Positions 1 to 64,000 of a stretch of 64,000 nt of DNA are shown here, piece after piece (position 1 is the stretch's first letter; each line of letters begins with the position of its first letter). The DNA is from Rhizophlyctis rosea. Its lineage: Eukaryota; Chytridiomycota; Chytridiomycetes; Rhizophlyctidales; Rhizophlyctidaceae. The position numbers and the translations under genes are program-made. The stretch lies in assembly GCA_027596075.1 (NCBI GenBank), contig JADGJC010000171.1, positions 12,399 to 76,398 on the forward strand, read 5' to 3'. Under the pieces are notes generated by a model that searched no databases, was not told where the DNA came from, and saw only the letters and a list, made by a program, of their open reading frames with translations.

Positions 1-115
1 CCCCCTCCCCCCACCCCCCCCCGCCACTCCCCACCCTACTGCGCACCCCCCCCCCGTCCCCCCCTACACTCCACCCCCCCACAACCCCCCCACCCCCGCG
101 CGGGCGGGGGTGGCC
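1..115. repeat. C-rich low-complexity tract
   Basis: Almost pure C with scattered A and T, ending in a short GC palindrome around 96-113. It is not a telomere: there is no regular CCCTAA-type unit. A similar G/C run flanks the N gap near 48 kb, so a contig-edge or gap-filling artefact is as likely as real sequence. Confidence 0.7.
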
Positions 116-469
116 AGGGCATTCAGCTCGCCAAAAGCTGCTAATGGATGCTTAGTGCAAGTGAATCAAGTGCGGCAGAAACATCGGCAACGGAAGTAGA
201 TGAAGATGCGAACGAAAGCGGCCATGCCCAGAGGTCAAAAAGGTTTTCATTGGAATGACTTTTCCCTTCACAAGACACACCCTTCAAGACCGGATGATCA
301 ACAAAAAGCACGATTACTGACGTCTCTGACTTCTATAGCTAATTGTTGGTCACCGCATTATGCTATACATGTTCCGTTTAGCCCTATCTATAAGTCAACA
401 GACTCTCAATCCCAACGCCATCACTGAGTTCACTGTTTGCTTGACCATGTTGTTCCACCTCCATCAAGC

Positions 470-1122
470 TCAACCCGCCCATGTAAGCGGGCAAGTACAA
501 TGCCGCAGTTTGTCCAACACAATATGGTGGCAACTCCTCACTGTGCGCCAAAATGGCGCATCATCGCCCGTTTTATCCAAAGAGCACTCCTTCCCACCCC
601 CTTCGTCCCGCTCCGAAAGCAATGGCAACGTTTCCCCATCACGACTCCTTCTATCTTTCCATACGCTCCAAACAACATATCCCGCCAAGGTGATGGCTAT
701 CACGCCCAAATGAGCCAACACAATCTGCTTCATGAACTCTGGTGGAGTCGGCCCGGTGCGTGGAGGGTGAGTTGGCACTGGAAGAGCGGGGAGAGGAAGA
801 GCCGCTTCGCTGGGCGGCCATCTGGTCCAGTTGCCGTACGCAACAGGGATGGAACGCCATGAAACACCGCTGCATCCGGTTGTGAACAGGAATAAGTAAG
901 TTGGAGGACCCATCGATGGCGGTACGTTTCCTCGCGGCGGATGTGTGATATTTTCGAATGTCCCTGTCGATTGACGGCTGGAGAACCGATATGACGGCGG
1001 TGAGAATCACGTATTGTGGGGCGATATAACAGACCGCGGTGAAGTAGGTATGCAACCCGCAAAGCAACCATACCTGTCGACCCATAGGATTTCCCATTCA
1101 TGCGGACTATCACGAAGACCAT
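470..1122 (-). CDS. possible small single-pass membrane protein
   Basis: Unrecognised. A two-exon model is phase-consistent: exon 1 926-1122, a 56-bp intron 870-925 (GTACCG..GCAG), exon 2 470-869, about 198 residues. Exon 2 is Pro-rich and then has one clear hydrophobic segment (around KQIVLAHLGVIAITLAGYVV) followed by a basic, charged tail, as in a C-terminal membrane anchor with a cytosolic end. Exon 1 shows no domain or signal peptide, so the true start may be elsewhere, for example the Met near 913. The surroundings are gene-poor. This could be a chance ORF. Confidence 0.28.
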
Positions 1123-4100
1123 GATACACTATCTTCACTTCCTTGCATTTTTCACCTTTATTCGATTTCCACTCCTGGAAAATTCAACAATACTGTCAGC
1201 AACAAACGAGATTTGGCGCCAAAGTCAGCCGCCACTTACGAAGTCATACAATGTGCCCTCGCACACTCCCATAACATAAGTACTTAACGTCTTGCTCCTG
1301 GCCCGGGGGTCTGACCTTTGCAAAAGACCAGTCGTTTCGCGGCGTTCGCAGTTGCCCCATGAGTCCGGCGGTTTAGGAAACGTCTCCGGTTGCATATTTA
1401 GTATTGTTGACAGTAGGCTGACGCTTCCAGCTAGGACTATAAGATGACCGTTTCCAACCCCTGGGGTCAACTTATACTTCCTCTGCCGTCTGCGACTGTG
1501 ATCTATCGGTCGAGCCGCAAAGCGTCCCACGACATTAAGAACTCGAAATAAGGGGTCACGGCTGAAGCATCCTCAATTGACAGCGTATCCAATTTGCAAC
1601 AGAGTGAATGAGCGTAATTAGAAAACTTTCAAACCCAAATTGAGCTGACCTATTTTTGTACCGGTGTCTTGAGGGTCGGCCGCTTTGAAGTCATCTAGAA
1701 CGGCGTGGCTTGTAAATGTAAACATTGGACTTGTCCCGGATATTCAGTCGTGATCTTTCACTTTTTACCATCAATCCGAGAGTCTTTCAACGAGGCTTAT
1801 TTTTGTTTGTGAACTCCCTGAACATCAAGCATACTCCGCGATAACCGAAAAGGCCGAACGGCGCCACGGGCCGTGCATCGCCCAGAGCAGCGGGATGTCA
1901 GGGTCAGTCTATCAGTCATTCCATCAAACTTTCGTGGGCCAAGATGGAACCCCCACCCAGTTCCGTGAGACGGTCGGAAGCTGTTAGCCGGCCAAGTATA
2001 AACGATTCCAGAAGAACGAGCAATTTGTACAAGAAACAAGAACATACAACGTCGCCTCAAAAGCTTTCTAAATTTCGAAAAAACACATGTGGTCGAGAAA
2101 CTCTCCAGTTTCTTACAACAACGGGCACGTCCACGCTTTTCTTATCATGAAATAATCAGATCAAGCGGTCGCATTGGCAAAACCAGACTCTTTTCCTTTC
2201 TTTTCAGACCTGAAATTTCCATTTTTTGGCCGACATGTCCGTTACATGCAGGGAGAGCAAAAGGGGTGATCAGCAGAAGCGGTGGTATATACTACTGGAG
2301 CGGGCCGATGGACATGCTTCATACCCATTCATTGCATGGCTGTCGTTTCAATGCGCTTAATGTACGTGCCCATCAATCAAGCTCCACTATGGAAGAAAAT
2401 GTCTAAAGACAATTTTCAAGTATTCTTCCCTTGCATGGTGTCCTACAAAGCCGGTGCCAAGTTCAATTCATCAGTTGTCACATCGATCTTCTTTTGAAAA
2501 GCTGCTGTGAACATTCACGCGGACTATGTAGTCAAGTCCTGTGGATTGCCATAACAGGTACCACCCTGTTTAGCACCAGATAAATACAATCCTCTATCTC
2601 AAAAGTGGAATGGATAGTCGAGGGACGAATCCTTCGCGTTGCTCTATGGCGTTTTCAATTGCTTGCCCCCAGTCTGTTGTCCATAGCCGATCGCCATTTG
2701 GTCGACTTGGCGGGAATTTATGCGTCATTTCTTTTCATTAGAAAGCTCACTCTCAGTCACTTGAGTTTGATTACCACTCTCTGCTCACAAGCATGGTCAT
2801 TGTTTGCGCTCCTCAAAGCAGCTCATGAAATGGAGGTGCCAATCCTTGTATGTTAAATTGTTGAGATGTCTTTTTCCACAGTCTCCGCCTGTGCAAATTG
2901 AGTGAATAATTTCGCATCACGGCATCGTAAGTGACGCAGTGAGCAAGTCATCATGGTGGCATTCCGAACTTCGTTCTGACGCAAGGCGATCTCAAGGTAG
3001 GGCGCCGCGCAAAATGAATGCCGAGTCTGGCTATCCCGTACGCCTTCAGGTTTTCCTTCTTTTTGGCCCCCAGGCGGCCCCACATATTCAGTCTGACCAC
3101 CGATCGACTTTGCCATCGCATCAAGATCAGACATTTCAAGGGGAACCGGTGACACGGCTTTAGATGCTTCGAAAAAGGACAAAAATAGTTTTCCGAATTG
3201 GACGACAAGGGATTGCGACTGGCAGTGGATGAACGCTCACAACAATTCCAACAGGCGAGCAAGTTACATATACTAGAGAAGTGGAACTATTTCATGCGGG
3301 CAAGAGGCCAAAACAAAAAGCTTAGATGATTACACACAAGGCTCTCGATCTCGTTTTTGAAGTCGGTCACTCCATGGCTCTCAAAATGGGCAATTCATGA
3401 CTGTCATCAAGGTAAAGTTTTGCCACATTATCACTCTTTCACAGAGGGTGCCTTTGGGTCACGACTACTTCATAAGGTGCGCAACATGAAGAAGGAAATA
3501 CTGAGACCCAAATGCATGAAAGGAAATGGAGTAATCGCTTCATGCTCACGTCCTCTTGCAAATCCCTTACTCAATTTCCATCTCCATCTTCCACTTCACC
3601 AATGAGACTGAGATGCAGTGTACCCGCACGATCAAGCGATTGACCCAGAATAAGCCACTCATGCGAATACTGGACCGGTCCATTGTCATCGCATTTCAGA
3701 ATGCTTCCATCCGGGTTGGCCCAACATAACGATCAATTGGACAAGCTGAGTCCAGAAAGAAAACCATCGAGATCATTTATGTGAAGAGATGGTTATCCCA
3801 AATCAGACGCTTCCTCACCTGTTCACTTTTTTGCTCTTCACTCTGGTTCTGCCAAGCGTCATACAAAACGTCCCGCTTTCAGCAAGCCACAAATGATGAA
3901 TCAAGCGCACTGTCCGCAAGACGCAAACGCGATGGAAACAAAACAAAAATGAGCCTGACCTGGTGTAAAGGGCACCGATTCACTCACGACGAGACCGTCC
4001 GCACTCATGAGGGGAACTGCCAAAGATGTAGTATCCGGGTGCAATTGGTCTGCTTGTCGATCCGTACCATGCAATTACAGTAATTCCCTCAGATGAGTGA

Positions 4101-6016
4101 AATCCCGGTTTGTCATATTCTACCTGTACCTGTGTCTTCCCAAATTCACCGTTCTTGCTCCCGACAAAAAAGACGTCGCATGGACCAAATATTGAGGAAT
4201 GCGTGAGAACCCAACGATTCTATGGGCATCCTCAAAGTCGAGTTTGACGAACGCATTCGACTCTATTGAGCTATGTACAGTCTATATACATGAACTCTAG
4301 ATATTGCGCATTTATGAATTTCCATGGGTGCGCAATCAACCACATCTACGGGAGCGTTGAGATCCTCGCCCATCTACCCCACCAACTGTTATCGACCTCA
4401 TCTTTCCGTCTTTCACCCGCATCATTCACCCCCGAAACTCGTCAAATCCATGCTCTTCCATACGACGGAATAGCGTCATCGGTGACCCCATGTTCTGTTC
4501 TTACACAAGTACTAGGGCTGGTCACATTAGCCTCAAGTAGTTCAAGTCGCCGAGGCGCCAACTATGATGGGTTTGACCTGTCCACTCCTTTTTAAAAAAG
4601 TGCAAGTTGCACTCCATTTGTAATGTAATTCAATAGGTTTTGTTCAAAATGTTTCTACGATAGCTTGGGCAATCTTGAAACAGAACAGTGGCACGACTTT
4701 CGATGGTTGAGACGCGCAAAAAGTAGTTAACAGGCAGATGAAGAGGGTGAAGTCGATGGCCGTCCACGGGTGAATACTGGCACATCAATGCCGGCAAACG
4801 CATGACTTTGAGCCGATGCCGATCGCAGTAGAACCTGCCGGATATTTCAATCTCTCGAGCAGGTATTAAAAAAGAGCTTCGAAATGTTCTGTCTCGTGAA
4901 AGGTGGTTTAGTGTCCCTATATGGTAGGTGTGCTCAACTTCACCCACACTGCAATGCCAACGTGAGCCCATCTTCGTTTTTTGGTGAATTCATTCAGAAA
5001 TTCTTGCCATGGCTTCGCGATTGCCAATCTGGGACGAAAAACAACGTGGCTCGAGAGATGATGTACTAGAGCGAAGTTGGATCAAGTGCCCCACGCTCCA
5101 TGCCTTTCCGAGTCTGGTTCATCAAAGTACTTCAACCTCATTGGTCTCCGTTTTTCGAAGGATTAAGGGCAATGAGGGATTGGTCTGAAAAAAGATCACT
5201 TGCCCATCACGCGGCCCTACCGTAACAACTAGGCTCCACTAGGTGTACTGAACAACAATAAGCTCAGCGCAGAAAGAACATTTACATCCATTCGTATTGC
5301 TCTAATGCAGAAGCAGCTGAGTCTCGAATGCAAGAATGGAATATCCTGCCCCGCAAGACACCTCATTCCCCTTTCCCTCAGGTAGTGAACGGTATAGCAC
5401 GTAATTTTACGGAATGATGCTTCCTTGCTTTCCGCCACACAGCATGGGGAGTCATTGTGCACACAACTAATTGAAGAACAAGAGTCAGAAAAGGGAGTCC
5501 TTCCACTGCCAAGCTCATTCAAATGCGGCCGGCAACGACTTCGTATTCAAAAATATTCAGACCTTTATATACATAACTCCGTGCAAACCCCCATCTGTGT
5601 CCTGTGCATACGATCAGGCAAAACAGTCCAACCGGGCATGAAAAAGAATCGCTGAAACCGCTGCCGAACTGCCAGCAACTCAAATCAAGCAGAGTCGTGG
5701 AAATAGTCTCACTGCCGTCAGTAATTTCAACACCAAACAGGATCATCACAGAGATCTTAGTTCTGGCTCCCTTTTGTCCTTATACGCTTTCCCTTGCCAT
5801 GCCTCCCAACAAAAGCGCTTCCAGAGTCCCTAATGGCACCCGCTCGGCCGGATTTCGAACTATCCTACCAATTCCAATGACCATCGCATCCCTCCAGAGT
5901 GGAGGCTTGCTGATACCTCTCCTCTCTATCGCCCCATATACAAAAATCTGATAATATACAAGTCTATGCAGAAACTGAAAAAGCCGTAACGTGCGGAAAT
6001 ATGCATCTCGTCATAT
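1123..6016. other. gene-poor stretch
   Basis: Only short open frames without recognisable domains occur on either strand, and none shows the codon regularity of the neighbouring genes. No tRNA T-loop, tandem repeat or transposon terminus was seen. It is probably intergenic, though small spliced genes could be missed. Confidence 0.5.
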
Positions 6017-7717
6017 TCAGTAACGTCCCGGCCCCTTGTCCACCACATCATTGATATCATCTTCCGCCCCTCTCTCCTCTCTTCCGCCCCCACCCTCCTC
6101 CTCCACAACCTCCCCAATGCTCTCAACCCCATCCACCTCCTCCACAACCTCCCCAACTTCCTCAACCCCATCCTCCTCCCCCTCTACAACCAAAACCTCC
6201 TCCTCCTCCAAATCCCCCCTAACCCTGCTCCGTCCCCCAACTCCCCAAAAAACACCCAACCCCAAAAGCCCAAAATCATACACAAGCCTCAACCCCCCAC
6301 TAACCAAAAACGCCACCCAAAACATCCCCTTCGCACTCAACACCCCCGTCACGCTCGGACCCACACACCCTGCCGCCGTCCGTAACACACTCGTAACGCC
6401 CATAACCGCCGTCCGATGTTGCGGTTGCACTATAGCAGCTATAAGTGCCGCGCGGAGACCTTGACCCAGGGAGTTGAGACCTATACGTAGGAGGAGGAGC
6501 GCGAATGTTGTTGGTATATCTGATGGGAACGGGAAGAACACCACCGCCATCGAACTTGGTATATGCGTAAGAACCATTGTATTGATCATCCCGAATCGCC
6601 TACTTAGTGGTGCGGCCAGTAACGCCTGTAGCGTCGACGAAAGGAGGTAGGCTGTCGACAGGATGTCTCCTAACGCGGATTTAGGTAGCGTTGACCCGAA
6701 TTTCCGGTCTAAGTAGTATGTTGTTAAGGAGATTGAGATCATGCCGTTTGCGAGGGAGTTGATCATGAGGAGGGTCCAGAGGGCGAGGATTGTTGGGCGG
6801 GTGGAGGGTGTGAGGATTGAGAAGAGGGTGAAGATTGAGGGTTTGCGGGGTGGGTTGGGTGTGGGGGATGTAGGTAATTGGGGTGATGTGGATGAGGGGA
6901 CGGCGTTGTAATACGGGGTAGGCTCGTTCTGCAGCAATGGCTGTGTCTCATTGACAAGTGTAACCTCCGAGATTGCACTGCTACTGTCTTCATCCTTTGC
7001 TGTCTGTTTCGGTGCAAGTTCGCACTTGTCACTCAAACGCAAGCTGCACACCAAATTGACGATCCCCATGACCGTGTACAGCCAGAAGCAAGCATGGTAG
7101 GCGTCAATCAGCGACCACCCAGGCCGGTACCGCAGTACTTCCACGAGAGTGCCGGACACAGCCGTACCGAGTGCGGATCCAACATTAGCTGTGGTGACGT
7201 ACCACACAAGGACGTCAGGGCGGGTTTCCTCAGTGGTTAATTCGGACAAGGTGGACTCTTCCACAGCTCTGAATGGCCCAATCTCTCCTCCAGTAGCACT
7301 GATAACGCCGACGACAGCCGCAAACAGCAACAGCCAAAAGTTGTTTGAAAGGGCAAAGATGGTGCCTGACGTGATCATGAGGAGCGAGCCAACGAGAAGA
7401 GTACGACGCCGGCCGAGCAGCCTGTCGGCCGAGACGGTGAGGAGCAACGACAAGAGGACATCTCCGAGGATGGTGAGACTCATGAACATCCCGATGCGCT
7501 CATCGGAGACGTTTAGTTCCGCCAAAAACAGTGCTAGTACTAGTGAACAGGCACTGTAGGCCAGCTTCCGTGTGCAACGGGACAAGATGATGAGCCATGC
7601 ATCTGTGCCAATGTTGTAGAGTGACCTTAGACCCGACTCTCTGTACAGATAGCGGAACATTGGACTGGCGGTGGGTATCAGAGCGACGGGAGTAACACCC
7701 TTGTCACCAAGAACCAA
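6017..7717 (-). CDS. major facilitator superfamily transporter
   Basis: A 566-residue intronless membrane transporter, probably in the plasma or vacuolar membrane; the substrate is unknown. About twelve hydrophobic segments are split by a hydrophilic loop near residues 235-300. The MFS signature between TM2 and TM3 (ADRLLGRRR, residues 97-105) is intact. The first half (GTDAWLIIL.., ISATGGEIGPFRAVEES..) matches a fungal MFS family annotated as general-substrate or YCR023C-like. The start at 7717 gives a short cytosolic N-terminus before TM1. The last 70 or so residues are very acidic and encoded by a 36-bp duplicated unit. The gene diverges from the AFG1-like ATPase and shares a 537-bp upstream region with it. 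Confidence 0.9.
   Translation of the reverse strand: MVLGDKGVTPVALIPTASPMFRYLYRESGLRSLYNIGTDAWLIILSRCTRKLAYSACSLVLALFLAELNVSDERIGMFMSLTILGDVLLSLLLTVSADRLLGRRRTLLVGSLLMITSGTIFALSNNFWLLLFAAVVGVISATGGEIGPFRAVEESTLSELTTEETRPDVLVWYVTTANVGSALGTAVSGTLVEVLRYRPGWSLIDAYHACFWLYTVMGIVNLVCSLRLSDKCELAPKQTAKDEDSSSAISEVTLVNETQPLLQNEPTPYYNAVPSSTSPQLPTSPTPNPPRKPSIFTLFSILTPSTRPTILALWTLLMINSLANGMISISLTTYYLDRKFGSTLPKSALGDILSTAYLLSSTLQALLAAPLSRRFGMINTMVLTHIPSSMAVVFFPFPSDIPTTFALLLLRIGLNSLGQGLRAALIAAIVQPQHRTAVMGVTSVLRTAAGCVGPSVTGVLSAKGMFWVAFLVSGGLRLVYDFGLLGLGVFWGVGGRSRVRGDLEEEEVLVVEGEEDGVEEVGEVVEEVDGVESIGEVVEEEGGGGREERGAEDDINDVVDKGPGRY
6111..6180 (-). repeat. 36-bp direct repeat coding an acidic tail
   Basis: Two imperfect copies of a 36-bp unit (CTCCACAACCTCCCCAA.. 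on the + strand) encode a 12-residue acidic motif of the EVGEVVEEVDGV type at the transporter C-terminus. This is a typical site for copy-number variation between strains. Confidence 0.75.
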
Positions 7718-8254
7718 CCGACGACGCGATATCCTATCAGCCCAAACTGGACCTGCGACTGCTATCTATATACTGCAAGTGCTACTCACTTGTAATGATT
7801 GCCCCCTCTCCCTCTCTCTAACTTTAGTCAAAAGAAAAATAAGAGAGAAACATGAAGATGGCGAGGTGGGGGTGGGGCTTCTGCAATTCCAAAATGAAAT
7901 GTTCGATCAACACGTGCGATAAGCCACATCTGACGTCATGCTGCGCCGCATTCAGCCAATCAAACGGGCAGATCTGAACAGTGAACACCAGTGAACTGCT
8001 CCTGTTCACACACTTGACAGGAAGAAGTTACCGAGTCGCCGGTGCGGATGCTGGTACCGTGGTACGGGCGACCAGATCGTCGATCCTTTGACCCATTTGT
8101 AACGACAATGATGACTATGACCTTGATTCACTCTCAATCGGAGTCAACTCCCTCAACTCCATCTCGGTGATGTCAAGAATGTCAACGTCCGTCAACTGAA
8201 GAACTACCGTAACAGGAATACCCAAAACTGCAAACAGAGAGCACCATTACTATA
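7718..8254. promoter_or_regulatory. bidirectional promoter, MFS / AFG1-like
   Basis: This is the shared upstream region of two divergent genes. Three classic eukaryotic elements lie within 50 bp: the palindrome CACGTG at 7911-7916 (bHLH E-box type), a perfect CRE TGACGTCA at 7931-7938 (bZIP/ATF type), and CCAAT at 7956-7960. Function is inferred from motif identity and clustering only. Confidence 0.5.
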
Positions 8255-10568
8255 ATGCATCCAATACATCGAATACGTTGCCGTCTCTACTCTGCAGAAG
8301 TTACCATAACGAATCCTCTCGTTCTGTACAGGGCGCTGTTGGCCACCAACAAGTTACGGCCTGACCCCGCACAGCTTCGTTTGGGTGGGTGAGTGAATTC
8401 GAAAGCTTCATTCTCGACTGCGCCGAGTGTCTGCCTCCTTGCAAACTGACAGTGTAACATTGTAATATTTCACAGCACTTCATCTTCAGAAGCTTTATGA
8501 ACGTCTGAAGGACTATGAACCGACCGTCGACTACAGTGACCGTCTAAATCAACTCACTCGGACAATAACCAATCCAAAACCATCCTCCTACATCCCATCC
8601 TCCTTCCTCCCGTCAGCCTCCCCATCAACAACAGCACTAATCCGTGTCCTCACCAACCATGAATCTGCAATCACGATGGACAGCCCAAAAGGGCTCCTCC
8701 TCCACGGCGAAGTCGGCACCGGGAAATCAATGCTAATAGACTTATTTGCAGACTCTCTTCCCAACCGCAAAAAGCGTCGATGGCACTACAACACCTTCAT
8801 CCTAGACACATTCGCCCAACTAGAACACCTCCGCAAATCGCGTTTGTCCTCGAAACAATACCAAGGTGATACCCATGCCCTCCTAGTCCTTGCGCGCGAC
8901 TTGATAGAAAAGAGTCCCATTCTGTTCCTGGATGAATTCCAACTTCCCGACCGAGCCGCGTCAAAGATTTTATCCAATCTCTTTATTAGTTTCTTCCATC
9001 TTGGTGGGGTACTGGTGGCGACCAGTAACCGCATGCCAGAAGAATTGCAGAAAGCTAGTGGTGTGGAGTTTGGAAAAGGCGAGTTGGCGCCTTTTGTAGA
9101 TGTGTTGAAGGCTAGGTGTGAGATTTTTGAGATGCAGGGTGGCAGGGATTATAGAAGGATGGAGGCGGAGGTGGAAAACAAAAGCAGCCTAACAGCTTCT
9201 GCCACAAGTTCAGCATCATCAGATGGATCACTACCACTTGGCCGGACAAGTTTTGACCCGGTCTCAGCGGATGAGGTGAACGCCGATGATGGCAGCACTT
9301 GGGAAGGCACTGGTACATCGACTACCACTACAGACACTGTACCACCATCACCAACCCTCCCATCCCACTACCTCATCCGCCCATCCCCAACCTCCGACCC
9401 CACCCTCCAAAACTCCTACACTAAAACCCTCCACACCCTCCTCCTGCGCGCCACCTCCCTCCCGTCCACAACTGAACAAATTCCCTGGAAACCCTCGACC
9501 CTAAAAGTCTACGGTCGCACCCTCACAATCCCCCAAACCCACAACCACACAACCCTCTGGACATTCGCTGCCCTCTGCGAAACCCATAATCTCGGCCCGG
9601 CAGACTACATCTCCCTCGCCTCACACTACAACACCCTAATCCTCACCGGCGTCCCCGTCCTCACACACCTCCAGAAGAACGAAGCAAGACGATTTATTAC
9701 GCTTTTGGATGCCTTGTACGAGGCGAGGTGTAAACTCATCATAACGGCAGATGCGGGGCCGGATGAGATTTTCTTTCCCGAAACGAAGGGCCAAAGTGTT
9801 GGCAAGGGTGGAGAGGAGGGTGGCGGGGTAGAAGGAGATGTGATGCATTCGGAGACGTTTGCGGAGGCTTGGCAGGATGTTGTTGGGGGGTTTCGACCTA
9901 ATATTTCGACTTATGATGCTGGCACCGGAAGGGAGGAGCGGTCTAGATTGAAGGACGGTGGTGAAATTTACGCGGCGGATACATTGGAAGATGACGCTCC
10001 CTGGGCGTTACGTCACGGCGACAAAGCTTGCGGTAGTGATGGATCCCTCTCAGCCTCAACATCATCGACATCTTCCCACACAGAACCATCGGAAAGACTC
10101 TACCCCGGCAGAAAGACCTCCCTTCCCAACTTTGGACACACGTCGGCATTCACGGGCGAGGATGAGCGATTTGCATACAAACGGGCACGGAGCCGGATTT
10201 GGGAAATGTGTTCGGAGAGGTGGTGGGCGAGGAGTGAAGAGGGGTGGTGGAGGCCGGTTGAAAGTAGCGTACGAAGATGGGAGGGGAGCGGTGACGGTTC
10301 TATCGAGGTCGGGAAGCAACGTAATGTCAAACCTGTCGGTGATGGAGAGGACCATAGTGCAACGGAGAAGACTGAAGATGGGGAACAAGTGAAATATAGC
10401 CCTTTCAGGACGCACCCAGAGCCGCCGCCAAAGATTAGTTGGACGCATATATGGGGAATGATGAAGTGGGGTCAAGGTGCAGGACCGTGGGGGCAGGGTG
10501 TTGAAGGGTTAGGTCTCAGAGACAAGGATACCCACAAGGACCAGGCACGTGGGAAGCAGGAGAAATAG
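8255..10568 (+). CDS. AFG1: AFG1/LACE1-family AAA-type ATPase
   Basis: Mitochondrial inner-membrane-associated ATPase of the Afg1/LACE1 family, implicated in turnover of mitochondrially encoded respiratory subunits. Two exons, 8255-8384 and 8476-10568, with a 91-bp intron, give 740 residues. This model restores the conserved N-terminal block (RPDPAQLRL-ALHLQKLYERL) that a start at the internal Met of 8676 would lose. Walker A is GEVGTGKS (121-128) and Walker B is ILFLDEFQ (about 192-198), followed by a TSNR sensor-like motif. The short basic, hydroxylated N-terminus fits a mitochondrial presequence. The protein is much longer than the usual 450-500 residues because of low-complexity Ser/Thr/Asp/Glu insertions around 9170-9350 and 9790-10420. 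Confidence 0.9.
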
Positions 10569-13028
10569 TACACATTGCCAAACAAGTGGTGCACTTGCAG
10601 TTGAATAATACCCTAACCGACAGATTCCGTTGTCTTTTTTGTCGTTCTCGAGACTGGTCAACTCACGCCCAGCAAGCACGACAAAAAAAAATTACAAGCT
10701 CATCTTCAACATGAGCATTTGCACACAAGAGGTTTTTATCAATGCATGCATGATTCACTCCTTATTTTCAAACCACTTTCCGATCCACAATTTTCCTCCT
10801 TGCAAAACCCGCTGCTGGATGTGCCTTCTGCCAAGTTGCTTTCATATTGCATGAAATCAAAAAAGGTGTGCGCCCGTTTGCGGCAAACAGCTATCCACCA
10901 AGACAGTCAAGCGATACAGCCTTAAGGAATTCCTACAAACGAACAAATCCGGACTCCGGATGACACCCAACATCCGAAAGCCTCCACACATTCTTGTAAA
11001 TTAAGATTTCCAGAAACCACGAAGTTCACAAAATCGCTTGAGAAACCGGAAATGTTATTGTATCCCATCAAGATTTTCTAAGTGAGCAGTCGTGTTGGTC
11101 TCTTTTGCCTGGCATATCAACATGCCTGCATGATGGATGGAAATGCACATACCATCAAGTGTACGCATCAGAGAGCACCAATCCGACAACCGACAAAAAA
11201 GACGCACACGATGAAAGGAACACTAGTCATATTGTTGGGGTGGCAACATCTTCAAGGTCGCAAAGATGGGGATATTCACCCTACGAACAGCGAACAAGGG
11301 AACCGACATTTGCGTTACCACCATCCGACAACGCATGATACGTCCAAAAACTTGCATGCATCCGAATGCGATGATCTCCTGATACCACTAATCCTCGGCT
11401 GTTCCAGCAAATCAGGAATGCGCGGCGATTTTCGGTGCTCAGCCCTCTTCTTTTTGGTTGGGCCGTTTTTCAACCTTTCGGATAGCAAACCACTCAGTCG
11501 ATGCGAGGAATGAGCAATTTGAACATCTTGTTGAGCCCCAGGCATGTTGGGATGTTGTTGAATGTTCGATCACCGGTTCGATAGGGATAGTACCGTACTT
11601 ACCGTCTATTTTCACGAGGTTAAGATTGGTTTCTTTTTGCCGCTGGCCAACAGTGGGGGTTGGATTCAAATGTCACAATAGTGTAACGAACAACAATTAG
11701 TCTCGAAGAAAAAGCACCTCAAAGTTGGCTGATCTTTTTTCAGATTTCCCTCTGGCGCAATCGTTTGTCGTTCTGTTTTCCAACACAAGAGACACAAGAC
11801 ATCAATAGTCTCAAGACCAACCTTGCTTTGCGACAAATTCCCGGTTCAATGAATGCATTTTTCACCCAAAAATGCTCGGGGTCGACGACACATTCGAGAT
11901 GAGACCATGACGAAAAATAAGAGATCCGCCCTTATGAGAGGTGGCAATGAGAGGAGTCGCACATTCACGGCATCATCTGTGGCCTGGATCGCTTTGATGT
12001 ATACATACGCACAGCTACACCCTGATATGCATGTCCGTCATCTCATGCCATGGTGTTGGAGGAAAATTGCGGCAAGTCACAGTTGAGGTTTCAAGTTTGA
12101 GTTCCTGGGACTCTACCAGATTCGGGGATTTAATGCTGCTAAGTATTCCGCGCGACCATCATCGTGACTTTTACACTGCGTTCCATAATATGTGATGAAT
12201 GCATGCATCACTCATGCGTTTCGGCGACAAATAAATATCGAATGTTTTGCGCTTGCGATGCTAAACCTACATTCATCTTCAACTTGTGTAAACTCCTTGG
12301 GAATGGATCTCCAAATTCTTTGGCACGCGGGATTCGACGATGCTGATGGAAAGTGCCTTCGAACGTGGAGGAAAGATAGTAAAGATTGACTCCCAAATTG
12401 GCAGCATTCCGTTCTGGCAGCCCTCGAAGATCCGCTCTCTGAACATTGCTCCTTCACTTACCTCATGCTCATTTCCAAACGAGCGCGTAACTCGTCAAAT
12501 CACCAATCCCGTTGAAGGCTGTATTGATGGTCGTCGCACAATGCATGGGCGAAAGCTGAGAGGAAACACTGGCGCCTGTTGCTTCTTGATGGATGCCACT
12601 GCAATGGAGCTCGGCACTCGTCATCTCGCACCATACCGGATGCTCAAAATGCAGTCAATGACCGTCGATCGCTAATGGGTACCATTTGGTGCCTTACTGA
12701 AAGGTCAACCGGTTTCTCCACAGCAACGTTTGCTGAGACCTACTTAGACCTGCAGGCCAAGTGAACAATTGGAAGGACCCTGGCGATATTTGCCAACGTA
12801 TCAGTGATCATGTCATTGATGAGCTGTGTTGTTGTTGGACTGTTGGAGCCGGCCAGCCCATAGCCTGTGGCGCTCAGCCAACTTGGTCTGCACGTGGTCT
12901 CCCAGACTTCCACCATCAGCATTTTACCACGTTTTGCAAATGGTTACCTACTTGCCCTTATGCGCTGATGTGTGTTTATCCTTTCCTTCACTTGATTCCC
13001 CACCCCACTGCTTAAACATAAGCACAAA
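10569..13028. other. intergenic, no gene recognised
   Basis: Only short frames with poor codon structure occur on both strands. An A-run sits at about 10683-10690. No RNA gene or repeat array was recognised. Confidence 0.45.
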
Positions 13029-14069
13029 GTGCTGACGGGAGAAATGTCTGTCATACTTGCGTACCACGCACCTGGTCGAGTGTGCTCGAAGGGCGCATTG
13101 TTGTCCATCTTGAAAAGTTTACGTTCACACCACACCAATTCGCCCCACGTCCGGCCTTTCTGCTCGGAAGTAGCCTCTGGCCACAAGTTTGGTGCACTGT
13201 CCGATCAATATCGAAGCCATAATTGTTTTGAAACCTCCTCTCGTCTGGTCCGCCCCACGTCCACCCAATATATCAAGTACGAAACCCAACAGCGAAAGCT
13301 GTCAACCTCCACCCGCTCCCCAATACCCCAATACCCCTACCTTGTGCGCCTTAAGACACTTGGCAAAAGTATGACCGTCACAAACGCGAACGAGCTCCTC
13401 AACGAAATGAAAGCCAACTCCATTCCTCCCAACGTCTACATCTTCAACCAAATCCTACGCAATCTCCGCCTCCGTGACAACCACCTAGACTTTTTCCTAT
13501 TGTGGAAGCGAATGCGTCAAGAGAACGTGATTCCGGATGATTATTGTTGGGCAGAATACTTTGAAGGGATTGTTCGATGGGAGGGAGCAGTTGTGGCAGA
13601 GGCCGAGTTTATGGAGGAAGTTCGAACGAAGCAGAACCTGGGTACCCATGTATGGAACATCATTCTCATGGCTCACGGCAACCAGCGGGATTACAAACGA
13701 GTTCATGAGCTCTATCGCAAATTGTTAGATGCGGGATTACAGCCAGATAACGCTACCTATAATCAGCTTACATATGTGTACCTACAGGAGGGAAATGAGT
13801 TGGGGGCGTCCAAACTGTTTCAAGAAGCTGAGGACAGAGGACAAGTGGATGGGATACTTTACTATAATTTCATCTCGCACTTCGCTCGGAAGGCTGATCC
13901 GAACAAGGCCATTGAGTACCTAGATGCCGCACTTCAGCGAAATCTCAGAATTCGAGAAACAGCTTTCAAAGTTCTATTGAAGGCGTACCTGGGGATGGGC
14001 GATTGGGAAGGTGCGAAGCGTGTGGAAGATCAGATGAGCGAGTGCCAGAAACAGGGACTTCTCATCTGA
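13029..14069 (+). CDS. pentatricopeptide-repeat (PPR) protein, probably mitochondrial
   Basis: An intronless 346-residue protein. From about residue 105 it is built of helical pairs of PPR type: segments such as NELLNEMKANSIPPNVYIFNQI, KRVHELYRKLLDAGLQPDN-TYNQL and KAIEYLDAALQ give roughly five to six repeats of about 35 residues. The first 100 residues are Ser/Arg/His-rich with few acids, as in a mitochondrial targeting sequence. PPR proteins bind organellar RNA and act in its processing, stability or translation. A second Met at 13044 could be the real start. The specific RNA target cannot be deduced. Confidence 0.8.
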   Translation: MLTGEMSVILAYHAPGRVCSKGALLSILKSLRSHHTNSPHVRPFCSEVASGHKFGALSDQYRSHNCFETSSRLVRPTSTQYIKYETQQRKLSTSTRSPIPQYPYLVRLKTLGKSMTVTNANELLNEMKANSIPPNVYIFNQILRNLRLRDNHLDFFLLWKRMRQENVIPDDYCWAEYFEGIVRWEGAVVAEAEFMEEVRTKQNLGTHVWNIILMAHGNQRDYKRVHELYRKLLDAGLQPDNATYNQLTYVYLQEGNELGASKLFQEAEDRGQVDGILYYNFISHFARKADPNKAIEYLDAALQRNLRIRETAFKVLLKAYLGMGDWEGAKRVEDQMSECQKQGLLI

Positions 14070-14292
14070 ATGCAGTAATATCTGTGTCTACTTGTAATAT
14101 ATACTGGTAACATTGTGTAATAATACAGTATGCACAAGAGAGTATATTCAGAGCCAAGAACCTTGAGAACATGACCAATCTGACGAAACGATGTCTGTCC
14201 ATAAAGCTGAAATTGCACATTTGGATGAACCGATATGCCACAAGCCCGTTCCTTTCGGGCTGTTCCTAAGTCGGCACCCTCCTCCTGCTATT

Positions 14293-16547
14293 TTACATAT
14301 TACTTGATTCCAAAGTCGGCACCCTCCTCAACGCCTCGACATAATCCGGCGGCAACAGGTCACCCCCCTTCAACAATCGCTCCTTATACACCCTCGTAGG
14401 CAGCAACCCCTCCCTCACATGCCCATGCCCAGCAATATACATAACCGCCTTCACAGTGTGACACTGATCAAAGCCGTATCCATGCACCCATCTCGGCGCC
14501 GTCATTCCCTCCATCGCCACAGGAACTTGGACAGGTAGAACTTCCCGAGTATAGTGCCCGCCCGCGACGCCTTCATAGCGGTCAAGAAGTTGAATAGCAT
14601 GGTGTGGATGGGCAAGGAGATACAGCACGCCGTAGACCGCGGTGGGACTTCCCGGTTCAGCTGGAACGATATTAGCATACCCCACGCCGGGACTTTTTTG
14701 GGCTAATTTGTTAAACGTCAGACGGAAATTTGGTATCGCAGCCGGAAGGCGTTGCAGGATCTGAATACTTCGGAGGTGCATTTGCTGCTCGTCCATGTTG
14801 GAGCCAAAGGCAAAATAGAACTGGAAGTCGGAGGATTGGACGGGTTGGACAGGTTGTTGGATAGGGGGCGCCATGAGTTCGTAGGGTGGAGGAGCTTCAC
14901 TTGATGGTGGTGCATCAATGTCGAGGAAGGAGGAAACAGGTGCGGAATGACCAGGTTGGAACATCGAATGAGCTCGTGGACGACGCGGCGGAATGGCAAG
15001 GGCGCTGTGATCAGCTGCTGGTCCCGCTACTGGATCTTCTGCATCAGGGGGAACAGCTATGGAGTTGGGGAGTTCGGTAGGAAGATGCGCTGTAGGTGCA
15101 CCAGAATGTTGGGATCCATTGCCCCTAGTTGCCACCCGTACAACCGTCACAATGGTTTTCAACCGTTTGAGCGGCTGCGAGCGAGCATCTGGCGATGCAC
15201 CTGTTGACAAGCTTCCTGAAGATGAGCCTGTTGCTGCAGGACCTGATGGTGAGAGTGACTCGAATTGGCGCGCCATTGCCGATACAGAGGAAGTGGTGGG
15301 TGCGGCAGGGCCGGATTGGGAAGACAACCCGGGGACAGCAGGGGCGGTCATCGGCGGGGTGGGGAGGGGCGGTCGTGCGGTAGGATAGTTGAGTTGTTGG
15401 TTAGGATAGTTGGGTTGTTGGGTAGAATGGTTGGGTTGTTGGGTAGGATAGTTGGGTTGGGTATAATATGTTGGTTGGTTGGGATGCGTCGCTGGTTGTG
15501 GGCTTGGATGCGTTGGTACTTGCGGAGCAGGATGAGGTGAAAGTTGTGAAACAGGATGAACGTGCGGTTGCGGCAAAGGAAAACCAGTCTGAATACCCCC
15601 ATCCTGTTGTTGAAAAGCTCGCAACCTTCCGACATAATATCTCTCCAGATGCGGGTTAAGGACGACCTTCTGAAGCATGTACTCAAGCTTCTGCTCCGGG
15701 TTCCACCCTTTCACCATCGTATTCGACCCCTTCACGTCCAGCACGAGCCCCGCAAAAGTTCGCACAAGCTCCACCCACGACAATATCTTCTCCGAATCAA
15801 ACGTCCCAGAATGCTGCGCAAACTTCAAATGCACTCTCGTCTCCTCCCCGTCTCTATGTGACCCCTTTCCCATTCCGAATTTTTTCTTCAATGCTGTTGC
15901 TTTCCCGGTATCTTCATTCGAATATTCGGCAAGTCCGAGTTTGGCATTGAGGCGTCTACAACCAGCCATTTCGGCGGCCTGCTGCCACGTTTGGGACTGC
16001 TGAAGAATGTCTATCAGACATTGATCGCGCTCGGCAGGATCCTGCGGAAGCCCATCAATGTGACGTATCAGATATTCTCTATTGGAGGACGCGAATCCGC
16101 TGTCGCCCCTCCGACTTCTAGGAACGATGCAGTCAAAGGCCTATGGCAAAACGAATCAGCAAGGCGAAAAAGAAACGTCCCCCCACATCAACAAACCTCT
16201 TCAAAAACCACATATTGAATGATCAACTGTTTAAGCTGTTCCGACGTCGTAGACGGATGCAACACCACCTCCACCGCAAAACGATCTTCCACAGTCGCCA
16301 AAATGTGCCGACTCTGCTCAGACAAATTCAGCTTATAGATTTGAAGGAGGGCTCCGTGTATAGCTTGAATCGCCGCATGGTTATGAAGCAGCGGTGATTG
16401 GAGTTCCAGGCGCACGTGCCATTGGTCTGGGCGAGGTTTCACTGTCCACCCGAGAGCTGAAAGCTTGTCGACGATATTGGAGACGGCGGATGGGATGACG
16501 CAGAACGTGAGCGTTATCAGGATGTGGGTGATTGGAGATGCCGTCAT
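14293..16547 (-). CDS. amidoligase-like pseudo-enzyme fused to gamma-glutamylcyclotransferase
   Basis: Two exons, 16197-16547 and 14293-16140, with a 56-bp intron (GTTTGT..ATAG), give 732 residues. Residues 1-250 align with the putative amidoligase fold (PF12224 type) of its neighbours: YVVFEE-AFDCIVPRSRRGD, then HLKFAQHSGTFDSEKILSWV. The active-site positions are lost: no ExE in strand 1 (HILITLTFCV), no HxH (FAVEVVLHP), and FAQH replaces EFRQH. A Pro/Gln-rich linker with 7-residue repeats follows. Residues 558-732 are a GGCT/AIG2-like domain with YFAFGSNM and the catalytic Glu in DRYEGV (E640). GGCT enzymes release 5-oxoproline from gamma-glutamyl amides. The gene is first in a four-gene amidoligase cluster. 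Confidence 0.85.
15385..15465 (-). repeat. 21-bp tandem repeat in the amidoligase-GGCT linker
   Basis: About three to four imperfect 21-bp units (GGATAGTTGGGTTGTTGGGTA type on +) encode NYPTQQP-like heptads in the disordered linker between the two domains. Confidence 0.75.
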
Positions 16548-16798
16548 GGCTTAGATTTGCGGATCGATTCTGTCACCAGGTCTAAATGATTCGCCATTGT
16601 GGAAAACCAGTCGACCAACCTACCTCGTGCGAAGTAAGAAGTGGATGGAGGTCAAGTCCTCATTCGGCTGTAATGGTCAATTGTGACTGCTCGGACAGCA
16701 CATAAGCAATGTTCGATGTCAATGTAAGTAGTGTATACTGCTTGAGTGTAGGTTCGCCTAAGATAATGATGTCGCAATAGATAGACCGCGAAACAGTG

Positions 16799-17233
16799 CT
16801 AAAGACTCAAGAGTAAACAGACGACGATGGCTGTGAGGGAAACTACGAAAGCAGAAGGCGGCAAATCAAAGATGGGGGATGCAAAATGGCTGGGAGCAGC
16901 GAGTTTTGGATGTGTTGACTTCGGAGGTGAGTGTTTTGTGTGCAGTTGTGTAACTGGGCGCAAGTTGTTGTGTCTGCCGCACAAAGGAGAGCGTTCGCAC
17001 GGGAAGGGGTAGCATACCGGGATTCGGTAATAGGTGTGCTGCATAAGCCCCTTGGCTTGCTTGAGACACCCAAACCCGTCAAACTTTCGGAAGGTCGGGC
17101 TTAGATGGTTGGTGGTAGCACAGGCTGCGGCGGTTGCTGCAGCCCATCCATCTTGTGTTCGAGATGTGCAACCGGTTGCTATTGAGCTGATGTCAGTTGG
17201 GCTGAGGCCTCCATCATGATTCAGGCAGTTCAT
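16799..17233 (-). CDS. possible Cys-containing protein with GPI-type C-terminus
   Basis: Unrecognised, 144 residues in one frame. The first half has regularly spaced Cys and an Ala-rich WAAATAAACATT segment. The C-terminus is SPIF..PPSAFVVSLTAIVVCLLLSL, a hydrophobic tail ending the protein, as in GPI-anchor signals. There is no N-terminal signal peptide, so either an upstream exon is missing or this is not a gene. Splice-like sites and a short open segment on the same strand between 17.27 and 17.62 kb could not be joined into one convincing model. Confidence 0.27.
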   Translation of the reverse strand: MNCLNHDGGLSPTDISSIATGCTSRTQDGWAAATAAACATTNHLSPTFRKFDGFGCLKQAKGLMQHTYYRIPVCYPFPCERSPLCGRHNNLRPVTQLHTKHSPPKSTHPKLAAPSHFASPIFDLPPSAFVVSLTAIVVCLLLSL

Positions 17234-17712
17234 TGGGAAATTGGGAACATTCCATCCTTTTCCTCACCTGCCCGCTATTTCTTTTGAGGTGCAAGCACCC
17301 ATTGTATATTATCAGCCTCCAGCAACCGCGAAGCCCAGACCGGTGCTTCAAAAATCTCTAAGGATCGCAGCAAGGCTGCGTCGACTCCGTCTGGTGCGGA
17401 TCGGGACGGGTGTTGCCCACCCTTCCACAGCAGATGGATATTGCCGCCTATCATCACTTTAGCATTCCGATTCGCTCACTCCTGAAGGAAGTCGTCTGAA
17501 TTTCAACAAGCTGCTTACCGCTTGAGTTTTGATCGACTACCTTGCTAGCGAGTCATCAATTTGGTGCGCAAAATCGGTAAGTTTACGAATGTCTGCTGCA
17601 ATACTTACCATCGCATCAAATGACCAAGGGGGCCCCTCTAGCAAACAGCTATCTCTTATAACTCCTCATTTGTTATTTCGAAGAAATCACATCCTTGTGA
17701 TACCATCTAGCC

Positions 17713-18973
17713 ATGCAGAATCAGTACAATCGTCCTGCGTCCGTCTACGGCACCCCATACGCATATGCCACTTATGCCTACCCATCTCCGCCCATAACGC
17801 CCGTCCAACAGCAACCGCCAGTATACCCAACCTACCCCCGCGCTCCCCCCCAACCACAACCCAACCCACCCCCGCCCGCTTATCGTCCAACGTACATCCC
17901 CTACAACTTCGAAGATATCCCCCAGAACTTCACTTTTGGCGCAGAATTCGAACTCCTCCTCTCAGTACCTGAAGCAAACTCCCCAGACCAAGCTCGCGAA
18001 CTGGTTGCAAAATACCTTACCGCCCAGGGCATCAACATCAACGCTTACTCCTACACCCATGCCACCACCACTGACTGGAAAATTGTGAGCGATGCCTCCG
18101 TCGGCGGAACCGGCGGATGGGGTATGGAAATCGTGTCTCCAGTCCTGTCCGGTCCTACCGGTTTGCACGAAATCTACCGCGTGCTTAGCCAAATCACCGC
18201 CGGCAAATATAAACCCATCAGTAATTCTTCGGCGGGATTTCATGTGCACGTCGGCAAAAAGCACAGTCCCTGGACCAAAGAGGAAATCGCACGAGTATCG
18301 CACGCATTCGTAAAGTACGAGGAGGTTTTCACGTCGCTCGTTCCGCGAAGTCGAAGACCTGGTATGAACAGATATGTTCGGAGCAACAGAAGGAATGATG
18401 TCATGTTGGAATGGGACAATAGAGCTGTATATGATTACTTTTCCTTCCACATCGATAAGACGATGGAGGAGTTGGTCGACACAATGTGTCCGAAAAGGGC
18501 AGACGATCAGCAAGGACGATACTACAATCTCAATTTGCGGCCACTTGCAAGACAGAGTACCATAGGTAAGAGACGCCGTGAACTGCTACTTCTTTCCCGC
18601 AAACCATGGTCCCTTCAATCTCTGACCCATCCACTCCGCACCACCAGAGTTTCGCCTCCACTCATCCACCCACGAATGGCCCAAAGCATGCAACTGGATC
18701 AAGCTCCTTCTCTACTTCTGCTCCCGCACCATCGAACAAAAGGAATTCCCCCAAAACTTTGCGGAAGAACGCAACAGCCTCACCGACGCCGACGGCCGGA
18801 ACTGGTTCAAGGAGGACTTTTTCTTCAGACGGCTCATCATGCACGAGGAATTGCGGCAGTGGGGGTTGGAACGGATAGAGTGGCATATTGGCAATGTGAC
18901 GAGGAGGCATACGCAGATGAATCCGTACACGTTTTGGACGGGGGACATGCCCCAGAATAGGCGGGGTTGGTAG
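17713..18973 (+). CDS. putative amidoligase (PF12224 type), intact active site
   Basis: Two exons, 17713-18565 and 18648-18973, with an 82-bp intron (GTAAGA..CCAG), give 392 residues. After a Pro/Tyr-rich N-terminus (1-70) the amidoligase core carries all expected motifs: FGAEFEL (E78, E80), WGMEIVSPV (about 136-144), AGFHVHVG (H177, H179), LVPRSRR, and EFRLHSST (E285-R287) across the exon junction. The family belongs to the glutamine-synthetase/GCS-like COOH-NH2 ligase superfamily and is predicted to form amide bonds with ATP on a small metabolite or peptide; the substrate is unknown. The C-terminal 70 residues resemble those of the gene at 21.8 kb, marking these two as close paralogues. The gene is divergent from the amidoligase-GGCT fusion. 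Confidence 0.85.
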
Positions 18974-19383
18974 ATTGCGTAGACACGTAGAGCTGTAACA
19001 GACAATGTACGGGTTCTTCGAAAGGCCGGTATCTCTGTAGCATAGCTTTGGTCTTCTACGCTCAACCACGGGCACCTAGATGTACAATATACTTCTGGAA
19101 GAGATGCTCTGCTCTTCTTTAACGAGATGAAAAGCAGATCACTGTGTAGTAATTGTAGAGTTTGATGCCCTCAGTGACAAAGGATTTTGACTAAAATCTT
19201 TGTGTGCGTCCTGTTGTGAAGGACCACTGACATCAGGCGTGGACCCATTACCAGCATATCGTCGTGCCAAATATTCCAAATTACAAACTAAGCAATTACT
19301 ATTAGAATACAATGATTTAAGAAGGGGGAGAAAGAATTATCGTGCCGGTACAAAAGTCTAAGTATAATTTTCCATTCAGGTTA

Positions 19384-20994
19384 TCAAAATAACTGCCGGC
19401 AAAGGTGGCACCGCCGTTCCTTCTGCGTTAGCAAGCAATACAACCCGCACCTGTCACATTGGAGTTAGCGCTGAGACAAAGGTATGGTGAAAATCATGCA
19501 AGATGAACATACGGGAAACACCAAAAGGCCCAACACCATCCCTCCATAGTATAATCAAATTCACCAACGTGACCGCCCGCTGGATTGCGCGGGCACGGTG
19601 GTCCTACCGGTGCGGCAGGGATGACATAGACGATCTTCGGGTCTTGGTAGGGTGGGATATGAGGTTGGGGAATCGAAGGACCTGGCTGAGGTATCGTGGG
19701 ACCCGGCTGAGGTATCGTAGGACTTGGTCCGGGTGGTGTGTTGATTACATTCGGCACATATTTCCCATCATTGGCGGCTGACGTTTTCGGTGCGGTCAAA
19801 GCCGCCTGATGCACAAACCCGACCAAAAAGGTCACCCAAGCTTCTGCCTTCTCCGGGTAATTCGTTCCGTGATGGCCTCTGAACTCGATTGTAGGTTGAT
19901 GGTACAAAGAACGCAAGTTCAACTTGTAATATCTGCCTCCGTCCGGATTCATGGTTGCAATGAGCGTGTCGAAGTTCGCTGCGGAGTTGATTGCGGAACG
20001 GGAGACGTGGTCGTGGGATTGACAGTACGGGTTTTTGTTTCCTTGGCGCGATTCGTGGAAGTAGGCTTCAATCTCTTTACTGCGGTCAAGGTAGGCTAGG
20101 CAGATTCTTCGGACGGTCTCGAGGGAAAAGTCGGTGGGAGCTGGTCGGAGCCCGATGTGAACGTGAAGGCCCGTGGAGAAGTTTACCTATAAGCATTGTG
20201 GGCCAATTGTGAGCAGGCATCATGCGGCAAAGATTGTCCCTCAAAATAACCACCTTCGGATGAAATCCTCTCACAGCGGTCATCACGTCCCGAAGCCCTC
20301 CAAGTGTATCGAGGGTCAAGATGGGGCTAACAATCTCCACAGCCGTCTCATAGTTTGAGCATTGAATGGATTTATCTTCCAGCAATTTCCAGTGAGGTGT
20401 TACATCGTGCGTGACCTCCCTATGATATTGACACAGGATGCCCGCACTCGTCAGCGCCTTCTCCAATTCCTCAATGCGCAATTTCTGGTTGTTCACTGGC
20501 GGGAAGATGAGTTCCAACTCAACGCCGATCGTCAGTGGTGGTTGTGAAGTGAACGAGACCATTCCTTGCCTGTTCCTAAATTGAGTCGGTGGCCGGAATC
20601 AAATTTATCGTGAATAAACTTACGCATATACATCCCCTGCAGAGGTGATCGGCAAATCCCTCTTCTTGCCCCTCCTGGAATCCTGCTTCTTCGGTGGTCG
20701 AAGCTCAATCCGTCTAAGGCCATTCTGCTTCGCTGGGACGTTGAGGTCTTTGAATGTCATCTGACCCAGGTCCGCGACCCATGTGGGATTGATGGGGCAA
20801 AAGTTGACAAACCCCCGGCTATCGCTTCGCCGCAGGGCTTCCAATGCTTCGCTCTGCGCGGGGCTGAAAGAGTATTCCGTCCATGTTGCCTGTGAGCAGA
20901 AAACGATTGAGTCAGAATCATCAATATCTTTCTCGACGTTGTTTGTCTTAAAGCGTACTGGATCAATCCAATTCCAAATCACTGTGCTGGGCAT
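19384..20994 (-). CDS. WWE domain-amidoligase-BRI3-like tail fusion
   Basis: Five exons: 20959-20994, 20624-20889, 20254-20575, 19513-20186 and 19384-19450. All phases match, giving 454 residues. Residues 6-80 form a WWE domain once the first intron is removed: WNWIDP-ATWTEY, then VADLGQM and LRRIELRP; WWE domains bind (iso-)ADP-ribose. Residues 113-345 are an amidoligase core with every motif: IGVELEL (E120, E122), VEIVSP, GLHVHIG (H216, H218) and EFRGHHGT (E309, R311). A Pro-rich stretch with PTIPQPG heptads follows. The C-terminus (about 402-454) has a CP..GG start, a hydrophobic WCWAFWCFPCGLYCLL core and RRCHLC, matching BRI3-type zinc-ribbon/membrane tails. An alternative end without the last exon would stop at 19494. 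Confidence 0.8.
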
Positions 20995-21791
20995 AATGAG
21001 AGTGCCTTATAGAAGTAGCGATGCGCTAGAAATGGATCAAAAAATCTGACGAAGCAAAATATGCATGAGGTGGTTGATGACGAGAGCGATGTTTCATCAA
21101 GGAAGGAGACTTATACCGACAAATGGACTGCAAAGTACAGGACAGGGGAGGGAAGATGAGGAAAGGGGGGTTGTTGGGTGAGCTGCCAGCCCGTGCCGCT
21201 CCTTCGAATCTTCCAACGTTACACATCCTCGAACGGTCCACGGATGCTTAGATGCTCAGCCCTCCTTGAAGGTTGCCAACTTGTCAGTGTTCAAACACTG
21301 TTGCGCCGTTGCACAAAACAACAATGTGAGTCAAGATGGAACTGTTGGTACATTTCCAACACATCAGTTCGCCCCGCAGCCCATCGACCAGCACCCAAGC
21401 TTTGTAAGTTTCCACTATTCCGGGATTCGGGTCCAACCATGTGGATGGGCAACAACTCGTGCTCAGATTGCCCCCTGTGCGCGATTTCTGCTCGGTCACA
21501 AAGGAGCAAAGGAGGCAAGTCCCAGATCCGATAACCCAGCGGTTTTCTCCGTCTTTTCCAACCATCTTCTTCCCCTTCATTTTGACGGCTGTGACTGATC
21601 TGGATTCTGACGTGCCCACTCCAACACTTTAAGCGCATCTTGATGAGTAGATAGGTAACGCAATTCACCTTCCATCATCAGGAGAATTCTAATCGTTGTA
21701 TTTCAGAACCTTCCCCTGGAAAGGTAATTGACGCTCGAGCCAAACAAGAGCGTTCTTTTCCACCTACATCCTCTCTTGAAAATCCTCCAAC

Positions 21792-23432
21792 ATGCTGTCC
21801 GGAACTCCATCCCTATTATACCGCCCCACATTCCAATACGTCTTCGATCTCCCAGCACCAAAAGCATCCGATGCCATCACTCACCTCTCAAAACACCTCG
21901 TCTCATCCGGCATCCCAGTCACAAACGACTCCTCCTCCGCCACCTCTTCCAACAACGGATGGACAGTCCGTCTCTGGGGCCCCACACGCATCCGCGCGGG
22001 CTGGCCTCTCGAAATCGTCGGCCCCTTCATGGAAGCTCACGACGACCCACGCATCAGCAAAATGCTCACCAGCATCGCACGGCTCAACCCCGATTGCCAC
22101 TACACCGCTTCGTTCGTCGTCAACATCGCTAGTCAAAATGGATGGACGGTAGATGGGATCCAAAAGGTTGCGCACAACTTTGTCAAGTTTGAGAGTGTGA
22201 TTGATTGCCTAGTGCCTGAAAGACGGAGGGGCGATAATGGGTACTTCAGGAGCAATCGGGATGCAGTAGGGAGAGGGGAACCGAATATCAAGGTCAAGGA
22301 GCGCATTTTGGCTGCCAAAGATTGGGATTCCTTACGCAACCTGCTGAATCCGTCCACTGCATCGAGAAAGCCTTTCAAGCTATACCTCCCAACCGGGGCG
22401 AGCGGATACATCCAATTCAGTCAACACTCCCCGACATACAACACCCAAAAATCCACAAGCTGGATCCGCCTACTATTGCGATTCGTGACTGTGAGCATCA
22501 TGATGCGGTTCCCGCCTGCGTTCTTACAGGAACGGGAACAGCAGTATGATCCACATACTGGGAGGAATGCTTGGAAGGAGAAGTTTTTCTTCGAGGTGAT
22601 GGGGGACGCGGCTTTGCAGCGTTGGTGCTCGGAAAGGATGGCGGAGTTGACTAAACAGGGTGTCGGTAAAGGAGGTGGCGGGGCGGGTGGATATGTTCCG
22701 TCAAATATCCAACATAACGCGGGATTGCCTCCCTCGTTGCCGCATCAAGTCGGGATTGGTGCTGGTGGTGGTGCCGGCTACAATAGTTCCTACTCGCGAC
22801 CAACGTCAGGATACGGACATCAATCCTTCCACCATCCGCACAGACCGCACAGTATACACACGACTCCTACTCACTCCTATCCCCAATACAACCATCCATC
22901 AACTCATCCTCAACCTTACCACCCGCCACCACCAGTAACACACGCACCACCACCCTACACAACAACACCGATTGGTCCACCACCTCCCTACTTCCCCAGC
23001 ATCCCCCAACACTCGAGCCCCGTCACACCAAATCCACCCTCCACACCCTCCTCCGGCAGCAGTAGCGGAAGCAGCGGCACAAATCCCTTATCCTCTCTCT
23101 TCTCCGGCGGCAACAACGGCAACAACAACAGCAACAACCTCACATCCACTCTAGTATCCGGCGGCCTCAGACTAGCAATGAACCACCTCCTTCCTCAACT
23201 CACAGGCCAAGGCGGAAACAGCGGTCTGCCCCCCGTCACCTCCGTACTCGACGGCGTATCATCAATGTTCAACGGGGGCTCATCAGGATGTGGGCATGGC
23301 GGTTCGTCTTTGTTCAACGGGGGCGGTGGTGGTGGTTCCTTGTTTGATGGCGGGTCATTATTTGATGGCGGTTTGTTCGATGCGAGCTGTATAAGCATCG
23401 GAGACATAGCGTCAGGGTGTTTCGATTGTTGA
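21792..23432 (+). CDS. degenerate amidoligase paralogue with Pro/Gly-rich tail
   Basis: An intronless 546-residue protein. Residues 1-290 follow the neighbouring amidoligases: FVKFESVIDCLVPERRRGD, then YIQFSQHSPTYNTQKSTSWIRLLLRF, and a C-terminal FLQEREQQ..KFFFEVMGD block like the 17.7-kb gene. Every catalytic position is changed: FQYVFDLP for the ExE strand, ASFVVNIAS for the HxH strand, and QFSQH for EFRQH. It is therefore probably a pseudo-enzyme, perhaps a regulatory or binding partner. From about residue 300 the sequence is Pro/His/Tyr-rich, then Gly/Ser/Asn-rich with SLFDGG repeats and a few Cys at the end. The intact frame argues for selection, not decay. Confidence 0.75.
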   Translation: MLSGTPSLLYRPTFQYVFDLPAPKASDAITHLSKHLVSSGIPVTNDSSSATSSNNGWTVRLWGPTRIRAGWPLEIVGPFMEAHDDPRISKMLTSIARLNPDCHYTASFVVNIASQNGWTVDGIQKVAHNFVKFESVIDCLVPERRRGDNGYFRSNRDAVGRGEPNIKVKERILAAKDWDSLRNLLNPSTASRKPFKLYLPTGASGYIQFSQHSPTYNTQKSTSWIRLLLRFVTVSIMMRFPPAFLQEREQQYDPHTGRNAWKEKFFFEVMGDAALQRWCSERMAELTKQGVGKGGGGAGGYVPSNIQHNAGLPPSLPHQVGIGAGGGAGYNSSYSRPTSGYGHQSFHHPHRPHSIHTTPTHSYPQYNHPSTHPQPYHPPPPVTHAPPPYTTTPIGPPPPYFPSIPQHSSPVTPNPPSTPSSGSSSGSSGTNPLSSLFSGGNNGNNNSNNLTSTLVSGGLRLAMNHLLPQLTGQGGNSGLPPVTSVLDGVSSMFNGGSSGCGHGGSSLFNGGGGGGSLFDGGSLFDGGLFDASCISIGDIASGCFDC

Positions 23433-23856
23433 CATACATAATAAATGTGCCCATTCCGTCGTTCTGGCTGGGGGATTTGACCAGTCTGAGCTGTCATATT
23501 TGCACATTTTACAGGAGGGGAATAAGTCAGATACATGGGGAGTGTCACAAAAGGGCTTCAAACAAGGGCGAGGTGGACGGAACAATTTATTGTGGGCTCA
23601 TTGTCCACTAAGTTCTTCGTTGTTGTTTTGGTTTTGGGATTACAGTAAATGAAGTCATTCGCTAAAAGTGAATCGTGTCAGGGCATAAAAGGATGAATAC
23701 CACAAACGGGGAGCCTCCCTTGTTCTATGCTGAGTGTGCCAATGTCTGCCATAACACATTCATCAAAACAGAAGTAATATGATGAGTGACGGAATCTGAA
23801 GGCCTTCACAATACCGCACCATCGCCGAAATGGTTATGGGCAAGGTTCAGGTCAAT

Positions 23857-24664
23857 TCACCATACAGAATAAGTGAAGACCATAGCAAGTATCAACAAAG
23901 TCAATAGGCTCCACTTGCCCACATCAGTGTCCAACGCTATATCCATATGTCGATTCTTAGGTAGTTCCTTTGATACCTCTGCCGTTTGGATCAGAACCAT
24001 TTTGACGTAGTTCAAGCAGTCGGGGAAACGTTCGAATGCAGAAGAATGTATGGAACAAGATGACCGCCGGTCCAGCAGACTACTTATAAAAGGGCACCTG
24101 CATATGCGGATAAACATCTCTATGGTCGAATCTTCATAACCCGCGAGTCAAATGAGCCGGCAAAGCGCCAAAGTGTCAGTCGCCAAGGCGAACTTTTTGA
24201 ACAATGAAAGGAAGATGCGCTGATACTGGTCTTCAAGATTGGATATTGCTTGAAGGGGAATCGCACACCCGCCGTCCGTAATCAGAAATTGCCTGTACCA
24301 TTGACGGTCAGGTACATAACGGAAATCTATATGGTGAAAACGATGCGAGGACCATGGCGCATGTGGCATGCTGCATCAGTGATGTTATCACAATAAGATG
24401 CCTCCATGACTTGGATGCATTGTTTTACGCATTTCATCTACGCTTTCTCGAGAAGATTTCCGGATCTGAATTACGAAGCGTGTCGACATGTCTTCTAGTA
24501 GCTGCACAAGGTATGTTTCCGGGGGATTCTGGAAGCCAGCTGAAAGGCCACAATATGGCGTTTGGTTGGTTCTCCTGTCTGAGGCAGGTGAAGCCGTTCA
24601 GCTCGTCATATAAAAGCCGTTTCTTACCAAATCTTATCATGACCTCTTGCAGCGTTGAAATCAA
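23857..24664 (-). other. unresolved minus-strand open segments
   Basis: Three adjacent open stretches (24434-24664, 24148-24369, 23857-24117) look partly coding. The last ends in GKWSLLTLLILAMVFTYSVW, a hydrophobic segment at the very C-terminus as in tail-anchored proteins. Splice-like sites exist, but no phase-consistent join could be settled and no family was recognised. Confidence 0.22.
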
Positions 24665-24702
24665 GCATCTGAAACGGTTAACTTCTGGTAGACTTTGACA
24701 CG

Positions 24703-26042
24703 ATGTCGATAACTAACCATAAGCAAAACAATGCGGCAAGCTTCTGCTACATCACCGCCTTACCCGAGCAACGTCTTTTCGACATCTTCGAGTACATTCA
24801 ACCACCTGGGTCCCGTAACAAGAGTGCCGGCTCAAGCATCATCGGTGCGCAGGGAAGCGCGCAACGGTTTGCCTTACGAGCTGCATTTGGCGCAAGGTGT
24901 GGTCCGCTCAAAGTTGTACCTTCTGTGCCGTAATCAAAGGATTGACTGTTTTACTAGTTTGCAAAATATTCCGTGACACTGCCTTCCGCTTGCGAGGTGG
25001 CAGCTGTCTTGACGTGCGCAAGTATGCTCCACAGGCTCTCGATGAGCACAGAGCTCTTTGTGGACTCGACATCTTCTTCAACAACCCCATCCGCACCCAG
25101 ACCGTTCGAACCATCAGTTTCAACGTCAGCCGAAGCTTTTCACCTTGGAAGGAATTGTCGCTTCCGCAACCTTTGATGGCAATCGACTTGACCCGCCTTC
25201 GGTGCTTCTCAGTCTGGGGTGCGGAGGAACAAAAGTTCTTCAATTGGATTGCTGAAGCATTTACCAAAGCGGCTGGTCCAGAACATCGGTTACAATTACG
25301 GACATTCAACCTTACCACGTTCACGAACCCCTCGTGCTCCGTTTTTCTCCCATTCCTTCGACTGCTGCAACAGTCCCCGCTCCACACACTTGGTCTGGAG
25401 ATTGTTAGTGTTAGAAACAATGGGGAGGGCGAAGCAGCCATTCACATACCAGCCACCATCTCATTCCCTTCTTTGCGGTCCCTGCGGATGACGTCCCGTG
25501 TCATCTTCGAAGACCTGAATGCTTCTGCTCCAAACTTAGAAGACTTTCACATACACGTCCTGGACGATGGGTATCCATCTCCCAATCTCCCTCTCAGAGC
25601 TCTGACTCAGCCAAGCTTGATTCACTTTACCTGGAGGGGCACTGACTGGGGAAAGAACATCGCCTCCATTCCCAGCTTCACTCTCAACCACTTGACCTCC
25701 GTTACACTCCTCTGCAGCTTATGTTCCTGCAACTGGAGCGAGTTCGAGCAAGCACTCAACAAATTGCATCATCTGGCATCCTTGACATTGTCCCGAGACT
25801 GTGAGCCACTCCTTTGCCAAAACATCGGTCACATACTTGGCAATATCCCTGGTGAGGTCAAAGATCTTCATCTCGACACTCATGATTGGGACTACGAGAA
25901 GGCGCGAGCGGGCTTGGCTGTGAAGAAAGGGTTGAAGGACGTGACCATTGTGTCGGGGGAGTCACAGTTTGCATCCTGTCTTGTAGACCAGGCACGGAGG
26001 GTGAGTGAGAAGTTGAAGATTCCCAGAGTTGAGTTCAAGTGA
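24703..26042 (+). pseudogene. F-box protein A, apparent frameshift
   Basis: First of three tandem paralogues. Exon 1 (24703-24896) starts with an F-box-like segment, CYITALPEQRLFDIFEYIQ. The 61-bp intron 24897-24957 and exon 2 (24958-26042, CKIFRDTAFRLRG.. to IPRVEFK) occupy the same positions as in the two downstream copies. Near 24808 the frame breaks: the homologous segment VTRVP..GLPYELHLAQ continues only in the +1 frame, as expected from a 2-nt deletion relative to copy C. F-box proteins are substrate adaptors of SCF ubiquitin ligases; the C-terminal part has leucine-rich irregular repeats. It is either a recently broken gene or a sequencing error, since exon 2 remains fully open. Confidence 0.65.
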
Positions 26043-26980
26043 GCATTGTGCAGGACGAGCGGCCGTCAATGTTGCAAACAGATAGGTATATAGTTTGCTC
26101 TGCATAGCTAGCCAATTAAAGTAGTGTATCATGTAGTCTTCTGGGTTTATCAACAGTTGCTTCTCAAACAGATACCGGCAGTGTCATGGTTGGGCAATTG
26201 ACCTACCATCACGCTCATGGACTCATGGAGCTATTGAAAATGGAAGAATTGAAGTCCATGCGATTCCGCTACAACAATATAGCATTACTCGTCCAACGCA
26301 ATCCATTGACAGCAGCATCTGCAGACCACAATGTTTGTCTTATTCATGTGAAGAATGCATATCGTTACATACTACATCAAAGATGGGGAGGGACCTGATG
26401 CATCCAAGTTATCCAACTTATCCAGGGATTCCAGGCCAGGAAGGAAGTCAGTTTGGCAGCTAAGTACGATAGCCAGAAATATCTCATCGGGTCGGAGACT
26501 CGTAGAGACCTTCAAACCTCAACAGTGAAGTCTGCTGGTTGCAAGAGTTTGCGAGGATCGTCACCATTCCCATCCAGAGTCCGTTCCTCGCATCCACAAC
26601 TCAAAGTATCAATAAAGTGTGATCGAATAGCGTGTCAGTACTCCATCCTACAGGCTGCCAAGGTATGCCCTCTGTGTGCGCGCGAGATTCACTTTGTCGA
26701 AGTTGTTGACCAGACGACACCCCAACATATTGCGAGAGTTTGAGTGTCTGGTGCATGGATGCCACTCGTTCTCAGGGGACGGAACTGTTGGCAAATGCCT
26801 GTTTTGATGGCAGCGACGTAGAAGAATCTCGCCTTGTGTACCAGGAGATGCTTCTCACCACTCTTTGCGCTCTCCTTTCCGTACTTACCCGGCTTGGCTT
26901 TTTCGTTCGCAGGTCAGCGACTTCCCCCACGAAACTCACATCCAAAGCGCACACGCAGCCTCTTCATACACTCTGACGCG

Positions 26981-28492
26981 ATGTCGGCCCCCGACCCCAA
27001 CCAGCTTGACGCTGCTCCCTGCTACATCACCGCTCTACCAGACCACGTCCTTTTCGGAATTTTCCAACACATCCAACCGTCCCATGGTTACGTGCAAAGG
27101 GTTCCGCCTGAAGCTTCGCCAACACCTAGGAAGCGGTACAATGGGCTGCCTTACGAGCTGCATTTGGCCCAAGGTAGGAACGTTATCTTGTCAGGCTGTT
27201 GTATCAGCGAGCTCAACACCGAGTTATATCCAGTCTGCAAAACTTTCCGTGATACGGCTTTCCGCTTGCGAGGGAGCAACTGCCTCGATGTGTTCAACTA
27301 TGCTCCATGCTTTTTTAACGAACGGTGCGACGTTTGCCACGACGATTCGCATGTGCGCGATGGACTAGACATATTCTTAGACAATCCCATGCGCATCCAG
27401 TCCGTTCGCACCATCAATCTTGACCTTTTTCGAAAACCTGTCACTTGGAGGCACTTCTCGCTTTATAAGATGTTGTTCCTTGTTGACTTGACGCGCCTCC
27501 AGCACCTCTCAATCGCAGTATCTCGCAATGAAATTGTGGATCGAACGCTTGTTGATTCAATCGCGAAAGCCTTCACGACGGCCATGGGTACCGAACGCTC
27601 GTTGCAACTGCAGACATTCAAAATGACCGGAGACGGGCTCTCTCTGACCTGCGATTACATGCGGTTCATCCGCCTGCCACAAAACTCTCCGCTTCGCCCA
27701 CTCGTCCTAGAAGTGCTAGAATACGACACGTTCCACCAAGAACCCAAAGAACGGCTTACCATACCTGCCAATGTCACATTCAAGTATTTGCGAATACTGC
27801 ACATTTTACCGTGTGCAATTTTCGAAGACATAGCCTCATCTGCCCCTGGATTAGAATCCCTTCACATCAACGCCCATAAAAGGATGTTACTGGCTAGCTT
27901 CACGTTCAGGACTCTTACACAGCCCAGCTTGATGCACTTTGGATGGGACGGCATGCACTGGGACAGGTGTCTGTCCTTTCTTCCAATCACCACTCTTCAT
28001 CGGTTGCCTTCCCTTTCCATCGGTACCCGCGGAGAAGGCTCGGTGGAACAGCTCTGCCGTTCCCTCCCGCATCTTTACCATCTCGCGCCTTTCAAATTCG
28101 TCAACAGTAAAGATAGCCTTGCTTCCGATAATAGGCTTGTTCACTGTAGAGACATCAACAGCATCCTCCGCCGCATTCCGAGCAAATTGGAGACGTTTCA
28201 CATTTCTGTTGGGGATTGGAATTACGACGAAGTACGAGCGGGGCTGGCGATGCAAAGTGGGCTGAAGGAAGTCATCATTTACACGGAAGCTGCATTGGTT
28301 GGGGAAGAGAAGGAAGAGGATCGGGAGGTGATGGAGGGTGAGAATGATGGCAAACCTTTCTTCTATATGGTGAATCATGCGAAACATCCGTTTGACGTGG
28401 AGGCTGCAAGGATGAGAGAGGAGTTGCAGATTCCGAAGATGTGTTTTCGTAGCCGATGGGGCCGTTCGCCTAGCTTAGATTACGCAAGGTAG
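26981..28492 (+). CDS. F-box protein B
   Basis: Second of three tandem copies. Two exons, 26981-27173 and 27234-28492, give 483 residues. The 60-bp intron (GTAGGA..CCAG) is a multiple of three and free of stops, so the unspliced frame also reads through. Its position after HLAQ is exactly that of copies A and C, which supports splicing. The N-terminal F-box-like motif is CYITALPDHVLFGIFQHIQ (about 15-33), followed by a conserved CKTFRDTAFRLRGSNCLD block and Leu-rich repeats. It likely recruits substrates to an SCF ubiquitin ligase; the target is unknown. The start at 26981 matches the short N-termini of its paralogues, although the frame is open further upstream. The C-terminus carries an acidic insertion near 28310. 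Confidence 0.75.
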   Translation: MSAPDPNQLDAAPCYITALPDHVLFGIFQHIQPSHGYVQRVPPEASPTPRKRYNGLPYELHLAQGRNVILSGCCISELNTELYPVCKTFRDTAFRLRGSNCLDVFNYAPCFFNERCDVCHDDSHVRDGLDIFLDNPMRIQSVRTINLDLFRKPVTWRHFSLYKMLFLVDLTRLQHLSIAVSRNEIVDRTLVDSIAKAFTTAMGTERSLQLQTFKMTGDGLSLTCDYMRFIRLPQNSPLRPLVLEVLEYDTFHQEPKERLTIPANVTFKYLRILHILPCAIFEDIASSAPGLESLHINAHKRMLLASFTFRTLTQPSLMHFGWDGMHWDRCLSFLPITTLHRLPSLSIGTRGEGSVEQLCRSLPHLYHLAPFKFVNSKDSLASDNRLVHCRDINSILRRIPSKLETFHISVGDWNYDEVRAGLAMQSGLKEVIIYTEAALVGEEKEEDREVMEGENDGKPFFYMVNHAKHPFDVEAARMREELQIPKMCFRSRWGRSPSLDYAR

Positions 28493-29256
28493 CACGCCTT
28501 TGCACCGGCACAATTGGTCTGCTCTCATAGCTAGTATGATAGATAGTTTGATGTGCTATGTAACGGCAGAGTCACAGATACCAATTTGAGATCCCCAACA
28601 TTCTGTTGCTCTGCCACCGCAATTTCCACCACCGGTGGACTACTAATGTTCTCAAGTACTGGTGCAGTCGAATCAGAGAACTTTCGGAGGGCAGTCGGTT
28701 GTCTGTTTCAATGTACTCACTGTTTTCAAAGGACTCTTCTATTTGTGTTTGGTGCAAACTGTGCAACCACAAATGCGGGCCCTTGTTAGCTCGCACAGCT
28801 GCCAATAGCGCATGGTGACTCAAGCCTGGCCACCACAGACCCCTCCACTCAAACCAAGTTCCCCAGTTTTCCCACACCCACGCTCATCTTTCTCATCGGT
28901 GAACCTCCACACAGGAATAGATCTTCGATTAAGTGCTTACGGGCTCATTGAAACACTACAAGGTATGTTATCTGTAATTCCACCAAGTCTCTCCACCTGC
29001 ATTGCAGCAGAGAGAGTCCTCGCTTGCGAACCAGCAACTGCACCCTGGAACGGCGCTTGTTGAAGCAGCAATTTGTGCTTTTCAAGATGTTGAGATTGGA
29101 CCAACGTGCGGTATCCTGACTTGCTGTGGCGTCGGTGGACGCAGTGTAGTTCTGAAGACCGACGAACAATATTGTCGCCATCTATATGTTCTCACCAACC
29201 TGCCCTCTCGCCACCAGGGTTTCTTCCTCACGTTGCATATACTAAATAACAACAGT

Positions 29257-30844
29257 ATGTCGCAACACCCTGACGCAACGATGGTCGCCAAGACCGCTCC
29301 CTGCTACATCATCGCCATACCGGAGCACATTCTTGACGACATCTTCGAATACATTCAACCGGCTGTGGGCGCGGTCACGAGGGTTCCAAACAATGCCTCT
29401 TCAGTGCATAGGAAAGCGAACGACGGGTTGCCTTACGAGTTGCATTTGGCGCAAGGTGAGAAGCGCTCTCGAACCAGCCGATCTGCAAAAAAAACTCAGT
29501 AATGAGTCGCTTGCAGTGTGCAAAGCGTTCCGTGATGCGGCGTTCCGCTTGCGAGGGAGCAGCTGTCTTGATGTATGCACGTACACTCCTCGTTCCAGTG
29601 GGCGCGTCGAGTTTGGCAGGCACAACGTTCGTCGCGATGCGCTAGACGTCTTCTTGGACAATCCCACTCGCATCCAGTCCGTTCGCACCATCAATGTGGA
29701 AACTTCCCGAAACACTTCAGTGTGGAGCAACCTCTCGCTCTTCAGAGTGTTGACGATCGTTGATCTGAGCCGTATTCAAAGTGTCTCGATCAATGGCGGC
29801 AAGGAACTGTCGAATCTTGATCTTCTCTTTGAAGCCTTCGCAAAGGAGGCCGCCACAAATGCTCTCTCGCAACTTCGGACCTTCCAGTTGAAGGGAGACG
29901 CACTCCCTTCAGCGTCAGCTTTCCTGCCATTCCTCCGCCTTCTCCAGAATTCACCAATCCGCGAGCTTGTTTTGGAAATTGTGGATGAGAGGCTTGGCTC
30001 AGTCTGGAGGGAAAGACAAACACTCAACATTCCCGTCTCCATCTCATTCAACTCTCTGCGTTCGCTGCGGATAACGGGTCGCATCGTATTCGACAACCTG
30101 AGCATGTCCACCCCGAATTTGGAGGCCTTCCACATGGTCTCGGTCCCTGAGAGTCCGTCGTGGCCGAGGAAACCAAGTGCTTCCATGTACACTGCATGGG
30201 CGCGTCCCCCTCCAACCAGCTCCGTCCACCAGCCAAGCAATTTCTCTCCACAATTGCTTACCTTGCTCTCCAATTCTGCCATGCCGCCTAGCATCACGCC
30301 CCTGAACCTGCTCACCCCAATCCACATCTCCACCACCATCAACCCCAACCTGCTCAAAATCCCGTCCCTCAAAACCCTCACTCCACCCAACTTGACACAC
30401 TTCAGCTGGAACGGCACAGGCTGCGACACAATCCTCGCATCTCTTCCCATCAACACCGCCAATCGCCTTACCTCTGTCTCAATCACGTGCACGTCCTCTC
30501 CGCCCTGCAGAACCTCAAACCCATGGCAGGGTCTCTCGCGCCTTCACAGTTTGCGTTCCTTCACTCTTCTCGGAGACTGCAACCGTCTCACCTGCAAAAG
30601 CATCGGATCCATCCTTGGCCGCATCCCCAGCAAGCTGCAAAGGTTCTGCATGAGTGTCCGTGGTTGGGATTTGGACCAGGTGCGGGCCGGGCTTGTATGC
30701 CAGACGGGATTGAACAAGGTGGTGATCATAGTGAGAGCGTACGCTTTACCATTCCTTGCGGAACAAGCGCAGAAAGTCAGCGAGGAGTTGGAGATTCCGA
30801 AAGTGGAGTTCAGGCAATTTTCGGGTAAGTTGCCGAGTGTTTAG
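29257..30844 (+). CDS. F-box protein C
   Basis: Third tandem copy. Exons 29257-29455 and 29517-30844 with a 61-bp intron (GTGAGA..GCAG) give 508 residues. The N-terminal F-box-like segment CYIIAIPEHILDDIFEYIQ is followed by GLPYELHLAQ, then after the intron VCKAFRDAAFRLRGSSCLD and Leu-rich repeats as in A and B. Compared with A and B it has an insertion of about 50 Pro/Ser/Asn-rich residues near 30170-30360 (SSVHQPSNFSPQLLTLLSNS..). It is inferred to be an SCF-type adaptor. The shared intron position and head-to-tail arrangement indicate local tandem duplication. Confidence 0.75.
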
Positions 30845-31063
30845 GTAGCGCGGAGGCAAAACGGAATGTAGATATGTAGTTGCATAGCCAGGCGGGGAAA
30901 GCAGCGCGCCATTTTGTGCGTTATATCGAAGTGCAGACAGATAGTTCCATTCGAAAGTCGCATCAGAAAGTCAACGCAGTTTTGCAAATTTCAATCAATA
31001 TATATATGTAAAACCAAATTATGTGCTCAATCTACACTAAAAAACAAATCATTCCAACCGCCA

Positions 31064-34000
31064 TCAGTAATCATCAACAGCATCCTCATCCTCCCACACA
31101 ATGCCACCCGCCTCCCCACCCACAGGCGCGTACCCAGCACCGCGTCTTAGCTTCCCCTTCACCCAATCGATACCCGTCCTGCACAAGGACAAGAACCGTT
31201 CCCCAGCTTCCGTCGCAACGACCAGAGCGGTTTGAAGGAACGTCGCCGTGCCGCTGCGAGTGGTTTCGATTGTGTCCATGGGAAGTCTGACACGAAGGAG
31301 AATCAGTGAACGTGCCACATGCGATATGTCATCACCAACAGTTACCAACCTGATGCGGCCAAGCCCAAACCTCTCCCTGTACCTCCAAAACCCAAACGAC
31401 ACCACTGCAGCAAGTCCAAACGCCAAAATAGTGTACCCAAAGATCGCTCCAGCACCCACAGATTTCGCTGCAACAAGATAATGAATATCAAGTCCATACC
31501 ACAAAAAAACCAGACCTGCAACAGGAAATACTCACTAGCACACCACCCAACACTCTCCCCCATCTCCAACGCAACTCCACCCATACAACTCGTCTTCTTA
31601 CTCTTCACATACCCCGTCTGCTTCCTCAACACCCCCTCAACCTCATCACACCACGCCTCAGGCTGCACAGCCCCAGCCGCAAGCACACACTTCCCATTCC
31701 CATCCGACACGTAATTCGGCGCACACTCGTAATCGTCTTCCGTGCACGGACAAGCTTTCTCAACGACTTTCGGGTCCTTGTACAGCTTATTGACGTGGCA
31801 TTCGCGGTCCGCTTTGCGGCGGTAGTATGTTACCTATTGAGTATCACGCCCGGTGAGCTTGAAATCCCCCAAAAAGCAAAGAACATCATCAAACCAAACA
31901 CAAACCTCCTTCCCAAACCAACAACTCCCATTGACCCCCTTCCCCCCCGCCAAACTCGGACTCCACGCCTCAAAATCACTCTCCTTCTCATCTTCACTCA
32001 TCTTACACGCCGCGCCCTCCCAAATACCCGTAAAATCCAGATGAATAATCGCCGTCTTTCCGCGATTCGGTCCCTCAGTGACTTTGCCAAAGATAACGAA
32101 ATGTGACGTCGTGCCCGACGGTTCGGAAATAAGGTAGTTGACTCGGATTTTACCCCCCGTGTCAGCCGTGATTTTGTAGTCGTGGAGGGTCTTGCCTTGG
32201 TTTTTGGTGTAGCTGTGACAATAGGAGCGTTATAAGTCTAAAAGTCTCCCACACCCAACTCCACACCTCGCAAACACCAAAAAACCAAAACTCACACAAC
32301 AGAATCCGTAGGCTCCTCATCATTAACCATCAAAATAATCGCTCCCTGATCTCCAAACTCATACCGATGCGCATTCTTAATAACCTCCTTCCAACTCCTC
32401 CCAGCATCCCTCGAAATAAACACATCCCCATTCGTATACTTATTCAAATACGCTCCAACATTGCCCACACCCATAATCAACCCGACCGCTCCCGAAGACG
32501 TAAACTGATCCCGCTTGTCGCGTCGCTCGGTGTACGAATGGATATGCAGGCTGCAACCGTAATCGCCGCGGCAGGAGTAGGCGTCGCCGTTGGAATCCGC
32601 GTCGGGTCTTTTGAGGTATTGCCATTTGTTGCCTGTTGGCACAGAAATGATGATTAAATCCCAAGATTAAGTCATCGAAAACAATTCAGCAAACCAAACC
32701 CACCATCATCCCAACTCATCTTAGTCGTCAACTTCTTATCACTCCCACCCTTAACAGCCGGATAATTGCTAATCTGGTTCACCATCGCAATACCCTCAAC
32801 TCCCTGAATCTTCTCAAAATCAACATATCTATAACCGCGAACCAACAAAATCACAAGTCAATATGCTGCTACCTGGGCACGCAATTATTATCAAATACCA
32901 CAAAGCACTCACCCCTGATCATCCTGATTAACATACTCCAAACTCGTCTTAAAGAACGTCCCATTCCCATTCGAAATCATCATCGTTCCAGATTCTTGCC
33001 CTCGAGACTGGGACAAGATCATATCCAAGAAGATCGACCCGGTCGAGCTTTCCAGCACCGTAAAACCATGATCCGACACAGCGTACCCCTTAGGGAACTG
33101 TGCCTCCGCCCACGTCTCCCCATCAATGGTAACATCAAGCTTCAACCCTTCCTTCGAACCCAACACGTACCGTCGCTAAAAAAAAAAAAAGACGCCAAAA
33201 ATCAGTATCACACGCCATCACAACGACTTCCACGGAAACCTTACCCTAGCAGCAACCAAAAACTCATCAAAAAGCGCAACGCCACCCTTAACAACATCCT
33301 CCAGCACCTTCTCAAAACCCTTCTCCCCCTTCCCCACATCCTTCGTCTTCCAAACCTCCCTCGTTCCCGAATCCCGATTAACCCTCTGGTCCCCCTTCCG
33401 TTCATCCTCATCAATAGCCAAACAAAACACCGCCCTCTTATCCTTAATCCCAAACTTGCCATTATCCCCCCACAAACACTGCTCAACCCACGGATACAAA
33501 AAATACCACTTCCCCCCATGATTCGTACTATACCACGCCTCGTTATGGCATTTCTCCGATGACGAAAGATCATCACACTCTTTCGTTTGTCCGATCCAAA
33601 TCAAGAGATTCGCGTCCGTGCCGTGCGTTTTAAGTATGTTGCTCATCGGGACAATGTTAGACGGCTTAGTCGGCGCCTTAAACTCCCTAAAATTCCCCCC
33701 ATTATCATCCGTCCAATGCACCTTCTCCGAATCACCCAAAAAGTACGCCCGATTCCCCCTAAACGGATCCTGCACAACCTTCGGCACATCCCTCAACTTC
33801 TCCTCCCAACTCTTCCCATTATCATAACTAATCCACACAGTATCCGCCTGATCCCTCATCACAAGCGTCGCACTATGGTTGAAATAAAAGTAATCCGCAA
33901 GACTCGAATCGAAAATCTTGGTCGCCATTTTGATCGGTCCGTTCTGCTCGTGGTCTTTCCCGCAGACGCGGTCAACGGGCTCAGTCATGTCCTTGCCGCC

Positions 34001-37000
34001 TTTGCATTTCGATATGCTGATCTTGCGGTAGCCGGATGATCCCTTGTACGTGTCTCCCTCCTTGAGGTTCTTGCACTTTTCGGCTTCGAGGGGGTCGTGG
34101 CCACCAGCAAGTTGACATTCCCCGTCCGAGTCCCGGAAGAATCCAACGTCACTGCAATTGCAAATGAATGTTAATGCTGTGACATTCCCACACACACCCA
34201 GCCAAACCACAAACCACTCACCATTCATAATCATCCCTCGTACACGAACAAGTCTCAAACGTCTCCCCCTCATCCCCAAACTCCTCCCCAACATAACAAA
34301 CCGCATCCTCCCTCCTCCTCGAATACGTCGCCTTCTCCCCCAAGAAACACCTCTCACCCCCATTAACCGCACCCGGACTCCACTTCTCAAAATCACTCCC
34401 CTTCTCACACTTCCTAACCAACAAATTTGAGAAATCAACAGTAACCGTCACAACATCCCCACCATCGTCATCCCCCCAAAGCTTATCCCAAACACTCGAA
34501 CCCTTCTTATACGTCCCCGTAACAATAAACTTCAAACTCGTCGCTGTAGGATGCGTATGGATATCCCTAACGCGAATTTTCCGATCGGTGAAGACGTACT
34601 TAGCCCAACTCTTGCCGAAATCCCACGAGTATTTCAGTTCGTCCGTTTCTTTTTCGTCGTCGGCGAGAACGATGACACCGCCGTGGTCGCCGATGGCCCA
34701 TTTATGTGCGTCTTTAAACACCATGTTCCACGTCCGACCGGCGTCCCGAGAGATGTAGACGTCGCCTTCCGTGTAGGGCTTCAACTTCGTGCCAGTGTTT
34801 CCGACCGCGATGACGAGTCCGGGTGCGTGCTTAGCGGAATGCATCGACGTGACTGAAGGTTTCAAGTATGTAGAACCGTGGGCATGGAAGTGTAGACTGC
34901 AACCTTTCGAGATGTCGCAGGTGTCGCCTCCGTCATATTTCGGCGCGGGAATACTGGTCCAAGTTGCGCCATCGTCGAACGACATTACGCTAGCGACTGC
35001 CTTGGATCCACTGCTGACCGCATTTGTTACTTTGTTCGCGAGAATAATGCCGTTGATGCCCTGAATCTTCTCGAAGTCAACTGGAAGGGCGCACATAAAG
35101 ATACGTGAACAAGAATTATCAATCCAAAATCAACATTCCCACAGAAGTCGTTAACAACATACCTTCACCCGCAGAATTCCTATTCGTAAAATCCAACATC
35201 TTCGAATAATACGTCCCATTGAAATTAGACTTGAACAACATCCCATACTCTTTGCCTTGCAGACTACTCTGTCCTACGTCGAGGAAGATACTGCCAGTGC
35301 TCGACTCAAGAACCGTGAATGACTACACACAACGTCCAAATCGTCAGTTCAAAATCTGCAAAAACACAACGTCCTCGCTGAATTTTGCAACTTACATTCT
35401 TGTTGATCTTGAGATTAGGCGGGAAGACAGCCTCCTTATAGACCTCCCCTTGAGTGGAAACCAACAACTTCAAATCCCCACCCGTTTCCTATTGCACACG
35501 CATCAGCACCTCCTCAAAAACATTCTTCCCCCAGAACCGCAAACCGGAAAAAAAAAACCAACCTGCGCAACAACCATAACATTCTCAACAACATAAAACG
35601 CAACAACCCCCTTATCAACAACATACTTCTTCCTCTCCCCCCCATCATTAATCTCAACCAACTGCAACTCATTATCCTTCCCCGCACCCCAAAGCTCCAA
35701 CTCATCCTGTCCGAAATTCCCAATCTTATACTTCCAACTCATACAATAAACACTATCCTCCTCAACTTCCTTATCCACAAACTTGAAATCCCTTCCCCAA
35801 ACACACTTGCTCGCCCACGTCTCGACCTTCATCCACTTCTTCCCGTGGTCTTTCGTGATCCAGGTTTCGGTGTGGCAGTCCGATGCGGGGACGGTAGGAC
35901 AGTCGTTCGCGCCGCCGAGGAAGACGAGCCAGTCTGGTTGTGTCGGGTGGAAATCCAATATCGGAAGTCCCAGACCATTCGCTTTTACGCCATTAGGAGG
36001 TTCAAGCTTCATAACCGAATCCGTTTCCAAAGCATCATCAGTCCAAAGCACATCCTTCCCCGTCAAGAAATAACCCCGCTTCTCCTTCGCCTCATGAGCA
36101 ACCATCTTATCAACCTCATACCCCTTCAAAACCTGCTTCCAAGTCTCACCCTCATCCCCACTCCGCCACACATCCCCATCCTCCGTCCGGATCAACACAA
36201 CCGTCGTATTGGGGAAATACAACACCTGACTAACATCACTCCCAAAATTCGTCCTCTTACTCGTCGGCGTCCCACCACTCGGCGGCGACACAACACCCCC
36301 CGGCTTCCTCTCCTTCTTAACACACTCCTTCTTCTGCGTATCCGGATGCCACACCCCATTCTCACAAACCGATCCAGGAACCTTCCGATACCCACTCGTC
36401 CCATCATACTTCGTCCCAACCTTACAATCAGCAGGCTGGTCCGCATGCTCATCCACAGCAACACAAACAAGTTCAAACGTCCCCGATTTAGCAACATACC
36501 CCGTATCACACTCCCAATCCATATCCGTACACTTGCACTTCGTCACGGTCGTCTCGGGCTGCTTGAACTTTTGCCCAACATAACAATCAGCCTTCTCCTT
36601 CCGCCGCTTATACTCCACCTCCCGTCCCAAAACACACTCGTTCTTCCCAAACTTGAACATCTCGAAATCAGAGTTGCCGCACTGGCGCTTGTCGAGGGCC
36701 GAGAAGTCGAGCTGGACCATGTAGTGCACCCTCGGGTTATCCGCGTCCATGACGAGCATCAGCATCTTCCGACTGGTCGAATCGGGGTCCAGGGTCGTCA
36801 TGTGCACTTTGAACTCTTTCGTGTCGTCGAATTTTACTGTCTGCTTCTCCCAATTGTTTCCCTGGTCCCAAGAGTACAAGAATTGATCTGTGCGGCCACC
36901 GTCCGGTACCAAAGCGATCAGCCCGCCCATGTCCAAACTCTCGTACTTGTGCGGGCCCTTGGCGATAAAGGTCCACGTCTTGCCAGCATCCCTTGACAGG

Positions 37001-38891
37001 TAAGTGTCGCTCTGGTCGTAAGGCCGTAGATACGCTCCCACCGACCCCACACCGATCAACAACCCGGGAGCGCCAGGCGTCGACAAGACGCGTCCAATAT
37101 TATGAGCTTCCGTCAGCATATGAAGATGCAGATTGCAGTTGTCCTTGTCCCTGCAATCCCTCGCCCTATCTCCGGGCGGCGTAAGCTTCTCCCAAGTCGA
37201 CCCGTCGTTCCACGACATCATCGTAACGAGCTGCTTCGCTCCGACACTGCCCCACCCACCGCTCGAATCAAGTTCCTTCCAGTTACCGACCACGTTTGCG
37301 TAAAGGATGGATTCGAAATCGGGCGCTTGGATGCGTTCAAAGTCGACCCGTCCAGTGCTTGCGCGGTTGGTGTGGTTCAGAGTTTGCACGAAAGAACCGC
37401 CGTCGGAATTGGAGAAGAAGAGGTGGCCATATGGAGGATCAAACCAAGCAGAACTTTTGGCGGCCAAAAGGTCGACCGCGAGGCGGTTGACCGACGAGTC
37501 CAAAATGGTGTATGCCTACGAGGATGGGTCAGATCAAAGGCAATTTGATAATCAAACACTAACGCTTTCAGGATGCTTACATCTTGCGAAAGACCTTGAC
37601 CGAGCGGGAATTTACCCGTGACGAACGTTTTTCCGTCCTTAGATACGTGCATTTCAAGAGTGTCATATGGCGTTTTCTGTAAAACAAAAGATCAGCATCC
37701 ATCCATACGCAATCAGGCCCGGATCTGTTTGCCCACACCACTGACCACAGCAAGAACCATGAACCCCTTCGCGAAACCCATCCCAACGACACCCCCATTC
37801 CTGTCGATCAACTCTCCTTTACCATTCGGGAAGTAATCATTGCTTGTCACAAGCCTAAGCTTGGTCGAATCACTACGGGAGACGTCGGGCTTTTGCATGA
37901 AATCTGGCCATTGGATGCAGAACACGCCGTCATCGGAAGAGTACTTGAATTCGGGAGAAGCATTGGCCCAAGAACAGTCGAAGGTGTACTCTAGCAACGT
38001 CTTGGGAGTGCTCTTGAAGCCGTCTGTGGTGTATACCGTCTGAAGTTGGCGGAATCAATACGCTTGTCACGAACTTGGCCAGACGCAGACCCATACCTTG
38101 TCATGACATGTCTCAAACCAGCCATCCGTTGTGCAGTCTTCTAACGCCAACAGGATGTAATCCGGCTTCTGAGCGTTGAAAGCCAGAACGCTCTTGGCGC
38201 TCTTTGACGGCTTTAGATCCGTGGTAAATTTCCTCCAGGTTTCGCCTTTATCTGTTGTGTACCAATGTTCTTTGCTGTCGGAGAGTATGACGGCCTGAGA
38301 AGGGCCACGTAAGTAGTTGTTCTAATGACGGAAATTCTACGTGCCTCTACTTACCCGGTTGAGTTTATCAAAAGAATGATGCATCAAACGGAATGCCTTT
38401 CCTTCGGAATCTGATACTTTTGTCCACTTCTTTCCTTCATCTGCCGACCGCCATACGGTATGCGAGTCGGGATCAAGAAAAAGTACGACCTATGGCGTGG
38501 TGACATAACGTATGATTAGCGCGATATCCGATATCATATTGCCATCTTTTACGTTAAAAAGCCATGCCAGACAGGATAACATAGAGGTTGACCTATTCCC
38601 AAACAAAAGAGCACACCCAAGACCAACCTGCGACTCTGCAAAATAAAAGATCTTTGACGGGAAGTGTTCCAATTTCTCAAAGTTGACCTCAACAGCGCTT
38701 GCCCGCTTGTCCAATGCGGGTTGCACGGCTCGTCTCAATTCAAAAGTATCGGACGAGACGACGGGTTCAGCGACGGAGAGTTGAAGAGTAGACGCAACTA
38801 CGAGCGTTGCCAGAAGCAAGTAGGATAGTGGCAATCGCTTGAAAAAGCGGCCCCATCCCTTTGTGCGCGACCCCTTGGTTGGGGAAGCCAT
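31064..38891 (-). CDS. VPS10: Vps10/sortilin-type sorting receptor with three VPS10 domains
   Basis: Type I Golgi-endosome sorting receptor, about fifteen exons and roughly 2,200 residues. Exon 1 (38628-38891) encodes a basic N-terminus and signal anchor (LSYLLLATLVVASTLQLSVA). Three consecutive luminal VPS10 units follow, each a ten-bladed beta-propeller with Asp-box motifs (YLSRDAGKTW, YISRDAGRTW, FISRDAGRSW) and a Cys-rich 10CC module (CVLGREVEYKRR.., CFLGEKATYSRR.., CWFGKEVTYYRR..). Units 1 and 2 share one long exon (about 35.57-37.52 kb), and an intron near 34.15-34.23 kb joins 2 to 3, so this is one polypeptide. A single TM (GAIFGYTILAFGLAAVVSFG) and an acidic tail ending WEDEDAVDDY close the protein. 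Yeast Vps10 has only two units. One intron contains a 12-A run at about 33179-33190. Confidence 0.88.
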
Positions 38892-39635
38892 GGTGGTTGT
38901 CGATTCTGGCAGTTGTGGTTTGGACCGAAGCTTAGGGTTTGCTGCTATTGAGGCTTTATGCGGTGTAAGATACTGATTGGACTAGGTCTTGAAATGTATA
39001 TGAAAGTATGCAAAGTCAGGAATAGATTGTGGATGAGAAGGGATTGAAGTGTGGGAAAGTGATAAGTAACAGCCAGCCAGGGTTGGATGTCATCATTCAA
39101 TAGAGTGACTTCCTGTGGCACACTCGTGTGACTGCGATCATTTCCTGGGCTGGGGACTGGGATGGGAGTCGTGGCATTTCATTACGGACAATTTGTTATT
39201 AGGAAATATTCCCACGTCACAGCAATTCCCTCATCAAATGCACAGTCGTTACGCGTGAGGCTATTATTAGCACTACTGACTGCTACCCTCACCTGCTAGT
39301 AGCCAAGCCCCGGTTCTTGTTGTCGTTTACTCTTGCATAGTGGGGTGTGTTGTTGGCGACTTGGGCCCTCTTCACGTGCCGACAACGTTACCAATATCGT
39401 TAGGTGTTTGGTGGACAGAACAGCTGGGCCATATCCTCACTCCAAAACGCTACACAAACGGCATTCCCGCCACCTCGCAAGCAAGACCGGCTCCTATAAT
39501 CCCTTTCCATAACCGCAAACGCAACCGCATACGGGACCTCGAGCACCAACGACAAAATGTAACCGCCAACGTTCTTCAGCATGCCTGACCGTCAAACTAA
39601 CGCAACCTCCCAAACCCAGGACAACAATAGACAAA
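38892..39635. promoter_or_regulatory. shared upstream region of VPS10 and PEN-2
   Basis: A 744-bp region between two divergent membrane-traffic/proteolysis genes. No single strong motif was recognised. Divergence suggests, but does not show, shared regulation. Confidence 0.35.
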
Positions 39636-39998
39636 ATGTCCGAATCCGAAATCCGGCTAATAGCAAAACGCTACTTCTACCTCGGCTTCCTCTTCCTGCC
39701 CTGGTTATGGCTCATGAACTTCCTCTACATTTGGCCTGTAACCCGGCGGCGGCCCGACCTCGGAAAGGATATTTATAGAAGTAAGTCGTAAACCGTTGAC
39801 TCTCATTTGGCTTTCTTCAGCCCTTCCATGTACAAAAGTACTCATCGAGACCTCCTTGCAGTGGCAATATACTCCCTAATAGGATCCATTGTATGGGTGG
39901 CCATCATCGTTATTTGGATGTCCGTCTTCCTCACACAGCGTCCAGGTTGGGGAGTAATAGGGGATAAGCTGTCCATTACTATACCAAAGGGGTACTGA
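39636..39998 (+). CDS. PEN2: gamma-secretase subunit PEN-2
   Basis: Two exons, 39636-39780 and 39862-39998, with an 81-bp intron (GTAAGT..GCAG), give 93 residues. Human PEN-2 is 101. Family hallmarks in order: a short N-terminus, RYFYLGFLFLPWLWLMNFLY (first re-entrant/TM helices), a basic loop, a second hydrophobic helix IGSIVWVAIIVIWMSVF, then RPGWGVIGDKLSITIPKGY, matching the conserved R-x-WG..GD-LS..IP-G end. PEN-2 completes the presenilin intramembrane aspartyl protease and triggers presenilin endoproteolysis. Presence in a fungus fits an early-diverging lineage, because ascomycete and basidiomycete models lack gamma-secretase. It is divergent from the Vps10 receptor; sortilin-family receptors are gamma-secretase substrates in animals. 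Confidence 0.88.
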
Positions 39999-40622
39999 TC
40001 CATTAGGATACGAATAATGATACCATGGCGGAGGGGGCAGAAGGTGGCCCCACCACCGTTTCTCATGTACATACTGCGACTTATGAATTCGAGAATGTAA
40101 CGTATATGTCGTTTTACACATCCTTGCTGTTGAGTACTTTGAAATGACGTAGTGGAAGATGGGGGGGCAATAAGAGCATCACCGGATGAATATGCATGAG
40201 CGGGCGTCGGCATTTGCACACCCTATATGCCGAACAGTTTTTCGGCGAGAATATCGAGACACCTCGCTAGTTGCCAGAAGAGTGCTGAAACTCATGGACG
40301 TCGATTTTGGATCTCCTCAGCGTTGGTTGTGATCGTGTCGAAAATTTGTAGACAATTAGCATCTTCGGTGCAGGCTAGGAGACCTAATTCATATGCATGC
40401 TAGACCTTGGAGATGCTGGTTCATTTGCGGCATATGTGAGTGGAGGGTAAGGGTCAATCTGATTCTAAGGATGATCATTCAGATCTAATATGATGCGCCT
40501 GCCAATCCAATTGTGTGATTAAAAGTCTTGCTATGCACCGGCAGCGCGTTGACTTATGGCGTTATAGCTATTACCTATATTACACGTTACGTACAATTAC
40601 TGGACAATCATTTCCAGGCAAT
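39999..40622. other. intergenic, nothing recognised
   Basis: This is the 3' flank of PEN-2 and of the minus-strand Myb-like gene. No coding or structured element was identified. Confidence 0.5.
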
Positions 40623-41633
40623 CTACACATCATCGAGATCTAACCAACCCTTCTTCTCTTGAGCTACCCATTTTTTCTGAACTGACCAAGGTCCTCGACT
40701 GAGTGATTTGCCAATTTCACTCCATCCAAGCCCCTGCCTCCGCAGCTTGCGCAACTGAACAAGCTCCTCCCTGCTCCATGGGCCAAATTTTAAAGCTGGG
40801 TCTAATTGATTGACCCAAGCAAGATGCACCGAGGTCCTTGAATTCCCCACCTTCCTTCCAATCTCCCTCCAGTGAGGCTTCTGACCCTCCCTGAGAGCAG
40901 ATACAACACTTGCAAGGATCAACTGCTTGATTTCATCACTCCATTTGCCACGTTGAAGGTCCGGGTGTAGATGTTGATGCCAACGATTGGATATTGCCCT
41001 AGGGCTCCTTGGCAGTCCCAAATTTGCCCATTGTGGTACTTCGTTCGCTTTTGTAGCTCGTACACCTTCTCGATGAATAACTACATCTTCCTGCACGGTC
41101 CATGGAGCGTTCTTCAACCCTGGATTGACAACATAATGCCAGCGATGACAGACAGAGTGGGGTGGTCGGTTGTACGCTTTGGAAAGGGTGGTCCATGGAA
41201 CCCTCTCACCCTTCACTTTGTAGCCCATAACATCCCTCAGCAGCTTGGCGTCCCCCTCCTTCGTCCATGGCGTTCGAATGTAGCTGGGATCTAGCACGTC
41301 TTTCCACCGATTCCGAACATTCTCCGGCCGGCGACCCAGCTTTTGTCCAAGCATGGTCCACCGCGCTACTTTCCCCGCAGCCTGCGCCCGCAGAACTTCC
41401 TGCCTTACAATATCATCTTCCCAAGGGAGCCACTTTCTTTTCACTTGCTTTGGAGGAGGTATCATGGGAGTATCCGATAGCGCTCGTTTACTCATGCGGG
41501 TCTGGTTGAGGAGAAGGAGTGAGGTGGAGCGGCAAAGCGGGAAGGGGGTGAAGGTTGACGTACTCCAGGTGCGTGCAAATGCTGGCCATCGTTTGTCGAC
41601 GGTCGCAGCATCGCAGGTAGGCCAAGTCGACAT
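40623..41633 (-). CDS. Myb-like protein with about five SANT/Myb repeats
   Basis: Intronless. A start at 41633 gives 336 residues; an in-frame Met at 41777 would add 48 residues that overlap the shared promoter. From about residue 65 the protein is an array of Myb/SANT repeats with the expected Trp spacing: LPWEDDIV..RRPENVRNRWKDV, TPWTKEGDAKL..RPPHSVCHRWHYV, APWTVQEDVV..RSPRAISNRWHQH, GKWSDEIKQLI..NSRTSVHLAWVNQ and GPWSREELVQL..RGPWSVQKKWVAQ. Such arrays bind DNA, as in c-Myb, SNAPc190 or Reb1-like factors. No other domain is present, so a nuclear DNA-binding role is likely, but the target is unknown. The gene is divergent from the myotubularin gene, with starts only 234 bp apart. Confidence 0.8.
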   Translation of the reverse strand: MSTWPTCDAATVDKRWPAFARTWSTSTFTPFPLCRSTSLLLLNQTRMSKRALSDTPMIPPPKQVKRKWLPWEDDIVRQEVLRAQAAGKVARWTMLGQKLGRRPENVRNRWKDVLDPSYIRTPWTKEGDAKLLRDVMGYKVKGERVPWTTLSKAYNRPPHSVCHRWHYVVNPGLKNAPWTVQEDVVIHREGVRATKANEVPQWANLGLPRSPRAISNRWHQHLHPDLQRGKWSDEIKQLILASVVSALREGQKPHWREIGRKVGNSRTSVHLAWVNQLDPALKFGPWSREELVQLRKLRRQGLGWSEIGKSLSRGPWSVQKKWVAQEKKGWLDLDDV

Positions 41634-41867
41634 GTTGTAGTTGTTGTTGTGTGGCTGGTGTGTGATGTGAATGACAGTCGTGAACGATTTTGACGGGTGG
41701 GTCACACGCGTCACACGCGTCCCGAAACCCCGGCAAGACACCTTCCACAACCCAAATGCAAGACCACCCAGTGGCACCCACCTTCATCCTCATTTCATTT
41801 CCACTATCAACTGCAATAGCCTTCTCCCCTTTCATGAACCCACCAAGAATGATGCTGAAAAGACAAA

Positions 41868-44800
41868 ATGACTATCACCACTACTACTCAACCAACACCA
41901 CCCACTCCCCACATACCCCTATTCAAAGGAGAGCGTGTACACCTGCACCTGACTCACCCACCACTGACACTCTTGACCGCAACCTACGACGGCGCGTACA
42001 AACAGACCTTCCCTCTACACTCCCAGGGGTGGGAGCCTTCCATGACTGAAGAGGAAGGGTTAGTCGTACTGGGCGACACGGTGGAGCGGAAGGATGTCCC
42101 AAACGGGGAAGATGAGGTTGTTTTGACCGACTATCGGTTGACGTTTTGCTCGCGCGGGACGGACGCGACGAAGGAGAAAGTTATACAGATTCCTTTGTTG
42201 TCCATTGCACTTGTGAGTTTTTGTTTCCTCCCGAGCGACACAATCAGTTACCTGACCTCCAACCCTATTGCACGATTTACTGAACAGATAGAGCAAGGTC
42301 CCTGCCACCTCAGAATAACGCTAAAGTTCTCACCAACCCGCTATATGGTCCAATTTTCCGCCGCAGCGCCAAAATCCCCCAACGACCCACCAGACGCTCT
42401 CTCACTAGACGGCTGCCAGGAAGTAACGCAAAAAATGGAAAGCCGGAAAGCTGCAGGCTATTGCTCGCGTTTTCATGATCTCCTACGACAACAAATGGCA
42501 TGGAACACGGTGGAAGACACTTTTGCCTTTCGCTTGGGCTCGGCGAGGGAGACTGCGAGGGAAGAAGGGAGGAATGGTCTTGACGGTGGCATCAATATCA
42601 GTTCTGAGGACATTTTGGAATGGTTGCGCGAAGCAGATAACTCATATGATTCGGATATGGATGAAATTGCGGAGAATGAGATTCTGAGGCGGCAAGGGTG
42701 GAAAGCTGGTTACCATCCTCAGGCCGAATTCTTGCGAATGGGACTCAGTGAAAGATGGTAAGCACTCATTCTCAACCTTGTCGCCACATTGTTTATTTAC
42801 ATCTGCCTTCGAACAGGATATTGACCGGCGCAAACGAGTCATTCGACCTCTCCCCAACATACGGACAATACCACATTATACCCAAAAATTATATCCAACC
42901 CCTCTCGCCAACATCCCGTTCACTCGCTATCCCTGACGCAAGTCACGGTCTTGCATATCCTCCGCCACGACGACCACATTCTCCAGCAATAACAACCCCA
43001 TCCATATCACATGACCGCCAACGCTCCGCCATCCACATCATCGCGTCATATCGCACTAAACGGCGGTTCCCTTCCGTCTGCTGGAAGAATCCTGCGTTTC
43101 ATCAGGTGTTGATTCGAAGTTCGCAGGTAATGGCTCTGGTTTTGAATGGCTAGGAGTTGAATTTGCTCAATTTAAGCATACCCATCCAGCCAAAAACCGG
43201 CCTCCTCCGCACCCGAAGCAGAGATGACGAATTGCTCATCTCAGAACTAATAGACGCCAACCGCGCTTCCTACATCTCCACACGATGTCACGCAGAATCA
43301 AATGGAGAGACTGCTCTGAAGTTTTGGATCTTTGATGCCCGGTCGTATGCTGCTGCGAGGGGTAATGAGGTGTTGGGTGGAGGCAGTGAGAATCCGAGTA
43401 AGTTTTGGTACTGTGCATTTGGAATATGTCGAGTTGGGCTTACCCCAAGCCGTCACCCAGTGAATTATCCGCCAGGAACCGAGTTGCAATTTTTGGCATT
43501 GCCTAATATCCATACCATTGCATCATCATATGAGGCCTTGATGAAGGTGAGCGCTCATAGCTGTTCCCGAGATTTTACCCATCAACCATATGCTTATCTT
43601 CGATCTTGTGCATCGTGATCAAACAGGGCATCCTGACATCAGGCGACTCCCCGACATGGTTCTCGGTCCTAGAAAGCACCAACTGGCTACAGAATGTGGC
43701 GGACGTATTACGAGCTGTCAGTGGACCTGGCGGGATTGTCTCGCGGATGGTGGAGGAGAAGGCTAGCGTTATTGTGGTAGGAGTTTGTTGTGCTTACAGA
43801 TAAGTATCCTGATATTCAAACCCATACTGGCCTGCATAGCATTGCAGCGACGGGTGGGATCGGACGTCGCAATTGATAAGTTTGACGGAGATTCTGCTCG
43901 ATCCGTATTATCGTACGATCGAGGTAGGCCTACTCCTCCCACTTTACATAATAGCCAGACGCAATCATGACTCACACCCACCTAGGGCCTCCACGTCCTC
44001 CTCGACCGCGAATGGCTTTCCTACGGCCACCCCTTCAACGCCCGCACCGACCTACCACCCTCCGTCCCCTCCCCCGCAACATCCCCCCCAACCGACGAAC
44101 CAAACGAAAGCGTCATGGCAACACCACATCGAACGATCCATGCCGCCGCGTCGCCTATATTTATCCTTTTTCTTACGTGTCTCCATCATATTGTAGAGCA
44201 GTTCCCGACGGAGTTTGAGTATAATGATGCGCTGCTTGTGGTTTTGGCGAAGTGTGTGATGGGGAATGGGCCTTTTGGGGATTTTTTGTGTAATAATGAG
44301 GTGGGGGCATGTACATGGTCGCTCGTCAGGTTTATATAATTGCCACTTCTGACAGTGTTTTCAATTTCTGATAAAGTACGAGCGATCCACCATAAATCTC
44401 CGCCAACGCACCTATTCCCTCTGGTCCTTCATCCACCTCCGCAAACCGCGCTTCATAAACCCCACATACCGACGTCCAGCCCTAACCTGTAGCTGTAAAA
44501 GTCGGCGAATAGCATCATTCTACCCCTCATCTTCATCCCGCTCCTCACTCCCACCCCAACCCTGCTCACCACAACACTGCTGCTACGCCGAATGGAGTAG
44601 TCGTATTGTGTTACGACCTTCGTTTGCGCCGCGGATGCTTAGTTTGTGGAGTGGGTTGCATTTTGGGGGTGGCGGGGGAGGGGTTGATGACGTTTGGGTA
44701 GGGATGTTGGGATGTCCGGATGAGATGGACGAAAGCGTACAGAAACGCGTGGAGGAGATCAAAACCTTTATCACGAAATCCCACGCACGAACGGTACGAA

Positions 44801-45066
44801 GCGCGTTCCGGTTTTGGCGGGCAAAGTCTCAGAAGTTCAATGAGGGACGAAGGTGTGGTACTGCCCATTACGCACGCACCACCACCGACTCAGAAGACGA
44901 TGAGTGGATCGAAGTAGGGGATGTGAGGAGGGCGTCTGTTGCGCCTGAGGTGAATGTTGTTTGGGGGAGTCGGGGGGGTAGCCAGAATGTGGTGGAGGAG
45001 AGGGGGTTGTTGGAGAGGCAGATTGAGGAGGCTATGGGGAGTCGGTTGGAGGGGGTTAAGGTTTAG
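41868..45066 (+). CDS. myotubularin-family phosphoinositide 3-phosphatase
   Basis: Nine exons (41868-42212, 42288-42757, 42817-43126, 43190-43397, 43476-43546, 43627-43776, 43840-43923, 43986-44300, 44377-45066) sum to exactly 880 codons plus stop. The N-terminal GRAM/PH-like domain ([28 protein letters not shown]) is followed by the myotubularin block [36 protein letters not shown] and [14 protein letters not shown]. The catalytic CX5R motif CSDGWDRT is at residues 520-527 and intact. These enzymes remove the 3-phosphate of PI3P and PI(3,5)P2 on endosomes. The C-terminal third holds low-complexity Ser/Pro and Gly runs and a long predicted helix; no FYVE domain was seen. The first intron (42213-42287) is in frame and stop-free but has consensus sites. 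Confidence 0.9.
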
Positions 45067-45367
45067 GTTCCGGATGTAGGAGTGCGTAGATTTTGGGTTT
45101 GTAGTGATGTGTGTTTTTTCTTTTTGGTATGTATTTAGGTAGGTATGAAGCATTTTCCTGCATATTTCTGTAAATAGTGAGAGATATGAGGTGTAACGGT
45201 GGTTGTGAGGGGATTGTCTTTTGTTTATAGTTATCAAGTATATCAGTTTTGGGGTTTGGTCGGAATTCGTAGTGTGGTGCAGCATTCACGTTGGTTGTAC
45301 CAAGTAACCTTCCCCGTCCAGCGGACGAGGCCGTTGTTTTATTCAGTGACGTAGATTTACAGAGGTC

Positions 45368-47135
45368 TTACTGTGCTGCACAATCAATGGCACACTTGGC
45401 GATTTGATCACTCGTCGGGTTCAGGGTCTGGAACTCTGCTGCCCACAGTTCCGTCAACTGCAATCGAGCTGGGGTGTTCGAGACAGAGAACAGAATCAGC
45501 CATCCTTGGCGGTTGTCAAAGCAGACCCACAACAAAAGTGACCACGTACCTAAAGCATAAAGCCTCTTCATCCCCAACGTGGTAGCAGAACCGGCAATCG
45601 AATGGAGTTCCACAACGCTCTTCCGACGGATGAAGTCTTGTTCCCATTCTGTGGTTTCTGGCCATGTGAGCCATGATGTGGGTGGGAGGAAGGTGTCGTT
45701 TGCGTAGGTGTAGGTGTGGACGAGGTGTTTGATCACTGCGGCTGGAGGTTGCAACCAAAAGTAACAGAACAACAGAGAAGTCAGGGGAAATTGGAGAAAG
45801 GTTATCAGAGTTCATAAAACGATGATGGCACCCCCCAATCGCCCAACTTCCCCCATACACCCACTGCATCAGCCCCCACCCGAGCATAGAGAGAAAATGT
45901 AAGAAGTTGACAAACCGTACCTTCATCGTTAATGCGCAGCGGCACTCGGCGGAGGTGATCACGATTCCCACTTGTGTCCTGGTGCTGGGCAGGATTGGCC
46001 AGCCGATTTTGAAGCAGCGGGATTTGGTTGGCGATGAGGGAAGGGAGGTAGCTCATGGTATGGTCGTTGCTGTATTCCACCGGATGTCCGAACTTCGCAA
46101 GGTTTGGCGATGTTAGGACTGAGGAAAGAAACGGGAGTGGGGGTTGATTATTAAACTTTTCAATCAGTGTTAGATTGGAAACGGGCTTACCGAGATACTC
46201 CAACGGAACCAGTCCGAATGTATGCGCGGCATCCCATAACTTCAATAACTCCCTGGTAGGCAAATCGACCAAGTCCCGATTATACGGACTGTCCACCAAA
46301 GCCTGACGGAAGGCTCGGAGGTCAGGACTCTGGTACTCTCCAAAATAGCCAGCAAAGTGCCGGGCGTCGTAGATGCAGTGTTGGGTCTGAGCGTTGTGGA
46401 TACTCCAATTGATGACTATAGCCCATGTAATTTTGTGCATTGTCCAAATTGAAAAGCGTCAGTATTCCTCGGCCCGGTGCCTGCTGGACCATAAACATCG
46501 TAACCACACTCACCTTCTCGCACAACATCATCCTCAACCTCAACAAGACCAGGCAAAACAATATCCGACCCCACACCCTCCTCAACACCATTATGCATCA
46601 TCTTCGCATACCTCCTAAATGCCTGCGACCGACCCTGCATCCCAGGCAACGTACTCCCCTCAACCCACAACCACGTCGAATTCCCCGGCACGACGAAGTT
46701 TGTTCCATTCACTGTCTTGAACTTGACCGCTCCGTACTGCGCCGACCGATCACAACGGCGGGAATATTCCGGGTTTTGGATAGCTGGCGGGCGGTGATCA
46801 CGGGCTTTATGCTCAAAGTGACTGACGACGATCCATCCGAGGGTTATGAGGGATCCGATGAGGGTTATGATGAGGAGCGAGATACCAGCTATCACGATAC
46901 ACTTTTCGATGGGGCCGACTTTTTTGTAATTGGTTGATGGGGGTTTGAGGAGGAGCGGGGCGTTCGGGTCGTCACAGAGAGTGTCCGTTTCGTCCATATC
47001 GTTGTTTTCGTCCGTTCTGTGGTCGTCCACTTGGACACAAAGTTCTTCAGACTTTTGTTCCGGTTGTGGAGTGGGGACGGGGTTGCGTTCCAGGTCTGAG
47101 GGGTTTGCGGGAACGGACATCGTAGCTGCTGACAC
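45368..47135 (-). CDS. unrecognised type II membrane protein
   Basis: A five-exon model (46514-47135, 46191-46415, 45921-46118, 45550-45741, 45368-45468) has every intron in phase 1 and gives 445 residues, which strongly supports it. Residues 1-75 are charged, acidic and cytosolic-looking. A single hydrophobic helix follows (IVIAGISLLIITLIGSLITL, about 80-102). The rest is probably lumenal or extracellular, with N-glycosylation sequons (NGTN, GNST) and a few Cys. The C-terminus ends IAKCAIDCAAQ. No known domain was recognised. The uniform phase-1 introns are typical of secreted or exoplasmic domains. A second Met six codons in could be the start. Confidence 0.65.
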
Positions 47136-47963
47136 CAGATGATAAAAGAGGTGACCTTGTTCGACAGGACAGCGTGCTGCTTATCTGTTGTGAACTTTGA
47201 AGAAAAGCGCAGAAGGCAAAAGAGCCGCAGTCGTTGTGAGAAGGGATGGGGAGAGATTCAATGAGGGAGCCTACAAAAGGTTTCGCCCAATGTCACACAA
47301 CACGCGAGGGTCCATGCAGCCATGCCTTGGACCCACCCCCAATGCGCAAGTAAACAAACAAAAGTCCATTATCACATATACCGATTTTCCCTATTTGCAC
47401 CTTCTAAAGCAGCGGCGATCCCTAATGAAGAGGCGGTGGATAACAAGAGAAGATACAGCGAAGTTGTAACATTACCATATGTAGGTTTTCTTGATCGACG
47501 TCTAAATCAGCCGCAAGGTTGGAAATCATTCTTGCAGATCTAATGAGGTGAATTGGTGCATGACATCGCATGATCACGTAAATGTGGTCGAGCTTGTTTG
47601 AATAAGCTCAAAGAGATCAGAACTCAATGCCAAGTCTGTATAGTGCACTACTTGACAATCAAACCACTGTATGTATTGCAATGCATTTCCCAAAACTATG
47701 TATACGCTTCTTGACCCATATCAATGCCTTTTCGCATATGTGAGCCGCATCGGAGCGCCCTCTATTCATCTGACGGTTCTGTTTCAGTTACGAGGCATGT
47801 AAAACCTCAGCTCCATGGAGGCTAACAGCAGGTATCTTGATGCTACCGATCGATCATAGTGATCATCTGTGTGGCTTTGAGAAGTGACGTCGAGCAAACC
47901 ATACTAACATTCTCATCAGACAAAACCGGAATCTTCGGCGTTTTTAGGGTAGCCGATAAAGCG

Positions 47964-48012
47964 GGCGGGGGGGGGGGGCGGGGGGGGGGGNNNNNNNNNN
48001 CCTCCCCCCCCC
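47964..48012. other. assembly gap flanked by G and C homopolymers
   Basis: Ten Ns at 47991-48000 lie between a G-run on the left and a C-run on the right. The flanks are reverse complementary in character, suggesting a collapsed GC hairpin or homopolymer and an arbitrary gap length. It lies upstream of the metallo-hydrolase gene, in its promoter region. Confidence 0.95.
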
Positions 48013-48127
48013 ATGAATTTCCCCAACCCGACCAACAATGTGGACAAGGTTTAAAACGGTCCCGATCATCCTCAATCATCGCCTTCATCTTCACCCGCAG
48101 CGTTTCTTCACCACCCGCCTACCCAGC

Positions 48128-49308
48128 ATGACCCGCCCAACATTCATCAACACGGCAACAACCTCCAATGATTGCTCAGTGTACGGATTTTTCGAAAAAG
48201 TTACATCCACTTGGCAATACATCGTTGCCGATCCAGGTCAGTAAGCCCTATCATCTTCGCTTGTACGGTCGAAACGTACATTCTAAACATAATTACTGAT
48301 ACTTCGTATCCCTTCCAATGCAGCAACACGCGAAGCCTTCATCATCGATTCCGTTTTAGACTATGACCCCATTCCATCAAAAATCGCCACAACAACAGCC
48401 GATGGGCTTTTGGACTTCATCAAAGAAGAAAACCTCAAAATCACCCGTATATTGGAGACACATGCCCATGCGGTATGGATTGGTTCGCGAAACCCCAACC
48501 CCATTCCATGATCTTCATGGTTTTTCCCAATCAGGATCACCTCACAGCTGCACAATACCTCAAACGCCGCCTAGGCGGATCTGTCCCGGTAGGCATCGGC
48601 AAGCGCATCACGGATGTTCAGAAAACCTTCAAAGCAATATACGGACTCCACCCATTCCTCGCTGACGGGCACCAATTCGACACGCTCTTTGAGGACGGCC
48701 AAGAGCTTGGACTGGGTGGTATTCAATCTCACGTGTTGCATCTGCCTGGTCATACACCGGATCATGTGGGGTATTTGATTGGGGAGTCGGTGTTTACGGG
48801 TGATTCGATCTTCATGGTAAGGGGTTGGGTAACATCATTAAGTCTTGTATCAGGCTCCTGCCATCTTGCATGACATAGCCTTCGCTACGCTGTGAACTGC
48901 TCATTCTGACGATCATCGTTGTAGCCCGATGTAGGATCCGCCCGAGCAGACTTCCCCGGCGGATCAGCGACAGACCTATTCACAAGCGCCTCCCGCTTAC
49001 TATCCCTACCTCCCCACTATCGTCTGTATGTAGGACATGACTACCCACCAACAGAGCGAACCCAGGAAGCCGGCTATTCCACCGTAGCTGAACAACGAGA
49101 GATGAATAAACATCTCAAGCAGGGCACTGGCCAGGCGGAGTTCATCAAATGGAGGGCGGAGAGGGATGCGACATTGGGCAGTCCACGGTTGCTGCATGCG
49201 TCACTGCAGGTGAATTTGCGGGCAGGGAATTTGCCGGAAGCTGATGGGGAAGGAGGGGGAATCTTCTTCAAGATACCTGTCAATGTTCCGTCCGGGTTTT
49301 TGAAGTAA
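48128..49308 (+). CDS. metallo-beta-lactamase-fold persulfide dioxygenase-like enzyme
   Basis: Four exons (48128-48236, 48324-48472, 48535-48816, 48925-49308) give 307 residues. Metal ligands are complete: THAHADH (82-88, interrupted by intron 2), GHTPDH (about 158-163), the Asp in FTGDSIF, and YVGHDY (His 218). The PDVGSARADFPGG block and the C-terminal RDATL..LLHASLQVNLRAGNLP..FFKIPVN segment match ETHE1/BLH-type persulfide dioxygenases (glutathione persulfide to sulfite) better than glyoxalase II. The expected cofactor is a single mononuclear iron. The C-terminal extension points to the bacterial BLH-like branch. The short N-terminus shows no strong mitochondrial presequence. Confidence 0.85.
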
Positions 49309-50034
49309 TGCATGTAACTGTCGTCACTTCAATTTGATATACACTTCTTCTGGTCCATATATGATCGTAGAGGTGAAGCTGTCTAGCACGACAGCGTGTG
49401 CCTGTTTGGGCGCTGTTGAAAGGGAAGCGCAGAGCGGCAAAAACAAAGGGAAGGGGGAAAGGGGAAAAGGGGAAGGATGAGGGAGGGGGTTCCCCCAAAA
49501 ACACGAGGGTCCATGACAGAAGCACTGTCCGATACAGAAACTGGCCACTCTCTGCTACTATTCGAGTCTGACCGCATGTGGTGACGTTTTTAACATCAAT
49601 CACCGAATTCCAAACGAGGAATTGATTGCAAAGTCATACTGGGTAAGTGGAAGAGCGCCAATTTTAGTGGCACTGCAGCGAAATGGCTCGAGTTGCAATT
49701 GTTGATGACGGAGTTGATAAAGATTATGGTGCCAGTTTGGGGATTTTATGCTGCGGCTGTGATATGATGGGTGAGGTGGATATCACCGGAGTGCTGGGGT
49801 CGGGAGAGAGGATGGTGGGAGCGACAATGGTGGCGTTGGAGCCGCTCAAAATGGGATTGGATGCGGTGAACCTGGTGGTAACCACATCGGCGTTTCGGGC
49901 TGCCGTGACGCCAGGAGCTTCCGGCCCGACGACGTTGGCTCTGAAGACTAGATGGTGGGTGGGAGAAGAACGGCGATGGTAGGCACCACAGTTGCGAGAG
50001 GTTCGGACGGAGTAGCAATGGAAGTAATGGAGAG
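49309..50034. other. intergenic or unresolved
   Basis: This is the 3' flank of the metallo-hydrolase. Opposed open frames at 49683-49982 (+) and 49724-50053 (-) overlap and neither has a recognisable domain. At most one is real. Confidence 0.35.
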
Positions 50035-50580
50035 TCAAGTCAGGGGAGGACAAGAAATAGTGGGGTCGGAGGTGGATGGCTCGGAAATCGTTGGGAGGTC
50101 AACCATAGGCAAACTCCCATCGCCATAACCTACAATCATCGCCTTAGCTGTCCCTCCGATGATACCAACAAACACGAATGCAAACGCCATCGTTGTCAAC
50201 ACGCCCGAATGACATCCTTCTCCCCGCCATACTCCACCCGCACGTGCGTGCTCACAAGTGCCTGCGTCAAACTGGCAAGTGGGCAGCTGAGAGTGTAGAT
50301 TTCCTCCCATTTCCCGCCCTCGGCCTTTGAGGGCAATATGCTTGTGCTTCCAGCTGGATCCCGCGCGTTCAGGCGGAACCGGTAGACGTCAACGTTGTAG
50401 CGGCCTGTGGCAGTGAAGAGGTGGATTAGGGGCGGTGTCGTTGGATAAGTGTCTTTCATGATGAGTTTTCCAATGAGGGATTGATGGACGAGGACCCCGT
50501 CATTGGGAATGAGGACGAAATAGAAGAGAGAGAGAGCGAATTGTTGGGGTCTGGGTGGATCAGAGTCCTGCGGGAGTGGA
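50035..50580 (-). CDS. fragmentary gene model, possible membrane protein
   Basis: Unrecognised. A coding-like exon starts after CCCGCAG near 50580 and reads FALSLFYFVLIPNDGVLVHQ..GRYNVDVYRFRLNARDP to CPLASLTQAL near 50240. There a GTGAGC donor occurs. A second open segment to 50035 contains a hydrophobic helix (MAFAFVFVGIIGGTAKAMIV), but the frames could not be joined unambiguously. The upstream start is missing. The neighbouring minus-strand genes are also membrane or coiled-coil proteins of unknown function. Confidence 0.3.
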
Positions 50581-51534
50581 AGTCCTTATTCACATCCTGG
50601 ACCCCCGCAACGACGCGCTTGTAGATTTGCAAGAGCATAAGGGATAACTACTATCACTTTCCCTGCAAGTGAGTGAAGGACCGTTATCTCTGGATATGAC
50701 ATGACATGGAGGAAGGTGCTTGAGCAGACGCTCTTGTATGGATTTGAATGAATCAACCCACCGGCCGTGGTGACCAGACTTTAACGTACTTCTAGTGCAC
50801 CCTTACTTGCTTCATGGCGTTGCTTAAGCGGACCTCACGGGCCCATTGACTCGATTGCGTCCATGCACACTGTCGCGGGCGTGAGAAAGTATGACATAAG
50901 AAGCGGGGGGAGGGCTGGACGCTGTTGGACCACCGCAGCCACAATGTTCTCATGTGCATGCAAAAATGATGCATAGGAAGCCATTTGCATCCCATGTAAG
51001 TCATATCCAAGGATGCGGTGGGTATACTGGGTGTGGAGACTGATCCCTGATGAACGTCTGGAGGTCTCCACATAGTGCGATTGGAACTTTCTCATCTTCT
51101 GATCTTTCGTGCCCGTCAGATATTGGACATGAATGTGTTTCAACAACACTTCATGCAATCGCTTGCAAAAGCTCATGTACGATCGTCAACTTGTAAGGAT
51201 GATCTCGTCTGAAAAGCATATCGGTGATTGCTTCAACTGGCTATTGCCGCAGGAGAGAATCATCATGGAAGATCTGCGACACCTTTACAGGCAATCTATT
51301 GCACACGTTTGGCGTAGGTCTCTCAAATTGCAACAGCGCAAGTTTTTATTTGCATGGACCACAAAGCCTCATATGCTAATTGAAACTCTTCAATGCACAA
51401 ATGAATATGAACAATATGATTCTCTCCCATCGTCAGTCTCTATGCCTGATGCAAAATCCCTTCAGCGTCATCCTCTACCTCAACCACCCTCCTCCATCCA
51501 CCCTTGATATGGACGCACCTTCACGCAAACCAAG

Positions 51535-52584
51535 TCACTTCTGTACAACCATGATAAAATGATCACGAACAGACCACGACATCCTCATTGCCCCACAATT
51601 AATCTCCATGGCCAACCTCACCGCTTCTCCCGCCTCCAACCCAACCATCAATTTCATAGTCGGCCGGAGTCTACGTTCAAACTTAGACTCGACCCTCCTC
51701 GTACTGTTGTTGACCAGTTCCTCAACGCCAGATTTGTCGATTATATAGAGTAGGGTTGAGGCGACGTAATGCACGGGCTGGACCGAAAAAGGAGTTTCAA
51801 AACAGACACCAGCTTCGAGGAGGTAGGACCGCTTTTCGGTGCCGACCAGGGTACAAGTTTCCGGATTGAAATGCCCAATGGTATCGATGAATCGATGGAG
51901 GGTGGGGAATGGTGTTTCTCCTTGAGCAGGTAGCCGTGCGATGGGATTCAAGACTTGGTAGAAAAGGACCGCTGGTGCATGGTTGGAGCGTGTCACTACT
52001 CAATGAAAGCATCAACGATTGATGATGCTCACTTACATGACCCACATTTCTCATAGGTTTTGACATCCTGCAACCGACGTTCGGCCTGGAGCTCATTCAG
52101 ATTGCTCTCCATACTGTAGAACTCAGTCTCCAAGACAATCCACGTCCAACCACTCCCTCGCATGAGTATCATCAACCCGTCAAGAACGCGTTCTGCAGTC
52201 CCTGACACCCTATCTAGTACTCCCACCCACCCCTTCGACCGTGCATGCCAACTTATCCACATATCCCCTCACTATGTCGACCGTCCATTCAAATGCGCGC
52301 AGAAGATCCTCAGTACTTTTGTCAACTTGCTGCAGGACTTGTCCAGTACTTTGATCGAGTTGCTGCAAGACATCCTTGGTGCTCTTGTTTACTTGCTGCA
52401 AGACATCCTCGGTGCTCTTGTGAACCTGTTGGATAGCCTCTCCGATGCGATTGTCAACTAGAGAGGTCGCTTCCTTTGCCCGGACTTTCGCGGCAGTGAC
52501 TGCTCGATTTGCAGTGTTGTTGAACCTGTTTCCCACGGTCAAGGCTCCCAAGCCCAGAATCCCGCCAACAATTAGGGTCGCCAT
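51535..52584 (-). CDS. unrecognised membrane-anchored coiled-coil protein
   Basis: The N-terminus has a glycine-rich hydrophobic helix (LIVGGILGLGALTVG, residues 4-18), then an amphipathic region with four 11-residue repeats of the VxKSTxDVLQQ type. A middle exon (about 52030-52200) reads AERVLDG..WTWIVLETEFYSMESNLNELQAERRL. A last exon (51535-51985) is joined through GTAAGT..GTAG in consistent phase and reads TRSNHAPAVLFYQVLNPIARL to the stop. The first intron is ambiguous: either an improbably short one near 52205-52230 or a 115-bp one that removes the end of the repeat array. No family was recognised. The organisation suggests an anchored, oligomeric protein. Confidence 0.5.
52312..52445 (-). 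repeat. 33-bp tandem repeat coding a hendecad coiled coil
   Basis: Four imperfect 33-bp units encode VHKSTEDVLQQ / VNKSTKDVLQQ / LDQSTGQVLQQ / VDKSTEDLLRA. The 11-residue periodicity is that of right-handed coiled coils or LEA/apolipoprotein-like amphipathic helices. Confidence 0.85.
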
Positions 52585-53369
52585 TCTTATAAAGAGAGGC
52601 TTAAGGCGAGGTTCATTAGATGCAGTTGCCCTATCGCCTAACAGTTGAAATTTGCAAATTGGGCTTACAAATTGATGTCAAGGGGTTGTTGTCGACGTGC
52701 CCAGATACGGTTGGCAATATGCGACCCAGGGAGAGGAGTGTATAAATGGCGAAGCAGTCAACGTCGTCTCGAATTGTTTGTAGGAGCGTGGATTGGTGCG
52801 CTGGCAGGTTGAAGCTCATCTGTGGGCTGTCACCCTGCTTTGCTGCTGTCAAAAGTCTGTGCATCCTCGTCCCACACTTCGCAGAAACTCGCGAAAGTGC
52901 CGGTTTGACAGCTAGTGAGGAAGCCAAGTCGTCCTTTCTCCATTCCTCCAATCACTCTTCCAATGATGGTTCATCCCGGCATTCCCGCTGCCGCTCAGAG
53001 TGTTGAGCACGTAATAACGCGTGGTCTTCAATGATTCCTTACATTACTGCTTAGGTAGTTTGCTTTTAGGAATCGTTCTGGGACATGTCACCATCTGGGT
53101 ACTGCCAGCAAAACACGGTTTTGGAGGAAATTGCAAAGCTCACAATGAGCCCTTTTTGGGTAAATTGGATTTGTCTAAACGAGTTAACTGGTCCGTTCTT
53201 TTGGACATTCTTGAGGCTATTTTTGCCACCCAGGGGCCAGGCTGCCATGCCCAGCACACTATCTTATTCTACCAAATTCCTCACAATCTTCAGACTCATC
53301 ACCCTCATCGCCAACGTCGAACTTCACACCCATCGTCTGCAACAGCCACAGTCAACACCAGACCAAGCA

Positions 53370-54734
53370 ATGCTCTCAACACCCCTCTCCACTCCCTCCT
53401 CTCCCCTCTCCCCAGTCTCAACCCAAGCAACAGAAACCGACACCCATCCCAACTCCCCTATATTCCCCTCCGGCCCTTCAACAAGAACCAACACCGCGCC
53501 ACAAACCCCGTCACGAACAGATGCCACATCAACAGCCAGTCCCACTCCAGACTTAACGATAACGCCGCAAACCGCAGACGGAGTGTTGCATCCTTTGGCG
53601 GAACGCGTGATTCGGTGGGAGGAATTGAGGGATTACTATGAGGGGCAGATGAGGCTTTGGAGGGGTGAGGTTGAGCGGAGTGAGTTGTTGACTACCCGTC
53701 CGTCAACGTGCTATTTGAGCTGATGAAGATGTATTTGACCAGGAAAAGCAAACCACGCAGCCGCACCCACAGAAACGCCGGACCCAGACCAAGAAGAACA
53801 AAATCTCCGCAACCGAATAGCAGAACTCAGAAAAACACTAAACACCATCACATCCCAAAAAATCGTGAACCAAGCCCTCGTCGACCGGTAATGCACTTCT
53901 CCTTTCCTAGTTTCAAAATCCCCACAACTAAATACCAGATCCTAGTCTCCACGCCCACTACATCATCCGGACCACCGTCACATCCCCGTCCATATCCCCA
54001 ACACCACTCTCACAATCTCCCTCGCCAACGCCTCCCGCAGCCGAAGCGCCAACGACTAACTTCCGCAACCTCCTCCGCCAACGCGACGCCTATGCTACCG
54101 AATACCTCCGTCTCACGAGCCAACAAAGCGCGCTTGAGCATGAGCTGCATCAGTTGAAGATGGTGAATGCGAGTGAGTATCTTTTCCATATAGTCTTCTA
54201 TATCATTGTATTCGCCAAAGCAACCCAAAAGGTCCATTATACTATCTGGGTTGTATCAATTCTAATGGCATCTTTAACGACCACACAGAGCTGGAACAGC
54301 AAAAATCCGACTCCGGCAAAGTCACAAACCCCCACCCAACTCTATCCCAACAAACCGAATACGAACAAAACGTCGCGGCGTTACATATGCTTCGAGCGAA
54401 ACGAATCACGGCTTCCAATGTCTTCATGGTAAGCTCCCCCCTTTCCTTCCCACCACCACTAAACTCCCTGACCTCACTCTACCAACAGCACCTCCTCCTA
54501 GACTCCGACCAAGACTGGGCACGACACCCAAAGCGCCGCGAACTGCTGGAGGAATCGGAGGGGGTGTGGATTGACGATGTGTGGGAGGAAGTTACGGCTC
54601 ATCCGGCGTTTGGGAAGCGGGGTGGTGGTGGTGGGGAGGAGGGGTCGGTGGATGTGGTGATGGGGGACGGGTATGGTGGTGGTGGGAGTGGTGGTGGAGG
54701 AGCCGAGGTGGATTTGATGGATGTGGGAGAGTGA
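53370..54734 (+). CDS. CENP-H-like kinetochore protein
   Basis: Five exons (53370-53679, 53743-53887, 53946-54172, 54289-54428, 54489-54734) sum to 355 codons plus stop with matching phases. The N-terminus is Ser/Thr/Pro-rich. The middle is coiled coil (LRNRIAELRKTLNTITSQKI, then LTSQQSALEHELHQLKMVNA). The C-terminal block VAALHMLRAKRITASNVFMH-LLLDSDQDWARHPKRRELL resembles the CENP-H (Fta3/Mcm16) signature, in which a helix ends in a S-x-x-DWA-x-x-P-x-L-R-x-L motif. CENP-H is part of the inner-kinetochore CCAN complex. The tail is acidic and Gly-rich. The assignment rests on this block and the architecture, so it is probable, not certain; another coiled-coil nuclear protein is the alternative. 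Confidence 0.55.
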
Positions 54735-55606
54735 TGTTGGTCCCAATAGGACGTAACAACTTACTGCATACCCAACCCTCTGTACATACTGCCAAGACAA
54801 AATCGCAAAAAGACAGCACCAAATATGAAGACACACACGGAAAAAAAAACCCCGTTCCCTCCCATCAAAATCATATTCACAGTGTTGAAAACGGAAGCAA
54901 ATACTATGAACAAAAAAAATATTATATCAACTGGCGCCTTTCACCGCCAACAGTGACCAATGAAACGGGCACAAGGACGCCCGGAAACATGGCCCCGCAT
55001 AATTTGCCCCTACTATTACTCTCATTCATCAATCAGAGGGAAATTACACCAAAAAAAAAATCTACATGATGCGAGGATGGATCGACGGCCGCGAGTATCC
55101 GGCGTAGGAAAGGCCTGGCCGACCATGCTGATTGTCCCGGGCCGAGCTATCTAACATATATGTTAACGCGCGGGGTATGCGTTTTTATCATCCAGGTCGT
55201 TCGATGATTTCGCCTATTAGGTGTTCGGGGTTTTATATGTGATTGGCGATAGGATAGGATGTTACGGTGGGGGAGGTTGTTGTGGTGGTGGGCTCCATAG
55301 TCCTTCCTTTTTCCATCCGTGGATCTGTTGCAGGGTGAATATGAGATTGGTTAGCTTTTCGTCATGGACAAAGCAGAGCGAGTTTGACTCATAGGTGGAT
55401 GTAAAAAACAATCCCGTTCGCCATGGATGGAATTTGGTCTTCTCCCTGCATCCCGCCCATTCTGCTCCCAGATGCTCTGCACCCTTTTGACGAATCGTGC
55501 CTTCCCATTCAGCTCTGATGATATCGCCAACGGTCCTATGTTCCATCAACGGTCACCTCCGGCACGATCACCTTCCGTGGGAAATCCACCAACAGCAGCC
55601 ATCCAT
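54735..55606. other. intergenic, 3' flanks of convergent genes
   Basis: It lies between the CENP-H-like (+) and Gag1-like (-) genes. Several short A-runs occur at 54840-54850, 54916-54922 and 55050-55060. No gene was recognised. Confidence 0.45.
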
Positions 55607-56173
55607 CTACCACCAAGGCAACCCCCGTTTGAAATCCACCGACCAACAACGGCCATTCTTCCACCCCACCAAAGCACCTCCAAACCCATCCACCCCACAG
55701 ATACAGTGCGCTTTGCGCACTTCCACGAGCTGCCCTCGCAATGCCCGCACTGTCGCTGACATAATTTCCCTCCACCAACACTGATAGCCAGCTTCGCTCG
55801 CCCTCGCCAGCAATCCGTCCGCTGTCACTCTCAAAATACTCACCAAAATAGTCGTCACAAAGCCCAGTGGCACGGGCTTCGTAAATCGTCTTCCATTGAC
55901 GAGACTGCCATATATTGAATCAAAATGACAGGTATCGACGTCGGATAGGGAAGGATTTGTGCGTAGACAGTCTGAAGCTGCTGAAGCTGGGTCATAAGGT
56001 ATATGGTTTTTAGTCCATTGTTGGCGTCGGGCGTTCCAGTTGTTTATGCCTGGTGGGGGTTCGGGGGGTGGGGAGGAGGAGGATGAGGGGGATGTTGAGG
56101 GTTGTTGTTGGTGGGGCGGTGCGGAGGAGGCGGGGGAGGAGGGGTCGGTGGGCTGAGGTTGGTCGGGGCTCAT
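55607..56173 (-). CDS. Gag1-like clamp (DUF4050-type) protein
   Basis: About 188 residues from the Met at 56173 (MSPDQPQPTD); the frame is open further upstream but without similarity. A Pro/Ser-rich N-terminus is followed by NNWNARRQQWTKNH, then IYGSLVNGRRFTKPVPLGFV-TTIL, the pattern of the fungal Gag1-like clamp domain, in which a W..R..W motif precedes an IY..L....L..P.PL..... segment. The usual following W-x-x-x-GL motif is altered (ADGLL). A GTGAGT at 55838 with an acceptor shortly after raises the possibility of an unannotated intron and a different C-terminus. The molecular function of the domain is poorly known. Confidence 0.5.
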   Translation of the reverse strand: MSPDQPQPTDPSSPASSAPPHQQQPSTSPSSSSSPPPEPPPGINNWNARRQQWTKNHIPYDPASAASDCLRTNPSLSDVDTCHFDSIYGSLVNGRRFTKPVPLGFVTTILVSILRVTADGLLARASEAGYQCWWREIMSATVRALRGQLVEVRKAHCICGVDGFGGALVGWKNGRCWSVDFKRGLPWW

Positions 56174-57002
56174 GGTCGGTGGTGAAAGGGAGGTTGAGGA
56201 ATGGTGAGGTGGTGGTGGTGCACGGCGAGTATTGACAAGAGTGCGATAGCAACGAAACGACCGTTGCAGGCTACAGGTAGCCACGGGATGGAAGGAGGTG
56301 GATATGTGTTGTGCGAGCAGTTTGACGGGAAGTGTGCGGGTGGGAAGTCTGAGCGTGGGAAAAGATCGCGCAGTGCCCGTCACTTTGACAGATGTGGCTG
56401 TAAATGTACAATCTGAAGAATATTGACCTGCTGTAGCAACATACGTCACAGTCAGTATGAATATCTTCCAGTGGGTGCAGTTCCGAGCTCTCACCTCTAC
56501 TCAATACTCTATTACCGATACCCTCATTGCAACATGAAGGTGGGAATAGTGAGGAAGAAACAAGGACGCTTGCCAACAATGATGAGCGCACACACCATGC
56601 ACCAAGCAACGCAAGTGCATCATGGTCCACGCCGATCAAGCGGCTTTGCGGTGGCCCACCAGCAAAACCAATGGGATGGGTTTTTGAGCACGGGATCGGA
56701 TCGGCATTGGATGGCGCTCATTGGCGGGGATAGAATGGAGAATAGACATCATGTGATTATAGCCACGTGGAACTTAGTGCTAAGCACTCTACACATATTT
56801 GGGTATAATGAGTGGCAAAGGGCTGGTGGCCATCTCGACGCCACTTACAAGCCCCGCTCGTTATTTTTGGACACACACTTCCACTCACACCACTTTTCGC
56901 CAACTGTGGTGAGTGAAGGGTGAAAACGGGTAGCCCTCGAACAGGTCATCCTCATTAAACCGCCATACACACAACAACAACAACCCATAACACTCAGCAA
57001 CA
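56174..57002. promoter_or_regulatory. shared upstream region of Gag1-like gene and Pol5
   Basis: Divergent promoter region of about 830 bp, with ACA-rich sequence just before the Pol5 start. No specific binding site could be assigned. Confidence 0.35.
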
Positions 57003-60000
57003 ATGGCCTCCGACCTTATGTCCCTTTACTGGGACCTGGCCTCCTACGACCAAAAAGCACGCTCAAAGGCAGCAGAAACACTCACTACCGCACTCGTAAA
57101 CTTTCAAACGGCACACACTCCTACCCTTCCCACGCTCATTAAAACCGAAGAAGACTTGAACAAAGCATGTCCCCCGGACGTCGTATATGCGCTAAAGCGT
57201 TTGTTGAGGGGTCTCTCGTCAAATAGGCAGGGCGCGAGGCAAGGGTTTTCGGTCATGTTGACTGAGGTGCGATGCTTGTGAACTCCGGGCAGGAAACACG
57301 TGGGAAATACTAATACGTTTACTTTACTTGCAGCTCCTACGACAACTATCATTCGTGCCCGTATCTCTTGTATTGTCCATGCTATGGAAACTTACCGATA
57401 CCGCCGGTGCAAAGGGACAGGTGGGTGGTTTATGGTGTGTGGGGGCTGTGTTGAGCGCGGAGCGCACAGTTTGGATGTGAGCGACAGCGAACGGATCGCG
57501 AGCGAAGCCCGCTTTTTACGCAGAATGTGGCCAGCCCAGCTGGCTATTGGTGCGCGGAGCGCACATTGTGGCGCCAAGCGCCTCTATGTGAGCGGCAGCG
57601 AACGGATCATGAGCGTAGCTCGTACATGTGCGCGAAGCGCACCGTACTGCACGTTGACACCCGACACAAATGTGACAACATGCTTACACAACACAAAACA
57701 CAACAGGAGGAACGCCAAATCCAGTTCGGACGCATTTTCGGACTCATGTGCATAGCTCAATCCGGCGCACTCAAAAGATCGCACACCACAGCAAACGACA
57801 TTAGCGAAATGACAGAACATTTGTTGAAATCCGCTAATTCAAAGGCGTACTTTGGAGAGATCGCGTATCGGGTTTTGGTTGTGATGTTGGAGGAGGTGTG
57901 TTATTTGCGTCGTCCATTCGCATTATGGAGTGATATACACAGTCGGAATTGATTCCTAACACCACGAACAGCTTGCAAATACGCACTTGGCAGGCGAGCC
58001 CGTTCAACAATTGATTCAGACGGTCCTCAAAGACGATGTGACAACACCCGAAGGCCTATGGTTTGCCATTGTTGCACAACAAAACTTCAAATCCGCCGTA
58101 GACTGGGAAACCGTACTGCCCACATGGCATAACGGAAAGGTGCTGCATCCGAAAAACCGCGGGAAGTTGATAGAAGTGCTGCAGGTAAGGGCTTTCGAGG
58201 CCCCTTGCATCATAATGAAATTATATATTGACGGCTTGGATAGGATGCATGCTCTACGAATCCCCGCCTGCATTCAGTTTGGGACCCGATTTTCAATGCA
58301 GTCTTAGCACACAAGAAGAAAACCATCACATTACATGACTTGTGGGGTGGACTGGATGGTAAGTCTCAAACATATCAATCGGAGGAGGAAGAAGTTCCCT
58401 CCCCTTCAGATAATCCCATACCAAAATTTCATCACCACAGAGCTTCTCTTTGTCTCCACTCACGAACGCAAATTCATGGGTTTCCTCCTCTTTCAAAAAC
58501 TTCTCCCTCTTGCTTCCATTGATGACTTCCCCTTCCTTTTCACCGCGCACTTCCTCCGCTGCTTGATGAACAACCTCGCAACGAAGAACAACTATCTTAC
58601 CAAGGTCGCGACGCAAACGGTAAGAATGCAGCACATCGACTTTTTTTTCTGTTTCCCTTCAGTTAGCCCCACACTTGAGAGTGCGTTCTAATTATCTATC
58701 GTTGACGGCAGGCAAAAACACTTTGCGAAACCGCCTCCAAAAAAGAAGGCGCGGCCCTCCCCCTCGTCCTCCGCCTACAGGGAAAAGGCGGCTACAAAGA
58801 ATTTGACAAAATGAGCAAAACCAAAACCGTCGAGTCCATCCTCAGCAACCTCAAAGTCGAGGAGGTGCAGACGTACGTGGAATACCTCCAACGCGTGTAC
58901 CTGCAAGGCGGGGAAGCCGGTGAAGTGGACGGCAACAGTGACGAGGCGGTCGAGAACGACAAGGGGTCTAACCAAGGCTGGGTCCGCATGGTCCGCACTT
59001 GGGCGTTGGAGCAAATGGCGATGTTAGTCCGGACGGGCAACGTCCCTAAAGCCGAGGGATGGGTCAAGGACGCCGTCCATTTCGTTACAGTTCAAGCCTT
59101 CTTCCACGTCCATAAAGACGATGGCGGAGTATTGAAAGTTCCCGCCATCCCAATCTCCAACGCCGTCCGGGAATATGCTAAGGAGAAGTTTTTCAGCTTG
59201 TTGGGGAATTTGTTGACGTTGGTCGTGCCTGTTGGTAAGCTTTTGAAACTCTCAAAACCTCTTATATCTCTCGTTTTGTCCCCCTTCTGACGGCTAACCC
59301 GCGTCTCCTTAGACAAAACCACAACCACAACCCCCGGCCACCTCCCGGACCAAACCCTCTGGGCAGCCCACCTCCACACCTACATCCACACCCTCCTCCA
59401 CTCCCACACGCACTGCGTCTCCCTCCTCCACCCACTAGACGACGAGTCCCTCCACGCCATCAAAACCTCTCAATCCATCCTCGCTAAAATCGACACACGG
59501 ATCCAAAAACTTTCCGGAAGCGGTGGGAAAGAGAATAAAGAGGTTTTGGCGCAGCTGAAGGCTTTCGAGTTGCTGTTTACGCATATGGTTTTGCAGGTGT
59601 ATAGTGAGCCGATGGATGCGGTTGGAGTTTTGGAGGATTTGGAGAGGTGTTTTGTGAGGGTTTTTGAGGCGGAGAAGAAGAAGGAGGGGAAGGGGAAGAA
59701 GAGGAAGGCGGAGGGAGAGGAGGGAGAGGAAGAGCCTGCACCGATTGAAGTGCTTGTTGATATTTTGATTTCGTTCCTTGTGAAGCCGAGTAATTTGTTA
59801 AGGACGTTGGCGGATGAGGTGTTTAAGGTGTTTTGTGGGGGGATGACGAAGAGGGGTTTGGATTTGATTGTTGAGGTGGGTTTTTGCATGCTATATTGGC
59901 GCGGTTCGATATGGGCCAGATATGGATACCTGGTTGGTGCTGGCAAAAGGAATTGAATTGACTGAATCGTCGTTCCCCTTTTTTCACAGGTTCTGTCCAC

Positions 60001-61743
60001 GAAGGGAGGTGTCGCGGGTGCTCAAGAGCTGTTCGAAGACGAGGCGGACGAAGATGGGGACGTTGTTATGGGTGAGGGGGGTGAGGACGACGGTTGGGAA
60101 GACGAGGACGCCATTGAGGCCGATAATGCGGCTAACGGCGGAGGAGCGAACGGTGCCGAAGAAGAGGACGAGGACGAAAACGAAGACGATGATGAAGACG
60201 AAGATCTCGACGATGAGGATGCAGCGAACGGCGAAGTGGACGAGGAGCTCCGGAAGAAGTTGTTTGCTGCTTTGGGAGACGCGGCGCTGAAGGGTGGTGA
60301 GGAGGACGATGACGTGGAGGACGACGAAGACGACGAAGGCTTGGACGACGACCAAATGGAAGCCTTCGACGCCAAGCTAGCAGAAATCTTCAAACAAAAG
60401 AAAGAGTTGAAAAAGGCCAAAAAGGACACAAAACGCCAAGTCCTTGACTTCAAGTTCCGCGTCTTGGGACTCCTCGACACCTTCCTCAAAAAAGCGCCCG
60501 AATCCCCACTCATCCTCGACCTTATCCCGGCCCTCCTAAACCTCATCCGCGACTGCAGTCTTAGCGCGGACGATAAGGACGTTCTTCCGAAAGTTCGGTC
60601 GCTCGTGAATAATTCGCTTTGCGGGGTGACCGCGGTACCGAAGGGGTTGGATGTTGAGAAGGTTTTTGAAGTCATGGAACAGGTCCATGAATACATGCGG
60701 AGGAAAGCACCGGATACCAAAGCTTTTGAAGCTGCTTCTAAATGCAGTCTTCTCTGTATTCGTATCTCGCACGCTTCTTCACCCTCCTCTTCATCCACCA
60801 CACCCACCACCCCGCAAAAGAAAGCAAAAACCTCCTCCTCCTCCACCTCAACCCCACCAACCCCCCAGAAATCCCGCATCGTAGAAATCTACCGCACAAC
60901 GCTTAAAGACTTTATCGAGCGGAAGAACAGTAAGGTCAAGACGAAGTTAATGGAGGATCTTTTGGATAGGTATTCGGAGTACGCGTGGGAGCTTTTGCCG
61001 GATTTGATGGAGTGGGTTGGGGAGGAGGGCAGCAAGAAGGCGGAGCAGATGGAGAGGTGTTATAAGGTTTTGGGTGTCATTGCTAATCGGAATGCGAAGG
61101 CGGTGAGTATTCGCTCAGCCTTTTGCTTTCTGCTCATGGATGCTGCCCCGTGCTTTTGTGGCGGGTTTTAAACGTCCCTACTGAATATTCGCTGGCCAAT
61201 AGGAAACACCGGAACGCGTCGCGATGATTAAGAGGGTTACGCCGTCTTTTGTTGCGCATGTTGTTGCGCAGTTGAAGTATGCTATGCATGGGCCGGAGGA
61301 TGGGGTGGGTGCTATGAACAAGAGGCGGATCAAGGAGTTTGTGAAGCTTGTTATGGCGATGGGGAGGAGGGTTAAGAGGAGTTTGGGGAATGATGAGGTA
61401 TGTCCTTTTCTGATTTGATTCCATTTTTGGTCATCGGCATGTCCTGCTGCGCTTTGAAAATTATTACTCTCCGTGTTTTCCTCTTGTCTCTCATCATCCT
61501 AACCCCCCTTCCGCTCCCCGCACGCAGTTCAACAAAACGTTCGCGACGCCGGAGCTTATTGCGGCGTTTAGGGAGTTGACGGAGGCGGAGAGGTATAAGA
61601 GTCAGACTAGTATTGCGGCGTTGGCGAAGCAGTGTTTGAAAAATGTGTTGGGGGTTGATGTGGGGTTGGGGAGGAAGGCGAGGAAGATGATGGGGAAGGG
61701 GAAGAAGGGGGAGGTGAAGGGTGAGGGTGAGGGGGCGGAGTGA
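57003..61743 (+). CDS. POL5: Pol5 / MYBBP1A nucleolar protein
   Basis: About eleven exons and roughly 1,200 residues. Pol5 is a HEAT-like alpha-solenoid nucleolar protein needed for rRNA synthesis and ribosome maturation; despite its name it lacks credible polymerase motifs. First exons 57003-57266, 57334-57420 and 57707-57895 are in phase 0 and read LYWDLASYDQKARSKAAETL, VVYALKRLLRGLSSNRQGAR-GFSVMLTE and LLRQLSFVPVSLVLSMLWKL, the family's conserved opening. Later landmarks are LLFVSTHERKFMGFLLFQ, NPRLHSVWD and a long Asp/Glu tract (about 60040-60350), typical of nucleolar proteins. The C-terminus is Lys/Gly-rich and basic. Intron 2 (57421-57706) is unusually long at 286 bp and full of hairpins. 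Confidence 0.9.
57453..57642 (+). repeat. array of GC hairpins with GNA triloops inside a Pol5 intron
   Basis: Two diverged copies (57453-57512 and 57550-57642) share GCGCGGAGCGCACA and ATGTGAGCG-CAGCGAACGGATC. Inside are perfect inverted repeats with 3-nt loops: GTGCGC-GGA-GCGCAC (57550-57564), GTGCGC-GAA-GCGCAC (57628-57642), GAGC-GTA-GCTC (57611-57621) and GCGC-GGA-GCGC (57455-57465). A near-perfect one sits around GCGAAGC at 57502-57508. Confidence 0.85.
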
Positions 61744-64000
61744 TGTGGGGTGGTGTGCAGGTTGGGGTCAGGGTTGGGGGTGTAGTTTTTATGTTTTCGT
61801 AAGTTATAGCATTTTTGTAGTTGTAAATAGAGATTGGTTTTGGTGCTCAAGAGTACGGAGCTCTGGCGTGTTGTTTCTGTTTAGGACCGGTCATCTCTCG
61901 TCGACGCTCTGGATGGCGTGCAGAAGAAGTAGGGATTCCCCCGACGTGAGTCATTTTTTTCCAAATCCGTTTGACTTGGGAAGGCTGCCGGATGCATCGG
62001 AAGATGTTGAGTTCGTCTGAGCAGCTTTCAGCAATATTGGAAATGAGGTTTTTGAAAAAAAAAAAAGAACCTGACTGGGAAGTTGTCACAGCCTAGCTTG
62101 TTGTTCCGGGCAATGAACTGACACTTCAAAGGGATGGAGTTCTGTTGGATGTGGAGATGGGTTAGCAGTCAAAGGGGATTTTGTGGACAGGTAAGTTAGG
62201 GCTCTGGGGTCAACCGTCCACCGAGTCCTGCAAAGAACATCACAAAGCCAAAGGTTTGCGCCGTCGCATGGCTTGGGGTGGTGCATATTGAGATACCCAG
62301 TTCCTCGGCTTGCTTTTTTTTTCCCATCCCGCGGCTAAGCTGAAGGTGGATTGCAGCCCAGGCAAGCAGGAGTGACATTCCGGCCTCCAATATGAAGTGG
62401 AGGGTTCAACAGCATCAAAGGGTCGCAGTCAGGGTCAGAGTCGAAAACAAAGGATCAGAGGGAGTACGCACAATTAGCGAGCGGCATTTGGATAATCGAG
62501 CTCGCATTTGATTACGCATTCGGTAGCCATTATTGTTATCGTATTCATACCGAAGACAAAGGGCATACCGTACTGAGTTTTCCGATATTCAGTCGCCATC
62601 AACAATATCTGGTACATCGGAAGTTGATCATGGGTTGTCGTGGCAAAAAGGAAATGAAGAAGAGCGCGCAATGCCTCATGGAATGAGGTCCGGGTCAGGT
62701 TCCGAAACCTAGCTAAACCTGTTTGTTTGACTTTGCACGCACATTCGGTGACTGATGCGCCGATGACGGCACCACTAGCATCTTCCTCCACATGGTCAAA
62801 AGATCGATGCGATGTTGTTTTCTTTGGCAACGCGAACGTCCAGGAATTGCGATAACTTCCCCCATGACGAAGCATTGATGGATGTTGGGATGATCGCTAT
62901 CTAACTTTTCTTGCGGCGAAGCGCGTATCGATAAGAATGAGTTAGAGTGGATATACAGAATTTAGAATTGCACTCAGTCAATCGCATGATGAAGAGTTCA
63001 GACAATTTTTGAACTTGGTTTGGCTGAAATGAATTTGACGTGGACGTCTTCAGACGGAATACGATGGCGAGAAATGTTGAGCATCATCACTTGCAATTGA
63101 TTGGCTTGGTTAATATTGGCCACAGCGGCCCGTAGGAGTATTTTACAGAAGTATCGGAAGGGGGGAGAAGAGATTTGGCGGCCAGGGGTGAAATCTGAAT
63201 GGCCAACCTTGCAAAATTGTGGGAAGCATTAGGGTTTTCGCGGTACTTTACCTACTTTGCATCTTTTGACATGAAAAGCATCAAGTCTAACCATGCCCCG
63301 TCAATCGTCAATTCTTTTCATCCCAGGAGCACTTGACACCAAGCGTGTTCATGAAATGATTGATCTCGGGTGTAGAGTTTGCCTCATCAAAGTCCTCAAG
63401 AGCAAGAAGATGAAAGAAAAAAGGGAGAACCAAAGCCGGGCACTGAAAGGAAATTTAGATTGAACGTCACAATCTTGTCGACATCAGTACATAGCACTTC
63501 GGTGGACAACACTGAAGTATGGATCAAATCGCTCAATCTGAGTAGAATCTGAGAAGAAAGCAGGGTCAAGATCTATCTATTCATTGGCCTTCGACTGCTA
63601 CATCAGGTTGAACATCATGAAAGAAGAGAGAACAAAGAGGTGAAGGCAGGCATGACGATAGCATATGCCGTTGAGGCTTCTTCTGCTGGATCCCATAGGG
63701 GCTGTTGAACGCATCCGCATCTGCAAAGGGTCCACCGAAGTCAAGTACCGCACCGCTCTTCGGGCAAAGAATGTTGTTCTTCATTGCCTCAAGTACACAG
63801 TTCCCACGATCCCAACGACACCATTCACCACAAGGCTTCGTAAATACGTCATGGTGGACATGTAGTCATAATCGGAGAAAGGTGTGCACATATCTTTTTT
63901 TCCTTCATGGAAATCAGGTCCAACGGTTCCAAAAAATAGAACCAATGGTTATGCAAGCGCCGGTGAAATATGAGAGTTTTGGATCTTTTCCATGGATCGT
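61744..64000. other. gene-poor end of window
   Basis: Short frames only. A 134-residue minus-strand frame at 62474-62875 has no recognisable domain. A 12-A run lies at about 62056-62067 and a T-run near 62312. No RNA gene was seen. Confidence 0.45.

Follow-up and report, generated by a model that had tools for sequence, protein, structure and literature searches.

Four adjacent amidoligase-derived genes in Rhizophlyctis rosea, including an amidoligase with a WWE-like N-terminus and a BRI3-type tail

Gamma-glutamyl cyclotransferases act on small peptides and amines, and we know of no settled substrate for the eukaryotic amidoligases of the Amidoligase_2 family (PF12224). The two enzyme types occur together in some mobile elements. 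Two Clostridium clostridioforme prophages are listed with both an amidoligase and a gamma-glutamyl cyclotransferase, and a third with an amidoligase and without a cyclotransferase (PMC11318856). Relatives of the amidoligases described below were present in 38 phage records. We chose seven of these, one of which was unannotated, leaving six loci for comparison. In four of these six annotated loci, a gamma-glutamyl cyclotransferase gene lies no more than 2.5 kb from the amidoligase; it is annotated as such in Waltz, GR1 and 031MP004 and was recognized by Pfam in Ottawa, which like Waltz is an Arthrobacter phage. No cyclotransferase is annotated in the remaining two, both from Porphyromonas phages, and two plasmid matches carried no annotation. 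The pairing of amidoligase and cyclotransferase in phages and prophages is not universal.

WWE domains form the second point of comparison. In solved WWE domains, the adenine of the ligand is held by a conserved Gln and stacked upon by an aromatic residue, and the proximal phosphate is bound by a Tyr together with an Arg (PMC11269756). In the open-licence literature, no publication was found that joins an amidoligase with a WWE domain or with a YEATS domain, and in PMC7824862 the word amidoligase is present in the reference list only.

Gene A and its amidoligase domain

We analyzed a 64,000-nucleotide stretch of genomic DNA from the soil chytrid R. rosea (Chytridiomycota), hereafter the window. 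Gene A comprises five minus-strand exons, which once spliced give a stop-free frame of 454 residues. Its parts, in window coordinates, are as follows.

Exon 1, 20959..20994, minus strand: Met start and first WWE-like strand, WNWIDP; the junction is the same in HDV00_002959
Intron 1, 20890..20958, minus strand: 69 nt, GT-AG, frame open; also spliced out in P0001
Exon 2, 20624..20889, minus strand: remainder of the WWE-like region, then a basic linker
Exon 3, 20254..20575, minus strand: start of the amidoligase, with GVELEL and EIVSP; the NCBI exon begins at 20569, 6 nt later
Exon 4, 19513..20186, minus strand: HVH, RYYKLN and TIEFR, then a proline-rich linker and the first half of the BRI3 tail; the NCBI exon ends at 19608
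Exon 5, 19384..19450, minus strand: end of the BRI3 tail, CGLYCLLTQKERRCHLCRQLF, placed on the basis of PF10164 and of an intron site common to the BRI3 gene L004
WWE-like region, 20701..20982, minus strand: residues 5-75 over two exons, a sub-threshold Pfam WWE match
Amidoligase_2 domain (PF12224), 19815..20538, minus strand: residues 114-332 over two exons, a profile match with a glutamine synthetase fold
BRI3 domain (PF10164), 19396..19652, minus strand: residues 387-451 over two exons, a profile match

The deposited NCBI model (P0001/HDV00_002959, 423 aa), which was built independently of the initial annotation, agrees with ours in introns 1 and 3 and in the donor of intron 2. The initial annotation had proposed that a 69-nt intron be removed, and the open 454-residue frame and the presence of the same intron in the NCBI model bear this out. 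The acceptor of intron 2 lies 6 nt further downstream in HDV00_002959, which gives YAQGMV against YANRQGMV in the 454-residue model. At the last junction, the deposited model uses donor 19608 and a 157-nt intron (GTAGGA), compared to a 62-nt GTATGT intron in ours; its C-terminus consists of 24 residues from another frame (VRVVLLANAEG...), and the BRI3 tail is missing. This end of the deposited model (window 19376-19608) looks misannotated, with the BRI3 frame skipped.

The same region could be read as two transcripts, one for a small WWE-like protein that ends at an in-frame stop after GDVYA and one for an amidoligase that begins at Met 20562. The unspliced frame from Met 20994 does stop directly after VYA, and a Met is located just before the amidoligase; intron 2, however, keeps the frame and has a GTAAGT donor that the NCBI model also uses. 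We regard two separate transcripts as unlikely and retain the single spliced gene, whose predicted order of WWE-like region, amidoligase and BRI3-type tail is well supported at the level of the sequence. Within it, the evidence is good for the amidoligase and the tail, and the WWE part is a probable assignment that falls short of proof.

Another contig (L015, G000:C632, positions 3661-3865) repeats 205 bp of gene A, with 204 of the 205 positions identical. This copy spans window 20820-21024 and covers the gene A start, exon 1, intron 1 and the beginning of exon 2, and represents either a recent duplication or an assembly artefact. An Rfam scan of the window gave no match.

The prediction that gene A carries a complete amidoligase active site was confirmed at the level of the sequence. 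PF12224 matched residues 114-332 with an E-value of 4e-26 (92.8 bits against a cut-off of 22), the ExE, HxH and ExR motifs are all present, and the protein has every one of the 15 positions that are invariant in an alignment of 24 sequences (the NCBI protein of gene A and 23 relatives). Six of these 15 positions are still invariant in a wider alignment of 141 sequences. Over residues 111-340 of the AlphaFold2 model, 18 of 23 ten-residue blocks reached a mean pLDDT of at least 90, and the lowest block stood at 72. Six PDB structures matched the gene A model with E ≤ 0.001; each is a glutamine synthetase, and the whole-model TM values were low (0.26-0.29).

Protein searches against 5.8 billion proteins, which depend on shared 5-residue words and may miss distant cases, returned 24 matches for gene A, 133 for its residues 1-335 (120 listed) and 18 for the neighboring gene B. 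In the domain columns of the matches listed for genes A and B, WWE and BRI3 did not occur a second time; nor did another fungus appear by name, most matches being nameless. A domain scan was performed on 141 amidoligase proteins, namely P0001 plus 140 relatives out of 142, with P0007 and P0013 excluded for length. pYEATS domains were detected in ten of them, YEATS domains in seven (the two sets partly overlap) and RanBP zinc ribbons in three; WWE and BRI3 domains were absent from these relatives at E ≤ 0.01. The module-bearing proteins include P0025 and P0053 (YEATS), P0094 and P0129 (YEATS and pYEATS) and P0062 (RanBP zinc ribbon); by eye, P0045 shows a similar Cys pattern. Additionally, P0161 is listed with a PF02816 domain, which we take to be an alpha-kinase.

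A quick amidoligase tree (FastTree, 162 sequences, midpoint root, gene D left out) placed genes A, B and C inside one 15-tip clade with a support of 0.887, to which P0025, P0053 and P0062 also belong. The tip nearest to gene A is P0137 (0.932). Binding modules recur in front of the amidoligase among these relatives, and the WWE-like module and the BRI3 tail are, within the proteins covered here, new additions to that habit.

The two ends of the gene A protein

For PF10164, whose cut-off is 25.9 bits, the whole gene A protein scored 26.9; of two tail segments, one scored 27.3 and the shorter one 25.3, just under the cut-off. R. rosea also has an ordinary BRI3 gene (L004 on contig C249), which matches PF10164 with 57 bits and to which the gene A tail is 30% identical over 107 columns. 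The last intron lies between CFP and CG in gene A and between FFP and IG in the C249 gene, and in both it is a phase 2 intron with a GTATGT donor. The intron site common to the two speaks for a gene A whose 3' end was taken over from a BRI3 gene, and for an error in the C-terminus of the NCBI model. A phase-matched last exon supplying a BRI3-like tail, as the initial annotation had it, is upheld by the profile score just over the cut-off and by the agreement in intron site and phase with the organism's own BRI3 gene. For the NCBI end to be correct, the BRI3 tail would have to be a chance reading; the deposited model does terminate in its own frame by way of donor 19608, but the over-threshold profile match, the intron position, phase and donor common to a real BRI3 gene and the 30% identity to that gene all argue against this, and we consider it extremely improbable. 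On the sequence evidence, the BRI3 tail of gene A appears to be real.

The same tail had been described as a zinc-ribbon and hydrophobic end. The BRI3 profile matches, but the first knuckle is incomplete (CPRN, with one Cys only, compared to CPQG in the C249 gene), and the hydrophobic peak reaches 1.32 compared to 2.34 in the BRI3 paralogue (17-residue windows, every third position). The incomplete Cys knuckle and the weaker hydrophobic core argue against a simple copy of BRI3 behaviour in gene A.

At the other end of the protein, WWE was the sole Pfam match to the first 75-80 residues, with an E-value of 0.009-0.011 and 16.5-16.8 bits. It aligned residues 5-62 of gene A with profile positions 1-58 of 67. 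The score stays short of the PF02825 cut-off (16.8 against 21.1 bits), and no WWE match was obtained at E ≤ 1 with gene A queries of 454 and 105 aa. The 454-residue model thus exceeds the cut-offs for PF12224 and PF10164, but is unmatched by PF02825 at that threshold. With a profile built from eight WWE domains, the N-terminus scored 8.8 bits, a value exceeded by 5 of 20000 shuffles and by none of 980 window open reading frames of at least 40 residues; with intron 1 retained, the score dropped to 2.6 bits. An alignment with the eight domains showed that gene A keeps the order of the WxW, WxxY, helix and RR motifs. A BLAST comparison with RNF146 put the VADLxxM motif in register, with an E-value (0.45) that is not significant. 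The WWE signature that had been noted directly ahead of the amidoligase is therefore sustained in its motif order, as the only Pfam match and in its dependence on the removal of intron 1, but it lies below the Pfam cut-off.

Other methods gave less. An hhalign comparison of the N-terminus with WWE, using a single query sequence, returned a probability of 7%, a PDB sequence search with the N-terminus had no match at E ≤ 10, and a first WWE profile made of short fragments ranked at least 20 shuffles above gene A. A WWE fold has six strands and one helix; AlphaFold2 produced only a weak strand-strand-helix in residues 1-30, with pLDDT block means of 41-66 and with little structure between it and the amidoligase; the model of the intron-retained N-terminus had a mean pLDDT of 37 and was uninterpretable.

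The N-terminus might accordingly be a short unrelated or disordered leader, which would reduce gene A to an amidoligase with a BRI3 tail. The sub-threshold score, the weak structure model, the low hhalign probability, the shuffles ranked higher by the fragmentary profile and the ligand residues described below, which are not conserved, all favor such a leader. Against it, WWE is the only family found and is matched over most of its profile, few shuffles beat the fuller profile, and the motif order and VADLxxM agree with real WWE domains. On balance we consider a leader fairly unlikely, and the N-terminus of gene A is probably a true WWE fold.

The initial annotation had further ascribed ADP-ribose recognition to this region, which the pocket residues do not support. 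In gene A, the position of the Gln that holds adenine aligns with Phe and that of the phosphate-binding Tyr with Trp; the stacking aromatic residue, a Trp, is the only one clearly kept, and the position of the Arg is uncertain. Because of the changes from Gln to Phe and from Tyr to Trp, ADP-ribose binding is not to be assumed, and as judged from the aligned residues it is doubtful. The ligand itself would be available, since PARP catalytic-domain matches are present in the R. rosea genome (27 at the exon level, 25 of them over the cut-off, on 16 contigs). A genome search also detected one WWE domain over the cut-off (L006, G000:C623; 35.3 bits), which served as a positive control for WWE detection in R. 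rosea. In that gene, the WWE domain is flanked by a finger of the RanBP type and an end that resembles a RING, both identified by eye, an arrangement that recalls RNF146.

Four adjacent amidoligase-derived genes

Gene A has three neighbors that, like itself, derive from amidoligases; of the four adjacent genes, two are intact (A and B) and two dead (C and D). The three neighbors are listed here.

Gene B, 17713..18973, plus strand: exons 17713-18565 and 18648-18973; amidoligase with a proline-rich N-terminus and 15/15 invariant residues
Gene C, 21792..23432, plus strand: dead amidoligase paralogue with 2/15 invariant residues and a Pro/Gly-rich tail, taken as a single open frame
Gene D, 14293..16547, minus strand: exons 16547-16197 and 16140-14293, in our own splice model

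Counted over the 15 invariant residues, genes A and B each retain 15 and genes C and D each retain two. The model of gene B is identical letter for letter to P0145/HDV00_002958, with a PF12224 match at 3.1e-24. Gene C had no PF12224 match at E ≤ 10 and was recognized by the A3 profile with an E-value of 1.2e-24; at 29% identity to gene B over 290 columns, it is a dead paralogue of B. Gene D encodes, in order, a dead amidoligase domain whose active site is lost, a long proline-rich linker and a C-terminal gamma-glutamyl cyclotransferase domain. The amidoligase domain was recovered by the A3 profile at 3.8e-9, with no PF12224 match at E ≤ 1. The cyclotransferase domain matched PF06094 with 39.5 bits (cut-off 22.8) and PF13772 with 32.9 bits (cut-off 27), and its best PDB match is human GGCT. 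Its LDxxEG motif has the Glu of the human enzyme (LDRYEGVAGGHY compared to LDEQEGVKSGMY), which is presumably the catalytic residue. The dead amidoligase-GGCT fusion of gene D, which goes unmentioned in the initial annotation of gene A, says more about function than does the WWE of gene A.

Genes D and B lie head to head, as do genes A and C, so that either pair sets a live gene opposite a dead one, and the two pairs (14293-23432) may reflect the inverted duplication of one pair. When a profile of the 141 proteins, which includes the NCBI protein of gene A, was run against the window open reading frames, only genes A-D matched at E ≤ 1. In the 44-Mb assembly, PF12224 matched A and B only, and a search with protein B found A, B and C and two further places at E-values of 0.06-0.07. 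No further amidoligase copy was found in the assembly by these searches, in which copies as diverged as C or D could be missed: gene D escaped both genome searches and gene C the PF12224 search, so dead copies elsewhere could likewise be overlooked. AIG2_2 matched elsewhere in the genome, with a better score on C76 and below threshold on C24, and the cyclotransferase family is therefore not confined to the cluster.

Two dead members out of four might mean that the array is decaying, with gene A heading toward a pseudogene like C and D. The loss of 13 of the 15 residues in both C and D fits such a course, as does the fragment of gene A on another contig. However, A and B have all invariant residues and open frames, the frames of C and D are long and open as well, and D retains its GGCT domain; we judge decay of this kind to be very unlikely.

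A putative writer and eraser set and its relation to known systems

The predicted domain content of genes A and D, the intact active sites of A and B, the lost ones of C and D and the clustering of the four genes are established by the profile and alignment results. From these we infer what the genes do, on which substrate and at which membrane, and that they pair as writer and eraser; the cluster can be read as a eukaryotic set that writes and erases amide conjugates, possibly gamma-glutamyl ones. The gene A product would be an active carboxylate-amine ligase of the glutamine synthetase fold. Its WWE-like N-terminal domain may pick a partner or target, and its BRI3/LITAF-type tail would anchor the protein at the cytoplasmic face of a membrane, probably an endolysosomal one. 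Genes A and B would act as writers that form an amide bond at the expense of ATP, probably on a glutamate gamma-carboxyl, a target made likely by the cyclotransferase in gene D. The GGCT domain of gene D would be the eraser, freeing the adduct as 5-oxoproline, and its dead amidoligase could pair with the live amidoligases. This explanation as a whole, with A and B as writers, D as eraser and a gene A product that is targeted by its WWE-like domain and held at a membrane, is the best that we can offer and is put forward tentatively, at somewhat less than even confidence.

The same genes could instead serve metabolism, with A and B synthesizing a gamma-glutamyl small molecule for degradation by the GGCT domain of D; no protein would be modified, and the accessory modules would position the enzyme. 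The glutamine synthetase fold and the small peptide and amine substrates of gamma-glutamyl cyclotransferases speak for such a metabolite ligase, whereas modules of the WWE-like and BRI3 kind face proteins or membranes, and binding modules of other kinds (YEATS or pYEATS, RanBP zinc ribbons) are present in some relatives. We hold it to be somewhat unlikely. The writer/eraser reading, taken in its general form, suggests that the cluster is an undescribed reversible modification system. Its most ambitious version would be a eukaryotic reversible protein modification outside the ubiquitin and tubulin-glutamylation families, in which a WWE-guided membrane amidoligase attaches an amine or a peptide to the carboxyls of proteins, the amidoligase-GGCT fusion removes it and the dead paralogues regulate the process; we advance it as a speculation whose chances are low. 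With its live writers, dead partners and fused cyclotransferase, the R. rosea array offers a defined gene set for testing both the reaction and its reversal, and an amidoligase-GGCT fusion in a eukaryote is evidence that the phage pairing is functional.

Compared to known systems, gene A has in common with the Amidoligase_2 family the fold, all 15 invariant residues and, as in several phages, a GGCT gene nearby. R. rosea differs in its eukaryotic four-gene array, the WWE-like N-terminus, the BRI3 tail and the fusion of GGCT to a dead amidoligase. The YEATS- and RanBP-amidoligases P0025, P0053 and P0062 resemble gene A in having a binding module before the amidoligase, whereas the type of module differs. 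With the WWE domains (PF02825) of RNF146, HUWE1, TRIP12 and DTX1, gene A shares the order WxW, WxxY, helix, VADLxxM (in RNF146) and RRI; it differs in its sub-threshold score, in Phe and Trp at the Gln and Tyr sites and in the other kind of ligase attached. Common to BRI3 proteins (PF10164, and LITAF by analogy) and gene A are a profile score over the cut-off and a preceding proline-rich region, and the BRI3 gene of R. rosea also shares the position and phase of the last intron; the gene A tail, in contrast, is appended to an enzyme and has a CPRN knuckle and a weaker hydrophobic core. The FGSN motif and LDxxEG of gene D are as in human GGCT, a gamma-glutamyl cyclotransferase of PF06094/PF13772, whereas the domain of gene D is the C-terminal part of a dead amidoligase. 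Where phage loci encode a cyclotransferase near the amidoligase, gene D joins one to a protein of the amidoligase family itself.
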